NCBI GenBank assembly: GCA_964036275.1
Contig: OZ038437.1
Coordinates: 12,952,638 to 13,016,637 of the forward strand
DNA: 64,000 nt
Origin: Litoditis marina
Lineage: Eukaryota > Nematoda > Chromadorea > Rhabditida > Rhabditidae
Direction: 5' to 3'
Part shown: positions 1-64,000 of the stretch, piece by piece
Layout of the letters: each line of letters begins with the position of its first letter
Position numbering within the stretch: position 1 is the first letter of the stretch
Position numbers and translations under genes: made by a program
Notes under the pieces: model-generated
Told to the model about the DNA's origin: nothing
The model's database searches: none
The model's input: only the letters and a program-made list of their open reading frames with translations

Positions 1-597
1 TCAATCAATCATGGTAAAGTTCGGAAACGCGTGAATGAACGATTTACGTCCATTGAGCGCCGTTTTTCGTGTTTGAAAACGGTGAAAAGTTCATTTTACG
101 TCGGATAAGTGAATTTGATTCCGGAGTTCTCTCATTTGAAGTCGTGTTATTGGGTCGAGCGGTGGCAGCTGAGGTGATTTTGCTGAATATTGATTATTCT
201 GGTTTACCACTAACTTTTCATTAGCGTAATATTCGTATTTCATGAGCAACATGGGAGCATTTCACTGAAGATATTTACACTTTCTGACTCAAACTGTTGA
301 ATTCAAGAAAGTCTTTTTTTAGAACTTCTGAGAGTTGATTGGTTTTCACATTGCTAAGCTAATATGTATTTGCCACAAATATTTCATTAAAGAAGGACGA
401 TTATGTGGTCCGATCGCAACGGTTCAGTCCTTTAAACCGCAATACATTTTTCAATTGCAGTTTAAAGGACCGTTGAAACGAGATTGGTCCACAGTATCGT
501 CCTTCTTTAACTATAATAAATATTCCTATATAAAGTTATTCAATTAATCATTTTCTCAACGTTTTCTTCAAGATGACACCTCTGAACCCTTCCAGAC
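1..597. promoter_or_regulatory. Upstream region of the SLC6-like gene
   Basis: No coding exon is recognised. The stretch holds a 120-bp foldback MITE (387-510) and AT-rich sequence. A good acceptor (ends CTTCCAG at 595) lies two bases before the proposed start codon, so the transcript probably has an upstream non-coding exon or is trans-spliced there. No TATA box was assigned. Confidence 0.4.
387..510. mobile_element. Foldback MITE, family A, copy 1
   Basis: A 120-bp near-palindrome bounded by TTAAAGAAGGACGAT and its inverse. The inner arms (CAGTCCTTTAAAC and GTTTAAAGGAC) also pair. It sits upstream of the SLC6-like gene. Six relatives occur in the window. Confidence 0.8.
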
Positions 598-3500
598 ATG
601 TCAAAGCTGCAAGAATCTGCTCCCACCAAAATTGTCTCGAACAAGGAAAAAGATTCAACGGATCGCTTGGAAAACATAAGCAAAACGGAGGTATAGTACT
701 CACATATTTCCCAACTGGACTCGTTGGCAGCGTGTCAAAAACTTTGAAAGACTGTTATTTAGAGAAAACATATATTTTACAGAAAGTTTTTCTCGAACAC
801 GGATTGCAACAAAGGGGAAGAACCCTTCACATAAATTTCTATTGTTTCGAAGTATTTCAACATGTTCAAAAACTAACTAGAAATTTCATTGGCAAGCTGC
901 CCAAGTCCAGTTGAGAAATGTGCGAACTATATAGTGCGTGCCAAATTTATAAAATACTCGCCTCATGTGAAACTCGAACCGAGACCAAAAGTTTAGGAGG
1001 CGCGGATGCTGACCACTGTACCAACTGGGCGAACAGCACCGTTGTTGACGAATTGTATGTATGGGTTCTTACACAGGACGAAGTGAAATATACAGTATAC
1101 CCCTCTCATTCTATGAGCGACAACTGTATTTGCTCGAAAAGTTATTTCTCCCACAAAGACAGCAAAGGGCTGAATCGATTAAACAGCAGTACGCGGCGAA
1201 GTGTTTCAAATGGTTTCCGAACCCGAGTTAGAGGTTTTTATACTAATTAGCATAGACTGAATGTTTCCTGCTTACTTTATATATCCACGATTTTTATTTT
1301 TCCTTTCAGGCAAACTTTTCGTTGAACAAAACGCAGGCGGAAAGTTTGAAGTCAGAAAACGCGGCAAAAGGGACTCCTACTCCATTGGTAATCAATCAAT
1401 AATCGTTGTCTATAGGCAGTTATAGTTTGATCATCTCCATACTCGTATCTACTACTAAACAGATCAGGTTCAAACTACAACGCCAACATGTACCGTCGAC
1501 ATCAGTTTGTTACAACTTACTTTCACATTTTTTTTTCAAGATACACGCGAATAAAAAAGTACCCATCTAAGGGGGTAAGACTATCAGCTAAATTGAAAAT
1601 AGGGGGGGGGGATTTAAAGTTGAATGTTTAATAACTTTTTGGAACTTCTTCTCATTCTCATTCAAACAAGCGAATCAATACACAATTGTTGTTTTTTACA
1701 AAACTTTTTTTATTAGAAAAACTCCGAGCGTCCAGGAACGCCGAACACCTTCACTCATAACACTGCAGATACACAGACTCCAGAAAAGGTCGGAATTTAT
1801 CAAGTTTTTGGTGATACCAAAAAAAAAGTTCGAATGTTTAGTAAGTTTTCATTGTTTCTATCAGGTCTAGTCTGAACAAATTAGTGTGATCTACACCGGA
1901 GAAATCGATAATGACTTATTGAACGGTTTCTCTTTTCTACGAATCATCTCGGCTCTTCCATCGCATCCTGCGTCTCTCGCTTTGCCTTACTATTTCTCGT
2001 CTCTTACCTCCCGGCGGGATGTAAGAGCAGAGAAATAGCGTATGTTAGAGGAGACGCAGGATGGGATGAAGGTGCCGGGATCTTCTAGCATACGTACTCA
2101 GAACTTACAAGATATAGGAAATAACCAGATCATTGTTGCAGTTTGATTTCGAAACTTCTCCCACTTCAAGAATTTCGACAAAACGACAACGACATCAAAC
2201 TAAGCGTGAAGAAGGCCAACCTTATTCACTTGCTCTGCATAGATCATAGCTATGGTGGATCTCAAGTGAAAAATCCTCCATCCTTCAAGTTAGATATATT
2301 GATTTTCAGACGCTGCAACTTCAATTGACTCCCACTCCCACGTCGGTCGAGAAAGTTGGACCTGATAATGGTATGTCAAATAAAGGTGAAGCTCAGAGAA
2401 GTAATACAAACTAGAAAATTGGAGAAAAACTCAATTTCCTTATTTACATAGACATACAGAGATCGTGTTGGTTTTGATCTGTGATGTCTAGACAACGAAT
2501 CACATTTCAGCTGACTCACTACAAACTACATATTTGCAGAAACTCCTCCAAACTACATCCCGAATTCCCTTGCAAACTACAAATTCCAAAGAGAGAAAGA
2601 CAGAGAAAGAATGAGAGAGAGAGAGAGAGAGAAAGATAGAGAAAGAATGAGAGATAGAGAGAGAAAGTGAAAATAAGTCAATCCCTTTCAAACTCCAAAC
2701 TACAAACTCCATTCCAGATGCGGCGCCACCCTCCGCCAATGAGGGTATTGATTGGTTCAGTCTGTCGATATCGATTTGTGTGGCGGCGACAACTTTTGAC
2801 TACAATCAGATACATATGCTCGGATTCGCGGCACGCAATCATGGAGGATGTACGTTTTTCTCTTCGCGGGAATAGTCACGTGTCACGTGTGAACACGTGA
2901 GAGCTCCATCACGTGTCACGTGAAGAACGTGATCAATCACCCTATGTTTCATTGCATGCTCTTGAAATCTCATGGGTTGCACAAAGTAGTTATTAGCGAC
3001 ACGTGATCTTCCACATGCAAAGTTTGTGGCACAGTTGCACGTGATTAGCAGTACGTTGTAAGTTACATGTCATTGGAAAATGAAACACCTCTTTCTTGCG
3101 TTTTACATGACGTCGGAATTCCACTGACTGTATATCAAGCTCTTTTTGGGAGTAGTTTACATTTGCCCCCCCCCCCACCCTGGTCGAATATGGGTTGAAT
3201 AGGGCCCGTACTACAATCGTCCCCCCCCCCACCTTTGGAAGGGGGGGGGGGCGATTATACACCATGCTTATTTACTGCAGGCTTGGGCTGAGTGAGGGAT
3301 GATTGTTCATTGTCGAAGATGTACAATGTCCCCCCACCCATTTACCAATTAACCCCCACCTTCGCGCGACTTTTCTGGGATTTCAATTAGGTGGGGGTAA
3401 TAGTACCACAAGGGGGATGATTGTTGCGTGGGGGCGATTGTACATTTTCCTCTCTTTCTTAGATAGATTAATTATCGAGTTTAACCCTTTTCAGTCTATT

Positions 3501-6500
3501 TCATCGCTTGCTATATCGTCGTGTCTATCTTGCTCGGATTCCCCCTTCTGAACCACGCTTTCCATATTTCTCAGTTCACGCAGACTGGTCTGACCAAAGT
3601 ATGGGGAATGCACACCGAGCTATTCAGATGTAGGTCCCCTTGTGTTGTAGCGTCCCTTTTTCATTTGGGTGATACCGAAACGGAAATTCAACTTTTATTG
3701 CTCATTTTAACGATAATGCTGGCTCTAAGTAGTGTTGTAGTACGTCACCAGTCATCAAATACATTTCTCATAGAGTGGCGGATATTATGGCCCAATTGGT
3801 CCTAAATGGACGGGAATGTGCTTTGTGGTACCGTAACACTATGAAAATCGATGATAGCGTTAATGGATTGGTGAAAAGTGTCAGTGAACTACCGAAACCC
3901 GCAGTTGACCACTCCCTAAATACATTTCAGGCATTGGTTATGCCATGTTGGTTTCGGTAATGTATCAAAATCCTACCATAATCACATCGTTACCCTAGTA
4001 CCGTAATTCTGTAATTCAATAAATGTGAAAATAACGTAATCTAGTGACTTTGTAAACTACCGTAATAAACTCAACTTTAATTCTCTAAACACATTTCAGG
4101 TATCGTTTTTGTCATGTTGGTGTGGTGAATTAACAAAATCCTACCGTAATTCTACCGCTACCTTAGAGTACCGTAATTCTGTAATTCAATAAATGTGAAA
4201 ATAACGTAATCTAGTGACTTTGTAAACTACCGTAATAAACTCAACTTTAATTCTCTAAACACATTTCAGGTATCGTTTTTGTCATGTTGGTGTGGTGAAT
4301 TAACAAAATCCTACCGTAATTCTACCGCTACCTTAGAGTACCGTAATTCTGTAATTCAATAAATGTGAAAATAACGTAATCTAGTGACTTTGTAAACTAC
4401 CGTAATAAACTCAACTTTAATTCTCTAAACACATTTCAGGTATCGTTTTTGTCATGTTGGTGTGGTGAATTAACAAAATCCTACCGTAATTCTACCGCTA
4501 CCTTAGAGTACCGTAATTCTGTAATTCAATAAATGTGAAAATACCGTAATCTAGTGAATTTGTAAACTACCGTAATAAACTCAATTTTAATTCTCTAAAC
4601 ACATTTCAGGTATCGTTTTTGTCATGTTGGTTTTGGTAAATTAACAAAATCCTACCGTAATTCTACCGCTACCCTAGAGTACCGTAATTCCGTAATTAAT
4701 TAAACTTGTAAATTACCGTAATCCCGTGATTTTGTAAATTACCGTAATCCAGTAAATGTTAAAATACCGTAATCTCAAAACACATTTCAGGTATCGGATT
4801 TGCCATGTTGGTACTGGTCGTGTACCTACTAGCCTTGGACGTACTTCTGTCTGCCGAAATTGTTTCCTACGTTCTCCGTATTTACGATAATCCATTGAAA
4901 GTGGTCACGTGTGAACGGGACGGACCCTTTGGTGAGTTTCGACGTTTTTCGCATACTTCCCGAGCACAAAAAGAAGAAAAATTATGTTATGCACAACGAA
5001 ATGAACAAGAGAAAAAAACATCAGAAAAATTCTGAGTTTCGCCTCTAAGAGCCGCGCAACATGTTCGTCCACCGAAATCCATTGAAAGTGGTGACGTGTG
5101 AACGGAATGGACCCTTTGGTAAGTATTGCAGTTTTTATCTGATATTCACGGATACAAGGTCTACTTTTTGCGAGTTTATCGCATTCAAAGTCCTATTTAT
5201 GTGATATACTGAGATGTTTTTGACGCCCACAGATTTTTGCTCCGAGAGTTTGAATGAATAAAAAAAACAACGTCAACTACGCCAGAAATCGAGCCTTCTC
5301 ACACTTTGGTTCTATTCGAAGCATCGAGAACTAATCTACTTCTGTTTGGGCAATACTGTCACCTCCGACTTCCAGTATAGTGCGTGCCAAGTCTATAAAA
5401 TAACTTAGTCATGTCAATTTTATAAAACGGGCTCGAAAGTTTGGGAGACCCAAAGGCTAACGACTATACCAACTTCTCCTACATCGTATATATATATGTT
5501 CTAACACAGCACAGAATGAAATATACAGTATACCTTCGCCTTTCTTTAGGCGACCACTATAACTCTCCCCTTCCAGACTGCAACCCTGCCGAAGAGATCA
5601 AAATTCTGCGCGACTGCTGTTTCTCGCTGAGCCTCAGCATGGAGTGCGAGAAAACTCATAACTGGACTCTGTCGCTGGGATCATCTTATTGTGTGCCGGG
5701 ATATCCATCGAATATTGCACTCATAGGAGCACCCACTCTATTTGCACAGTGAGTTCTATAATGTTTTTTTTGAGTGATTTGTCACGTGCCACGTGTGTAA
5801 TCACGTGACTAAATCCTACAAAATCTTTCACGGCCACTATTTCAGCTATGTGTTACTTTATTCATACAATTACAACCAGACAATGGATCACATTATGGTA
5901 TCCGTAGAGAGGGGGTCCGTAGAGGATAAACTAGGCATGAATGAGCTCTATTACCAGCTCATGCGGTCCGCCATGAAGATAGCGCGCAGAGTGGGATCGA
6001 ACCATGGTGTTTGGAGTGCTAGCGCGCACACAACCAGTCGACCACTCGGGGTTGAAAGGATTGCCACGCCGCCTGAAAAGACACTGTTTCAATTCTGATA
6101 GATTTCCGGAAATTTGTTCGTTTCAGAAAGCAGGCTGCAGAGAGGTTCGGCCATTTCCAGTATGATGTGAGTTCACATTACTTTTACTATATTCGAACGT
6201 TAGGTACAAAACACGGAAGAAAATGATAACTTTTCTGTGTAGTTTGAGACACATCGGCTTTCTCAACACAGCCCAAACTCAGCCAAGACAATTCCCAGCC
6301 AATTGGCCAGCCACTCTTGTAGCGCTCTTGACGAGAGAGTGTGCAGGCAGAGAGACGCAGACTGTCTTAGCTTGTCTGCGCGTCATTGACCTGCATGCTC
6401 TCTCGCTTTTGTAGCTGGCCAATCGCAGCAATTTAGCGCTAATCGTACTGAGTTTCCAAGTGAACTTTGGCAGCTTGAAATTATCATGGGTTTTCGAGTT

Positions 6501-9500
6501 TCATCGGAAATTATGTGAGCTGTTATTCGTACCCAAGTTCAATTACGCACAACTGTTTTATAGATTTTTGAGGAATATTTCAACGAAATTCATATTTATT
6601 CCAGAATTTTGTTGCGGCCCTTGTGATTCTGGCAATAGTGACTGGTCTGGCTTGGCTCGGGGTTCGAATCTTCAGTTATATCAACTCGGTTGTTTGTGAG
6701 TTTCAGTTTTAATTCTCTGTTTAAACTTTGATAATAAAAATAAATTTTTTTGCAGAATTTCTGAAGCCGTACAAAAGCTATCCGATAGCGTTTCACCTTC
6801 AGTGTGCACTCGACATTTTACGCTTGTTAAAGTTTACAGTCACAATTTTGTCAAACTTCATAATTTAGTAGTCATTTCGGTACCTTTGAGAACTCGGGAA
6901 CACCACAGTGTGTTTTAGATTTAAGAGGCAGTACACAAGATGTATTTATATTTTGGTCTTCTGGTTCGCCTCAATGAATGAAACCTTGCAGACTGTTTGG
7001 CCGTTTTGATAACGAATTTTTAGTACGACATATTTCTTTCCTAACTTTCTATAAAATACTTTCGATCAAGCTTTTGATTTTTGCTGAAAAACATTGACAA
7101 AAGTAATGAAGATTAATAAAAGAAGGCTGATAAAAAATTTCCAGACTGTTTGGCCGTTTTGATGATGACAGTTTGGGGGATTTCCATGCTTTTCGTCGGA
7201 AATTTCGGGGAAGGATGGAAAATGCTGGTCAGACTCTCGGAACCCGAGAAAGTGTTCTCGCTTGGGGTGAGTCTTGAAGCCTTGGCAGCTTTCTGCTTCG
7301 TCTCGTCTCTCTCTCTCTTTCCTTCTTTCTTTTTCTCCCTCTCTCTCCCCGTCTCTCCCCCTCTCACTCTCTCTTTCACTATTTTTCTATCTCTATTTCT
7401 CCTCACATCTGTTTTCTACTAATTTTCTCTTTTCAGTTCTTACTTTTATGCACCTCTTTCTTTGTAGAGTCTCTTTTTTCTTCTGAGAAAGTAAATAAGT
7501 TAGCGGGAGCAATAAAAAAAGCAAATAGTTTATTCTTGAACTTATAGTAACAGGAAATTGAATAGTCACGTATAGTTAGCATTCTAATGAGGAATCGTGC
7601 ACTTTGTCATTGCACGTTTCTGAGTTCTGCTGTGTCTAACATGTTTCACGTGACTCCGTGGTTGACTAACCGTATAGTCCACTTTTCAGTTCGTTTCTGT
7701 GCTCTCCGCCATGGTCTACAACAAGAGTTGCTTCAAGTTTGCCATGGTTTCCATCACTTCGTATCATCCACAGAAATTGAAATACTTCTGGGTTAGTGTT
7801 AAATTCATCTGAAACAGAATTACTGGCTGTCACAAAGACTTTTGTATGGTACTATGAAATTATGTGCTCAGTGAAAGGTGCTACTGAGAATCGTTTTGAC
7901 CCTGATTCAAGACGATTTTGGTTTTGTTCCTAGAATGTTGGGTCCTCATCAGTTAAACTCCATTGAGAACAACACCAAATTCGTCCTCGGTTTCACCAAG
8001 GTCGAAACGATTTTAACGATTTTGAGAGAAACCTTTCCTTTGGGGTTAGTTTTCAATATTTGTACGTAACTCTTCAATCAGACTCCTTTTAAAAGTCGTA
8101 AGACTGCCAATCTTCGACCATAAAACATATTTCACGCTCTCAGTTCATAAAGCAGCTTTGTCACTTTGAGAATGGAAACTTACAGTAATTTCCTGAATAA
8201 TTTGGGGAGGGGGGAGTTAGTTTTCAATTTGAATGTATAACGTATAATTACTTCCATTTTTCTTCTGTGATATGGATAGAAAACTAACGAGAGGGGAGGA
8301 GGGGGGGGGGGGGAGGTGAAAGTATATATTTTTTCTTTTTTCTTCATTTAAATGTTTTCAGGTGGCCGCCGTGATACATTTCGGCCAGTTGATCTTTGTA
8401 CTTTTCCTGCTGTTAGCCGACGTTTCCATGGGAATGCGACACACCGATGACAAGTTTCCGCGAACCACCTATCAGATGTCACCCAATCGTAAGATCAAAC
8501 CACAATAAGCAAACAGAATACAAAAAGTAGATCAATACAAACACAACATGATTGCGACATTTTTCGTGTGTGGAACAAACCACCTATCAGAGGCACCGAA
8601 TGGTAGGTTTGATGTGCTTGTAGTTTGGTGAAGATCAAACTACAAATCAGGGAATTTTTCCGTCTTCCCCGCTCAAAGTGAATCGTTCAAACTCAATCTT
8701 TTATTGAATCTTTGTCCCATTCAAGATTGTAAGGTTTTAAAACTTGAGATTTTCATTTAAATTTCTGAATTGTTGCATGTTGCGCACAAACGTAGCAAAT
8801 GTCGTGATTTCGAGAAAAATTCTAAATTAAAATGTCGTGATTTCGAGAAATAAACTCAAAAAAAATGAAAGTTTTTTTTTCACAGATTTGGCTTTCTACG
8901 GAATTATCCCCGAGCTGTTCTCTACCTTTTCGGGTAATAAATTTGGATTTTGGTTCTACATGTACTATGTGATGGCGTTTTGTTCGAATTTCGGCACAAT
9001 TTGCAGTGAGTTACCACTTTTTCACTCGTTGTTACCGATAAGATGTTCTGAACGTTTCATGAAGAAAAAAAAACACCACACACTTTGCTGTATCATCAGT
9101 TCTAAGCGATTTACATATACTGTTAGTCAATTGCACAGTCACGTGAAACATGTTGGACACAGCAGAGCTCAGAAACGTGCAATGTCAAAGTGCACTATGC
9201 CTTGTTAGACTGCTAACTTCACGTGACTATTCATTCGACTTCTAGTGAGGTCACGGGACCTAATTTAAATCACGTCTGGTCTACTACACGTTTCACTACC
9301 ACTGGGTTAACTTTACCCTATTTTCTTTTGATAAATTATACGTTCCACGTGACACTTATTTCCCTACTTCATGTGTTACTTTTCATGTTACTACTCGTCA
9401 CACTTGTTGTAGGCTCGTTTAAGACTTACTCCGTAATCTTCATATATACTCTCCCCGTACGTAATCAATCGTTCCTGTATGATCATATCGAATTACGAAG

Positions 9501-12500
9501 AGAGGCACTGAAACAAGAGAGCGCACAGACGAGGAGCCATCAGAGGGCGAGAGCAACTACGACATCATGAAGAGGCGGTGCCATGAAAACGGCAGTAGTT
9601 GTGATGTAGCACTGTGTAAAGGTTGCCACTCTGGGGTTCTTATAATTGTAACTATATTTATTATGTACCTTCATCATCATAGTTACGAATGAACATTCAT
9701 CTATACTCTCTAGTTGTTCCCGCTTACCCATATAAGCCGCTACACAAAGTCAGGAAGAGTTTGTTCAGAGTCTTGATACACTACATCTACATTACGTTAA
9801 CCCGTTGCTCACTACACGTTTTATGTGACGTTCCGCACGTTAGCCATCCTACACGTACGTATCACTGTGTAATAAATGTCAAGTTTCACGTGACCTCACA
9901 TTTAACGTGACACGTTCCATTCAGGCGCGTTCTTCGTGTGCTTCACCATAGTTCGAGACCATTTTCCGAATGCTCCAATTTGGTTGGAAAAAGCATTTTG
10001 TGCGGCACTGGCAGCAGCGACAGTGGTGGCGCTACTTATTGTACAGGTAAATCGAACATAGGTAAAGAAGGACGACTATGTGATCCAATCGCAACGCTCC
10101 AGTCCTTTAAACTGCAATACATTTTTCAATTGCAGTTCAAAGGACCGTTGACACGGGATCGGTCCACATAATCGTCCTCCGGTTAATGTTACAGAATGAA
10201 ATACAAGTAAATAACAACAAATTAAAAATAAATGTAAAACTCGAATGAATACAACTAGGTTATGAGCGGAAGTGGTCGTGCTACTTGTTGTACACTGTAC
10301 AGGTGAATTAATCATATTTGAATGTTACAAAATACAAGTGAATAACAACAAATTTAACACTTGAATGCAAAAATTGAAACGATAGACATAAACATGTGTC
10401 ATTCTATATGTCTTTGGCTTTTTCATTCGAATTGTCACGTGTCACGTGTCGTTTGCATCTGATTATTTACGTGTAACGTGTCTTTTGCATTCAAATCTTC
10501 ACGTGTCACGTGTCCGTTCCATTCGATTCGTCACGTGTCACGTATCTTTTGCATTCAATTCGTCACGTGTCACGTGTCTTTTGCATTCGATTCTTCACGT
10601 GTCACGTGTCGTCTCCATTCGATTTGTCACGTGTCACGTGTCTTTTGCATTCGATTCTTCACGTGTCACGTGTTTTTTGCATTCGATTCTTCACGTGTCA
10701 CGTGTTTTTTGCATTCGATTCTTCACGTGTCACGTGTCTTTTGCATTCGATTCTCCACGTGTGACGTCACTTTTTAGCTGCTCGATCAAAACTATGAAGT
10801 GATGATAGCTGTTTTGGGCATTTGGAGCGGAGTTTTGTGGACCCTCGGACTTCTGGCGACAATTACAATTTACGGTATTGAATAGACAAATAAGGTCGAA
10901 TAAAACTTGTAAATAGAACAAAGTTATTACAAAATGAAATGAGGGGCGGCCTAACGATCCGTCCAATCTCGTGAGAAGTTTATATGAGTTTCTGATGAGA
11001 ATCTCATGAACACCTCATGACCTACTCGTGAAATGTGTCTTTATAACTATTTCTATTAATGTTTGTTCATGAAAAACAAACCTACTCAATCGTTCAGGTA
11101 GCCTTGAGGTTCTATTGGATATTTCCACCATCCACCCTCCAGATATAAAAAAATAATGTAACTATGAGATAGGATGGAATATTATAACAACATTATCTCA
11201 TTTTCATACAACAAAATTATCTATATTATCTTTATTAATTTAATTTACAAATATTTACTCAATCGTTCAGGTAGCCTCGAGGTTCTATTGGATATTTCCA
11301 CTATTCATCCTCCAGACGAAAAATTCCATAAATTCTTGAAGCCAGTTATGCATTCTCGCCTATGGGTATTGGGAGTCGCCACACCACATTTTCTCGCGGT
11401 AAACATGTTCTATGTTGATTTTTAAATTTTCAATATTTGTAAGGTAAGATATTCAATACTTGTAAGGTAAGAGAAGAGGCTGCAATCAATATGTCCCCAC
11501 AAGAAAAAGTTGAAAATCACTTTCTCGCTTGTCGTTGTGTATTTTTCTCCGGGGATCAGAAATTATAGTATGAATCACTGAAAAACGAATATTGTAAATG
11601 TGTTAAACCACACCGCCGAGTACATGCGAACGTTAATCGAATTATTAATAGTCAGGTCATCATTGGTTGTTTTCGCTAGTTTACTTTTTTTTGTTTTCTG
11701 ATCATAAGATTATTATAAATTCGGACTATTGAAATCAATAGGTTTTTTTGAACATTTTTTACACTTCCGGGTAACTATTTGTTTTAATATTAAAGAAGGA
11801 CGAGTATGTCGTCCAATCGCAACGCTTCAGTCCTTTAAACCGCGATACATTTTCGATTGCAGTTTAAAAGACCGTTGTCACGGGATTTGTCCACATAATC
11901 GTCCTTCTTTGAAGGGGGCAGAAAGGAAAGCTAGTATAGGTACCCCGGGGTACCTATATATAACGTTAGGCGCGCCAAAACAAGCAAACGCGTGTCAACC
12001 GTATGCAAATTAGGTTCGTTAATTTGGATTAAAATTTATACTTATCGGTTTCTCTTCAAAAGCTCTTTCATATTAACTTTCCTTTCTGTCCCCCTTTAAT
12101 AAATATTTTTGTTTCAGTTTCTTGGTCTGACGCTGTTTCCGATTATAATACATTCGTTCATGGTTCACAGTTCCGTGCCGGTTCGTTCTATTTTCTGTAT
12201 AGTCGTCGCCAACGAAAAGGCGGGAGGGTACTGTATATCTCAATTTCCACTGTGTACGGGCACAAGTATCCGATTCTCACGCTTGACCATCAACGAGTCT
12301 CGTAGCGCAGTGGTTACCGCCTGGCTACAAATGTTTTGCTCACAGGTTCGATTCCGGCGAGAGACAACAATTTATAAATTTGGCACGCCCTATACCAGGA
12401 ATAAGTCAGTCAAAACTCAAAGTCCTTAAAGTAAAAGTCATTTAAAAATAAAAGTCATTAACTCACTTTTAGTCTAAACTTGAGAATTACAAAAGTTTTG

Positions 12501-15256
12501 GAAACTCCATTTCTGATTTTTCAACTGTTTCTATACTGAATGACTTTTACTTTCAAATGAATTTCCCTTAAATGACTTTTAGTTTTGAATGACTTATTCT
12601 GGTTGCCTATCTTTTCAACTCTTCACGGACGATATATTAAACTTAATTATTTTACAACTAAACACATATTTCATATTACAATAGGGATTACCCTCACTAT
12701 GATATACTTTTCTCTGCGTACTCATAATGCGTTGTCATATAATATTATGAATACAATTAAAAAAAGTAAAATCGTTCCTTTTATCAATTTTTCTTAGGTT
12801 CAACAAGTGGGGGGGGGTTATAGTAAAATAGTTTTCAGTCCCGATTTTTCTGGTTTTTTGCAGCTTCTGTCGCAGTTCTCACTTTCCTAGTGAGGGAGAG
12901 AGAGAGACGTGGGGGAAGAGAGTTAGAGAGAGAGGGAGCAAATAGAGAGAGAGAACGAGACAAAGAAGACAGAGAGAGAGACAGAGAAAGAGAGAGTAAA
13001 AGAGAGTATCTTTTCTTTATTCCAGCAGCTTCTGTCTCAATTCTTTCTAATTCTATCTCCCCTCGTGGTGTTGCTGTTCTATTTGGTCAACGACGTGCGG
13101 AACACGATTAAGGAGGGGAAGGTTGGTCAGAAACCAATCAATAATGAAAATAATAATATTCATAATAAAAAAATACGATACTGAAAACAATCAAAATGGA
13201 GGGATATTTGATCAATAGGCCTCAGAACGACCAATTTTCTTCGACTGGCCAGCTACGAAAACGAGAGAGCATGCAGGTCAATGACGCGCAGACAGGCTGA
13301 GACAGTCTGCGTCTCTCTGACCTGCACACTCTCATTGGCTGGAAATTGTCTGAGGGTCATTTCTACTGAGACTTGGCAGCGAGCCAATGAATATTCCAGG
13401 CGATTTTTAGCCACTTTGGAGTTTTGCAAAAAACTAAAAATTGCTGTCAGAGGTTGCTCAGTTTCATAAAAACAAGTCAATGGAAAAAGTCTTTGGAAAA
13501 CTTATGTCTGGTCTAAGAAATAGCCATTCAAAAATATTGGCACGTCGCCACTGGGTCTCAGTGGGAATGACACGTACTACACGATAATGAAAACAAGCAC
13601 AATGCAGGGACACTTAATCAATACGGCTCCAGATTATAGTATGATATAGTTTGTTTCATTTTCACTGAGATCCTTGGCATTGTGCCAGGATTTTCGAACG
13701 CCTACTCAGAACGATTGGCGCCATTCTTCTTCGATTGGCCAGCTACAAAAGCGAGAGAGTGTGCAGGTCAATGAGGCCGCAGACATCTGCGTCTCTCTGA
13801 CCTGCACACTCTCTCGCTCAGCCAATAAAGAAGTGGCTGGCCAATTGGCTGGGAATTGTCTGAGTATTTCTTAAAGATCAACCGCTAGCAGATATTTGCA
13901 GTTTTTTGAAAAACTTCTAAGTGATGAAAATAGGCTGGAATATTCATTGGCACGCTGCCAAGTCTCAGTAGAACTGAACTATACTGTCCGTCAATTGCAC
14001 AGTCACGTGAAACATGTTAAACACAGCAGAACTCAGAAACGTGAAATGACAAAGTGCACAACTCCTCATTAGAATGCTAACTTTACGTGAATATTCAATT
14101 TACTTCTAGTATATAACTTTGTCTAATCTCAGCCTCTGTGGAAATTGTGGTATCCATGCAGCCAGAACCCATCCTACGCCAGAATTATTCCGGATGGTTG
14201 GTTTTTTAATGATAAAAATACATTTAAAGTATGAAAATCAATACATTTATGGATTAAACAATGTATGATTTTGAACAAAAAACCAGTTTTTATGTTCAAT
14301 CAATTAGTGTTGATTCAGAAATTTAGTCCAAACTTGTACAAAATTGCAATGACCTCAAAAAGAAAAGCACTCGATTTGGAATTTTCCACAACATTATCAA
14401 ATAACAAAAATTGTCAAATAAGACTAACACTATCTTTGTTTGTATGTTTAATTGATTTTTGTCAAACTTCTTATCTACTACATTTCCAGACTTTTCCCTG
14501 AGGAATCTGACGATGGAAGATATCAAAAAGGATCTATAAAAAACTACGTTTTTCTTCAACAAATAATAAATACAAGAAGTAAAACAAATGGCCATATCGT
14601 GTGTAGTTTGCTCTGTCAATAAAACTGTGGAACTACGATTATTGGATTGATTCGTTCCATTGAAGTTATTATTCTAGTTTTTTTTTCTTTTACAATGATA
14701 CAAACTTGTTGGTGCTATTGGAAATTGAAAACTGTATATGACTCTATTATACAATTTATCACTTTCCTTGTATTAGTAAAATAGTTCAACTTGACAGATA
14801 TTTTAGAGTTAAAGTTCGTCATAACTCAACTCAAAATGGTTCGATTTTCAGAAACTCTTATAAAATCAAAGTGAGCACCGTGACAATTCGTACTTGAATA
14901 TATGCGCTAGCAGCGCTGAATACAAAGTATTGAAACTGAGCGAGCAGAATAGAGTGAAAAGCTGTGCAAACTTCTCAGTTGCCCCAAACCAAATCAAAGT
15001 TTGCACGAACTAACTGTAAACGTCAGACACTTCAGCATGAGATTGAAAACTCTGTGAGCACTCTAGACAAACTTGTCTAGACTTTTTATGGACTTTTCAT
15101 TTTCACGTTTCCTCAGTTTTTCTCACGTCCGTTCACGTTTTCTCACGTAAAAAGTTTATCCCCCCTTTTCTTCATTTTTTATCATTCCGTATCTTTCAAG
15201 AGGTCTACTGGTCCAATTTTTCGTCAAACAATACCCCTGCTATGAAATTGATGTGA
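598..15256 (+). CDS. Divergent SLC6/SNF-family (sodium:neurotransmitter symporter-like) transporter, 21 exons
   Basis: Proposed exons: 598-690, 1310-1387, 1717-1788, 2310-2370, 2718-2849, 3495-3629, 4791-4931, 5577-5748, 6127-6166, 6605-6695, 7145-7266, 7690-7791, 8362-8488, 8886-9005, 9925-10046, 10778-10874, 11271-11398, 12118-12180, 13026-13121, 14133-14196, 15201-15256. All phases agree and give 703 residues. After a hydrophilic N-terminus (about 1-110) come about 12 membrane segments with SLC6 landmarks: NHGG after TM1, CIGFAMLV at TM3, a cysteine-rich second extracellular loop (exon 5577-5748), GWKML after TM5, YNKSC at TM6, LAFYGIIPEL before TM8, and a TM10 ending at TIYG. The family's GNVWRFP in TM1 is replaced by YNQIHML, and the TM8 sodium-site region reads AFCSNFG, so ordinary sodium-coupled transport is doubtful. 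Least certain: the donor at 12180 (GTTCGT) and the last exon, where acceptor 15200 gives an immediate stop at 15256. Confidence 0.82.
931..1130 (-). mobile_element. tRNA-derived SINE, copy 1 (diverged)
   Basis: In intron 1 of the SLC6-like gene. On the minus strand it shows a tRNA-like A box and a B box (GGTTCGAGTTT), then the family ends. This is one of the most diverged of about 16 copies. Confidence 0.6.
1945..2095. mobile_element. Foldback element, family H
   Basis: Inverted arms GCATCCTGCGTCTC and GAGACGCAGGATGG, with inner arms ATTTCTC...CTCTTAC and GTAAGAGCAGAGAAAT, form a hairpin of about 140 bp in an intron. Half-copies occur near 22515-22590, 53590-53650, 53975-54020 and 58495-58580. 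Confidence 0.6.
2595..2667. repeat. GA-rich microsatellite
   Basis: Imperfect (GA)n tract in an intron of the SLC6-like gene. Similar GA/CT tracts recur at 7306-7370, 12888-13005, 44975-45070, 45195-45262, 45905-46015, 51540-51610 and 54490-54545. Confidence 0.8.
3165..3450. repeat. Foldback repeat with C/G homopolymer runs
   Basis: Runs of C10-C13 and G12 alternate with short motifs that occur in both orientations (ACAATCGTCCCCC, GGGGGCGATTGTACA). It lies in an intron just before exon 3495-3629. Long G/C homopolymers are assembly hazards. Confidence 0.5.
3912..4790 (+). repeat. 170-bp tandem array carrying copies of an intron 3' end plus exon start
   Basis: Acceptor sites end at 3929, 4099, 4269, 4439 and 4609, and at 4790 for the exon actually used. 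Each unit repeats the polypyrimidine/TTTCAG acceptor and a version of the first 20 or so bases of exon 4791-4931. In the 4100-4640 units the reading frame stops after CIVFVMLVW, so splicing to them would truncate the protein. The spacing is 170 bp, then 181 bp to the true site. Confidence 0.9.
5076..5118 (+). repeat. Duplicate of the exon 4791-4931 3' end and donor
   Basis: About 43 bp closely matching the last bases of exon 4791-4931, including a GGTAAGT-type donor, placed about 188 bp downstream in the intron. Confidence 0.8.
5377..5561 (-). mobile_element. tRNA-derived SINE, copy 2 (diverged)
   Basis: Shows the family start/end signature (TATAGTGCGTGCC ... GGCGACCACTATA). It ends about 15 bases before the acceptor of exon 5577-5748. 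Confidence 0.65.
6279..6455. mobile_element. MITE, family B, copy 1
   Basis: About 170 bp with terminal CTCAG and CTGAG, outer arms matching GGCCAGCTACAAAA, and an inner hairpin (GAGAGAGTGTGCAGG against CCTGCATGCTCTCTC). In an intron of the SLC6-like gene. Confidence 0.7.
6989..7010 (+). repeat. Duplicate of the exon 7145-7266 acceptor and start
   Basis: CAG plus 19 bases identical to the start of exon 7145-7266, about 153 bp upstream of the real acceptor. Confidence 0.75.
7553..7677. mobile_element. Palindromic MITE, family D, copy 1
   Basis: Member of the 130-bp family with arms around ATAGTCACGT and TTTCACGTGACT. It ends about 12 bp before the acceptor of exon 7690-7791. Confidence 0.75.
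9117..9246. mobile_element. Palindromic MITE, family D, copy 2
   Basis: Full length. Starts ATACTGTTAGTCAATTGCAC, ends CGACTTCTAGT, and carries TCACGTGAAACATGTT and CTTCACGTGAC in its arms. Confidence 0.85.
10062..10186. mobile_element. Foldback MITE, family A, copy 2
   Basis: Starts AAAGAAGGACGACTATG with the matching inverted end near 10180. It begins about 16 bp after the donor of exon 9925-10046. Confidence 0.8.
10431..10768. repeat. 32-bp minisatellite with paired CACGTG sites
   Basis: About 11 units of roughly 32 bp; most contain CACGTGTCACGTG followed by TCTTTTGCATTCGATT. By eye this gives 18 CACGTG hexamers in 340 bp. Because 32 is not a multiple of 3, all forward frames look open and repetitive, but nothing supports coding. 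It ends about 9 bp before the acceptor of exon 10778-10874. Confidence 0.9.
10960..11045. repeat. CTCATGAG-type foldback sequence
   Basis: Short inverted arms around GAATCTCATGA and CTCGTGAGAAG. A related stretch lies at 41325-41455. Confidence 0.4.
11085..11143 (+). repeat. Duplicate of the exon 11271-11398 acceptor and start
   Basis: About 58 bp with a few mismatches to the CGTTCAG acceptor and first 45 bases of exon 11271-11398, offset by 173 bp. Confidence 0.85.
11790..11910. mobile_element. Foldback MITE, family A, copy 3
   Basis: Bounded by TTAAAGAAGGACG and CGTCCTTCTTT. Directly abuts the family I element that starts at 11911. Confidence 0.85.
11911..12099. mobile_element. MITE, family I, copy 1, with a 16-bp perfect palindrome
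   Basis: Terminal inverted repeats GGGGGCAGAAAGGAAAG and CTTTCCTTTCTGTCCCCC. Holds the perfect palindrome GGTACCCCGGGGTACC (11939-11954). It ends 18 bp before the acceptor of exon 12118-12180. Confidence 0.85.
12198..12396 (+). mobile_element. tRNA-derived SINE, copy 3
   Basis: TATAGTCGTCGCCAACG start, tRNA-like segment with A box (GTAGCGCAGTGGTTACCG) and B box (GGTTCGATTCC), and TTTGGCACGCCCTATA end. It lies just after exon 12118-12180. Its first bases complete an alternative GTATAG donor at 12197. Confidence 0.85.
12397..12610. repeat. Dispersed repeat, family O, copy 1
   Basis: Rich in AAAGTCATT and GACTTTTA, ending TGACTTATTCTGGTTGCC. The same sequence recurs at 31160-31460, where a family A MITE is inserted in it. 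Confidence 0.65.
12861..12879 (+). repeat. Duplicate of the exon 13026-13121 acceptor and start
   Basis: TTGCAGCTTCTGTCGCAGTT matches the acceptor and start of exon 13026-13121 with few changes, 165 bp upstream. Confidence 0.65.
13221..13355. mobile_element. MITE, family B, copy 2
   Basis: Carries the GGCCAGCTAC arm and the GAGAGAGCATGCAGG hairpin. Joined directly to a family C element at 13356. Confidence 0.7.
13356..13580. mobile_element. Foldback element, family C, copy 1
   Basis: Inverted ends TCTACTGAGACTTGGCAGCG and GGCACGTCGCCACTGGGTCT followed by CAGTGGGAATGAC. About 220 bp and related throughout to 57885-58117. A half-copy lies at 13945-13984. Confidence 0.65.
13705..13864. mobile_element. 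MITE, family B, copy 3
   Basis: Bounded by CTCAGAACGATTGGCGCC and AATTGTCTGAG, with the internal GAGAGAGTGTGCAGG hairpin. Confidence 0.75.
13981..14113. mobile_element. Palindromic MITE, family D, copy 3
   Basis: ATACTGTCCGTCAATTGCAC start and TTTACTTCTAGTATA end. It stops about 18 bp before the acceptor of exon 14133-14196. Confidence 0.85.
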
Positions 15257-15518
15257 CTTGTGAGTTTTTTTCCATATTCCCATATTTTCATTCAAATTTT
15301 TATTATTGTGGAAAAGTGGAAAATGTGTTTATTTGAAACCGAAATTGTGACTAATTTGCCAGATTTTCTTAGTTCAACAGTTTTTATGTACAGTTTTATG
15401 AAAACTCGAACTGTAAGATCTTCAGCGAAGATTTGGCAAAACTTTTTTGTTTTTTTTTCTCTGTCTGAGACTGACCTCAAACGCTTCGTGTTACAGCGCT
15501 CTGTACAACTGTACGCAA

Positions 15519-15605
15519 TATAGTCGTCGCCAACGGAGAGGCAGAAGGGTACTGTATTTCTCACTTTCCGCTGTGTACGTACACATGTCTTCGTTTCTGT
15601 TCGAC
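15519..15605 (+). mobile_element. tRNA-derived SINE, copy 4 (5' fragment)
   Basis: Only the first 85 bp or so of the family (TATAGTCGTCGCCAACGG to the ACACATGTCTTCG region); the tRNA-like part is missing. Confidence 0.7.
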
Positions 15606-16557
15606 AAAGATGTTCGACAAAGCTTGGAAAAAACTGTTCACTTCCTTTTTCATTCGAAATCAGACCTCAAACTGTTCCTATTACGTAGCTAGCGGCCAAA
15701 CCCGCAAGGAGCTCTCTTATTCCTGATCTATGATCAAACAGGCTTTCTATGAAAGATAAAGAGAGAGATGAACTGGTACCATTTCCGATATTAGGCCCAT
15801 CTCGCATAGTTTATCAATATATCGAGAGTCCATCATGTACATGTTGTTTTCTAAAACTAAACAGTTGTGAGAAATTATACATTCTTGATTTTTTATTTGC
15901 AAATTTGTTTTCCAAGAAACGGGTTTTATGTGGTTGGTCTTGATGATTTTTCACATACGGTGATTTTCGATCCAGATCCATAAAAATTCTTCATCAGTAT
16001 GGAAAAAAAAAACAGTCTTTAATGTATATATTTCACGTTTAAGTTAAGCATAGCCTCTATATAATCTACCATTAGTCCCCCTATTAAAACATAATCAGTG
16101 CTTTATTTTACATGAGTAGTCAGGCATTGTTTTTATGTTTTGTTCTTCCGTGCTTGTAGTTGTTAGTTGATAAAACTACAATTCGCACCTGTTTGTACTC
16201 TACAAAATGCTGTTTTAGATGGAAAACCTTATAAACGAGCTACGGTCGGTTTTTTTCCACGGATGACGTCATAATTGAAGACGTGATTCTGAATTCGTAC
16301 AAAAGTAACCGAAGTCACGTGACACGTGAAGACACGTGAAAAACTGTTATTCACAGTTTTGGTGGATGAAATGTTGTGACTTACTCATTTATAAGTTGTT
16401 TTCATATAAAAGATTAGTTGTGTAAACCACGAACTTTCTAGTAAACAACAAACATATTTTTGTTAGAGCTACACTCGAAATCAGGTCGACACTGGCAATG
16501 GAAAATACAACATGATCGTCCTTTGCTGGGGACCCGGAATGTGCACCAAGTCGGTTT

Positions 16558-16745
16558 TATAGTCGTTGCCAACCGAAAGCGGGAGGGTACTGTATATCTC
16601 ACTTTGCGCTGTGTACGCACACATGTATTCCATTTCAAAGATCGCCCATAATGTGCTCCAATAGCGCAGTGGTTTGCGCCCTGCTAAGAAGCTTTTGCTC
16701 AGGTTCGATTCCGGCAAGAGACAGAAATAAATAGATTTGGCATTC
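16558..16745 (+). mobile_element. tRNA-derived SINE, copy 5
   Basis: TATAGTCGTTGCC start, A box (AATAGCGCAGTGGTTTGC) and B box (GGTTCGATTCC). It begins four bases after the end of the CTKS-coding block of the dioxygenase, within the following intron. Confidence 0.85.
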
Positions 16746-16856
16746 AATTTAGTTCTCAGTTTGGTTATTTTAGTGGAAAATGAGAAAGAAAACTCACGTC
16801 TATTTTACTTGCTAGTAGACTGTTACAGTACGAGATAGGAGTATTCAGTAAAATAG

Positions 16857-16944
16857 TGTTGGAGGGGGAGCTGTTGGAGAGTGTTCCCGAACATTCCGTG
16901 TCTCATTGCTTCGTGAAAATGTTGGAGGGGGAGCTGTTGGAGAC
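16857..16944 (+). repeat. 62-bp local duplication inside the dioxygenase
   Basis: TGTTGGAGGGGGAGCTGTTGGAG occurs at 16857 and again at 16919. The first copy precedes the VPEH codons, so a duplicate of the downstream exon sequence sits where the intron 3' end should be. Confidence 0.85.
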
Positions 16945-17019
16945 GAGTTGAGTTTGTATGGCTATAATTCTTGGGCGATTATTGCACTTTTTCAATTTTT
17001 TTGCTTTTTCAATCCTTTA

Positions 17020-17443
17020 CTAGGATGTTAATCGAGTTGAAAATTTCGAGTTTTCGAGTTTCGAGTATTTCGAGTTTTGGGAAAAACAGAGTTCTCGAGT
17101 TTTTTTCGAACATCGAGTTCGGCTAACAACTAGGGTTGTTAAAGTCGAACTCGAAACTCGACTCGACTCGAAAAAACTCGAAAATTTTCGAGTTGAGTCG
17201 AACTCGAAACTCGAAAAGTCGAAATTTCCCAAAACTCGAAAACTCGAAAACTCGAAAACTCGAAGTTTTTCAAAACTCGAAAACTCGAAAACTCGAAATT
17301 TTTCAAAACTCGAAAACTCGATAACTCGAAAACTCGAAATTTCCCAAAACTCGAAAACTCGAAAACTCGAAATTTTCCAAAACTCGAAAACTCGAAAACT
17401 CGAAATTTTGAACTCGATTAACAACCCTACTAACAACCCTACC
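17020..17443. repeat. CGAGTTTT/AACTCGAAA foldback repeats, family G
   Basis: Long runs of AACTCGAAA-type units with inverted ends, GGGTTGTTAA (or the variant GGATGTTAA) and TTAACAACCCTA. At least two elements appear fused near 17130. Relatives lie at 52753-52895 and 59980-60181. Confidence 0.8.
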
Positions 17444-17487
17444 CTCTACCGTATTATGTTGATACTGCTCGGGAAGTTCTCGTCATC

Positions 17488-17693
17488 TATAGTGAGTGCC
17501 AAATTTATAAGTTTCTGCCTCTTACCGGAATCGAGCCAGCGAGCAAAAGATTAGTGGCTAACCACTGCGCTATTAGAGTACTTAAGGACAAGCTTTGGAA
17601 TCTAACACATGTGTGCGCACACAGCGGAAAGTGAGATATACAGTACCCTCCCGCCTTCCCGTTGACAACGACTTTGACAACGACATAATAGTT
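17488..17693 (-). mobile_element. tRNA-derived SINE, copy 6
   Basis: TATAGTGAGTGCCAAATTT, then inverted B box (GGAATCGAGCC) and A box (ACCACTGCGCTATTAG), ending in the CGACGACTATA-like terminus. In the dioxygenase intron. Confidence 0.8.
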
Positions 17694-17813
17694 TTCCGAG
17701 GGTGTTCAGAATGTACTAAGAATACTAAAATAGCCCCGAACCCTTTTTGTTTGACAAAATCCAATTTTCATTTTGAAACCGGAAAAGCTGTAGCTGAACT
17801 ATCTTCTGTTCTA

Positions 17814-17846
17814 GGTTTGCGTTCGCGGAGAAGGTGGATGAAATAT
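17814..17846 (+). repeat. Duplicate of the exon 17929 acceptor and start
   Basis: TAG plus GTTTGCGTTCGCGGAGAAGG parallels the start of exon 17929-18020 (FAFAEKVDEI against FAFPEKVDEI), offset by 115 bp. Confidence 0.8.
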
Positions 17847-19004
17847 ATCCTCCTTGTATTGACAAAATCACACTTTTTAATTTTATATACAAAACAACTT
17901 ATATTCAAATAACAATAGTTTTCTATAGGTTTGCCTTTCCGGAAAAAGTCGACGAAATAGGTCCACTTCGAAAAACCGAGGAGATTCGGTTTGGACTGAA
18001 CGAAGTCAGCTATATGAGTGGTAAGACATAGTCATAGCCATTTTGATAGCCTTTTGATAGAGTATACTGTATTCCTGAATTTTTGTGTAAAAACAAGTTC
18101 CTCTTTTTTGAGTTTCATGTTCTCGTTTGTTACTATGAATGTTTATTTTTTCTTGTAATTCTCAAACTTATTAAGTTAAACTAATAGTCTGTCTGTTTTT
18201 GAATAGATAAAACTCTTTTAGACAAATTGGGTCTTCACCGAATGGAAAGCACGAGCCACAGTGAAAATGCGGTCAGTCTCCACGTCTATTCACCGGCGTA
18301 CCAGGATTGTCATTTGTTGTACCAAAGAACGAGTAGGTGAAAAAAAAGAACATAAATATAAAGTGTGAAGGGGATCGACCCAGAAATAATTCAAATCATA
18401 TTTTCTTCAGTCAGCTTGCAAAACTGCGAAAGGGACCGTACTAACCAAACTTTTCTCGGAAAAAAGGTTTTCTGATTTTTCGATTTTTTTTTCGTTTTTT
18501 TTTCAGCAAAGGAGTTTTCCGGTCAGAAACACGTCTCAAAAGTGACATTCTGGTCAAAGTTTGGCAAGATGGAGGGCCCTGAAAAATTGTTCGACCCCAT
18601 TGCACGAGACCCGCGAGCACGACTCGAAGAAATGTTTTAAGATAGTTATTTATGTGTATATTATATTTTATTGCATATTGATTTGAACGCCTCATCGATA
18701 TGTTTAGTTGGAATAAAACGTATAGTTGGAACGTATTAGAAAGAGACGGGAACACAACTTGAGCAGAGGTTTTCTTTCGGGCTGCTTTCAATTGTATTGA
18801 GATCAGAGAGCACAAATAACTCGTATACTAGTTGTATCAGTCCACGTGACCTTCACAGGACAATGCCACGCGACACGCAACGCGTCCAATCAAAAGTAGG
18901 ATACAGCAGCTTTACGAGAAACCATGTTGCTCTCCGGTCTCCTTTAAGACTCATTTTCCCTGACTAGCGTTCGAAATCCACGCAAACGTATCTGATTGAA
19001 TTAA

Positions 19005-19042
19005 AGACCAAGGGTCACGCCAACATTGAAAATGAGACTAGT
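19005..19042. repeat. Inverted repeat arm (pairs with 22238-22282)
   Basis: AAAGACCAAGGGTCACGCC and flanking bases are inverted at 22238-22282 (GGCGTGACCCTTGGTCTTT). The two arms bracket about 3.2 kb. Confidence 0.6.
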
Positions 19043-20927
19043 TCAGTATTCTATTCTATGTCTCCTGTTGCATAAGTACCCGAAATACCATTTTTCAATT
19101 CATGGTGTGCAAAATTTTTGATGTGTTTTTCAATATTTTTCAAATTCCCGCCGCGCTCCTAGTTGCTCCTAATTTTGGCAGTGTATCACGTACATGCCAT
19201 CATACCGTACCTCAGCGGTTTTTGCCGCTCAATGCGATGCGGCGTTTTTCATATATTCTCGGTTCTATGTTATCATTATTGTTCTATAATTCTGTATTCT
19301 CGAATTTTCTTGTCAGTAAGATTCATTTGATTGGTATGATAACTTCTTTGAGAGTATATTCTTATCTTGCACGACGATTATACAGTCTCAAGTTTGAACA
19401 GAAAACTCCATTCTATATTTAAACATTTATCTTTCTCATCCGGTCTGGTGTCTTGTACCTTTCTCTACATATATTTTGTATTGTGTATCTCTTATCTTTG
19501 TTTGTTTCCAGAATAATGACGTTCGAAACTCTGCCTGACTACGGAAGGTGACTACATCTTACATCTATCACGCTTTCAGTGAGTCTCTATTCAACGTTTG
19601 CTTTTTGTTCGAATTTTTCGTCAAACTTCTTCCTCGCCAATACATTTGTAGCAGTTAACAAACTATAACTCGGTTATTTGGCAGAAAACACCAGTAAGGT
19701 GGGAATCGACTACCCTACTAGAAAGAGCCCGTTTTTCGTTGAATTTACGATAATTTTGAGATATTGTAAAGAAAATTTGCAAATTCACTCGATATTGACT
19801 AAACTGCCTGGATTATTAAAATAGTCGGTATCTAGCTCGAACCATCAGTACACCAAAACATTGCATTTTACATGTTTTTATTAGAACTTTTAGACAACCA
19901 AATATTTTACATTGAATGTCTGATCTTCTAAACTCATCAGTGTACTAGACAGTGTACTAGAGCTTTCTCAAAACGTGTTTGAAAGATAATGTAGAGCTCT
20001 TCTGACAACAAACACCAAAAGCCCTGTATCTCGAATACTGAATCGCTCAAACTTTTGTTCAACGTTGTACCCACCCTTGTAAGTCTGGCCTAATTGTATC
20101 TGTTTCAGGTTGTTAATCTTCACATCACTCACATGTCTGCCAGCCACAACGAAGTTGGTGGTTTTAAGGTAAGTCACGCTACACCGTTTTCAGTTTATAC
20201 TTAAACTATCATTTTGTCGAGAGTTCAGAGCGTGAAATTACTCTGCGCTAACCTTATTCCACTACCTATTTGATGAATGGACCCGTTTTCGATGAAAAGT
20301 GAAGAACTACGACGTGTGTAGAGAACGTGTTTTGACTACCTTACACTCACTCTCAAAGAGAAACAAGTATTTTTTTTGCCTCTTTTCGTTGACACTGTTT
20401 GCGATATTATATGTTTATCAGTCAAAATGAGTTACCGTCTAGATCTTACCTGAGTCGGCGTATAACAATGTACATATTTGCTATATAAATGACCCCGATA
20501 TTTTTTCAGATGCTGCGGACTTCCGAGAGTACTTCGAGCAGTCAGAAATCGACCCACAGGCAGATTCGTGTCTTTTTTTTATTATTGAAAGTGCAATAAT
20601 AAACATATCATATGATTCATTTGATACATTATAGAACAACACAAACTAACAAAAATGAACTAGGTTTACATATAGCAACGATTACAGTAAAATATGAATA
20701 ATTAGTCACAACACAGGCAGTTTTACGAAATAGTTTAATAAAAACAAGTGATTACTAGGAAGAGTTCTTACATACATCAGTAAGGGATCAAAAGAAGACC
20801 TTTTTCTTGTTTTCGGCGAAAAAGTACCCCATTTTTTCTGGCTATTCAAACACCTTTACTGGGGTATGAGTTCTAATTGTTTGAATGCATACATTATACA
20901 TTTCAATGATTCCACAAAGTAATCTGT

Positions 20928-21064
20928 AGCCGTATTCACCAATATCCCGGGAAGGTAAAAAAGCTTCCCGCGCCTCTGGACCCTCCTCACCAGCACGCTA
21001 TTTTCGTGCTCTACCTTCCCGCGGGGAGGTATTTTAGCGTCCCGAGGATTGGTGAATACGGCCA
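20928..21064. mobile_element. Small palindromic MITE
   Basis: GCCGTATTCACCAATATCCCGGGA at the left end matches the inverse of the right end (TCCCGAGGATTGGTGAATACGGC); an inner pair GGAAGGTA and TACCTTCC is also inverted. No other copy was noticed in the window. Confidence 0.7.
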
Positions 21065-22739
21065 CTGGTTACTAGATCACTGTTCAAGTACCAGCTGATC
21101 CGAGCTCATTAGGCGAATAGGGAAACAAAGGGTTCATTGCGTGAGAAGGAGAAAAAGGAACCCCGTTTTCAACGATAATTCGTCAATTTTCGTGAAACAT
21201 GAAGTCATTACGCAAACCCATCAGCATCTCACATTTGACAAAATTAGAGTCGACATTAGCATTGTTCCTGAGAAAAGTGCTTAAGGTATGAAAATACAGA
21301 AGGTGACTTGAACATACTAGATAACTGAAGAAAAGAAGAAAGGTTGAGGACCTATAGAACTAGTAATCATCATTTTTATTCTCTAATAAATTGAGAAACC
21401 GTGAAGTAGAGTTTTGAACAACGTATTGGCGAAATTCATTGAGAAATTTTGCCGTAGAGTATAACTTTTTCTGTTCAACTTGGAAGGGACTCAAGATATA
21501 GTTTAGCACGCGTAAATAAACCGATCGGATACTATATTAGCTAAGAAAAACGGGTTACTGGATAAATGGTGAGAAATAATTGTATCTTGTTGGAACTCGT
21601 GATGAACTTCAAAACAGAAGCAATTGCACAATCTCTCACCACATTTGTCATAAAATACATCTAACCAAAAAAAGTAGATCCAGAGAGAATGTGTACGTGA
21701 TCAGAAGACGTGACCCATCCCAACGGTTTCCATCAGCTAAACACAACAGTTTCCGATCCCATGAACAACCGCGAATGCCTCGACTCTAAAACATGAATAA
21801 TAAGAAGTAAAGGAACCATTCGTAAAAGCAACGAGAATAACGCAAGAATTCGATCAAATTTCGAGACAACAACGTACAATCTTCCAAACCAATTTTTCGG
21901 GGTCGAGCCAGACCAACAATCCACACAAACAAGTATGCATTGATTGTAGAATAGAATATGAACGTAGAAAGAAAAGGCAAATTCTCTAATAATAATAATA
22001 ATTTCAAATTTTTCAAAAAAATTTCAAAAAATTAAAATAAAAAACGGGGGCGCTTTTTTGCGAATCGCTCGCAGGATACGTAATCACCGTGGCGCATATT
22101 TGCGTATTGCGGCAAATTCAAAAAAATAAAACGTTACAGTAACCAGATTTTTGAAAAGCATTTTCTCTCACTTTTTTACTTCCGATACTGGTCTCAGTGG
22201 TTTCCGGCCACTCTAAAACCCAGAAAAAGTGATGGCAGTGAAGTTTGAAAATGAATGTTGGCGTGACCCTTGGTCTTTAAGGAGAAAAAGTGAAGATATG
22301 ATAGAATATTATGAGTAAAATATTAAAGTACAAAAAGTTACAATAATGACAATGTACTATATTATGTATTTAAAATAAGGAATGTGTCATATTTAGTTCT
22401 AAATAGAAACACTTCGAGGAATATGTTATAATTAGTTATAAATAAAAACAACTTTCTTAAGACAAACAATTTATTTATATCACTGATTAAGTTAAATTTA
22501 CACCGTTTCGGCCACTAAATGTAAGAGCGGAGAAATAGTGTGTGTTTGAAGAGACTCAGACTTGGATCAGACAGTCGAGGTATTTTTGACAACTGCCTTC
22601 TTGTTTGCTTGCTTGGTAACAAAGCTTCGTCGAATTCATCAAAAATTCCATTCATTTGCTGAAGTTTCCAGTCCTCATTTGAAAACTTGAACTTTTGCGA
22701 TAAAACTTGGTCAGTTTCACTTTTTACAAGCTTAACGAA

Positions 22740-23180
22740 CCTATTCGATTAACTAGTACTATAAAAGGGTTAATTGTGTAATAAACACTGTTTTTAGTTT
22801 TTTTCTCTCTAAATCTTGCTCTCTGCTCACAGTAACCGTTTTATTGCGTTTGAACTTTGTTAAAATAGTTTTTACACGTCTAACTTAACTACTTGTATCA
22901 CTAGTACTATAATAGCGGTGTTAATTAAATGATAAAAACTGTTTGTAGTTTTGTTTCCTCTGAACCTAAAAAATTCTAAAATGAAATCTTTTCTTACAGG
23001 CATGAAGTCACCGTTTTGTTGGGTTTGAACTTTGTTATAATTGTTTTAACATGTCTGTACACAGTTCACGTACTCATTATATGTCTATTACTACAATAAA
23101 GACTACCTGTTTCACTAGTACTATAATAGCGGTGTTAATTAAGTGATAAAAACTGTTTGTGTTTTGTTTTCTCTGAATAG
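22740..23180 (+). repeat. Repeated promoter modules upstream of collagen copy A
   Basis: A block reading TCACTAGTACTATAATAGCG, then TTAATTAA and TGATAAAAACTGTTTG, occurs at about 22890 and 23110, with a diverged version near 22750. It is also upstream of collagen copy B (near 30430-30480, inverted). Confidence 0.6.
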
Positions 23181-23258
23181 TGCTTGAACTAACTGGTTTT
23201 GTTGCGGTTTCACTCATGCTAACCATGCTGAGAACCAGTAGAGACAATAGTAGATAGA

Positions 23259-23269
23259 CTATAAAAAGG
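23259..23269 (+). promoter_or_regulatory. TATA box of collagen copy A
   Basis: CTATAAAAAGG, about 45-50 bp upstream of the start codon at 23313. The mirror-image gene has the same box at the same distance (30318-30328). Confidence 0.7.
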
Positions 23270-23312
23270 AGAATAACAAATCAAATCATTCACATTCAAC
23301 TGCCCTCCAAAC

Positions 23313-25722
23313 ATGGTAAGTGAAAAACTACTTTAACTTTAAACTATTTGTTCTATTTCGCAAATAGTTTCATTTTCTTTTGATATTCTTCATTGTCTTG
23401 TTATTTTGTTAGATATTAACTGTTATGAAAAGTTGCAAAAACTTTTCTCGAAAACAGTGTTGTAACACGTGTTTTTCATGTCCAATTGCGGTTTATTATG
23501 TACTTCGCACTCAACTCAAACCAAAAACGAAGAAAAAGAAAAAATGTAGTATGGAAACTAGAAACATTCTAAATCTTCTGATTTTTTGTAGTTTGGTAAC
23601 ATTCTATTTTGTAGTTTGGTAACGTGCAGTACCACCTTCTGGCCGGTACCTTCGCCTGCTCTAGCATCCTGCTACTCTCCTCGTTTTACATGATCTATGA
23701 CATCTGCGACGAGATCAACGAATTCCAACTGAAAGTCAAGGAAGATCTCGGAGAGTTCAAGGTACACTTGTAGTATGGTTCACGTGAGACTCACGTGAAA
23801 CTCACGTGATCATTTTGCACACAGTAAGAAAGACCAACGTGTAAATTGCACATATTTTCCAGAGTGTAAAAATCATTCGAAAGATCTAAAAACCCTGAGA
23901 TTCTTTTTACTAGGCGCTACAATCATGAAAACCTCGTGCAAAAATATGATATTATAGTTAACTATTACAAATTATTCGTACTAAAACGATTCATGACGAT
24001 AATCGTGTGAAAATCGACCAATTCTTCCGGAGACAGAGTACTGTACACCTGAGTTTCTGCTGTGTACAAACATTTTTGTTATTAGGGCTATGCTGATGAC
24101 GCGTGGAACGTGATGATGATCTCCGGTAGATCAAACATGATCAATGACGTCATCAGACAGAAGAGAGGCGGCGGATACCAACAGAGACCGGAAGGGGGCG
24201 GGGCCCAGGGAGGAGGACAATGCTGTAAGTTCACTAGTAAAAGTACACGTTGAACGTGATAGTGACAAATGTCTGGAAACAGTTGAACTAATGTGCTCCG
24301 TGAAAGATCAAATTGTTTTGACTTTGATTTAAGGATTTTCAGTCATGAAACACCCACATTTCCATAAGGTTGTATTTTTAACGTAACCACAAGCTTTCAG
24401 AAGACGTTTTTTATCGGGCAAAATTAGGCTTTTTAAGTAACTTTGAAATTTTTGGAATTGAAAGTTTGCCTATTCGATTCACATGTACACAAACATAATT
24501 ATAAAAGCCACAGTTGAGTTTCTGTCTACTGTTGCGAGCTTACTACTTTCCAGCCTGCGGAGCCCAAGCCTCCGGATGTCCCCCCGGACCTCCCGGACCT
24601 CCCGGTCAGCGCGGTCTCGACGGAGAGCCCGGTCAGCCCGGTGGAGACGGACAACCGGGAGGTGCCGGTCTGGCTGCCGACAGCTCCAGCGGCGGCGGCT
24701 GCATCGAGTGTCCTGCCGGACCACCCGGACCACCCGGACCAGATGGAGGTCCCGGACAGCCCGGAGCTCCCGGTAACCCCGGTCAGGACGGACAGGGAGG
24801 CGGCATGGGCGCACCAGGTACAGTAATACAAAGTATACTAATCGTAATACTGATTCATACGAGATTGGATGCATACACATGTTAAAGTGATAGTAATCGG
24901 AATGTTAACAGAGTTCCCATGACAAATACTAGACCGTAGGGTTGATGCCGACCGGGACAATCATCATCTGACAAAGAAGGAAACATTCAAAAACCAAGTT
25001 CATAATTTACCAGGTATGCCTGGACCTGCCGGAGGACCCGGTCCCGACGGAAACCCCGGAGCTCCCGGAGGCCCCGGACAGGACGGACAGCCGGGCATCA
25101 GATCTAGCGGAACCCCCGGACCGGCTGGTGCTCCCGGACCCGCCGGTGGACCCGGACAGCCCGGTCCCGACGGACAGAGCAACGGAGCTGGAGCACCTGG
25201 ACCAGCTGGACCACCCGGACCTCCCGGAAACAACGGAATGCCCGGAGGTCCCGGACCTGCCGGTAACCCCGGACAGGACGGACAACCCGGTGGTGATGCT
25301 GCCTATTGCCCCTGTCCCGGTAGAACCTCATCTGCTGTTGATAACGGAGGTCAGCAACAGGGAGGATACCAGGGTCAGCAACAGCAGCAGCAGCAGCAGC
25401 AAGGAGGATACCAACAGGGTAAGTTGCAGACTCCGTTCGCATTAATTTAACCTTTCACCCTATGAAGCACACTTCAATTGGCATTTTATAATCAAAACGT
25501 AACCGTTGTTAAAGGTTCGTCGTAGAGAGTTATGAAACACTGAACTTCAATTTATTTCCAAACCAGCATGTAAATTTTGAGTATGCGATATAGAGTTACG
25601 ATGGATGAATCCCACTAGTTAAATTTAAGACACTATCTAGAAACACTCTGTCTACAAAACAACTTTCAAACTTTCAATTTTTTTCAATTCCAGGTGAAGG
25701 CTGGAGACAACGCCGTCACTGA
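23313..25722 (+). CDS. Cuticle collagen, copy A
   Basis: Exons 23313-23315, 23615-23761, 24086-24224, 24554-24817, 25014-25418, 25694-25722; phases agree, 328 residues. Exon 1 holds only the start codon. Residues 1-50 form the nematode cuticle collagen N-terminal domain with a membrane/signal segment (about 8-30). RQKR (74-77) is a subtilisin-type processing site. Two Gly-X-Y blocks follow (in exons 4 and 5), split by a glycine/serine stretch with CIEC, and the C-terminus has a CPCP pair, a glutamine-rich tract and GEGWRQRRH. Cuticle collagens are secreted, trimerise and are crosslinked in the exoskeleton. A TATA box lies upstream and AATAAA just downstream (near 25747). Intron 1 holds an extra copy of the exon 2 acceptor (TGTAGTTTGGTAAC). 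No specific col, dpy or rol gene is assigned. Confidence 0.95.
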
Positions 25723-27892
25723 TTTGGAAAATGACCTTTCCTGGACAATAAAACTTTTTCATTTTAATTTTGTTCATATTTTATATAGAATGTACACTGA
25801 AACGGATGTTTCCAGCTCAAACGTTGACTTAAGGATAGGTTTGCAAGAGTATCTGTCTCAAGCGGAATTCGAACCCAACCCAAAAGCTTTGCATTTGCGC
25901 TGTTGAGCTCTGCTGTACTCAAACACGTTTTCAAATATACACAGTTGGAAGTGAAACCCCGTCCTTAGATTAGACGGAAAATCATTATAAGAAATTAGTT
26001 TTTCTGACGATAATCCGGAAATCCGGCAATATTAGGGTTTATGACCATGTTTAGGCTGGATGAGTGTAATTGGAATTAAGCAATCTGGGAATGGAGTTTA
26101 CCATAAGTAACGCTTTCAAGGAATGAGTTTAGATATTTTGGACATCGAAAATACGAAAAGCTCCAAAGGCAGGGTAAAACTTCAATTTTGCTCTTCTGTG
26201 TTTATGGCATTTTGGTCGTAATCGGCAGTCTATGCTTTGTATGCAAATCATACTATAAACTAAGGAGGTACTAGACTGCTCAACTTCTCCGACCAAAAGT
26301 AAGTGAGCAAAACGGCTTGGAATTTTTGAAATCCTACTGTAGGAGTGTCAGTAGAAATGGAAAAGACTATATATTATCGCTGTCAGTTACAGTCAGTTAC
26401 CAAATCATAGTTGTAGTTTGATCTCGTTGTTCACCACAAAATACGAGCTTCGAACACAGCGATAAAGAGCAACATATCGGTCTGCGCAGACAAACTTGAA
26501 ATTTTCTTATAAATTTGGTATTTTTACACTTTCTCGGTCTGTTATTCATATTTATGATTTTATCGCTCCCAGACTTGTCTTATCTCATTGCTTGAAAGGG
26601 CCACTTAAATCAAACCGCATTTTCTAATTGCCTAACTCCAAGTACTCTTATCCAGCCTAAAAATGATCATAAACCCTAAGACGGCCCAGATTTTCACAAT
26701 TCTGAATAATTTCCAATGTGCTCGCATTAAAGTTGAGCTGCGCCAAAAGTGGATTATCGTTGGAGAAAATATACCTCACAAATCATGAGCTCTACCTCAC
26801 CTCAAATCATGAGCTCTACCTCACAAACTTTTGATAAGCAAAAGCATCTGTTGATTGCTGTCCTACAACATCAAAAGTTCTTGCGTATCTCACGAAGTGT
26901 TTATGAGATCATGGTATCTTCATGGCGGACCGCATGAGCTGGTATATATACTCTGTTTCACCAATCGATGTCCTTCTACGTCGAATATTAAGGAGGTGTT
27001 TTCTAATGACCGATTCATTATTTTTGTCTCAAACTTTCAAAGTGTGTAGTAGTAAAGATGAAGAAGACATCAAAAAAATTGAAAGAGCCTCCAAAAACGT
27101 CAACATACCAAACGTTGACCTCCAAGTTTGAGAATATTACTGTAGAGAGTTATAAGTCGGTGGAACAAACTATATGCTCACCGATGCCTAGTTTCCCATC
27201 TACGGACCCCACCCTCTAGGGCTACTTCTATTAGAAAAACAAAATGTAAATGTTATCATGTTAATAGAGTATAAGTTAATGGACTAATATGTTAAAACAC
27301 GTTACAATTAAGTTAACAAAAATCTAGAAAGAAAAGAAAAATTTTCCTATGATAATTAAAATTTATGGGTTAAATTTTGTTTGCATCGTTTCGCCGTTAA
27401 ATCTCGACGATGCTATTCTAGTTGGTAGTTACGGCATCTTATGTGATAACTGTCTTGGTTGTATTGGAAGGAATTCAATAACACACGGCTGAAATATTTG
27501 CCGTGAAAGATTGAGATTATTCTATAACTATTATTATGGAAAAATCATATGAACTTCTCATGAGGTCGGAAGGATCGCCACGCCGCCTGAGGACGGGGTT
27601 TGACTGTTATCTGTGGTTTTTCGAGAAACCTTTTGAGAATGACAACGAATAATTTCGGGTCAAGTTCGAATCAAATTTTGGAATTGTTCAGGATATTTTT
27701 CCAGATATTGTTACCAATGTCACGTTTTTGGGTCAAGTTCGAGTCTTGTTTGAGACAGATAGTTTTGCTAGTTTCGTTGAGGCTGAACTAACATTTGACC
27801 CCATTTAGTCCGCTTCAGTATACATCGTAATAGAATAATAAACAAAGTTGAAATGAAAAAGCTTTATTGTCCATGAAAGGCCATTGCCCAAA
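25723..27892. other. Spacer between the collagen genes
   Basis: No gene recognised. The polyadenylation signals of both collagens lie at its edges. Most of it (25954-27602) is bracketed by 15-bp inverted repeats. Confidence 0.6.
25954..27602. mobile_element. Possible transposon with 15-bp terminal inverted repeats
   Basis: The left end AAACCCCGTCCTTAG and the inverse of the right end (AAACCCCGTCCTCAG, 27588-27602) match at 14 of 15 bases. No transposase was recognised inside, so it would be non-autonomous or decayed. Confidence 0.45.
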
Positions 27893-30273
27893 TCAATGGC
27901 GGCGTTGTCTCCAGCCTTGACCTGAAAAGAAAAAAATCGAGAAAAGTTCGATAGTTGATGAAAGTTGTAGCTTTTAGTTTGGTTTTTACGGTTTTGTAGC
28001 CCTCCACTGTGCAACGATGGAACTTTCGAGTTAGATTGAAAAGGTGAGGTCAAGTATTTTATAACTATTCACGTTTTCATAAAATCTATACTTTGATTGA
28101 GAAACAGTCAATTGAATTTCTCCTAATACCGTAAATAGTCTCGATTAGTGGAACGGAGTATGTCACTTACCCTGTTGGTATCCTCCTTGCTGCTGCTGCT
28201 GCTGCTGACCCTGGTATCCTCCCTGCTGTTGAGCTCCATTATCAACAGCAGATAAGGTTCTACCGGGACAGGGGCAATAGGCAGCATCCCCACCGGGTTG
28301 TCCGTCCTGTCCGGGGTTACCGGCAGGTCCTGGCCCTCCGGGCATTCCGTTGTTTCCGGGAGGTCCGGGTGGTCCAGCTGGTCCAGGTGCTCCAGCTCCG
28401 TTGCTCTGTCCGTCGGGCCCGGGCTGTCCGAGTCCACCGGCGGGTCCGGGAGCACCAGCAGGTCCGGGGGTTCCGCTAGATCTGATGCCCGGTTGTCCGT
28501 CCTGTCCGGGGCCTCCGGGAGCTCCGGGGTTTCCGTCGGGACCGGGTCCTCCGGCAGGTCCAGGCATACCTGGTAAATTATGAACTTAGTTTTTGAATGT
28601 TCCCTTTTTGTTACTTTGTCAAATGATGATTCTCTCTGTCGAACTCAACCCTACGGTCTAGTATTTGTCATAGGAACTCTGTTAACATTCCGATTACTAT
28701 CACTTTAACATGTTTACGCATCCATTCTCGCATGAATTCAAATTTCGATTAGTATAATTTGTATTACTATACCTGGTGCACCCATGCCGCCTCCCTGTCC
28801 GTCCTGACCGGGATTACCGGGAGCTCCGGGCTGTCCGGGACCTCCATCTGGTCCGGGGGGTCCGGCTGGTCCGGCAGGACACTCGATGCAGCCGCCGCCG
28901 CTGGAGCTGTCGGCAGCCAGACCGGCACCTCCCGGTTGTCCGTCTCCACCGGGCTGACCGGGCTCTCCGTCGAGACCGCGCTGACCGGGAGGTCCGGGAG
29001 GTCCGGGGGGACATCCGGAAGCCTGGGCTCCGCAAGCTGGAAAGTAGTCAATTATGGAAGAGAATACACAGTTTATTCGTGATTGAAAACATGACTTTCA
29101 GAATTTGATGTTCGATCTGGCACTCCTATTCGGTATGTGGAAACAACTTGGATAATTTAGTTTATTAAAGATGTGAAAACCGCCGGTCATTCAAGAGAAG
29201 TTGTACACTAGTCGCATTTGTGTTGAATTCAAGTTTAACTATGCTCTGATTCAAGGCATCTAGCTTTCAGCGTGACAACGTTTCCCTCACGTTTTCATGT
29301 TCCACGTGACCAGTTCTTTTACTAGTGAACTTACAGCATTGTCCTCCTCCCTGGGCCCCGCCCCCTTCCGGTCTCTGTTGGTATCCGCCGCCTCTCTTCT
29401 GTCTGATGACGTCATTGATCATGTTTGATCTACCGGAGATCATCATCACGTTCCACGCGTCATCAGCATAGCCCTAATAACAAAAATGTTTGTACACAGC
29501 AGAAACTCAGGTATACAGCACTATGTCTCCGGATGAATTGGCCGATTTTCACACGATTGTCGCCATGAATCGTTTCAGTACTAATAGTTCGTAATAGTTA
29601 ACAACAATATTATTTTTTTGCACAAGGTTTTTTATGATTGTAGCGCCGAGCAAAAATAATCTCAGGGTTTTTAGATCTTTCGAATGATTTTTACACTCTG
29701 GAAAATATGTGCAATTTACACGTTGGTCTTTCTTACTGTGTGCAAAGTGATCACGTGAGTTTCACGTGAGTCTCACGTGAACCATACTACAAGTGTACCT
29801 TGAACTCTCCGAGATCTTCCTTGACTTTCAGTTGGAATTCGTTGATCTCGTCGCAGATGTCATAGATCATGTAAAACGAGGAGAGTAGCAGGATGCTAGA
29901 GCAGGCGAAGGTACCGGCCAGAAGGTGGTACTGCACGTTACCAAACTACAAAGAGAGGAAATCGTGCCAAACTACAAAGTCTGAATGTTACCAAACTACA
30001 GAAATCAGAAGATTTAGAATGTTTCTAGTTTCCATACTACATTTTTTCTTTTTTTTTGTTTTTGGTTTGAGTTGAGTGCGAAGTACATACTTAACCGCAA
30101 TTGGACATGAAAAACACGTGTTACAACACTGTTTTCGAGAAAAGTTTTTGCAACTTTTCATAACAGTTAATATCTAACAAAATAACAAGACAATGAAGAA
30201 TATCAAAAGAAAATGAAACTATTTGTTAAATAGAACAAATAGTTAGAAGTTAAAGTAGTTATTCACTTACCAT
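27893..30273 (-). CDS. Cuticle collagen, copy B
   Basis: Exons (minus strand) 30271-30273, 29799-29945, 29335-29473, 28773-29036, 28171-28569, 27893-27921; 326 residues. Domain order is as in copy A: N-terminal cuticle collagen domain with membrane segment, RQKR site, two Gly-X-Y blocks, CPCP and a glutamine-rich tail ending GQGWRQRRH. By eye, differences from copy A include one P to A in exon 4; P to L, S to L, G to A and two fewer glutamines in exon 5; and E to Q near the end. All exon boundaries are conserved. Intron 1 has three copies of the TGTAGTTTGG acceptor motif where copy A has two. AATAAA lies near 27870 on the minus strand. Confidence 0.95.
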
Positions 30274-30317
30274 GTTTGGAGGGCAGTTGAATGTATATAA
30301 TTTACCATAGTTATTCT

Positions 30318-30328
30318 CCTTTTTATAG
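30318..30328 (-). promoter_or_regulatory. TATA box of collagen copy B
   Basis: CTATAAAAAGG on the minus strand, about 50 bp upstream of the start codon at 30273; identical to copy A. Confidence 0.7.
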
Positions 30329-31159
30329 TCTATCTATCATTGTCTATACTGGTTTTCAGCATGGTTAGCATGAGTGAAACCGCAAGAAAACCAGTTAGTT
30401 CAAGCAAGATTCAGAGAAAACAAAACCACAAACAGTGTTCATCACTTAATTAACACCGCTATTATAGTACTAGTGATACAAGTAGTTAAGTTAGACGTGT
30501 AAAAACTATCTTAACAAAGTTTAACCGCAAGAAAACCAGTTTCTGTGAGCAAGATTCAGAAAACGTGTAAATGAGAAAGTAACATAGTTTACCCGCAGTA
30601 GGGATAATTAGGAGAAAACAAAACCACAGAAAGTAAAATTATAGTACAACTATTTAACAACATAAAAGTTGTAGATGGGTGAAACGGGTATACCACAATT
30701 GGTCTTGTTAAGTTTTATTTATACAATAAAATTAACTTTTATACAATAAAAAATTAAATTAAATATATACCAGATGGATTTTGTTCATATTCAGTGTCAA
30801 TCTCTGACAATAATTATTTCTCGGAAGCAATGACCTGTGAACACTGTGGCAATTTGAAATACCTAAGTCATCTGGGCCTCGAAATTTAATTAAAAATTAC
30901 CAAATTGAACCTTCGGCCTGCATTTTCGTTCACTCGAAATTCAAATTAGGTTCATTTCGCTTGATTAAGAGCCTGATAGCGTTACTATTAAAACGCATGA
31001 TACTGAATAACTATGTTTTTGCTGTGTAATACACACAAAAGAATGGTTTATGTATTGGATAGCGCACCCACCTTCTCTACACTTCCTTAGGCTGTTTCGA
31101 ACCCCCTACGCGGCAAATTGTTTGTGAATTTCATCACTCTCAGACCGATCAGTTGAACA

Positions 31160-31460
31160 TGAAAGCCATTTAAGTCAAAGTCATTCAAGAGCGAAAGTCA
31201 TTGACCTACTTTTAGTCAGAACTTGATAAATTCGAAACTTTATTTCTGACTATTCAACTGTTTCCATACTGAATTACTTCCACTTTAAAATGCCTTTCAC
31301 CTTGACGCAGGACGATTATGTGGACCAATCCCGTGTCAACGGTCCTTTAAACTTCAATTGAAAAATGTATTGCAGTTTAAAGGACTGAAGCGTTGGGACT
31401 AGAAAAAATAATCGTCCTTCTTTAATGACTTGTAATTTTGAATACCTCATTCTGGTTGCC
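31160..31460. repeat. Dispersed repeat, family O, copy 2, interrupted by a MITE
   Basis: Both halves match 12397-12610 (AAAGTCATT-rich left part; TTGAATACCTCATTCTGGTT right part). The match is broken by the family A element at 31309-31424. Confidence 0.65.
31309..31424. mobile_element. Foldback MITE, family A, copy 4
   Basis: GGACGATTATGTGGACCAAT start, ATCGTCCTTCTTTAA end. Inserted inside the family O repeat. Confidence 0.85.
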
Positions 31461-31989
31461 CCATTCAACATGTATTTGATGTATTCTCGCGCTGAAGCAA
31501 ATTGCTACTGCTTCTCCTAAGTATAATCCATTCCAACAGCTACTTATTTTTTATCTTAATGCGATTCAGCGCTTTTTAATTAGTATTAGAGGAATCTCGT
31601 GGCGCTTGAGTGGAGCGTCATCAGCCCAGGTTTTCAAAATAGGCTCACCAGGCGCTTTTAATCTCCTTGAAACCTGCTGGATATTTGAATTGAGTTTGAC
31701 ACTCGTACAAACGCACACAACAGGCCTGCAGGGTACTCTTCGAAGCTAAACCGAATACAATTAGGCCACGCCCACCAACGCACCTATAACTACATACAGT
31801 TACATTATGAATCTGTTTAATCTAAAATATCTTGGCAAGACTTTGAACTTTGTTTTTTTTTCTCCACATGAGACTTGGAGATGAACTTGAGGAGGCTTGA
31901 GTATATGACGAAAATGAGATCCAGTTAAGAGATATCCATCTGATTGTACATATTTCGTCACTCAAATTTGTCAGAGGTGGGGACTAGAC

Positions 31990-32187
31990 TATAGTGGGTG
32001 CCAAATTTATAAACTTTTGTCTCTCGCCGGAATCGAACCTGCGAGCAAAATATTCGTAGCAGAGCGCTATAACCACTGCGCTACTAATGCACAGAACCAG
32101 CAAGCTTTGGAATCGGTGACATGTGTGCGTACACAGCTGAAAGTTAGATATACAGTACCCTTCCACCTTTCCGTTGGCGACGACTAT
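31990..32187 (-). mobile_element. tRNA-derived SINE, copy 7
   Basis: TATAGTGGGTGCCAAATTTA ... CCGTTGGCGACGACTATA. Full length; inverted B box GGAATCGAACC and A box ACCACTGCGCTACTAA are visible. Confidence 0.9.
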
Positions 32188-32464
32188 ATACGGCTACACG
32201 GAGTACGGCCAGAAAAGATTATTACAGCGCTAGGAAGTTTTGCAAATATCATCGCCGCTTATGAATCTGCTTCTTAACATATAATATCCCTATTTTTAGT
32301 CTGAGCTGTTCCCTGTCTCAGACTCAGTGTTCAAGCCGATTCAACGTATTATCAAACTGTATTTGGTATTTGTTTTTAGTAAATGAAGTTGAAGATTAAA
32401 GACCTGACTCACATGCTTTGATGCGTGTAAAATTTTCGGATCTAGGCGTCGTAGCAAACTCATG

Positions 32465-32541
32465 TTATAGTAGAAGTTAATTGAATAATCACGCAAATTT
32501 AGCATTCTAATTAGGCAACGTGCACTTTGCAATTGCAGGTT
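32465..32541. mobile_element. Palindromic MITE, family D, copy 4 (fragment)
   Basis: Only about the first half is present (TAGTAGAAGTTAATTGAATA to the TTGCAATTGCAGG region). Confidence 0.55.
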
Positions 32542-33403
32542 GTGAATATCTTGAATTATCTTCAAACACGCCACTTATCTTTTGAGCTCTCGTGAACAAG
32601 AAGATTAGTTCAACGTATCAATCAAGAATAAGACCGGAAAAAACATGACATCAGTACAAGTGTAATTTTCTACTACGATATATTTCGTTTCTCAAGTGTT
32701 TTTAGTTCCTTCGATAATACATGTTAAAATGAAAAGGTTCATTCTACTCTCATTCAGAACCCGATTCCAATAAACATAAGTAGTAATGTGAAGTCAATCA
32801 TAAATTAGAACTTCAAACCACATAAAACTTATATGTCTTTTCATTTCTCATGTTTTAACGGGTGAAATGAAGAGTAACTGGGTGATGTGTAGATTTTGAG
32901 TACGTTTATTGTACTTTCATTCAGAATACAACATGTTTTAACACACATAAACATGTACAATCATTTTCGAACGACAACTATGAACAACAGATGAATTACC
33001 AACTGAATAGTGGAAACACAATGATTGCAATAAGAACAATGAGCTAGACAAATGGCTAGAGTACGGGTAGAGATCACGGGTAAGGAGAGACGCAGAGTGG
33101 TTTTGTATTAGACGTATGACGTAGAATGACTATACATTGAGCGACGTGAGCAATCCAAATAGTATTACACTGCGTGAGACAGAGTGTTATCACAAAATAT
33201 TATATTACAATTTTTAGAACACGAAGTATAGGACAATCACTATTCAATATTGTCACTACCAAAAATATCGAAAGAACTTCTTTCAGAAAAAAAAAACTAC
33301 GTTTTGAATGAAGTACTCGATGGAAAACTAAACCGCATACGTTGAATTGAGAACAAGTTCTGGATAGTTCTACACGTGACACTTTTCACGTGCACACGTG
33401 CAA

Positions 33404-34274
33404 CTATTTGTTCTGTGACGCGCTGTGCATAATTTTGTAGTTTGTCTGATGAAGAGCCTCGAAATATCGTTTGATCTTTGCCGCCGAGATCTGTTTCGGC
33501 TGAGAAATACACTGCACGAAGAGAGGAAGCGAGATGAGGGAGCAGTCACTGCTGACACCCTGGTTGTGGCTGAAACATTGGGGTGAGGAAGAAATAATAA
33601 ATCTAGGCAAACTCATTAGCAAAACTCGAAACAGCTTGGGTTGTTGTTGCTCTAGTCGAGTGCGATTGGGAACTCTTTCAACTTAAAACTTTATCGGAAG
33701 TTCAACATAGAGACAAATTATTTTGCTGTATTTCTGGAAACAATGTTGTGAGGGTCGTTTTTCACAAAAGTAACCAGAAACGTGCACTTTGCACATTTTT
33801 CATGAACTTTCAGTCTCTTTCAACTTAAAATGAACATACCCTCTGCTATATTTCCTTAGGCAATGCCACAAATATCCATTTGCGATGGTTTTCTCACTTC
33901 TCACGTACTCTCATCATTTTTAACGTGTTTCATAAAATTTTGGTCTCCTTCAACCCCGAAGGCACACACTTTCTGCTGCGTTTCCCGACATTGAACGAGA
34001 GTTTTAGTTTGAGAAAATCCCCAAACGCCCAAACCTTCCGCTGTACTACCTTAGTATGACAGAAGTATCCATTGACGATGGATTTTTCACAAGTTTGAAC
34101 AATTTCTGATCAAAAACGTTTCACGTGTTTTGCGAAACGTTAAGTTTTATCCCTCGTTTGGTCCTATTTCCCTAGATGTACAAACCTTTTGCTGTGCTCC
34201 CTTAGGCGATGCCAGAAATATCCTTCGGCAGTGGTGACGGAACACAGAAGTAGCAGGACAAGCGTCGTGTTCAT
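33404..34274 (-). CDS. Small secreted protein, two exons
   Basis: Exons 34186-34274 and 33404-33569 (minus strand) join in phase and give 84 residues. The N-terminus MNTTLVLLLLCSVTTAEG is a clear signal peptide. The mature part has two cysteines (DCSLISL, FVQCISQ) and a basic, helical-looking C-terminal half (AAKIKRYFEALHQTNYKIMH). A TATA-like ATATAAAC lies about 55 bp upstream of the ATG on the minus strand. The end of exon 1 with its donor region has two or three diverged copies within the intron. The family is not recognised; a short secreted peptide or an undescribed nematode-specific protein is possible. Confidence 0.65.
33720..34190 (-). repeat. Diverged copies of the exon 1 end within the secreted-protein intron
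   Basis: The minus-strand motif GGATATTTCTGGCAT, followed by a CTAAGG-like stretch and an AAGGTTTG-type donor, recurs near 34040-34075 and 33845-33880, with a weaker trace near 33735. Spacings are about 150-190 bp. Confidence 0.6.
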
Positions 34275-34867
34275 TTTGACTCGGAAATGTGTTCAATGAA
34301 CGTTTGATTTTATCCGCTCCGGACGTGTTTATATAGGTTTGCCCAGCTTAGGAAGATCCTTGTAAGTCCGTATTATTTAGCTCCTCCTCTCTCACTCCTC
34401 TTGATTAGGTTGAGAATGTCAGACGTGTGTTGATCGTTTTGGCACGGACTGGAGTCTTAAAAGATAAAGTTTGACCTTAACGGTTAAGTACACGTTTTTG
34501 CACGATTAGATGAATGTTTTGCGTGGTTAATTCTATGTTTTGCTCGAACGTGGAGATTTAGTGGGGTCAGGCTTTCGATCGGCCTGAAAAGTTTAGTACA
34601 ATTTTTTTTTCAAGTTTCGCGCGATTAGGTACATAGTCTGCGTGGTTAGAATGGTTGTTTCTAACTTTGCACGATGCGGATTTCTGTGTTGTTGATTAAC
34701 CTTAACGGTTTATTAGTACCGACTTTTGCACATTTTTTACACTACCAAATCATTTACGAATTTAGTATAGGTTTGCAGGAACGCATATTGTTAGCAGATT
34801 CTGATTTACGGTTACGTGCAAACATTTTCACGAATAGGTTCAGATATGGATTCATTCATTTTCGATT

Positions 34868-34988
34868 CAAAGAGGACGATTATGCGGATCAATCCCAACG
34901 CTTCAGTCCTTTAAACTGCAATACATTTTAAAATTGCAGTTTGAAGGACCGATGTGTCGGGATTGGTTCACATAATCGTCCTACTTTA
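34868..34988. mobile_element. Foldback MITE, family A, copy 5
   Basis: AAAGAGGACGATTATGCGG start and ATAATCGTCCTACTTTAA end with pairing inner arms. Confidence 0.8.
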
Positions 34989-35110
34989 ACACGACTAACC
35001 ACATTGTTAGAGCTATATGTTTGTGCGTGGTTGAGTCAAGTCTTCACACGAAGTGTGAATTCTAACGGAGAAGTCTGGGTTCCTGCTCGGTCTATACTGT
35101 CACGCTTCCC

Positions 35111-35312
35111 ATATCGTCGTCGCCCACGGAAAGGCGAGAGAGTACTGTATATCTCACTTTCGCTGTGTACGCACACATGTCTTCGATTCCACAACAAGCC
35201 CGTTACGTACTCTAATAGCGCAGTGGTTAGCGGGCGTCTACGAATCTTCTGCTCGCAGGTTCGATTTCGGCGAGAGACATAAGTTCAGAAAAATTTGGCA
35301 CCCACTATACCA
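35111..35312 (+). mobile_element. tRNA-derived SINE, copy 8
   Basis: CGTCGTCGCCCACGGAAAGG, A box (AATAGCGCAGTGGTTAGC), B box (GGTTCGATTTC) and GGCACCCACTATACC end. Confidence 0.9.
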
Positions 35313-36828
35313 GTGTTTGCAAGGTTTGGCGCGGTTAAAGGGACCGTACCTCTATAGTATGCAATGTAGGTCATTTTTGAAAAATGAAAAAAGTCATTTA
35401 ATATGTTTTTCGGTGAAAGTTCGTACGTTACGTACAGAGACCTCATAAAACCACATTACTATGGAGCAAAACAGAAGCCAACAGGATTTGGGTTACTGTA
35501 ATGCAGCAATCCTTAATATATCACTGTTTTGTAGTTTTCATGATATCTACAAATCTTTCTCCACAGATTTCATATTGGCAATTTTAGCCATGTTTTGAAT
35601 ATGGTTTTGTAATTTCATGGACATTTTGAAAATTTTGTACGTAGGTGAACTCAGCGGTGTATGTACGTGCGCGTGGTCGCGCCACATTTTTGAGAACACG
35701 GAGCAAGACAGGAAGTTGACACCTATATGAATGATTTTGGTTTTCTAATGTTGAAAATATCGACTAATCAGCTCAGACCTCCAAATTAAAAAGGAACGGT
35801 CCCTTTAAACTAAATTCAAGTTTCGGTGGTATGCTCATGGTACCTCTTTGTCGTGTTTGGACCAACTCAGCATCTTAACGAGGTTCTTGCCGAGCAATAC
35901 GGATTAGAGGAAGTTTTTCACGGTTTAGTGAGGTGTTTTGCAGGGTTACGTCAAGTTTTTGCGTGGTGAAATAAAGTTTTCTGCACGATTACATACGTAA
36001 GTCGAAGGAGTTAGTCTGGAAATTACACTTTTTGCTAAGTTCGCTCGAGTTTAGTTAGGGTTGAGAGTTTTTGCACGTCTGCAAGAGTTGATGCGATTTT
36101 AGCAAGTATTTGTAAAAGAAACAACTTTGCGCTCTAGCGTCAGTCTGATTACTATTGAACATGAGAAAACATAGATGGTTTGCACAGGCAAACTCTTTAT
36201 TTTTCATTCATAAGTGCTGGACTGCATTTGAACTATTCGTTTTAAATGTTTCCGGTACCATCAACAAAGTTTGGTCAAGATAAACAGATAACAGTTCTAA
36301 AACATTGTGACAAAATCCTTTCTCTGAGATTTCACGTTTCTTTCCAAATCAGTTTATTGAGTATTTTCATATGGCTGTCTGTACGCGAACAAGTGAAGCA
36401 AGTATACATTAAAACAACCTTATTTTTCCATAAGTAACAATCTATCTTTTTTCGAAAAATTCAATACTTGCCAGTAGCTCGAAAACCAGCGACCAAAAAG
36501 CTAATCGTAGTGTTTTCTCTAACGTAATAACGAAATTGGCGGATTGGGGCTCACGGCTTAGAGGAGCTGAAACGAAAATTTCCAAGGAATGCAATTTCGG
36601 ATGGATGTATTTCATCGGAAACGTAAAATTTCCAGAAAGTTTAAAACTTTTAAAACCAGTTAAATGGTGGAAATGAGCCTGCAATGAAATTCGAAAACTA
36701 TATAACTAGTTTCAAATAGTTAATATTATTTTTGGTTGATGTAATCACATGCTGTAATGAGTGAACTACCAATCAGAACTTTTTATTGGAAAACGTAAAA
36801 ATGTTCAAAAAAACAGTCAACAAATTTC

Positions 36829-36873
36829 GTTGGCACGCTGCCAAGATCTCCGTGGGAATGACGAATACTATAC
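36829..36873. mobile_element. Family C end fragment
   Basis: TTGGCACGCTGCCAAGATCT followed by CGTGGGAATGACGAATACTA matches one end of the family C foldback. A complete-looking copy is at 37291-37479. Confidence 0.5.
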
Positions 36874-36960
36874 CAGGTTTACGAGCTTCTTTTACTCTGT
36901 CATATAGGCTAATCAACCAACACGAGGTGAACCAACTACAAACTATTCATATAGTTCTCG

Positions 36961-37121
36961 CCTCAGACAATTCCCAGCCAATTGGCCAGCCACTTTTTTA
37001 TTGGCTGAGCGAGAGAGTGTGCAGGTCAGAGAGACCCAGATGTCTGCGGCCTCATTGACCTGCATGCTCTCTCGCTTTTGTAGCTGGTCAATCGAAGAGA
37101 ATTGGCGCCAATCGTTCTGAG
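36961..37121 (-). mobile_element. MITE, family B, copy 4
   Basis: Runs from CTCAGACAATTCCCAGCC to GCGCCAATCGTTCTGAG. It meets copy 5 head to head in an 18-bp perfect palindrome (37113-37130). Confidence 0.8.
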
Positions 37122-37292
37122 CTCAGAACGATTAGCGCCAATTTTCTGCAATTGGCCAGCTACAAAAACGAGAGAGCATGCCGGTCAATGACGCGCAGAC
37201 ATGCTAAGACAGTCTGCGTCTCTCTGACCTGCACACTCTCTCGTTCAGCCAATAAAAAAAGTGGCTGGCCAATTGGCTGGGAATTGTCTGAG
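37122..37292 (+). mobile_element. MITE, family B, copy 5
   Basis: Inverse of copy 4: CTCAGAACGATTAGCGCC to GGGAATTGTCTGAG, with an internal GAGAGAGCATGC hairpin. Confidence 0.8.
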
Positions 37293-37479
37293 GACATTCC
37301 AACTGATACTTTGGCAGCGTGCCAATGGAATTTTGAAAGGATAAATCCAATAGGAAACACAGGCTTTACTATAAGGTGTTTTGTAATCACATGCTTGAAA
37401 AACGTCCACACGCTGTAAAATCGTAACACCTTTGTTGGCACACTGCCAAGGCCTGTGTGGTAATGACGAATACTATACC
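37291..37479. mobile_element. Foldback element, family C, copy 2
   Basis: Inverted ends near TTTGGCAGCGTGCCAATG and TTGGCACACTGCCAAGG; the outer end reads AATGACGAATACTATACC. Confidence 0.6.
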
Positions 37480-37680
37480 ATGTTCACGTCTTATCAACCA
37501 AAACTAGATGAACCAACTACAAACTAGTCATACCCCCACGCAAACCCCTGTCCGGACCCGATAGTGCACTAAAATACCCCGTAATCATCATAGTATTGAC
37601 ATTTGTAACACTTCCGCGTTGTATGTGATTTTCTTCCCACAAAGTTTTCGGCACCGTGTCAATACTACTAGGGATGTCGC

Positions 37681-37856
37681 TCAGAACGATTAGAGCCAAT
37701 GTTCTGCAACTGGCCAGCTACAAAAACGAGAGAGCATTCAGGTCAATGACGCGTAGACAGGCTAAGAAACTCTGCCCATCTCTAGGAGCTGCACACTTTC
37801 TCGTTGAGGCCGCTACAAAAGTAACCGGCAAATTGACTGGAAATTGTCTGAAATCG
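37681..37856. mobile_element. MITE, family B, copy 6
   Basis: CTCAGAACGATTAGAGCC start, GGAAATTGTCTGA end, with the GAGAGAGCATTCAGG arm. Confidence 0.7.
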
Positions 37857-37927
37857 ACTCAATGAAAAGCATACGTTTCCTGAACAGTGTTCTTGCTAGT
37901 ATTCAGTAAAAGCAGTAGCAATTTTCT

Positions 37928-38116
37928 GCAAATTTATGAGTTTCTGTCCCTTGCCGGAATCGAACTTGCGCGCAAAAGATTTGTAGCTAAGCCCTAACCA
38001 CGGCGCCACGAGAGCAGCACGTAACCGACCAGCTTTGGAATCGAGAAAACGTGTCCGTACACAGCGAGAAGGGAGATATACAGTACCCTCCCGCCTTTTT
38101 GTTGGCGACGACTATA
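37928..38116 (-). mobile_element. tRNA-derived SINE, copy 9
   Basis: Lacks a few terminal bases but keeps the inverted B box (GGAATCGAACT) and the GTTGGCGACGACTATA end. Confidence 0.8.
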
Positions 38117-38838
38117 GTCTTTTCCATTGCCACCAAGTCTCGTACACTATGACCACGACACTTGCAGCAGGAAAACTAATACAATGTACCCAAACGTCTG
38201 AGTCAGTTTGTAATCTCACATTTCGCATATTTGATGCAACTACAATCTGATAATACTTTTATCCGCTTTCAAAACTGTTACAGGGAACAGATTAGGCGGA
38301 AATTGGAGAGTGGCTCAAGAGTAGATTCATAATCCATGCTGAAGTTGGCAAGACTCAAGCTCAAGCGACATATAGACTATTTCATTTCTACTGCGACTTC
38401 TACAGTAAAAATATTAAACTTCCAGGTTTGGTCTGGGGTAGACGCCGAACGTATGTTCATAAAGTGGAAAAAAAGTTCCTAGTTTCGGTTTCGTTGGTTC
38501 CGAGGTCCAAAATTCCGAGTTCCAAGTTGCTATTGTGTTCGAAATTAACAACCCTTGAAGGAAATATTATTTTTCAATTTGAATATTTTCAAATGTTCAG
38601 TTGAACTCAGTTGAAAAATCAACTAAGCTTTTTCTGTTTGAAAAATATTTGATTCTAAATGATGTTTGACAAAGAGAGCTCATCCTTCAGCCGCTACATG
38701 TACTAGGTGTCACCCTAGCCTAAACACGCTCCGACGGGACATGTTGTACTGTTCTGCTGTGTTTGTAGTTTGATGCCACAGTGTGCCGATTCTGATTCTA
38801 ATTCTCTGCTGTGTGCACAGATCACACTACACTCAGCT

Positions 38839-39029
38839 TATAGTGGGTGCCAAATTTATACATTTCTGTCAGAAATCGAACCTGCGAGCAAAATATTCGT
38901 AGACGCCCGCTAACCACTGCGCCATTAGAGTACGTAACGGGCATGTTGTGGAATAGAAAACAAGTGTGCTTACACAGCGGAAAGTGAGATACACAGTACC
39001 CTCCCGCCTTTCCGTTGGCGACGACTATA
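38839..39029 (-). mobile_element. tRNA-derived SINE, copy 10
   Basis: TATAGTGGGTGCCAAATTTA ... CGTTGGCGACGACTATA; a small deletion removes part of the sequence near the B box. Confidence 0.85.
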
Positions 39030-39891
39030 GATCACAGCCTATAGACGTTACGTAGCGCCTTGTCTGTGCAAGTTTCGTCGGAATTCATTAATCCATCGCA
39101 AAACCGATTCAAAGCAGCCTTTGTAGTCTCACTTTTAATCGGAGTTTTCGAGTCATCAACAGTTTAGTCATGCCTGCTGGTCTGGCTAGAACCTCAGCAA
39201 AACGTGGTCATTCCGCCTACTACCGGAGGGACTGAATAGTTTTCATAGTTTGATCACGATTAAACTCTTAGTTCAGAAGTTCAAACTACAGACACAGCGA
39301 AATCAGACGACATACAGTGTGAACACTCTATAGTCAATTTCGTTCCTATTGAACTTCGTACAGTATGATTACAAAGCTGTCAGTCTGTTGCATTTAGGTT
39401 AGGTGAAGTTAGCCACATTCGCACTCAAGTCGCACCCCTAAAACAGAAAGTGCTCAAATGTATTCGACGTAGTGTAAGTTTGTATTAGAACAAAATTGGA
39501 AGGTTCGGGTGTGTGTATAAACTTCGCGCTACAATGTTTACTTTTTGCTGAAAGCTTGGGACAGCCCAAAGCTTGGAATACACGGTGTATGTTACTCGAA
39601 CCAGCCGTGTTTGTAGTTTAATCTCTTTTTTCAAGCGAAACACGTGAATGAAGGATTATATTGTTAACAAACTTCAACGAAAATTCGGTGACTTCTGATA
39701 ACTAGCATTCGCATGACTATAAGTGAGACTACAACTGAGCCAGATTTCGAATCGGTTTTCAGATGGACTATGAAAATGCTACAAAACTTGCATCACGGCA
39801 GTTGGTTGTGATTTGGTTTGGGTACCAAATTTGCCTCTTGCGATGGAAAATATTTAGTTTGAAGGACCTTTCCCTTCCGAATGACGAGATT

Positions 39892-40012
39892 ATACTCAAA
39901 GTCACGTGAAACATGTTCAACACAGTAGAACTCAGGCACGTGCAATGAGAAAGGGCAGGATTCCTCATTAGAATGCTAACATTACGTAACTATTCAATTT
40001 ACTTCTAGTGTA
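39892..40012. mobile_element. Palindromic MITE, family D, copy 5
   Basis: AAAGTCACGTGAAACATGTT start and CAATTTACTTCTAGTG end; somewhat shortened at the left end. Confidence 0.8.
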
Positions 40013-40063
40013 TGTTTGTTCCATTTTCATGTGTGTACAATTTTCCACAAGGAAAAGAGCGTA

Positions 40064-40853
40064 CTTTTTTCACGAACGCTTCAACATTTGACTGTACGAA
40101 TTGCGTATTTCCTAATGGCTACCGTAACCTCGCTCTGCCAAAATACAGTTGGGAGGGGTGTGTTGTATAGTGCTATTTCAGCCGACCAGATTGTGAAACC
40201 ACATCCAACATCTATTTCGAGCTCGAAATAAGTATTTAATACTACTGTTTCACAAACGCTTCAACATTCGACTGTACGAATTGCGTATTTTCTAATGGCT
40301 ACCGTAACCCCGCTCTGCCAAAATACAGTTGGGAGAGGTGTGTTGTATAGTGCTATTTCAGCCGACCAGATTGTGAAACCACATCCAACATCTATTTCGA
40401 GCTCGAAATAAGTATTTAATACTACTGTTTCACAAACGATTCAACATTTGACTGTACGAATTGCGTATTTCCTAATGGCTACCGTAACCTCGCTCTGCCA
40501 AAGTACAGTTGGGAGAGGTGTGTTGTATAGTGCTATTTCAGCCGACCAGATTGTGAAACCACATCCAACATCTATTTCGAGCTCGAAATAAGTATTTAAT
40601 ACTACTGTTTCACAAACGCTTCAACATTCGACAGTACGAATTGCGTATTTCCTAATGGCTACCGTAACCTCGCTCTGCCAAAGTACAGTTGGGAGAGGTG
40701 TATTGTATAGTGTTATTTCAGCCGACCAGATTGTGAAACCACATCCAACATCTATTTCGAGCTCGAAATAAGTATTTAATACTACTGTTTCACAAACGCT
40801 TCAACATTCGACTGTACGAATTGCGTATTTCCTAATCGCTTTCGTATTCCTAC
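40064..40853 (+). repeat. 180-bp tandem array
   Basis: About 4.4 units of 180 bp with only a few differences between units; each starts near CACAAACGCTTCAACATT and contains TTCGAGCTCGAA. Diverged older units continue at 41690-41910 and 42190-42490. Confidence 0.95.
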
Positions 40854-42560
40854 TCATCTGTCAGTAAGTAGCTGATCTTCCGATTTCGTAGGCAGCTACA
40901 GTAACCCGATCCTTTAATTTGACTTAAAGCTAGGTGTTGTGGCACAAATTGTTTACGTCGTACGGGGTATGCTCAAAATAGCCTATAGAAGTGCAAAAAT
41001 GATTTCAAAACTTTCTATCACATGCGACTACACAATGGGAAACTAAAAAATCAAAATAAATCTGGATGTAAATGAACCAAGTCAAATTGCGTCACAGTGA
41101 AAATGTTCATGCCCCATCGCAATTTGCGGAGAATGTATTTTAAACTCGGACCACAAGAAGCACAATTTCGCGCTCATCTTGAAGTTGAAGGTTCGTTTAG
41201 TTTCTTACTAAAACATAGAACCAAACACAAATAAAAAACCTGAAACGTTTCACGAATTTGTGTGTGGTCCTTGCGCAAAGGCAATCTTCTCTGGCCCGCT
41301 AGCAATCCCTCAACAAACTCACGAGATACCTCATGAGCAAGATCTCACAAACATCTCATGAAATTCCATTGATTGCTATACAACAATATAAGAAGTTCAC
41401 GAGTAGCTCATGAGATGCTTATAAGATTCTCATGAGAAACTCATATCAATTCATCAATCGCTCAATCCTTTGAACCCATTACTTTTTCAGGAAAATTGCG
41501 AATACATCACGTCAGAGTTCTGGTCGTTGCTTCACCGATTGTGAAATACTCTACGATGTACCTTTTCTGAAAACAGGTCTGAAAGTGGTCCTCTGCGAAC
41601 TATAGTCCATACTCCAATTGTCCTGGTCAGGAAATTACATTCAAAGTATATTTCGAGCTGAAACTAAGTCTCTAAAACTACGATTTTGCAAGCGCTCTGA
41701 TGAATTCTATTTTCTATGATATTTCTTAATCCTTACCGTATCGAAGTGAAAAGGGATTGGTGTATGATTTAGTGGTATTTCATCGAACCAAATTGTGAAA
41801 TCGCTCCCAATGTCTATGTTGAGAGCCTAAATAAGTCTCTAGAACTACGGTTTCGCAAACACTTCAATATATTACTGTACGAATTTCTCCTTTTCTAACT
41901 TATACCTCATCTCCGCTCTACCAAAGTACACTTGGGAGCATATAGGGAGTTGAAAATTTGAGATAAACAATCGAACAAACTAAAAACACATCGAGATGGG
42001 ATACGTACATCACGTCCATACATCGTATAGACGTGCTCGGGAAGAGCGACTCGCATACTGTGAGCCAATCACACAGTCATGTGAAACATGTTAAACACAG
42101 CACAACTCAGAAACGTGCAATGACAAAGTGCACGGATGCCTCATTCGAATGCTAACTTCACGTGACTATTCGGTTGGTTTCTAGTATAGGCGGTGTTTCA
42201 CCAAACAAGATTGAGAAATCGCCCTCAATCTCTATTTTCAGCTCAAAGTAAGTGTCTAGAACTACAATTTCGCAAGCTCTTCATTATTTGACTGTACGAA
42301 CTACGTGTTTCCTAATCGCTACCGTATCCCTGATCGGTGATCTACCGAAGTAAACTTGGGAGTGGTGTGTGATATATGTGGTACTACACCAAACAAAAAT
42401 TGTGAAATCGCTTCCGAACTCTAATTTCAGCTCAGAATCTCAAATACTGAATTAATTGTACGAATTACGTCTTCTCTGATCGCTACAGTGTCCTCGCTTA
42501 TCTTGCAGTAAGTAGCTGAACTGCCGATTGCGTAGGCAACTACAGTAACCCGATCCTTTA
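40854..42560. repeat. Decayed extension of the 180-bp array and related dispersed element (family K)
   Basis: 40840-40925 and 42440-42560 share CTACAGTAACCCGATCCTTT and a CGTAGGCA motif, and the same block is found inverted at 62178-62300. A CTCATGAG foldback lies at 41325-41455 and a family D MITE at 42055-42188. No gene seen. Confidence 0.6.
42055..42188. mobile_element. Palindromic MITE, family D, copy 6
   Basis: ACTGTGAGCCAATCACACAG start and GGTTTCTAGTATA end; inserted within the decayed array. Confidence 0.85.
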
Positions 42561-42787
42561 ATTTTACTGAGAGCTAAGTGGAGTGACACCAATTGTTTAC
42601 GTGACTGAGCACAGTACAGTTGGTAGGGAAATCATAATACCCACGCAGCATCACACAGCAGGAAGTGAAAGATACCGTAACGACCTAGTGTAATCCGAAG
42701 CTCCAATTATTATTCGCCTTGAAGAGAGTGGTAGGTCAGAGAAGAGATGCATAATGTATTAGACTGACTAAGGCGTTATTGATCCCA

Positions 42788-42975
42788 TATAGTCATCGCC
42801 AACGGAAAACAGGAAGGGTACTGTATATCTCAATTTCCGCTGTGTGTTTCTCCGTTTCAAAGCACGATCGCCACTGGTTCTCGTAGCGCAGTGGTTGAAG
42901 CCTGGCTACGAATAATTTTCTCGCAGGTTCGATTCTGGCGAGAGACACAGATTTATGAATTTTGCACCTACTATA
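42788..42975 (+). mobile_element. tRNA-derived SINE, copy 11
   Basis: TATAGTCATCGCCAACGG start, A box (GTAGCGCAGTGGTTGAAG), B box (GGTTCGATTCT) and CACCTACTATA end. Confidence 0.9.
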
Positions 42976-43342
42976 TGCTATTTCGCCTGTGAAGCTGGCC
43001 GATCGCAGAGAATTTGCGTTAATGTTTCTGAGCATTCTAAGTGAGCTTTGACAGCGTGCAATTGAAATGTTCAGGGCATTTTTAACATTCAAAAATATTA
43101 GATAAATAGATGAACTTCTGTTGAAGATTTTTCACTCTTATCACGACGTAGATCGAAAAGTTCATGCAAATCCTATGTTTTTCGTGTGGAAAAAGTTACA
43201 CGTTTGGTCCTACCTTATGAGCCTCCTATAGTCTTGAATGGTTGGAGGCAACGTAGTGGCGTGACTCACTTGTTATTGTGAAGTTGCTCAGATTACTAGT
43301 AGAACTACAGGGAAGAAATGGCTAGTAGATCCGGTATAAGAT

Positions 43343-43538
43343 ATAGTAGGTGCCAAATTTGTACATTTTTGCCTCTCACCGGAATTGAACCTGCGAGCAA
43401 AAGATTCGTAGCCGCCCGTTAACCACTGCGCTATTGGAGTACGTAACGGCCACGTTTCGGAATAGAACAAATGTGTGCGTACACAGCGTAAAGTGAGATA
43501 TACAGTACCCTCCCGCCTTTCCGTTGGCGACGACTATA
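43343..43538 (-). mobile_element. tRNA-derived SINE, copy 12
   Basis: TATAGTAGGTGCCAAATTTG ... CCGTTGGCGACGACTATA; full length. Confidence 0.9.
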
Positions 43539-43679
43539 GATTAAAAACGACAAAATTTGATGAAGTGCAAAGGGCAAGGCGATCAAGTTAGTTTGCGCCC
43601 ACGTTTAAGATTACATGCAAAACATTTCAACGTAGCTTGGAAATGTTGGAGAAATAGATTGAAAAAGTCTAGGGGTTTT

Positions 43680-43900
43680 CATTCCCACTGAGACTCGTTG
43701 GCATCCTGCCACTATTTTCTGATGACTATTTCTTGGAGCAAACATGGAATTTCCCGAAAGTTGTTTCATTTACGTGTTTGCTAACAAGGGTGAAAAGCTT
43801 CTGACAGAAGTTTACCAGTTCTCGAAAAACTCCAGCATTATGAAAAAACTAGCATGTAAGTGCATTGGCACGCTGCCAGCGGGATTGGTGGGAACAATAG
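43680..43900. mobile_element. Foldback element, family C, copy 3
   Basis: Inverted ends CATTCCCACTGAGACTCGTT and CATTGGCACGCTGCCAGC about 190 bp apart; the interior is diverged. Confidence 0.5.
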
Positions 43901-44216
43901 AGCATTTACAGAATAGGATTCACATTTGAACTATAAACGTTGAAAACCACGCAAAGTATCTAATTGACCAACACTTTCAAATGATTATATTTGATGAATA
44001 AAATTACACAAAATTTTTGAGTTCATGTTTTACTGAACACATTGATATAACTATAATATTCAGAACGTCCATATGACATACATATATTTTCTTAAAATCA
44101 ATAACATAAATATTTAAATTAATTTGTAGTGTTCTGCACTTCCTTGCCTCGTACTCTGTGAGTTTCATTGTTTCTAGAAAATATCTGAATCTTCACTTTT
44201 ATTTGTTGCATACTGT

Positions 44217-44338
44217 CAAAAAAAGACTATTATGTGAACCAATGTCGTGTCAAAGGTCCTTTGAACTGCAATTGAAAAATGTATTGCAGTTTAAAGGACT
44301 GTATCGTTGCGATTAGACCATATAATCGTCCATCTTCA
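44217..44338. mobile_element. Foldback MITE, family A, copy 6
   Basis: Diverged ends (AAAAGACTATTATGTGAACC and ATAATCGTCCATCTTC), with the central arms conserved. Confidence 0.75.
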
Positions 44339-44780
44339 AATAGTTGTTATTGAAAGACACAGCAATGATTGATTATGTTTCATTTCTGTAACTTTTTACA
44401 CAAACACCTTTCATTGCAGTTAATGTAACAAAACTCAAAACAGTCACTATGCTAAACAGATACAGCTAACCGTATTCAAAAAGTATCCGGGGCAAAATAA
44501 ACAAAATTGTCGAGTATATGAACTACTTTACCAAAAGTGATAAAATTAACTCGATTATTAAACGAATTACACGTATAGATGAATAGTAGAAGGCAATATA
44601 TGACCGTACAAATATCACTTGATTAAGAGAACTAATACTTATTATGACAATCACTAGTAAACATGAACTACGCGGCTATTACGAGATCAAACAACAAACA
44701 CAACAGAACTGAACCACATCAACTACACTCAGAAAATTTCTATTCGAAAATATTGATTGAATATCAGTCGATAGTGATAT

Positions 44781-45201
44781 TTAATCAATAACAATGACGT
44801 CATCATCAGAAATCTCCTGCCGCCTGGAAGGTCCGGGTTCCGTTGAGCGGAGTCTTTTTGTTCCGTGGGTGTTCTGAAAGAAAATCGATACGTTGTCTAC
44901 AAATCTTAAGTATAAAAGCAGTTTGTATGTATTTTATGTGGTATAAGAGAAAGAGGGTACAACGTCAGGTAGAGACAGCTAGAGAGAGAGAGAAATAAAA
45001 GAGGAAGGAATACAGGGGAGACAGAGAGAGGGGAAGAGAGATAGAGGAAAGAGAAAGAAAAAGAAAAGGAGTGGTGAATAGAGAGGAAGAGATTGTTTTT
45101 CAAACCTTTTTGGTTTTTGGTCAAACCTTTCAAACCTTTTCACGTCATTAAAACTGACTGAAAGTGATCATACTGGGAAAAAGATAGTGAGAGGAACGGA
45201 A

Positions 45202-45232
<31 letters not shown>

Positions 45233-48200
45233 AAGAGAGGGAGAGAGAGAGAGAGAGAAAAGAGGAAGACAAAAGTATGATAATGCTCACCGTTCGATCT
45301 GCGAACGCGGGCCGTTTCCGGGATTTTGGTCGTGGCGTGGCGACGAACTCCTTCAAATTGAAGAACTTGGATTTTTCTCATAAAGCGTGTTTTTAGTTAT
45401 CGATTGATGAGGTCTAGATTTTCAATGGTTTAGATCATTAATGATTTTTGATTCATGTCATTGAATGAATAATGATGTTACATTACATTTACTGTGAGCT
45501 AGTGACCCGCAGGACAAATACTCAAATGTACTATCAGTCAATTGCTCAGTCACGTGAAACATGTTAAACACAGCAGAACTCAGAAACGTGCAATGAATAA
45601 GTTCACGATGCCTCATTAGAATGCTAATTTTACGTGACTATTCAATTGAGTTCTAGTATAGTGATGTTTCCTTCCGTTCAACAAGACAAGCCTAAAATAT
45701 ACCACCTCACTAAATCTACTAGTGAATATCCCACTCCACTACACCTACGTAAGGTTGTTAGAGAATTGGCGTTTACTACAATAAGTTGATGACGTCATCT
45801 GACCTGAATGACGGTGATACTGTCGTTCTTCGAGTCACCCTCTTCCTCCTGCTTCTCCACTTTGATACTGATATTAGCGTTTATCAGATCCTGAAAAGAT
45901 GGAAATTTACAGAGAGAGAGAGAGAGAAAGAGAGAGAAAGAGAGAAGCAAGAGAGAGAAGCAAGAGAAAAAGAGAGAGAAAGAGAGAGAAAGAGAGAGAA
46001 AGAGAGAGAACGAGAGGTAAACATGAAACACACGTGTTTTCACGTTTCTCGTGATTATTTACTAGTGAACTTACCATGATCCTCTTGGTGGTCTCATTCA
46101 GGCCCGTTTTTCTCAATAGTATAGTTAAGACGAATTCGATGTCAAGGTTCAACACATCTCGAATCTTACACGTGCGTTCACGTTTCACGTAGACATTTAC
46201 TAGTGAACTCACCATATTTCTCTTGGTGGTCTCATTCAGGCCCGTTTTTCTCAACAGTTTTCTCACGTTTTCACGGTTCACCCGAATATTCACTAGTGAA
46301 CTTACCATAATTCTCTTGGTGGTCTCATTCAGGCCCGTTTTTCTCAACAGTTTTCTCACGTTTTCACGGTTCACCCGAATATTCACTAGTGAACTTACCA
46401 TAATTCTCTTGGTGGTCTCATTCAGGCCCGTTTTTCTCAACAGTTTTCTCACGTTTTCACGTTTCACGCAAATATTCACTAGTGAACTTACCATAATTCT
46501 CTTGGTGGTCTCATTCAGGCCCGTTTTTCTCAACAGTTTTCTCACGTTTTCACGTTTCACGCAAATATTCACTAGTGAACTTACCATAATTCTCTTGGTG
46601 GTCTCATTCAGGCCCGTTTTTCTCAACAGTTTTCTCACGTTTTCACGTTTCACGCAAATATTCACTAGTGAACTTACCATAATTCTCTTGGTGGTCTCAT
46701 TCAGGCCCGTTTTTCTCAACAGTTTTCTCACGTTTTCACGTTTCACGCAAATATTCACTAGTGAACTTACCATAATTCTCTTGGTGGTCTCATTCAGTGC
46801 CTGTTCCTTTTCGGCATGGATGGTCATCACCATTTCGCAGTTTCTGATCAGGGAATCAATGATGACGTCACAGTCGTCGATCGATCGCGCACTCACAGCG
46901 TCCACGCACTGACGCTGGATATTCTGGAGAGAGATCAAATTATTTATTATTGATTGATTGATTACCGGTTGATTATTAATTGATTATGTACTGATTATCA
47001 ATTGTTTATTGAATAAATGAAACCGACAGAAACCAGAATTCAACCAATTCACGCACTGTCGCTGGATTTCCTAAAGAGGAGAATGATTCATTTTTTTTCG
47101 AAGTATGAAATAACACAATTAATCTTTCACAATTTGTGATTCGAAAGCCAAAAATGATTGCTTCATAGACCTCAACAAGTAAACGATTTTCTTACTAATC
47201 ATAATTTGTACCTCCCACTACTCAGCCAAACACGTTTATAAGTAAGGGTATATACCGTGTATGGTAGTTTGTCAAATAGCTTGGATTGATGTGAATTGCT
47301 AAATATCCCCCCAATTCAGTGTATAATGTATTGAATTATATTTCTCATGTTGAAAAAGTCAGAACTCACAATCAGCTGCGGCTTGAAAATGGTGCTTCGC
47401 CAGTCGAGTTTCTTCACTTGATCGAGGTGGACCTTGCAACGTTCTTCGACCCGGGAAGAGAGCTGAATATATCAGGAAAATAGTTACAAAAATGTTATAA
47501 TAATAGTAATAGTAACAATTGTAGTTTTGGTATTGTGAAACTTCACCAAAGTCAATCACACGGTTCAATACTTTTTTCTGCAGAAACTGAGAAGAATCAC
47601 TGAGTCGTGTACAGAACAAGTTGCCATTTTTCTCACAACATTTCTTTCCTGAGCAGAATACGAACCATTGATTACAGTAGTCTGCATTTCTTATTTGGAG
47701 GTGCAAATTTGGACACTTTTGTATACTAGTAGTTAATTGCTCAGTCACGTGAAACATGTTAAACACAGCAGAACTCAGAAACGTGCAATGACAAAGTGAA
47801 CGATGCCTCATTAGAATACTGACTTTACGTGACCATTCAATTTACTTCTAGTATAAGAGGAACGTAATCATCATAGTCCATTCATTCATTTATGTAATTA
47901 CTTTATTCCAATTTGCTTCATTCTAGTTCACATATAGTTTTTATACATTTGGTGAACAGAGACTAAACCAACCTTCAACTTCATGATGGGCGCGAAATTG
48001 TGCTTCTTGTGATGCGAGTTCAGAATACATTCTCCACAAATTTGCGACTTCTCTACCTGAATTCGATGTTTTTGTAAATCAAAGCTCATTCGATATCAAA
48101 TGCTAGGAAAAATTGTAACGTTAGAAAGGATTTATGATCAAACTTGAAAGGTTTCAATAGTTATAGTTTACACCATTCCTACTGAGACTCCTACAGTAAC

Positions 48201-51200
48201 CCAACAAACTTTGCGGAGGCTGTTGTGAAGCTGAAAATTAAGGTCATGGAAAACGCTCTCGTATATTCAATATTCATTCGACCTGAAAACGGAAACGATA
48301 GTTGGTTTTTCATCCTTTTTCATCTCTTTTTCTTTACTTCCTTCTTCATACATTTCTTATAAATCCTTGTTTCAATAAATATACTATAAAAGGTGAATAA
48401 ACACTACCTTCTCCATATCGACTATAGTTGTCTTTCCCTTCTTAGTTCCCATTCCTTCCGAGCAGGTAACACAGCACATAACTAGCCAGGGTTGCATTCT
48501 ATCATTGCAGTTCGAGCATTTTGGCAGCGAATCCAACTTTTTCTGCTGAAAAACGAATGGGTTTTTAATTTTGGTTTTGGAACTGCCGGAAAATCACGAA
48601 TTTATCGTCCATACTTCGGCAAGACTCTAACAACTTACGCTGACAAATTGAAAACTTATGATCTCGAACTCTGGTGACGAATCCAATAATCAATTACATA
48701 TAAATATAATATTTTTCATTTTCATGATAATTATAACAAGGCTTAACTTTACAGCTTCGTTAACTCAATTTAAACTGTGAGCTTCATTGCTCAGCGTAAA
48801 TACAAACTCAAAAAGTACGTTTGTCATTCGCTCAGTGCTCACAAAAATAAGAGCTATAAGAATCTCCTCCTTCTTTCTTTCCTCTTCACAAGCTTCACTT
48901 TTTTGAATTACGGGTGGTACAGCCTTATTCCAAGATAAACTTCGTGATGATAAATTTTTTGCAAATTTACATAAAACTGACATTTTCCCTTCTTAGAAAA
49001 AAAAACTAAAAACTAAACGATATAACTGACCATTTCCTGTTTCATCATCTCCTCCCTTTTTCTCTCCTCTTCACATGCTTTTATTCCCTCCTCGGTCAAC
49101 TTCATCTCTTCTTCCAGTTTTCGTTTTCTCAGAGCGATTTTCTCGTTGTCGCTCACGATTTCCGCAGAAACGTGCGCGTCCAACTCGCGCAGCTTACGCG
49201 CGCGTTCTGGAAACGTTAAGTTACATACATTGTTAAAGGGGGCAGAAAGGGAAACGAGTTTAGGTACCCCGGGGTACCTAAATATAATGTTGCGTGCGCC
49301 AAAACAGGCAAACACGTGTCAACTGTATGCAAATTAGGTTCGTTAGTTTGAATTAAAAGTCATACTTATCGGTTTCTCTTGATAAGGTATTTTATTTTAA
49401 CTTTCCTTTCTGTCTCTCTTTAATTTGGCGCGGCAAAGACTTTGTTATATGATTCCTCTTACTTCAATCGGAAAGTCAGATTTTAGTTGTTTTCCTATTG
49501 CACCGACCAATCGCGCAGCTTGCGCGCGCGTTCCGCAAAATTGTATTTGCTGCAATTTGACTCAAAAACAGCTGTCAATTATAGAATTGTTTAAGTTGGC
49601 ATTTGGAAAGTCCAAATTTTGAATAAACTTCAAATTCTGGACTGGATTGAACCCATAGATTAGTGCCTTCCGCTAAAAATCATAGAAAGAAGAAGGAACG
49701 ACTGAAGTATCCACTTTTCACGTACTTCTCATGTATCTCTGACCTACGAGAAAGTACATGAAATCAGTTAACTACAGTCTGTTTCACGCAACGATAGCCC
49801 TCTACAGTAAGATTGTAAATCTTTCAAGTACATTATTCATATCTTGTAGATATTATAGATAGTTTGAACTTTGTGATTCTGTTTTATACAGGGGTTACTA
49901 CAGGCACAGAAAACAGTGAAGCTAAAAGTCTGTTTGTTGATTGAATAAATTGCCTTGAAGATTCGAAAGATTACTGTAGAAAGTCACTGATTGGTGGAAC
50001 GGAGTATATAGATCTCAAGAGTTGCTCGTTACATTACACGTAGGGATGAAAATGACTATATATTCGTCGTCAACGGAAAGGCGAAAGTCTACTGTATATC
50101 TCGTTTGCCGCTGTGTACGCACATATGTCTCCGATTCCGAAACAGGCTCGTCATGTACTCCAATAGCGCAGTGGTTAGCCCCGTGCTACAAATCTTTCGC
50201 TCGCTAGTTCGATTCCGGCGAGAGACGGAAATTTATAAATTTGGCACCCAGTATACTATACCTTGTTTGGCGATCCGCGCCGCCTTGATGTCTGCTTGCC
50301 GTTCTTCAACGATCTCTGGAAATATTAAATAAAAAATTGTTTCAACATAATATTATAAGAGGGATGTTTTAAGACAATGAAATTATATAAATGAGCCAAG
50401 TACTGAATAGCAACAATGACAGTAGAACAGTGTTGCGATTGTGCTGATTTTGACGTTTAAAGTTGTAGAACTGTTGAAAACTCCCAAAAAAGGCTAGGGT
50501 TGTTTGGTAGGTCAAAATCTTACAGAGAAAACCGTGACTTGACGTTTTTAACAAAAAGTTAGAAGTGTTTTTTTTTCTGATAAAGCCAGTTTTTCACTCA
50601 CGCATGATCTTGTAGTTTGTAGTGGAGAGAATGAAGGAACTCGGCAAGAAGTAGCATTTGTCGGATACGGGGCACGCCTTCGTGATCCTGAAAAATCAAT
50701 ATATTTATAAAAGTATAAAATTCAGAATCATAATTTTGGTTCATTCTCGGTTCTGGTCCACAGAAAACAGCGTGTACTACTTGACTATCATCATTCAGTT
50801 CCACTTATCGAATATTCTCCTCGCCTTGCATGAAAAAAAGTGCAATTTGAAACTTCCGCCAAAAATTAACAGCACTATACGTTTAGTAAATTACACAGTC
50901 ACGTGAAAACTTTCAAACACATCAAGAAACGTGCAATGGGACAAAGCGCACAATGCCTCATTAGAATGCTAACTTTACGTGACTATTAAATTTACTTCTA
51001 GTATACTGTGGCCCTTCATGTTTGATAATCAAATTCCATATACGGTTGATATTGATATCATGTAATTGTACGATTTACAATAAAGTGACGAAACGGATGA
51101 AACAAAGTGACGAATCGGAGTACACAAATTTATCTATGAAAGTTTCTCTAGGTTCTCCTAAAACGTTGCATACATGGAAAACAAAAATAGGGATAGTGAT

Positions 51201-51738
51201 AGAAAGTAGAGGTAGAAAGAAAGCAAGCGCGAGAAATAAGAGGGATTTTCCAACGATTAGTTTACATTTTGTAAGATTTGTAGGTTTTGTAAGTTTAAAA
51301 GTTAAACTTACAGGGAAGCTCGACACTCGATACAGATGGTGTGACCACATATTCCAACCATGGGTCGATGGCGAGAAGCATCTGAAAATGTACTAGAAGA
51401 AATAATATTATTATTTCAATTATTATCATAATCATTTTTATTGACATCAATATTTAGAAAAAACGTGGAGAACTAGTGTTTACGTTTTTATGTTGTGGAG
51501 TCCTGAAATGTTTCACACCTTTTGTGGTTGTTGTTGAATGTAGAGAGGAGAGAGGAGAGAAAAGAAAGAGGTAGAGGGAGAGATAGAAACAGAGAGAGAT
51601 AGAGATAGAAACAAAAAGGAAGGAAGAGAAAGTGTCAACTATTTATGATTAAATTCATAGACAGAAATCAGATTAGAACGAAAACTCAAAAGAGAAATGC
51701 TTACCGTACGATTTGCGGCAAACCGGGCAAGCGAGCAT
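44781..51738 (-). CDS. RING / coiled-coil / B-box (TRIM-like) protein with SUMO-related motifs, 12 exons
   Basis: Exons (minus strand): 51705-51738, 51312-51381, 50602-50687, 50262-50315, 49031-49206, 48408-48545, 47973-48056, 47370-47462, 46771-46923, 45804-45890, 45291-45365, 44781-44873. All phases agree; 380 residues in the shortest form. Residues 4-48 form a RING-like finger (ACPVCRKSY, ICGHTICIEC, ACPVSDKC), but its last cysteine pair is spaced C-x5-C instead of C-x2-C. Residues 64-140 are a charged coiled coil. Residues 141-214 are B-box-like (KCSNCNDR, CCVTCSEG, ICGECILNSHHKKH). After another helical stretch comes IKVE (305-308), a sumoylation consensus, a basic RPKSRKRP, and an acidic DDDVIVID end typical of a SUMO-interacting motif. 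It is probably a ubiquitin or SUMO-pathway E3 or scaffold; no NHL or SPRY domain is present. Alternative donors of exon 9 could lengthen it (see the array). Confidence 0.88.
45529..45660. mobile_element. Palindromic MITE, family D, copy 7
   Basis: CTATCAGTCAATTGCTCAGT start and GAGTTCTAGTATA end; in an intron of the RING/B-box gene. Confidence 0.85.
46075..46800 (-). repeat. 93-bp array of exon 9 end plus 5' splice donor (eight donors in one open frame)
   Basis: On the minus strand the exon 9 end (LNETTKRIM, then a GTAAGT or GTGAGT donor) is repeated. The last exon base before each donor is 46771, 46678, 46585, 46492, 46399, 46306, 46213 and 46075. The spacing is 93 bp six times, then 138 bp, always a multiple of three. 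The read-through frame has no stop from 46923 down to 45907, and each extra unit encodes 31 residues (VSSLVNICVKRENVRKLL plus the repeated exon end). No good acceptor was seen inside the units. Confidence 0.92.
47048..47070 (-). repeat. Duplicate of the exon 9 start
   Basis: The minus-strand GAAATCCAGCGACAGTGCGT after a TTTAG acceptor mirrors the start of exon 9 (46923), offset by 147 bp upstream in the gene. Confidence 0.75.
47723..47855. mobile_element. Palindromic MITE, family D, copy 8
   Basis: ATACTAGTAGTTAATTGCTC start and TTTACTTCTAGTATA end; in an intron of the RING/B-box gene. Confidence 0.85.
48861..48896 (-). repeat. Duplicate of part of exon 5 (coiled coil)
   Basis: On the minus strand it encodes EACEEERKKEEI, matching KACEEERKREEM at the end of exon 5 (about 49049-49082), 187 bp away in the intron. 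Confidence 0.75.
49233..49424. mobile_element. MITE, family I, copy 2
   Basis: TTAAAGGGGGCAGAAAGG start and CCTTTCTGTCTCTCTTTAA end, with the same perfect palindrome GGTACCCCGGGGTACC (49263-49278). It lies about 26 bp upstream of the acceptor of exon 5. Confidence 0.85.
49508..49532 (-). repeat. Duplicate of the exon 5 start
   Basis: AACGCGCGCGCAAGCTGCGC (minus strand) repeats the exon 5 start at 49206. The offset is 326 bp now, about 135 bp without the family I MITE between them. Confidence 0.8.
50055..50261 (+). mobile_element. tRNA-derived SINE, copy 13, touching a splice donor
   Basis: Full-length copy with A box (AATAGCGCAGTGGTTAGC) and B box (AGTTCGATTCC). Its end (ACTATAC) directly adjoins exon 4 of the RING/B-box gene, so the donor reads AAG then GTATAG on the minus strand, with TATAG contributed by the element. 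Confidence 0.88.
50874..51005. mobile_element. Palindromic MITE, family D, copy 9
   Basis: TATACGTTTAGTAAATTACA start and TTTACTTCTAGTATA end; in an intron of the RING/B-box gene. Confidence 0.8.
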
Positions 51739-52752
51739 ACTCGAAAGACTGAAAAATAAAAAATGTTGACAAGTTTTATTATAGAAACATGATAGTATTG
51801 AGAAAACTTAAACAACTGCAACTAGAGTTTTACCTAAGTTGGATGACTAAGTTACCGTAATTCGCAGATCCGTAAGGGAATCTAGGATTACCTTACGGTG
51901 TAATGGTCTACGCTGACAAAAAAAGTGTGGGTGAAACATTGAATATGTTACAGAAAAAAATAAGCAGTCGTTAAGGTAATCCTCTTTTCGAAAAATCTTA
52001 AACTTAGATTTGAAAAGAAGGTTGGTTAGGCTATTGAAGTTCATATGTTTTCAATAAAGTAAATATCAGAGTCGCACATTTGTATAATTATTGAACAAAA
52101 ATACGTTATTTTAATGACATATTTCAAGAGTTTGAACAGAATGGGTTCGATAAAATGGTTTGAAACTATTTTTTGAGAGAAATTTCAAAATTAGTCCAAT
52201 AATCCGTGATATTTGTAACAAAAGAAGTTGAGACATAGCCCGGTCAGGGCAGCTATGATACTGGAGGTTAACTAGATGTACCGCTATCGCGGGATGTCGC
52301 GACCTCGGCTAATTGAACTTCCTATATTCCTGGTTCTTTTACAGGTAAACCTTATTATAACGTGGTTTATTGCCCTTAATAACGGTAAAGGTCGTGGAAA
52401 AGAGCGAAAGTAGGCTGTCAAATTTCCAAATTTCATCCAATCTGTCATGACATAGGGGTCATCTAATCTGATTTCTAGTTTGATCTTAGTCTGCAAGTAT
52501 TTGTTAACAAATAAATTATATTAATAAGTTTTCATTGCCCCAAATAACGTTGAAAGTCGTAGAAAAGAGCGAAAGTGGTTCATGGTTGAGGGTCATCAAA
52601 AGAATTGTAGTTTGATCGACTGACCAAGGTTGGTATTTTGAACAATATTTTAGATCTGTTGGTATTTTTAACAATATTTTCGATTCTGTATTCATATTAA
52701 TATGTTTCACCAGTTATTGTAAGATCAGTATTATAACTGGAAAGGACTCGTT

Positions 52753-52895
52753 TGAATAGTTTTCAAGTTATCGAGTTTGGGGACATTTTGAGTTTTCGAG
52801 TTATGCAGTTTTCGAGTTTTCGAGTTTTCGAGTTTTGAGAAGAATCGAGTTTTTGAGTTTTCGAGTTGCGAGTTTGACTTTATTCAACCCTGAAG
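52753..52895. repeat. CGAGTTTT repeat, family G, copy 2
   Basis: TCGAGTTTTCGAGTTTTCGA-type units over about 140 bp. One end reads ATTCAACCCT; the GGGTTGTTAA end is degenerate. Confidence 0.7.
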
Positions 52896-53434
52896 TACGC
52901 GAAGGAACCAACTAGACTACATTCTTCTCAATGATCTCACTTAGAATCCCATGTGAAACCTGATGACTTCGCATTAAAAACCAAAAAATCCCTGTAGAGC
53001 AGATAGTTTTGTGATATTTTTCTCTCTATTCGGAGAACTTCCCCTAAGTAGCATTATGTGCTCAGTGAAGGGTGCCACTCAAACAGTTTGTCAAAACAAG
53101 AATTTGCCACTGAAGTTTGACTACTTTTAAAGTATTCGAGTAGTTTTTGTAAGCTAACACCCGTAATACAACTTTTTTAAACGGCGGCTTTGAACGTATG
53201 GCTGTTATTTTGAGTTGATAGATCGAAACAGAAACTGAAACTCTTCGACAATCTCAAAAAAGTCGGTTATCTAGAAGAAAACATCAGTTTTTGAACAAAA
53301 CGGTTTGAGTTTCTGCGAAATTTATAGGGTTTTTCTGACCTGATCGCTAAAACTTTTAGTTTTCACCTGATCTTTCGACCTTATTCTCTAAATTCAAGTT
53401 CGATCTGAATTCAGAAGCTTCTAGACATTCAGCA

Positions 53435-53558
53435 TTAAAGTAGGACGATTATATGGACCAATCCCGTGTCAACGATCGTTTAAACTGTAATTGAAAAATG
53501 TTTTGCAGTTTAAAGGACTGAAGCTTTGCCATTGGACCATATAATCGTCCTTCTTTAA
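53435..53558. mobile_element. Foldback MITE, family A, copy 7
   Basis: TTAAAGTAGGACGATTATAT start and ATCGTCCTTCTTTAA end. Confidence 0.85.
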
Positions 53559-54493
53559 ATACAAAATTAACAGTTTTATCTCTGATACGCCATGTAGAGA
53601 TAGTGTGTAGAAAAAGAGACGCAGGATAGGATCAATGCGTCGGGATAAGTCTGCTAAGCTACAATGGCGATTAGTATCACGTCATAACAAGTGAGTGAAA
53701 CATATTTGTAGACCAAACAACATAAAAACTACTGAATACGGCCTGCCATCCAATAATGTGTGTAACTAATGACTAAACCAAAACTAATATTTTAGTAAAC
53801 AAAAACTAATATTTAAGCACTGCTGAGTTACAGGTATGCGAGACGCACGATCTCGCCCAATCATCGGAGTATTTCTGCAGAAATAAGATTACTAACACGT
53901 CATAACACGTGTAAGAGAGTTGTTGACTAAAGAACGTAAAGACTAATCATGGTGTTAGCACCGCGTAGTTGCAGGCTCTGCGAAATAGTGTGTAGAAAGA
54001 GAGACGGAGGATGAGGTATATACATAAATAATAATTCATTGACCATGTAGAACTACATCAACAAACGGTGAAATCGAGATTACATACGTTCAATGGATTT
54101 CCACAAAAAAAATTCTTGGAAAACCTATTTTATACCCCATGATAGGCAAGATTAGTGTCACGTCATATACGTGCATGTGAGTTGTTGACTGAAGAATGTA
54201 AAAACTAAACACGGTGTAAGTACCGCCAGGTGCCAAGCTGTCAATATTGTGTATTAACTATGTGGAAATATGTAACATCAGCTCAATATAGCCCTTTTTA
54301 TGAGAAGTGAGCCATTATCAATATTACTTCCTCATCTAGTGCTTGCTTTTCAATTTGGTATAAGAAATAGCCATTTTCTTGATTTTTTTGCTGTATTTAA
54401 CCTGAATATTGTGTATTGTTTTTATGTGCCTTAGTGATCTTATTACAACTTATGTTTGTGAAGTCTACTCTTCTTTGCCGTTCGCGTTCTCTC

Positions 54494-54540
<47 letters not shown>

Positions 54541-54868
54541 CTCTATCTTTCTTTCTTCTTCTTCTCTCTTTCTCTTTTTACTGTAATCATTACGTATCCA
54601 ATGTTTGGGTCGGCATCAATTGTCAATCTCAGTAATGCGAATTCACTCTGAACATCATTCATCTCTCGGTATTTATCAGATTAGCCAAATTTTGTCAGAA
54701 TGGGCGAGTTTTGTACTTTGATTCCGGTAGTTATATTAATTCATTCGCATGCAATATTGCCATATTAATACTCACTATATATTGATTTACGCGACCAAAA
54801 TACTTTTGCCTGAAGTAGCAACTTTAAAGTGGAACGGGAAAGAGAAGAGTTCACACCTCAATCTATTT

Positions 54869-55000
54869 TACTGCTAGTCAATTGGACAGTCACGTGATAC
54901 ATGTTAAACACAGCAGAACTCAAAAACGTGCAATGACAAAGTACACATTGCCTTATTATATTGTCAAATTTACGTGACTATTCAATCAGCTTTTAGTATA
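54869..55000. mobile_element. Palindromic MITE, family D, copy 10
   Basis: TACTGCTAGTCAATTGGACA start and CAGCTTTTAGTATA end. Confidence 0.85.
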
Positions 55001-55212
55001 CACGTTACCTCAATTGTTATCCACATATTGCCATAACATCAACTTCACATCAATTCTAACATTGTTTCTTCGCGCTCTGAACCTTGGCCCTTTCACGTTC
55101 AAAAAGCACATAAAGCAAAAAGTTGAAAGAACACCATGTATACATTAGTTCATGTGTGTACTATGTGTCGAGTACATGAATGCGTTGAATAAATATTCAA
55201 AAACATGTTACT

Positions 55213-55560
55213 AGTCGCCCCCCCCCCCTCTTCTTGCGCCTTGTATCGCGCGCAACGTTATATTGAGGTACCCCGGGGTACCTGAACTAGCTTTCCTTTC
55301 TGCCCCCCTTTAAAATTAATCCATCCTGTGTACCGTTTAGAACTAGATCCGTTCATGATAGAGTCTCATGAGTAGCAACATATCAGCCACTTTATGTATA
55401 CTCCAGTTCTTCTTCGTTTTTTCGAATATCACTTCAAATCGTTAAGATCGCGATTCCATGTTTGTCCAAAACTGTACTGATAAAGTTTATTATTATCACT
55501 ATAGTATGAATTTTCCTTTCGGTCCCCTTTGACCCCCCGTGTTGCGCCTTGTATCTCTGT
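55213..55560. mobile_element. MITE, family I, decayed copies
   Basis: One half-element with the palindrome GGTACCCCGGGGTACC (55267-55282) ending CTTTCTGCCCCCCTTTAA, and a second end fragment near 55508-55560 that repeats the GCGCCTTGTATC motif. Confidence 0.6.
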
Positions 55561-55713
55561 TTTCGTTCGCATAGGTGAACACTATATACGAAGACCTCGA
55601 AAGTACATTTTCGGTAGAAAAAGCGCAAGATAGCGGCGTTCCGCTGTCGCATTTTCGCGTTTTCGGTTTTCTCGATTTTGTTTATCGAGCCGAAAATCTC
55701 CCACCTATTCATA

Positions 55714-56165
55714 CGATAAAAGTATACGATTCTGCACTTTTTCAGGCGAGAAATTTGGGTCAAAAATGCTAGATTAGAAGTACAAACATTCCACATTAAG
55801 TTCACGTTCACGGAATGGTCACGTGAAAAGGTGGTATTGTCACGTGAAAAGGTGGTATTCACGTACATCCCAGCCTTTCACTCACAACCCCTGCGTCTCC
55901 TCAAACATACGCTATTTCTGCTGTTACATACCGCCAGGATACAAGTAACGCGATATATACTGTTAGTCAATTGCACAATCATGGCAACATGCTAAACACA
56001 GCTGAACTCAGAAACGTGCAATGATAAAGTGCACGATTCCTCATTAGAACTCTTACTTTACTTGACTAATCAATTTACTTCTAGTAGTATGGAAATTCCA
56101 ATACGATAAAAGTATACGATTCTGCACTTTTGTGCGAGAAAATTTGGGTCAAAAATGGTAGATTG
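55714..56165. repeat. Direct repeat of about 60 bp flanking a MITE
   Basis: ATACGATAAAAGTATACGAT and the following 40 bases occur at 55717 and again at 56100. A family D MITE (55957-56086) lies between the copies. Confidence 0.7.
55957..56086. mobile_element. Palindromic MITE, family D, copy 11
   Basis: ATACTGTTAGTCAATTGCAC start and TTTACTTCTAGTA end. Confidence 0.8.
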
Positions 56166-56231
56166 TGATCGATGTTCTGGGTTACGAAGTATTTTGTACA
56201 GAGTATATTGCAGCACAAAAACCGGTCCGTT

Positions 56232-56350
56232 ATACTAGAAGTGAATTGAGTAGTTACGTACAGTTAGCTTTCTAATGAGGGATCATTCACTTTGGCATCA
56301 CACGTTCACTGTTTAACATCTTTCACGTGCCTGTGCAATTGAACAGTATA
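56232..56350. mobile_element. Palindromic MITE, family D, copy 12
   Basis: ATACTAGAAGTGAATTGAGT start and CAATTGAACAGTATA end; inverse orientation to most copies. Confidence 0.8.
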
Positions 56351-56794
56351 CGTCAGGTTGGAGAGGTTTTTTTTAGAAACGTTAGTTCATGTAAGAGTCA
56401 CGTGGGACGTGTGAGATCATTAAGAAGTTTTTGAGTGGTAAGCTCAGGTGAGATGTTAACACGCATTTATAATTTTATCTACATTCAAATCAACTTTCTA
56501 ATATCAGCAGTTGTACAGTTCACGTTACCGAATTTTGATGTGTTTCACTAACAAACAGTATAGTGGTCGCTCTGGGAATTTAAGTTGAAACGTCATCTGT
56601 TCCTTTATTATGCTGTGTCTGTAGTTTGCTCCAGCTGCTTTCCATTGATTATGTGCCGCATTCTACAGATCAAACTACATAGATTTGGTTACCCGGCCAT
56701 TAGTTCATTCTTCTTTTTTTACTTAACCTAAGAATTTCCACGTGATCGGCAACGCTGAAAAAACTAAAAAGCACGTTGTTTTATGGCTATGGTA

Positions 56795-57235
56795 TATCTG
56801 TTGTTGATAGTACAGTATCGAGTTTCCGCTACTTTTCCGACACCGAAGAAAACTAAAACTACAGTACTCTTTGGGGTTTTCGAACGCCGACGCTAACCGA
56901 ACTTTGTGATTTCTCTTCTTGATAGTACAGTTTCAACTTCTTCATACATTTTTCAAACACAGAAGAAAACTAAAACTACAGTATACTTTGTTGTTTCTGA
57001 ACGTCGACTTTAACCGAACTTCGTTATCAATGTTATGGATTGTTTCACCAACACACAAGAAAACTGAAACTACAGTAATCTTTGTTTTTTCTGAACGTCG
57101 ACTTTAACCGAACCTCGTAATCTATGTTATTGATTGTTTTACCAACACAGAAGAAAACCAAAGCTACAGTATCCCTTCACATTTTCGAACACCTAACCGA
57201 ACTTGGTAATCTTCCTTATCGATCGTATAATCTCG
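56795..57235. repeat. Minisatellite of about 110 bp, four units
   Basis: Units contain AGAAGAAAACTAAAACTACA then TTTCTGAACGTCGACTTTAA and CCGAACTTCG with moderate divergence. No coding potential seen. Confidence 0.75.
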
Positions 57236-57568
57236 TATGTAAGATAGGCGTATGCGCTCGTTTTTTATGAACTATCTGGGTCGGCATCTTTCGATAAAAA
57301 AAGTGCGTTTCAAGTACGAATCTCGTAAACGGTAAACAAATATGCTGAAATGTATCAAATATTTGCAATAATGTGAATTATAGGTGAGTGTAGAACATAT
57401 ATTTCTCTATGTCTCTTATGGCGTTCTAGGTTCTCCACAGACATCATATAAGTAGGGGCTATATTTTGTTACATTACGTTGTTTTTGTAGTCTCATTCTG
57501 TTTCGGCGAAATTTGGGTAATACACTGTGTTCTGAGATCAAACTACAACTTACATGTGGAAATTCTTT

Positions 57569-57766
57569 ATATAGTGGGTGCCAAATTTACAAATTTCTGT
57601 CTCTCGCCGGAATCGAACCTGCGAGCAAAAGATTTGTAGCAGGCCGCTAACCACTGCGCTATTAGAGACGTTATCAGGCAAGCATTCAAATCGAAGACAT
57701 GTGCACGTACACAGCTTAAAGTGAGATATACAGTACCCTCCCGCCTTTCCGTTGGCGACGACTATA
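57569..57766 (-). mobile_element. tRNA-derived SINE, copy 14
   Basis: TATAGTGGGTGCCAAATTTA ... CCGTTGGCGACGACTATA; full length. Confidence 0.92.
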
Positions 57767-57884
57767 AACTCGTTCTGCCGTGAGTTTAATACGTCTTTTT
57801 AACTTTTTTCCTGCCCCCCCCCCTCAATCTACTTTCAGTTAGTTAAAGATCAAATAGAGTTTTATGTTGGACGTATACCGTTGT

Positions 57885-58117
57885 ATAGTCCCGGTCCTTC
57901 CCACTAAGACTTGGCAGCGAGCCAATTCATATTCCAAGCGATTTTTAACCACTTGCAGTTTTCCAATAAACTGCGAATCTCTCTTGGGGTTGTTCAGTTT
58001 CATAACAACAAGTCAATGAAAAAATTCTTCGAAAAACTTATATATGGTCTAATAAATAATCCAAAAATCTTGGCACGATGCCCTATGGGTCTCAGTGGGA
58101 ATGAAACGAACTATACC
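57885..58117. mobile_element. Foldback element, family C, copy 4
   Basis: About 230 bp with inverted ends CCCACTAAGACTTGGCAGC and GGGTCTCAGTGGGAATGA; similar along its length to 13356-13580. Confidence 0.7.
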
Positions 58118-58689
58118 TATTTCTAGTTTCCATCGTTAAATATTCAATATTGCTCTATTATCATCTTTGAAGTTGTCGCTCTGAACCGAAAAAGAACATC
58201 ATCAAATGTTCCTTCATCACTATGTTTTCAATTTCTGAGAACAAATTCACTGTGTTTTCCTCCAAATTTCGTGCATCACTTTTGATTAGAACTACAGTAT
58301 ACCCGGGAAGTACACTAGGGAATGAGGACTTGTTTCGTATACTGTATGTTGAAGTACAGTTTGACAATTGTTCTGTCCCCGACTAATTTAACAATTAAAT
58401 TGTTTTGGATGTCTAGAGCAGAACATATTAGGAAGTACAGAGTAGGAATGCTTGCACCCTCCTTCACTTTTTCGCGTGAACTTTAGTACTTTAGACCGGC
58501 GGAATGTAACAGCAGCGAAATAGCGTATGTTTGAAGAGACGCAGGTTGAGATTTCAAAGTCGGGATGGTCTAGCTCACGCAGTCAGATCAAACACAGCAG
58601 AACAGAGTGTACAGTTTACGCGCAGTTTGGGTAAACTGTTTAAGGCTCAAGAAATCTACTTTAGCGTTGAATCTTTGTGGAAACTGTAG

Positions 58690-58830
58690 GATCAGAACAG
58701 TTCGCGCCTATTTTTTGCGATTAGCAAACTACAAAAGCGAGAGAGCATGAAGGTCAGTGAGACCGCAGACTGTCTGAGACATCTTTATCTATCTGACCTG
58801 CAAATCTCTTGTCAAAAACGGCTCGCTATT
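58690..58830. mobile_element. MITE, family B, copy 7 (decayed)
   Basis: Retains CTACAAAAGCGAGAGAGCAT and ATCTGACCTGCAAATCTC; the ends are degenerate. Confidence 0.55.
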
Positions 58831-58967
58831 TGGCAAGGAGTGATCTGAGCTCTACTAGGTGGCGGGTTCGGCAAGCGACCAGCTTCTCAGCGTATCTTTG
58901 ATCTACACATTCTATTGTATCAGTTTGTGGTTATTACATCCCCTGTTCGACTGGAAACAATTGCGGA

Positions 58968-59164
58968 TATAGTCGTCGCCAACGGAAAGGCGGGAGGGTA
59001 CTGTATATCTTACTTTCTGCTGTGTGCGCACGCATGTCTTTGATTCCAAAGCTTCGCAGTTATGTGCTCTAATAGCGCAGTGGTTAGCCCCCTGCTACAA
59101 CACTTTTGCTAGCAGGTTCGGTTCCGGCAAGAGACAGAAGTTCATAATTTTGGCACGCACTATT
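58968..59164 (+). mobile_element. tRNA-derived SINE, copy 15
   Basis: TATAGTCGTCGCCAACGG start, A box (AATAGCGCAGTGGTTAGC), B box (GGTTCGGTTCC) and TTGGCACGCACTATT end. Confidence 0.9.
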
Positions 59165-59979
59165 GCGAGTGACCCAGTTTGGCATCTCGTCGGTGGAATA
59201 CTCATACACACGGCCTCTGCACAGATGTTACAAGTCCTCCAACTTCCAATTTTTTTGACGACTTTTCTCTAGTTTTCATCACGCACAGAAGAACAAAAAC
59301 TACAGTACCCCAAACGGTGACTACTAGTTTCTATTTTGTGCTTACAGTATACTTTGTTATGACAGTATCACATCGTTTGACATTTGTCTAGTCACCAGAC
59401 TAATTAGTATACTACATAGTTATAATTAACTAAAGAGCAAAACATGTTGTGTATTACAAAGCTGGTGTACTGTAGGAAAAGCATCAGACATAAAATTTGT
59501 CACGTATTCTACAATTGAGCTTCAGTCAAAGATATACTAGGAGTATTTCATGGGTTTAACTTCTGATGTGTTTGGCTAGTAGTACTCATAGTTATAATTA
59601 ACCGAGACGCAAAACATGTTGTGTATTAGGAGTAGGTATTACAAGTCTGGTATACTGTATCGGACTTAACGAATTTCACAAGTAGGGGATGGCGAAATCT
59701 GAGCAGTAGTTTGATCGGTGAGATACGGCAGAATTTCTGACTTACGCCAGAAATAAAGCGGTGACCTAACCACAAACACACCGATATGTCTGATACTTTT
59801 TCGTGTTTTTCCGTGAACGATCTCTACGTATGACAACCAACATTTGGAAAAATCTATACTAGCAGCAAATAGTATAGTCACGTGTGTGAAACGTGAAGGA
59901 ACGTGCGCTTAATCTTTCACGTTTTCAGCTTCTAATAGGTTTTACACGTACGTTAATTGAGTACTACTAAAGATGATGG

Positions 59980-60181
59980 CTAGGGTTGTTAATCGAGTTG
60001 AAAATTTCGAGTTTTTCGAGTTTCGAGTTTTTCGAGTTTTCAAAAATTCGAGTTTTTCGAGTTTCGAGTTTTTCGAGTTCTGAAATTTTCGAGTTTTTCG
60101 AGTTTCGAGTTGAACTCGAAACTCGAAATTTCGAGTTTATTTCGAGTTTTTCGAGTTCGAGTTTATTTTTAACAACCCTAG
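59980..60181. repeat. CGAGTTTT foldback repeat, family G, copy 3
   Basis: Cleanest copy: CTAGGGTTGTTAATCGAGTT at one end and TTTTTAACAACCCTAG at the other, filled with CGAGTTTTT units whose orientation flips near the centre. Confidence 0.85.
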
Positions 60182-61132
60182 TGATGGCCATTCATGAGTT
60201 GTACTCGATGTGTGTGCAGTAGCAATACTCTGGAATGACGATTGAATCGCAGCGGAATCAAACTACACACACAGCAGTACAAAACGAAAAGTACCGTTCA
60301 ATCCCGCGATCCCTTCATACATAGTTATTATACATAGTTATAATTAACCAACTGACAAAACATGTTGTGTATTACCAGTCTGGTGTACTGTAGCGAAATT
60401 GTCAAATGTCACTGCGTGTTACGTCTAAGCCGGCGACTAATATACATCGGTTTCGTAACTATACACTCACTCGTTAATGATTGCAAGTTATATCACCGTT
60501 CATATAAGAAGCCCTAGCAACGAACAAAGCGCATGTAAGCCCTAGGAGATACTGGTATAGGGGATGAGACAATAGTTCTTTCCATTCCTACTGAGACTAG
60601 TACAGTAGGATTAACAAACCTAAAAGCAATTGTCATCCATATATATAGGGCCGACAATTGCTTAGTTGTAATTCGAACACGTTACACGCAGTACATCCTA
60701 TAACAGTACTCATGGGAGTTAGCCGTGGAAAATCTGGTACCAGGCCTTGCGGTAACGAACTCCGGACTAGGTACCCCTCTAAGTCCCATGTTTCGAAAAC
60801 GAAACTTCTTCATCTTTCAACAAAAAATAAAGAAATATATGTATTTAGATCAACTTTTCTCACCAATTTTCATTTTTTCACTCAAAATTTAGTTTTATCC
60901 ACTCGAAACCCCAGTTTTGTCGTGATGAAGACTCAAAAACTGGCGCGTGGCATTGATTCTTCGAGCCGGGCCTGAGCAAATAAGCCACGCCCCCTTATGT
61001 ACCCCTCTAACTACCCCGGGTTTTGTCTGAGTAGGGGCTGGAAGCTCGAACGTGGAAAGAAGTGTCGGAAATCGGCAAGGAGAACAACTCAAAACATCAT
61101 TCGGTCATCAGAGGTAATTGAAAAGTATACAA

Positions 61133-61257
61133 TATACTGTTAGTCATTTTCGCAGTCACGTGAAACATGTTGCACACAGCAGAACTCGGAAACGTGTAAT
61201 GACAAAGAGCTCGATACCTCATTAGAATGCTAACTTTATTCAATTCACTTCTAGTAT
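61133..61257. mobile_element. Palindromic MITE, family D, copy 13
   Basis: ATACTGTTAGTCATTTTCGC start and CACTTCTAGTATA end. Confidence 0.85.
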
Positions 61258-61498
61258 ATAACAATACGAATGAAACAACAAGTAGTTAAACGCCACAGGA
61301 CAAAATCGAACTCGGCTCCAGAAACGCGAAGAGAAAAGCTTTAGCCACTACACCAACTAGCACTGTTTCAATTGTCTGGTATTCTTTTCTCTTTCTGCAA
61401 AAGTTTTGCAAATGGCGTATCTAATTGTACAAGATTGCATTAACGCAGAACTAATAACTTCCGCGTGAGTCTAGCGAAACGAAAAGAAAAACTGCTCA

Positions 61499-61932
61499 TT
61501 ATACTAGAAGTAACACGTAAAGTTGGTGTTCTATTGAGGCATCGTGCACTGATTGATTGATTGATTTATATACATGCAAGCATGTGAGATACATAGAGAA
61601 ACAGAAAGTATATGAAAACCCAACTGAATTTGAGCAAAATGAAAACAATAATCCAAACCATGATGAACAGAATAGTGGACATGGAACGAGCATATATATG
61701 ACTACAGTACAACGATCGACACTTCAATGGGGTTATTATAAATAAACATAGTAAGGTCAGTTACAAGTGCTTTTCCGAAAAATATTTCTTGGCCGCCGCA
61801 AGAGAACTCGAAGTATTTTTGTTCTTGCTGTTTCAAATTATTTGAACCGGCACGAACAGTGTCAATACACGTTTCTGAGTTTTGCTGTGTTCAACATAAT
61901 TTACGTGACGGTACATTTGACTAACAGTATAG
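61499..61932. mobile_element. Palindromic MITE, family D, copy 14, split by an insertion
   Basis: The left half (61499-61552, TATACTAGAAGTAACACGTA) and right half (61865-61932, ending TTGACTAACAGTATA) belong to one element. They are separated by about 310 unrelated bases. Confidence 0.7.
61553..61864 (-). mobile_element. Insertion with a (TGAT)n end, possible non-LTR retroelement tail
   Basis: Begins with four TGAT units on the plus strand, which would be a 3' (ATCA)n tail on the minus strand, as in some RTE/CR1-type elements. No reverse transcriptase domain is present in this short piece. Confidence 0.35.
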
Positions 61933-62177
61933 TTGTGGTAGTTACACGATGTAGTCTGATCAACTACGTATCTTGGAAAGTACATTAATTGGAATTAGCA
62001 AAACTGGTATAACTATATTCCCGGGAAACTTATCAAATCTACGGTCACTTTACTTCCCCCACACTGCGATTACGGTATCTTATCCTTTCTGCTGTGTGGT
62101 GCTGAGTGGGATTTATGATCCCCCAACCAACTGTATTATGCTCATCCACGTAAACATGTTATATGACAACACCGAGC

Positions 62178-62420
62178 TTTTAGTTAATTAAAGGATCGGG
62201 TTACTGTAGCTGCCTACGAAATCGGCAGTTCAGCTACTTACTGACAGATGAGTAGGGATACGTAGCGATTACGAAATACGTAATTCGTACAGTCACCTAC
62301 GCTAGAAAGCGCTTACGAGAGTGAGTTTAGTGTTAAGATACGTATTTAGCTTCTAAAAATAGACATTGGGAGCAATTTCTTCATCTGCGTGCAGGACCAC
62401 CACATATACAACACACCACT
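62178..62420 (-). repeat. Family K element (inverse of part of 40.8-42.6 kb)
   Basis: AAAGGATCGGGTTACTGTAG and the next 100 bases are the inverse of 40840-40925. The remainder contains AATAGACATTGGGAGCAATT, similar to parts of the 41.6-42.5 kb region. Confidence 0.65.
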
Positions 62421-62523
62421 TTCAACTGCATCTTGACGGCTTGACATTAATAATGCCCGAAGTACGTAGATTTCACAAGAAATTTCTCGATTGCCTGTTT
62501 TGGTAAGAAAATAATGAACCGCA

Positions 62524-62720
62524 TATAGTCGTCGCCAACGGGAAGGCGGGAGGGTACTGTATATCTTACTTTCCGCATTGTACGCAAACATGTCTTCGAT
62601 TCCAATACATACCGGTTATGTTCTCCAATGGCGCAATGACTAACGGCCTGCTACGATTATTTTGCTCACAAGTTCGATTCAGGTGAGAGACAGAAATTTA
62701 AATTTGGCACCCACTATACC
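62524..62720 (+). mobile_element. tRNA-derived SINE, copy 16
   Basis: TATAGTCGTCGCCAACGG start and GGCACCCACTATACC end. The tRNA-like boxes are mutated (AATGGCGCAATGACTAAC, AGTTCGATTCA). Confidence 0.85.
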
Positions 62721-62898
62721 GAGATTTCGAGATTGAAAACAGCCTGAAAGTCGTAAGAAACCACTGTAATAAATCGTGTGATAAACGTGATAACTATAGC
62801 ACACCGTCTCTTCAACCATTGATGTTGTCTGTTCCTACCTAATACAGTCCGCATTGAAAGTCACAATCGAGCGCGTTTTCTACAACATCTAAGTTTGA

Positions 62899-63016
62899 AG
62901 TAATTCTAATAGTCACGTGAAGTTAGCATTCTAATGAGGACTCGTGCACTTTGTAATTGGACGTTTCTGAGTTCTGCTGTGTTCAACATGTTTCACGTGC
63001 AATTGACTAACAGTAC
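62899..63016. mobile_element. Palindromic MITE, family D, copy 15
   Basis: AATAGTCACGTGAAGTTAGC ... GCAATTGACTAACAGTA; slightly shortened. Confidence 0.75.
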
Positions 63017-63891
63017 ATATGGTACGATCTAGGCTGTGCGCTATATGCCGCCGATCTCTCTGGTTTTGTAGTTTGATTTTGCTACTTCGCGATCGAATGA
63101 CAAAATCAAACTACAACACAGACTTGGTCCATTTCTATACGTTTTCTGTGAAATATAAGCACCATTATTCCGAAAAGACCTGAGGTTGTAATCGTTTAAC
63201 GTGTTGCATTTTTATGGCGGTTCCAGAAATACCTCTCTTCATTGTACACTGGTACAGAATGAATAAATGAAAATAAAAATACAAAACAAAAGGGTACTAT
63301 TCCCTGAAAAAAAGTGTACTATTCCCTGAAAAAAATCGATAACTATGTTTTCCATATTCTGCAGCAACTGTTGGTTTTGACCATAGGCAGCCGTAACCTC
63401 AGTGGCACTAACGTCCTCTGAAAATTTCACAGTCCCGTGGTTTCCACCTAATTTGTTCAGACTAAATGTAATTGAAACTCTAACTTCATTGATTTCTGCT
63501 GTGTTTTACAGGTGTTTGTCAATTCGACTAGAAATACTCTATTTGCATCACATATCGCAACCTACAAATTGGCAAATTTACGTGAATCACGTTCAACAAT
63601 ATTAACTAAAATATAGTAGTTTTTGATTTTAGTTTACTTTTTCACATTTCACTTTACTTTTTACGTACTTTTTACATTTGTTGGCATACGTTTACTTTTT
63701 GCGTGTAAAACACATGCAATACGAGTTGTATACGTTTATGATAAATTGAACTTGACATGATTATCTTTCTTTTTTCTTCTCAGTCCATACCAATTATTGT
63801 ATCTACTTCTCTATATAACAATTATAACTCAAGAACATGCAAAAAGAAGTGCACAGTTGTTGAGAAATTTATTAACATTCTAAACTGATTA

Positions 63892-64000
63892 TATACTGTT
63901 AGTAAATTGCACAGTCGCGTGAAACATGTTAAACACATCAGAACTCAAAAACGTGAAATAAAAAGTGCACGTTTCGTGTTAGAATGCTAACTTTACGTGA
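63892..64000. mobile_element. Palindromic MITE, family D, copy 16 (cut by window end)
   Basis: ATACTGTTAGTAAATTGCAC start; runs off the window in its second arm. Confidence 0.8.

Follow-up and report, generated by a model that had tools for sequence, protein, structure and literature searches.

A minisatellite across a predicted exon/intron boundary carries eight in-frame splice donor sequences in a predicted RING gene of the nematode Litoditis marina

Within the stretch of DNA analyzed here, the 64,000-nucleotide window, a gene model built from splice signals and open frames places a gene on the minus strand that covers at least 51748 to 45795 and may extend further. A tandem array is made up of the 3' end of exon 9 together with its donor and the bases that open the following intron. 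The features of the model and the array are listed below in the direction of transcription, with coordinates of the window.

47370 to 51748, minus strand: upstream exons 1–8 of the model, with a candidate RING finger, a helical region and two B-box-looking zinc exons
51748–51705, 51381–51312, 50687–50602 and 50315–50262, minus strand: exons 1–4 of the model
49206–49031, 48545–48408, 48056–47973 and 47462–47370, minus strand: exons 5–8 of the model
46771 to 46923, minus strand: short form of exon 9, 153 nt, 51 residues ending ...NETTKRIM, from the acceptor CTCTCTCCAG to the first donor
46891 to 46896, minus strand: another GTGAGT in phase, internal to exon 9 and not part of the repeat
46678 to 46770, minus strand: unit 1, with donor GTAAGT at 46770, 48 intron-like nt and 45 exon-like nt (VSSLVNICVKRENVRKLLRKTGLNETTKRIM)
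46585 to 46677, minus strand: unit 2, identical to unit 1, donor at 46677
46492 to 46584, minus strand: unit 3, identical to unit 1, donor at 46584
46399 to 46491, minus strand: unit 4, identical to unit 1, donor at 46491
46306 to 46398, minus strand: unit 5, 3 differences from unit 1, donor at 46398
46213 to 46305, minus strand: unit 6, 4 differences from unit 1, donor at 46305
46075 to 46212, minus strand: unit 7, 138 bp and diverged, donor GTGAGT at 46212; its exon-like part has 3 synonymous changes relative to unit 1
46021 to 46074, minus strand: last donor, GTAAGT at 46074, with a diverged intron start behind it
45891 to 46020, minus strand: remainder of intron 9, with a CT-rich tract and the lone good acceptor, CCATCTTTTCAG, ending at 45891 and common to all donors
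45795 to 45890, minus strand: exon 10, phase 0 (DLINANISIK...)

Exon 10 either ends with the stop codon ending at 45795 or, by inspection, is spliced onward from a GTCAGA after 45804. Two probable extra exons lie past it on the minus strand, at 45350–45291 and 44873–44781, and the second closes with ...EISDDDVIVID at the very C terminus, which resembles a SUMO-interacting motif. Just past exon 10, at 45500–45665, is a dispersed MITE-like element with 17 matches of 46–166 bp in the 64 kb (query included, E <= 1e-5), two of them in introns of the RING gene (47724–47855 and 50885–51008). The candidate RING finger matches Pfam zf-RING_5 at E 1.3e-5, with 25.5 bits just under the cut-off of 27.9, and the RING of TRIM32 at E 1.2e-5 and Roquin-1 at 1.6e-5; the B-box-like zinc exons match zf-B_box at E 0.13, with 12.9 bits against a cut-off of 24.1. 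Scans of the window with Rfam, at the gathering threshold, and for tRNAs gave no match. Acceptors in the model are of the TTTTCAG type, a trait that, with the collagen sequences and the size of the genome, points to a nematode.

Re-reading the sequence and recomputing the positions reproduced the array as the preliminary description had laid it out: eight GTRAGT donors on the minus strand, from 46770 down to 46074, separated by six intervals of 93 bp and then one of 138 bp. Every spacing is a multiple of three, so that phase 0 is kept, and a consensus 5' splice site is present in all eight. The exon 9 start given there, 46923, agrees with the gene model, and the frame is indeed open through all units, extending over 358 codons from stop to stop (46983 down to the stop at 45909–45907). 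The anatomy that would permit 31-residue steps, with its eight phase-0 donors and open frame, is real. Tandem Repeats Finder (TRF) reports 46177–46805 as a repeat of period 93 with 6.8 copies, 97% matches and a score of 1158, which excludes a chance arrangement. The additional GTGAGT at 46896 is also in phase 0, 27 nt past the start of exon 9.

By the gene model the array straddles an exon/intron boundary with a common downstream acceptor. Exon 9 could accordingly measure 153, 246, 339, 432, 525, 618, 711 or 849 nt, with intron 9 shrinking from 880 nt at the first donor to 184 nt at the last. With the first ATG in exon 1 taken as the start, the model protein would be 327 residues long for the first donor and 559 for the last, a range of 0 to +232 residues. 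Both of these choices were translated and are stop-free to the end of the model; the six middle donors are in frame because their spacings are multiples of three and the frame is open. An acceptor scan found the one good acceptor, at 45891, and in each unit just TTCACTAG, which is poor and, if used, would place a TGA behind the ATG. The array units therefore do not qualify as tandem duplicates of a whole exon, with acceptor and donor in each, and splicing of microexons within the array was likewise ruled out, since the units carry no good acceptor.

We searched the genome (261.8 Mb in 522 contigs) for comparable arrangements. The array is single-copy: queries of 1001 bases and of two units match solely here, in a search that skips common words. 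Three ATGGTRAGT motifs at 93–123-bp spacing occur in five exact overlapping matches genome-wide, all within the array, and a backwards control gave 0. Shorter-period tandem arrays of GTAAGT abound, at a level hardly above control, with three GTAAGT at 60–90-bp spacing found at 567 places against 488 in the backwards control, overlapping places of one array being counted separately. Single GTRAGT hexamers occur in the window at chance frequency (74 against 71.9 expected). What is special is thus the periodicity of the array and not the hexamers singly; arrays holding a given hexamer are everyday in this genome, and the position at an exon end is the unusual part. Two further repeats were seen along the way. 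A 180-bp satellite-like array of 4.3 copies occupies 40068–40840 of the window, and a long 68-bp tandem array lies at G000:C1:13963281-13968726 (loci L038–L054 make up its first part), where the units, among the matches listed, carry GTAAGTAGCCAC or a close variant; this is a GTAAGT-bearing satellite of quite a different kind. The genome seems rich in tandem arrays, and given this abundance slippage is a sufficient source for the array at exon 9.

The units themselves suggest how the array was built. Units 1–4 are identical to one another and, relative to unit 1, three positions have changed in unit 5 and four in unit 6, so growth of the array has been recent. Unit 7 is 45 bp longer and shares AAACGTGAAnnCACGTGT with the intron start past the last donor, a stretch that the 93-bp units do not have. 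Unit 7 is the older form; the first duplication probably involved about 138 bp, with a 93-bp deletion derivative expanding later. The exon end NETTKRIM stands in the flank upstream of the array and again in the last unit, as a duplication spanning the boundary would leave it. Inside intron 8, at 47078–47044 on the minus strand, the acceptor and start of exon 9 are partially copied a second time (CTCTTTAG followed by GAAATCCAGCGACAGTGCGTG), and both ends of exon 9 have therefore been duplicated at some time.

We also looked for relatives of the gene. Among 1069 word-sharing candidates in the protein database, none scored at E <= 0.001, and a conserved exon end can therefore not be read from orthologues. 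A paralogue search of the gene's own genome returned 14 matches up to E 10, of which nine are its own exons 2–10 (two run through a flank stop), one (L016) is a stray copy close by that resembles exon 7, and four are RING-only matches elsewhere. The stray copy of the B-box-like exon 7, at 41119–41193 on the opposite (plus) strand, has 80% identical residues over 25 and may be a fragment of an inverted duplicate or a pseudogene. No relative of exon 9 was found by tblastn in seven loci, which amount to four places because three are nested within longer ones; the best match had E 0.42 over 21 residues. At a RING gene elsewhere (L022, on C18) an exon could be matched to exon 9 by eye, as both measure the same between a C and the end of the exon, a correspondence that global alignment did not reproduce and on which we place little weight. 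That exon has a single donor at its end, and no further copy appears in the printed sequence beyond it, which hints, as far as a correspondence by eye allows, that the ancestral protein may have lacked the block. Pfam searches with three joined units produced 19 families up to E 1, which we took to be artefacts of repetition: for 17 of them, including DEK_C with a summed score of 26.0 above its cut-off of 24.8, no single stretch passes alone, and the other two fall under their cut-offs.

We considered whether the array has been translated. The earlier caution that identical units weaken the evidence of an open frame holds, since units 1–6 are so nearly alike that their open frame comes close to a single observation. 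Openness alone is also weak evidence because the frame remains open for about 55 codons past the last donor, where no choice of donor needs it. In the gene's other introns, 1320 of 3552 windows of 48 nt are open (0.37), as are 520 of 3192 windows of 93 nt. The chance that the array is both in phase and open is then about 1%, a rough product of 1/3 for the length of 93, 0.37 for an open intron-like part, 1/3 for the length of 138, and a last factor of roughly 1/3, estimated from the 48-nt rate, to allow for the additional sequence in unit 7.

A further comparison is with unit 7, which, as had been noted earlier, is diverged and still open and in phase. It differs from unit 1 at 10 of 84 aligned nt, the stretch around the 45-bp length difference being left out, and these changes alter 3 amino acids. 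The corresponding P values are 0.0046, 0.0072 and 0.0131 for transition biases of 1, 2 and 4; as the best of six comparisons, this range of 0.005–0.013 would become about 0.03–0.08 when corrected. In the 45 exon-like nt all three differences are synonymous (P 0.013–0.026), the 39 intron-like nt taken alone are not significant (P 0.11–0.18), and neither is the count of third positions (6 of 10 differences, P 0.077). Comparisons with the intron past the last donor, which is untranslated in every model, are unremarkable as expected (P 0.24–0.32 and 0.51–0.60). Between units 1 and 6, four differences fall in three codons and all three change the amino acid (P 0.72–0.80), including an I-to-N change in the exon-like part of unit 6. 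Thus, the pattern of divergence in unit 7 is a modest hint that the array has been translated, whereas no coding constraint is visible among the youngest differences. The proposal that intron is turning into coding DNA accordingly keeps modest support from unit 7 and draws none from the youngest units.

One alternative is that the array is a plain intronic minisatellite: splicing would take place at donor 46770 alone, leaving seven decoys inside an 880-nt intron, and the frame would be open by coincidence. Splicing at 46770 would yield the short protein, and an intron of this length would not stand out among the other eight in the model (286–1055 nt); the openness of the frame where no donor needs it, the neutral look of the young differences and the single donor of the possibly corresponding RING-gene exon all agree with this account. 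Against it stand the seven donors that have nearly the same strong sequence and lie nearer the acceptor, the small chance of an array both in phase and open, and the coding-like divergence of unit 7, and we regard it as unlikely. A second alternative, in which the last donor at 46074 alone is used, would make the seven units a coding repeat of 232 residues and the inner donors fossil or suppressed. It leaves the shortest intron and fits a unit 7 that is in phase, open and synonymous in its exon-like part, but the seven earlier donors are intact, an exon of 849 nt would be by far the gene's longest (the other nine modeled exons measure 44–176 nt), and AlphaFold2 lends no support to a fold of exon 9 with the array (run on a single sequence, with a mean pLDDT of 37.6, and hence weak either way). 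This fixed long exon appears to us quite improbable. Taking all readings together, the balance of the evidence leans toward translation of the array in an appreciable share of transcripts.

Donors 1–6 have the same surrounding sequence, and all eight are nearly alike and locally strong. The predicted accessibility of the donor nonamers is 0.001–0.035 for the eight in the array and 0.000–0.076 for the gene's other eight, and since the first range lies within the second, accessibility singles out no donor. A preference for short introns would favor the last donor, and exon size would favor the first. Among equally strong donors the one nearest to the acceptor usually wins; if one donor dominates, we therefore lean toward that at 46074, with its 184-nt intron.

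A 12-nt palindrome, TTCACTAGTGAA, overlaps the end of donors 1–6 and occurs nowhere else in the window, and neighboring units can pair through it. We regard this pairing as a lead rather than a result. The two-unit RNA folds better than its shuffles (z -2.45, with 4 of 200 shuffles as good), a score that we discount because a palindromic repeat pairs with itself by construction. The preliminary description had suggested a splicing switch dependent on repeat number, and for this we found nothing beyond the anatomy, the first six donors being alike and accessibility failing to discriminate. A regulated meter, in which stage, tissue or repeat number controls the donor in steps of 31 residues, is permitted by that anatomy, and pairing through the palindrome could in principle let unit number alter the exposure of donors; but array accessibility lies inside the range of ordinary donors and the young units lack constraint, and we consider such control very unlikely. 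The length-meter reading is attractive and possible, but unsupported. We would give scarcely any credence to its specific form, in which the pairing masks donors two by two and alleles of different unit count expose different donors, setting the spectrum of isoforms. If true, it would let a hypermutable minisatellite adjust protein length heritably, 31 residues at a time.

The reading we favor, and judge reasonably probable, is that a minisatellite lies across the exon/intron boundary and that its downstream donors are used in some transcripts, as a by-product rather than a switch. Tandem duplication of the junction of exon 9 and intron 9 would have given rise to the minisatellite, with a duplicated segment that took in the final 27–45 exon nt, the donor and no less than 48 nt of the intron, and a shortened 93-bp version would have expanded recently. 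With downstream donors presumably used in at least some transcripts, the exon would acquire a ragged end, and the protein would gain between 0 and +232 residues as a by-product of the repeat rather than through a dedicated switch.

Repeats that shape proteins through splicing are known from other systems. In the major internal repeat (W repeats) of EBV, repeat number sets protein length through splicing; there each unit provides whole exons with acceptor and donor, in contrast to the donor without a good acceptor in each unit here. The minisatellite of human IFI6 has a 12-bp unit, compared with the 93 or 138 bp of this array, which add 31 or 46 residues. That minisatellite of IFI6 (G1P3, 6-16) reportedly provides multiple splice donors, in work by Turri, Cuin and Porter (1995, Nucleic Acids Res 23:1854).

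A further report on IFI6/G1P3 describes two downstream repeat units that act as donors and so give three mRNA species encoding different isoforms (PMC4526556). The likeness is that a minisatellite supplies multiple donors to one gene; the difference is that donor use in IFI6 is reported from mRNA, whereas the present array is known from DNA. De Grassi and Ciccarelli (2009) described internal tandem repeats at exon-intron boundaries in human segmental-duplication genes, where boundary minisatellites that expand alter the structure of the gene and the repeats are often retained in an alternative transcript (PMC2812944); novel introns were inferred there, whereas donors alone are multiplied here. 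The potato RdRp case (PMC4974935) shares the tandem duplication of a segment crossing a splice boundary, but needs a new acceptor as well as a new donor, and the present units have no good acceptor. GYNGYN tandem donors are also neighboring alternative donors, but number two, three bases apart in the motif, and form no repeat array (PMC1779574). Our literature search found no donor array with units this long or from a nematode, which is a thin basis for claiming absence. A donor-bearing minisatellite is a rare but known kind of element, with IFI6/G1P3 as the precedent.

Eight near-equal donors facing one acceptor constitute a natural competition experiment for donor choice, and the array catches intron sequence at the moment of possibly becoming coding. 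With several donors in use, the protein would lengthen or shorten in large in-frame steps with unit number, a variation legible directly in alleles and cDNA; with one donor alone in use, the locus offers a clear instance of whatever rule governs the choice among identical donors. Elsewhere in the window, at 23102–25446 and 28144–30486, two collagen-like genes form an inverted duplication that is 93.2% and 93.8% identical over two blocks; the collagen sequences, which are presumably of the cuticle type, match Pfam Collagen at E 2.4e-5, under the cut-off.
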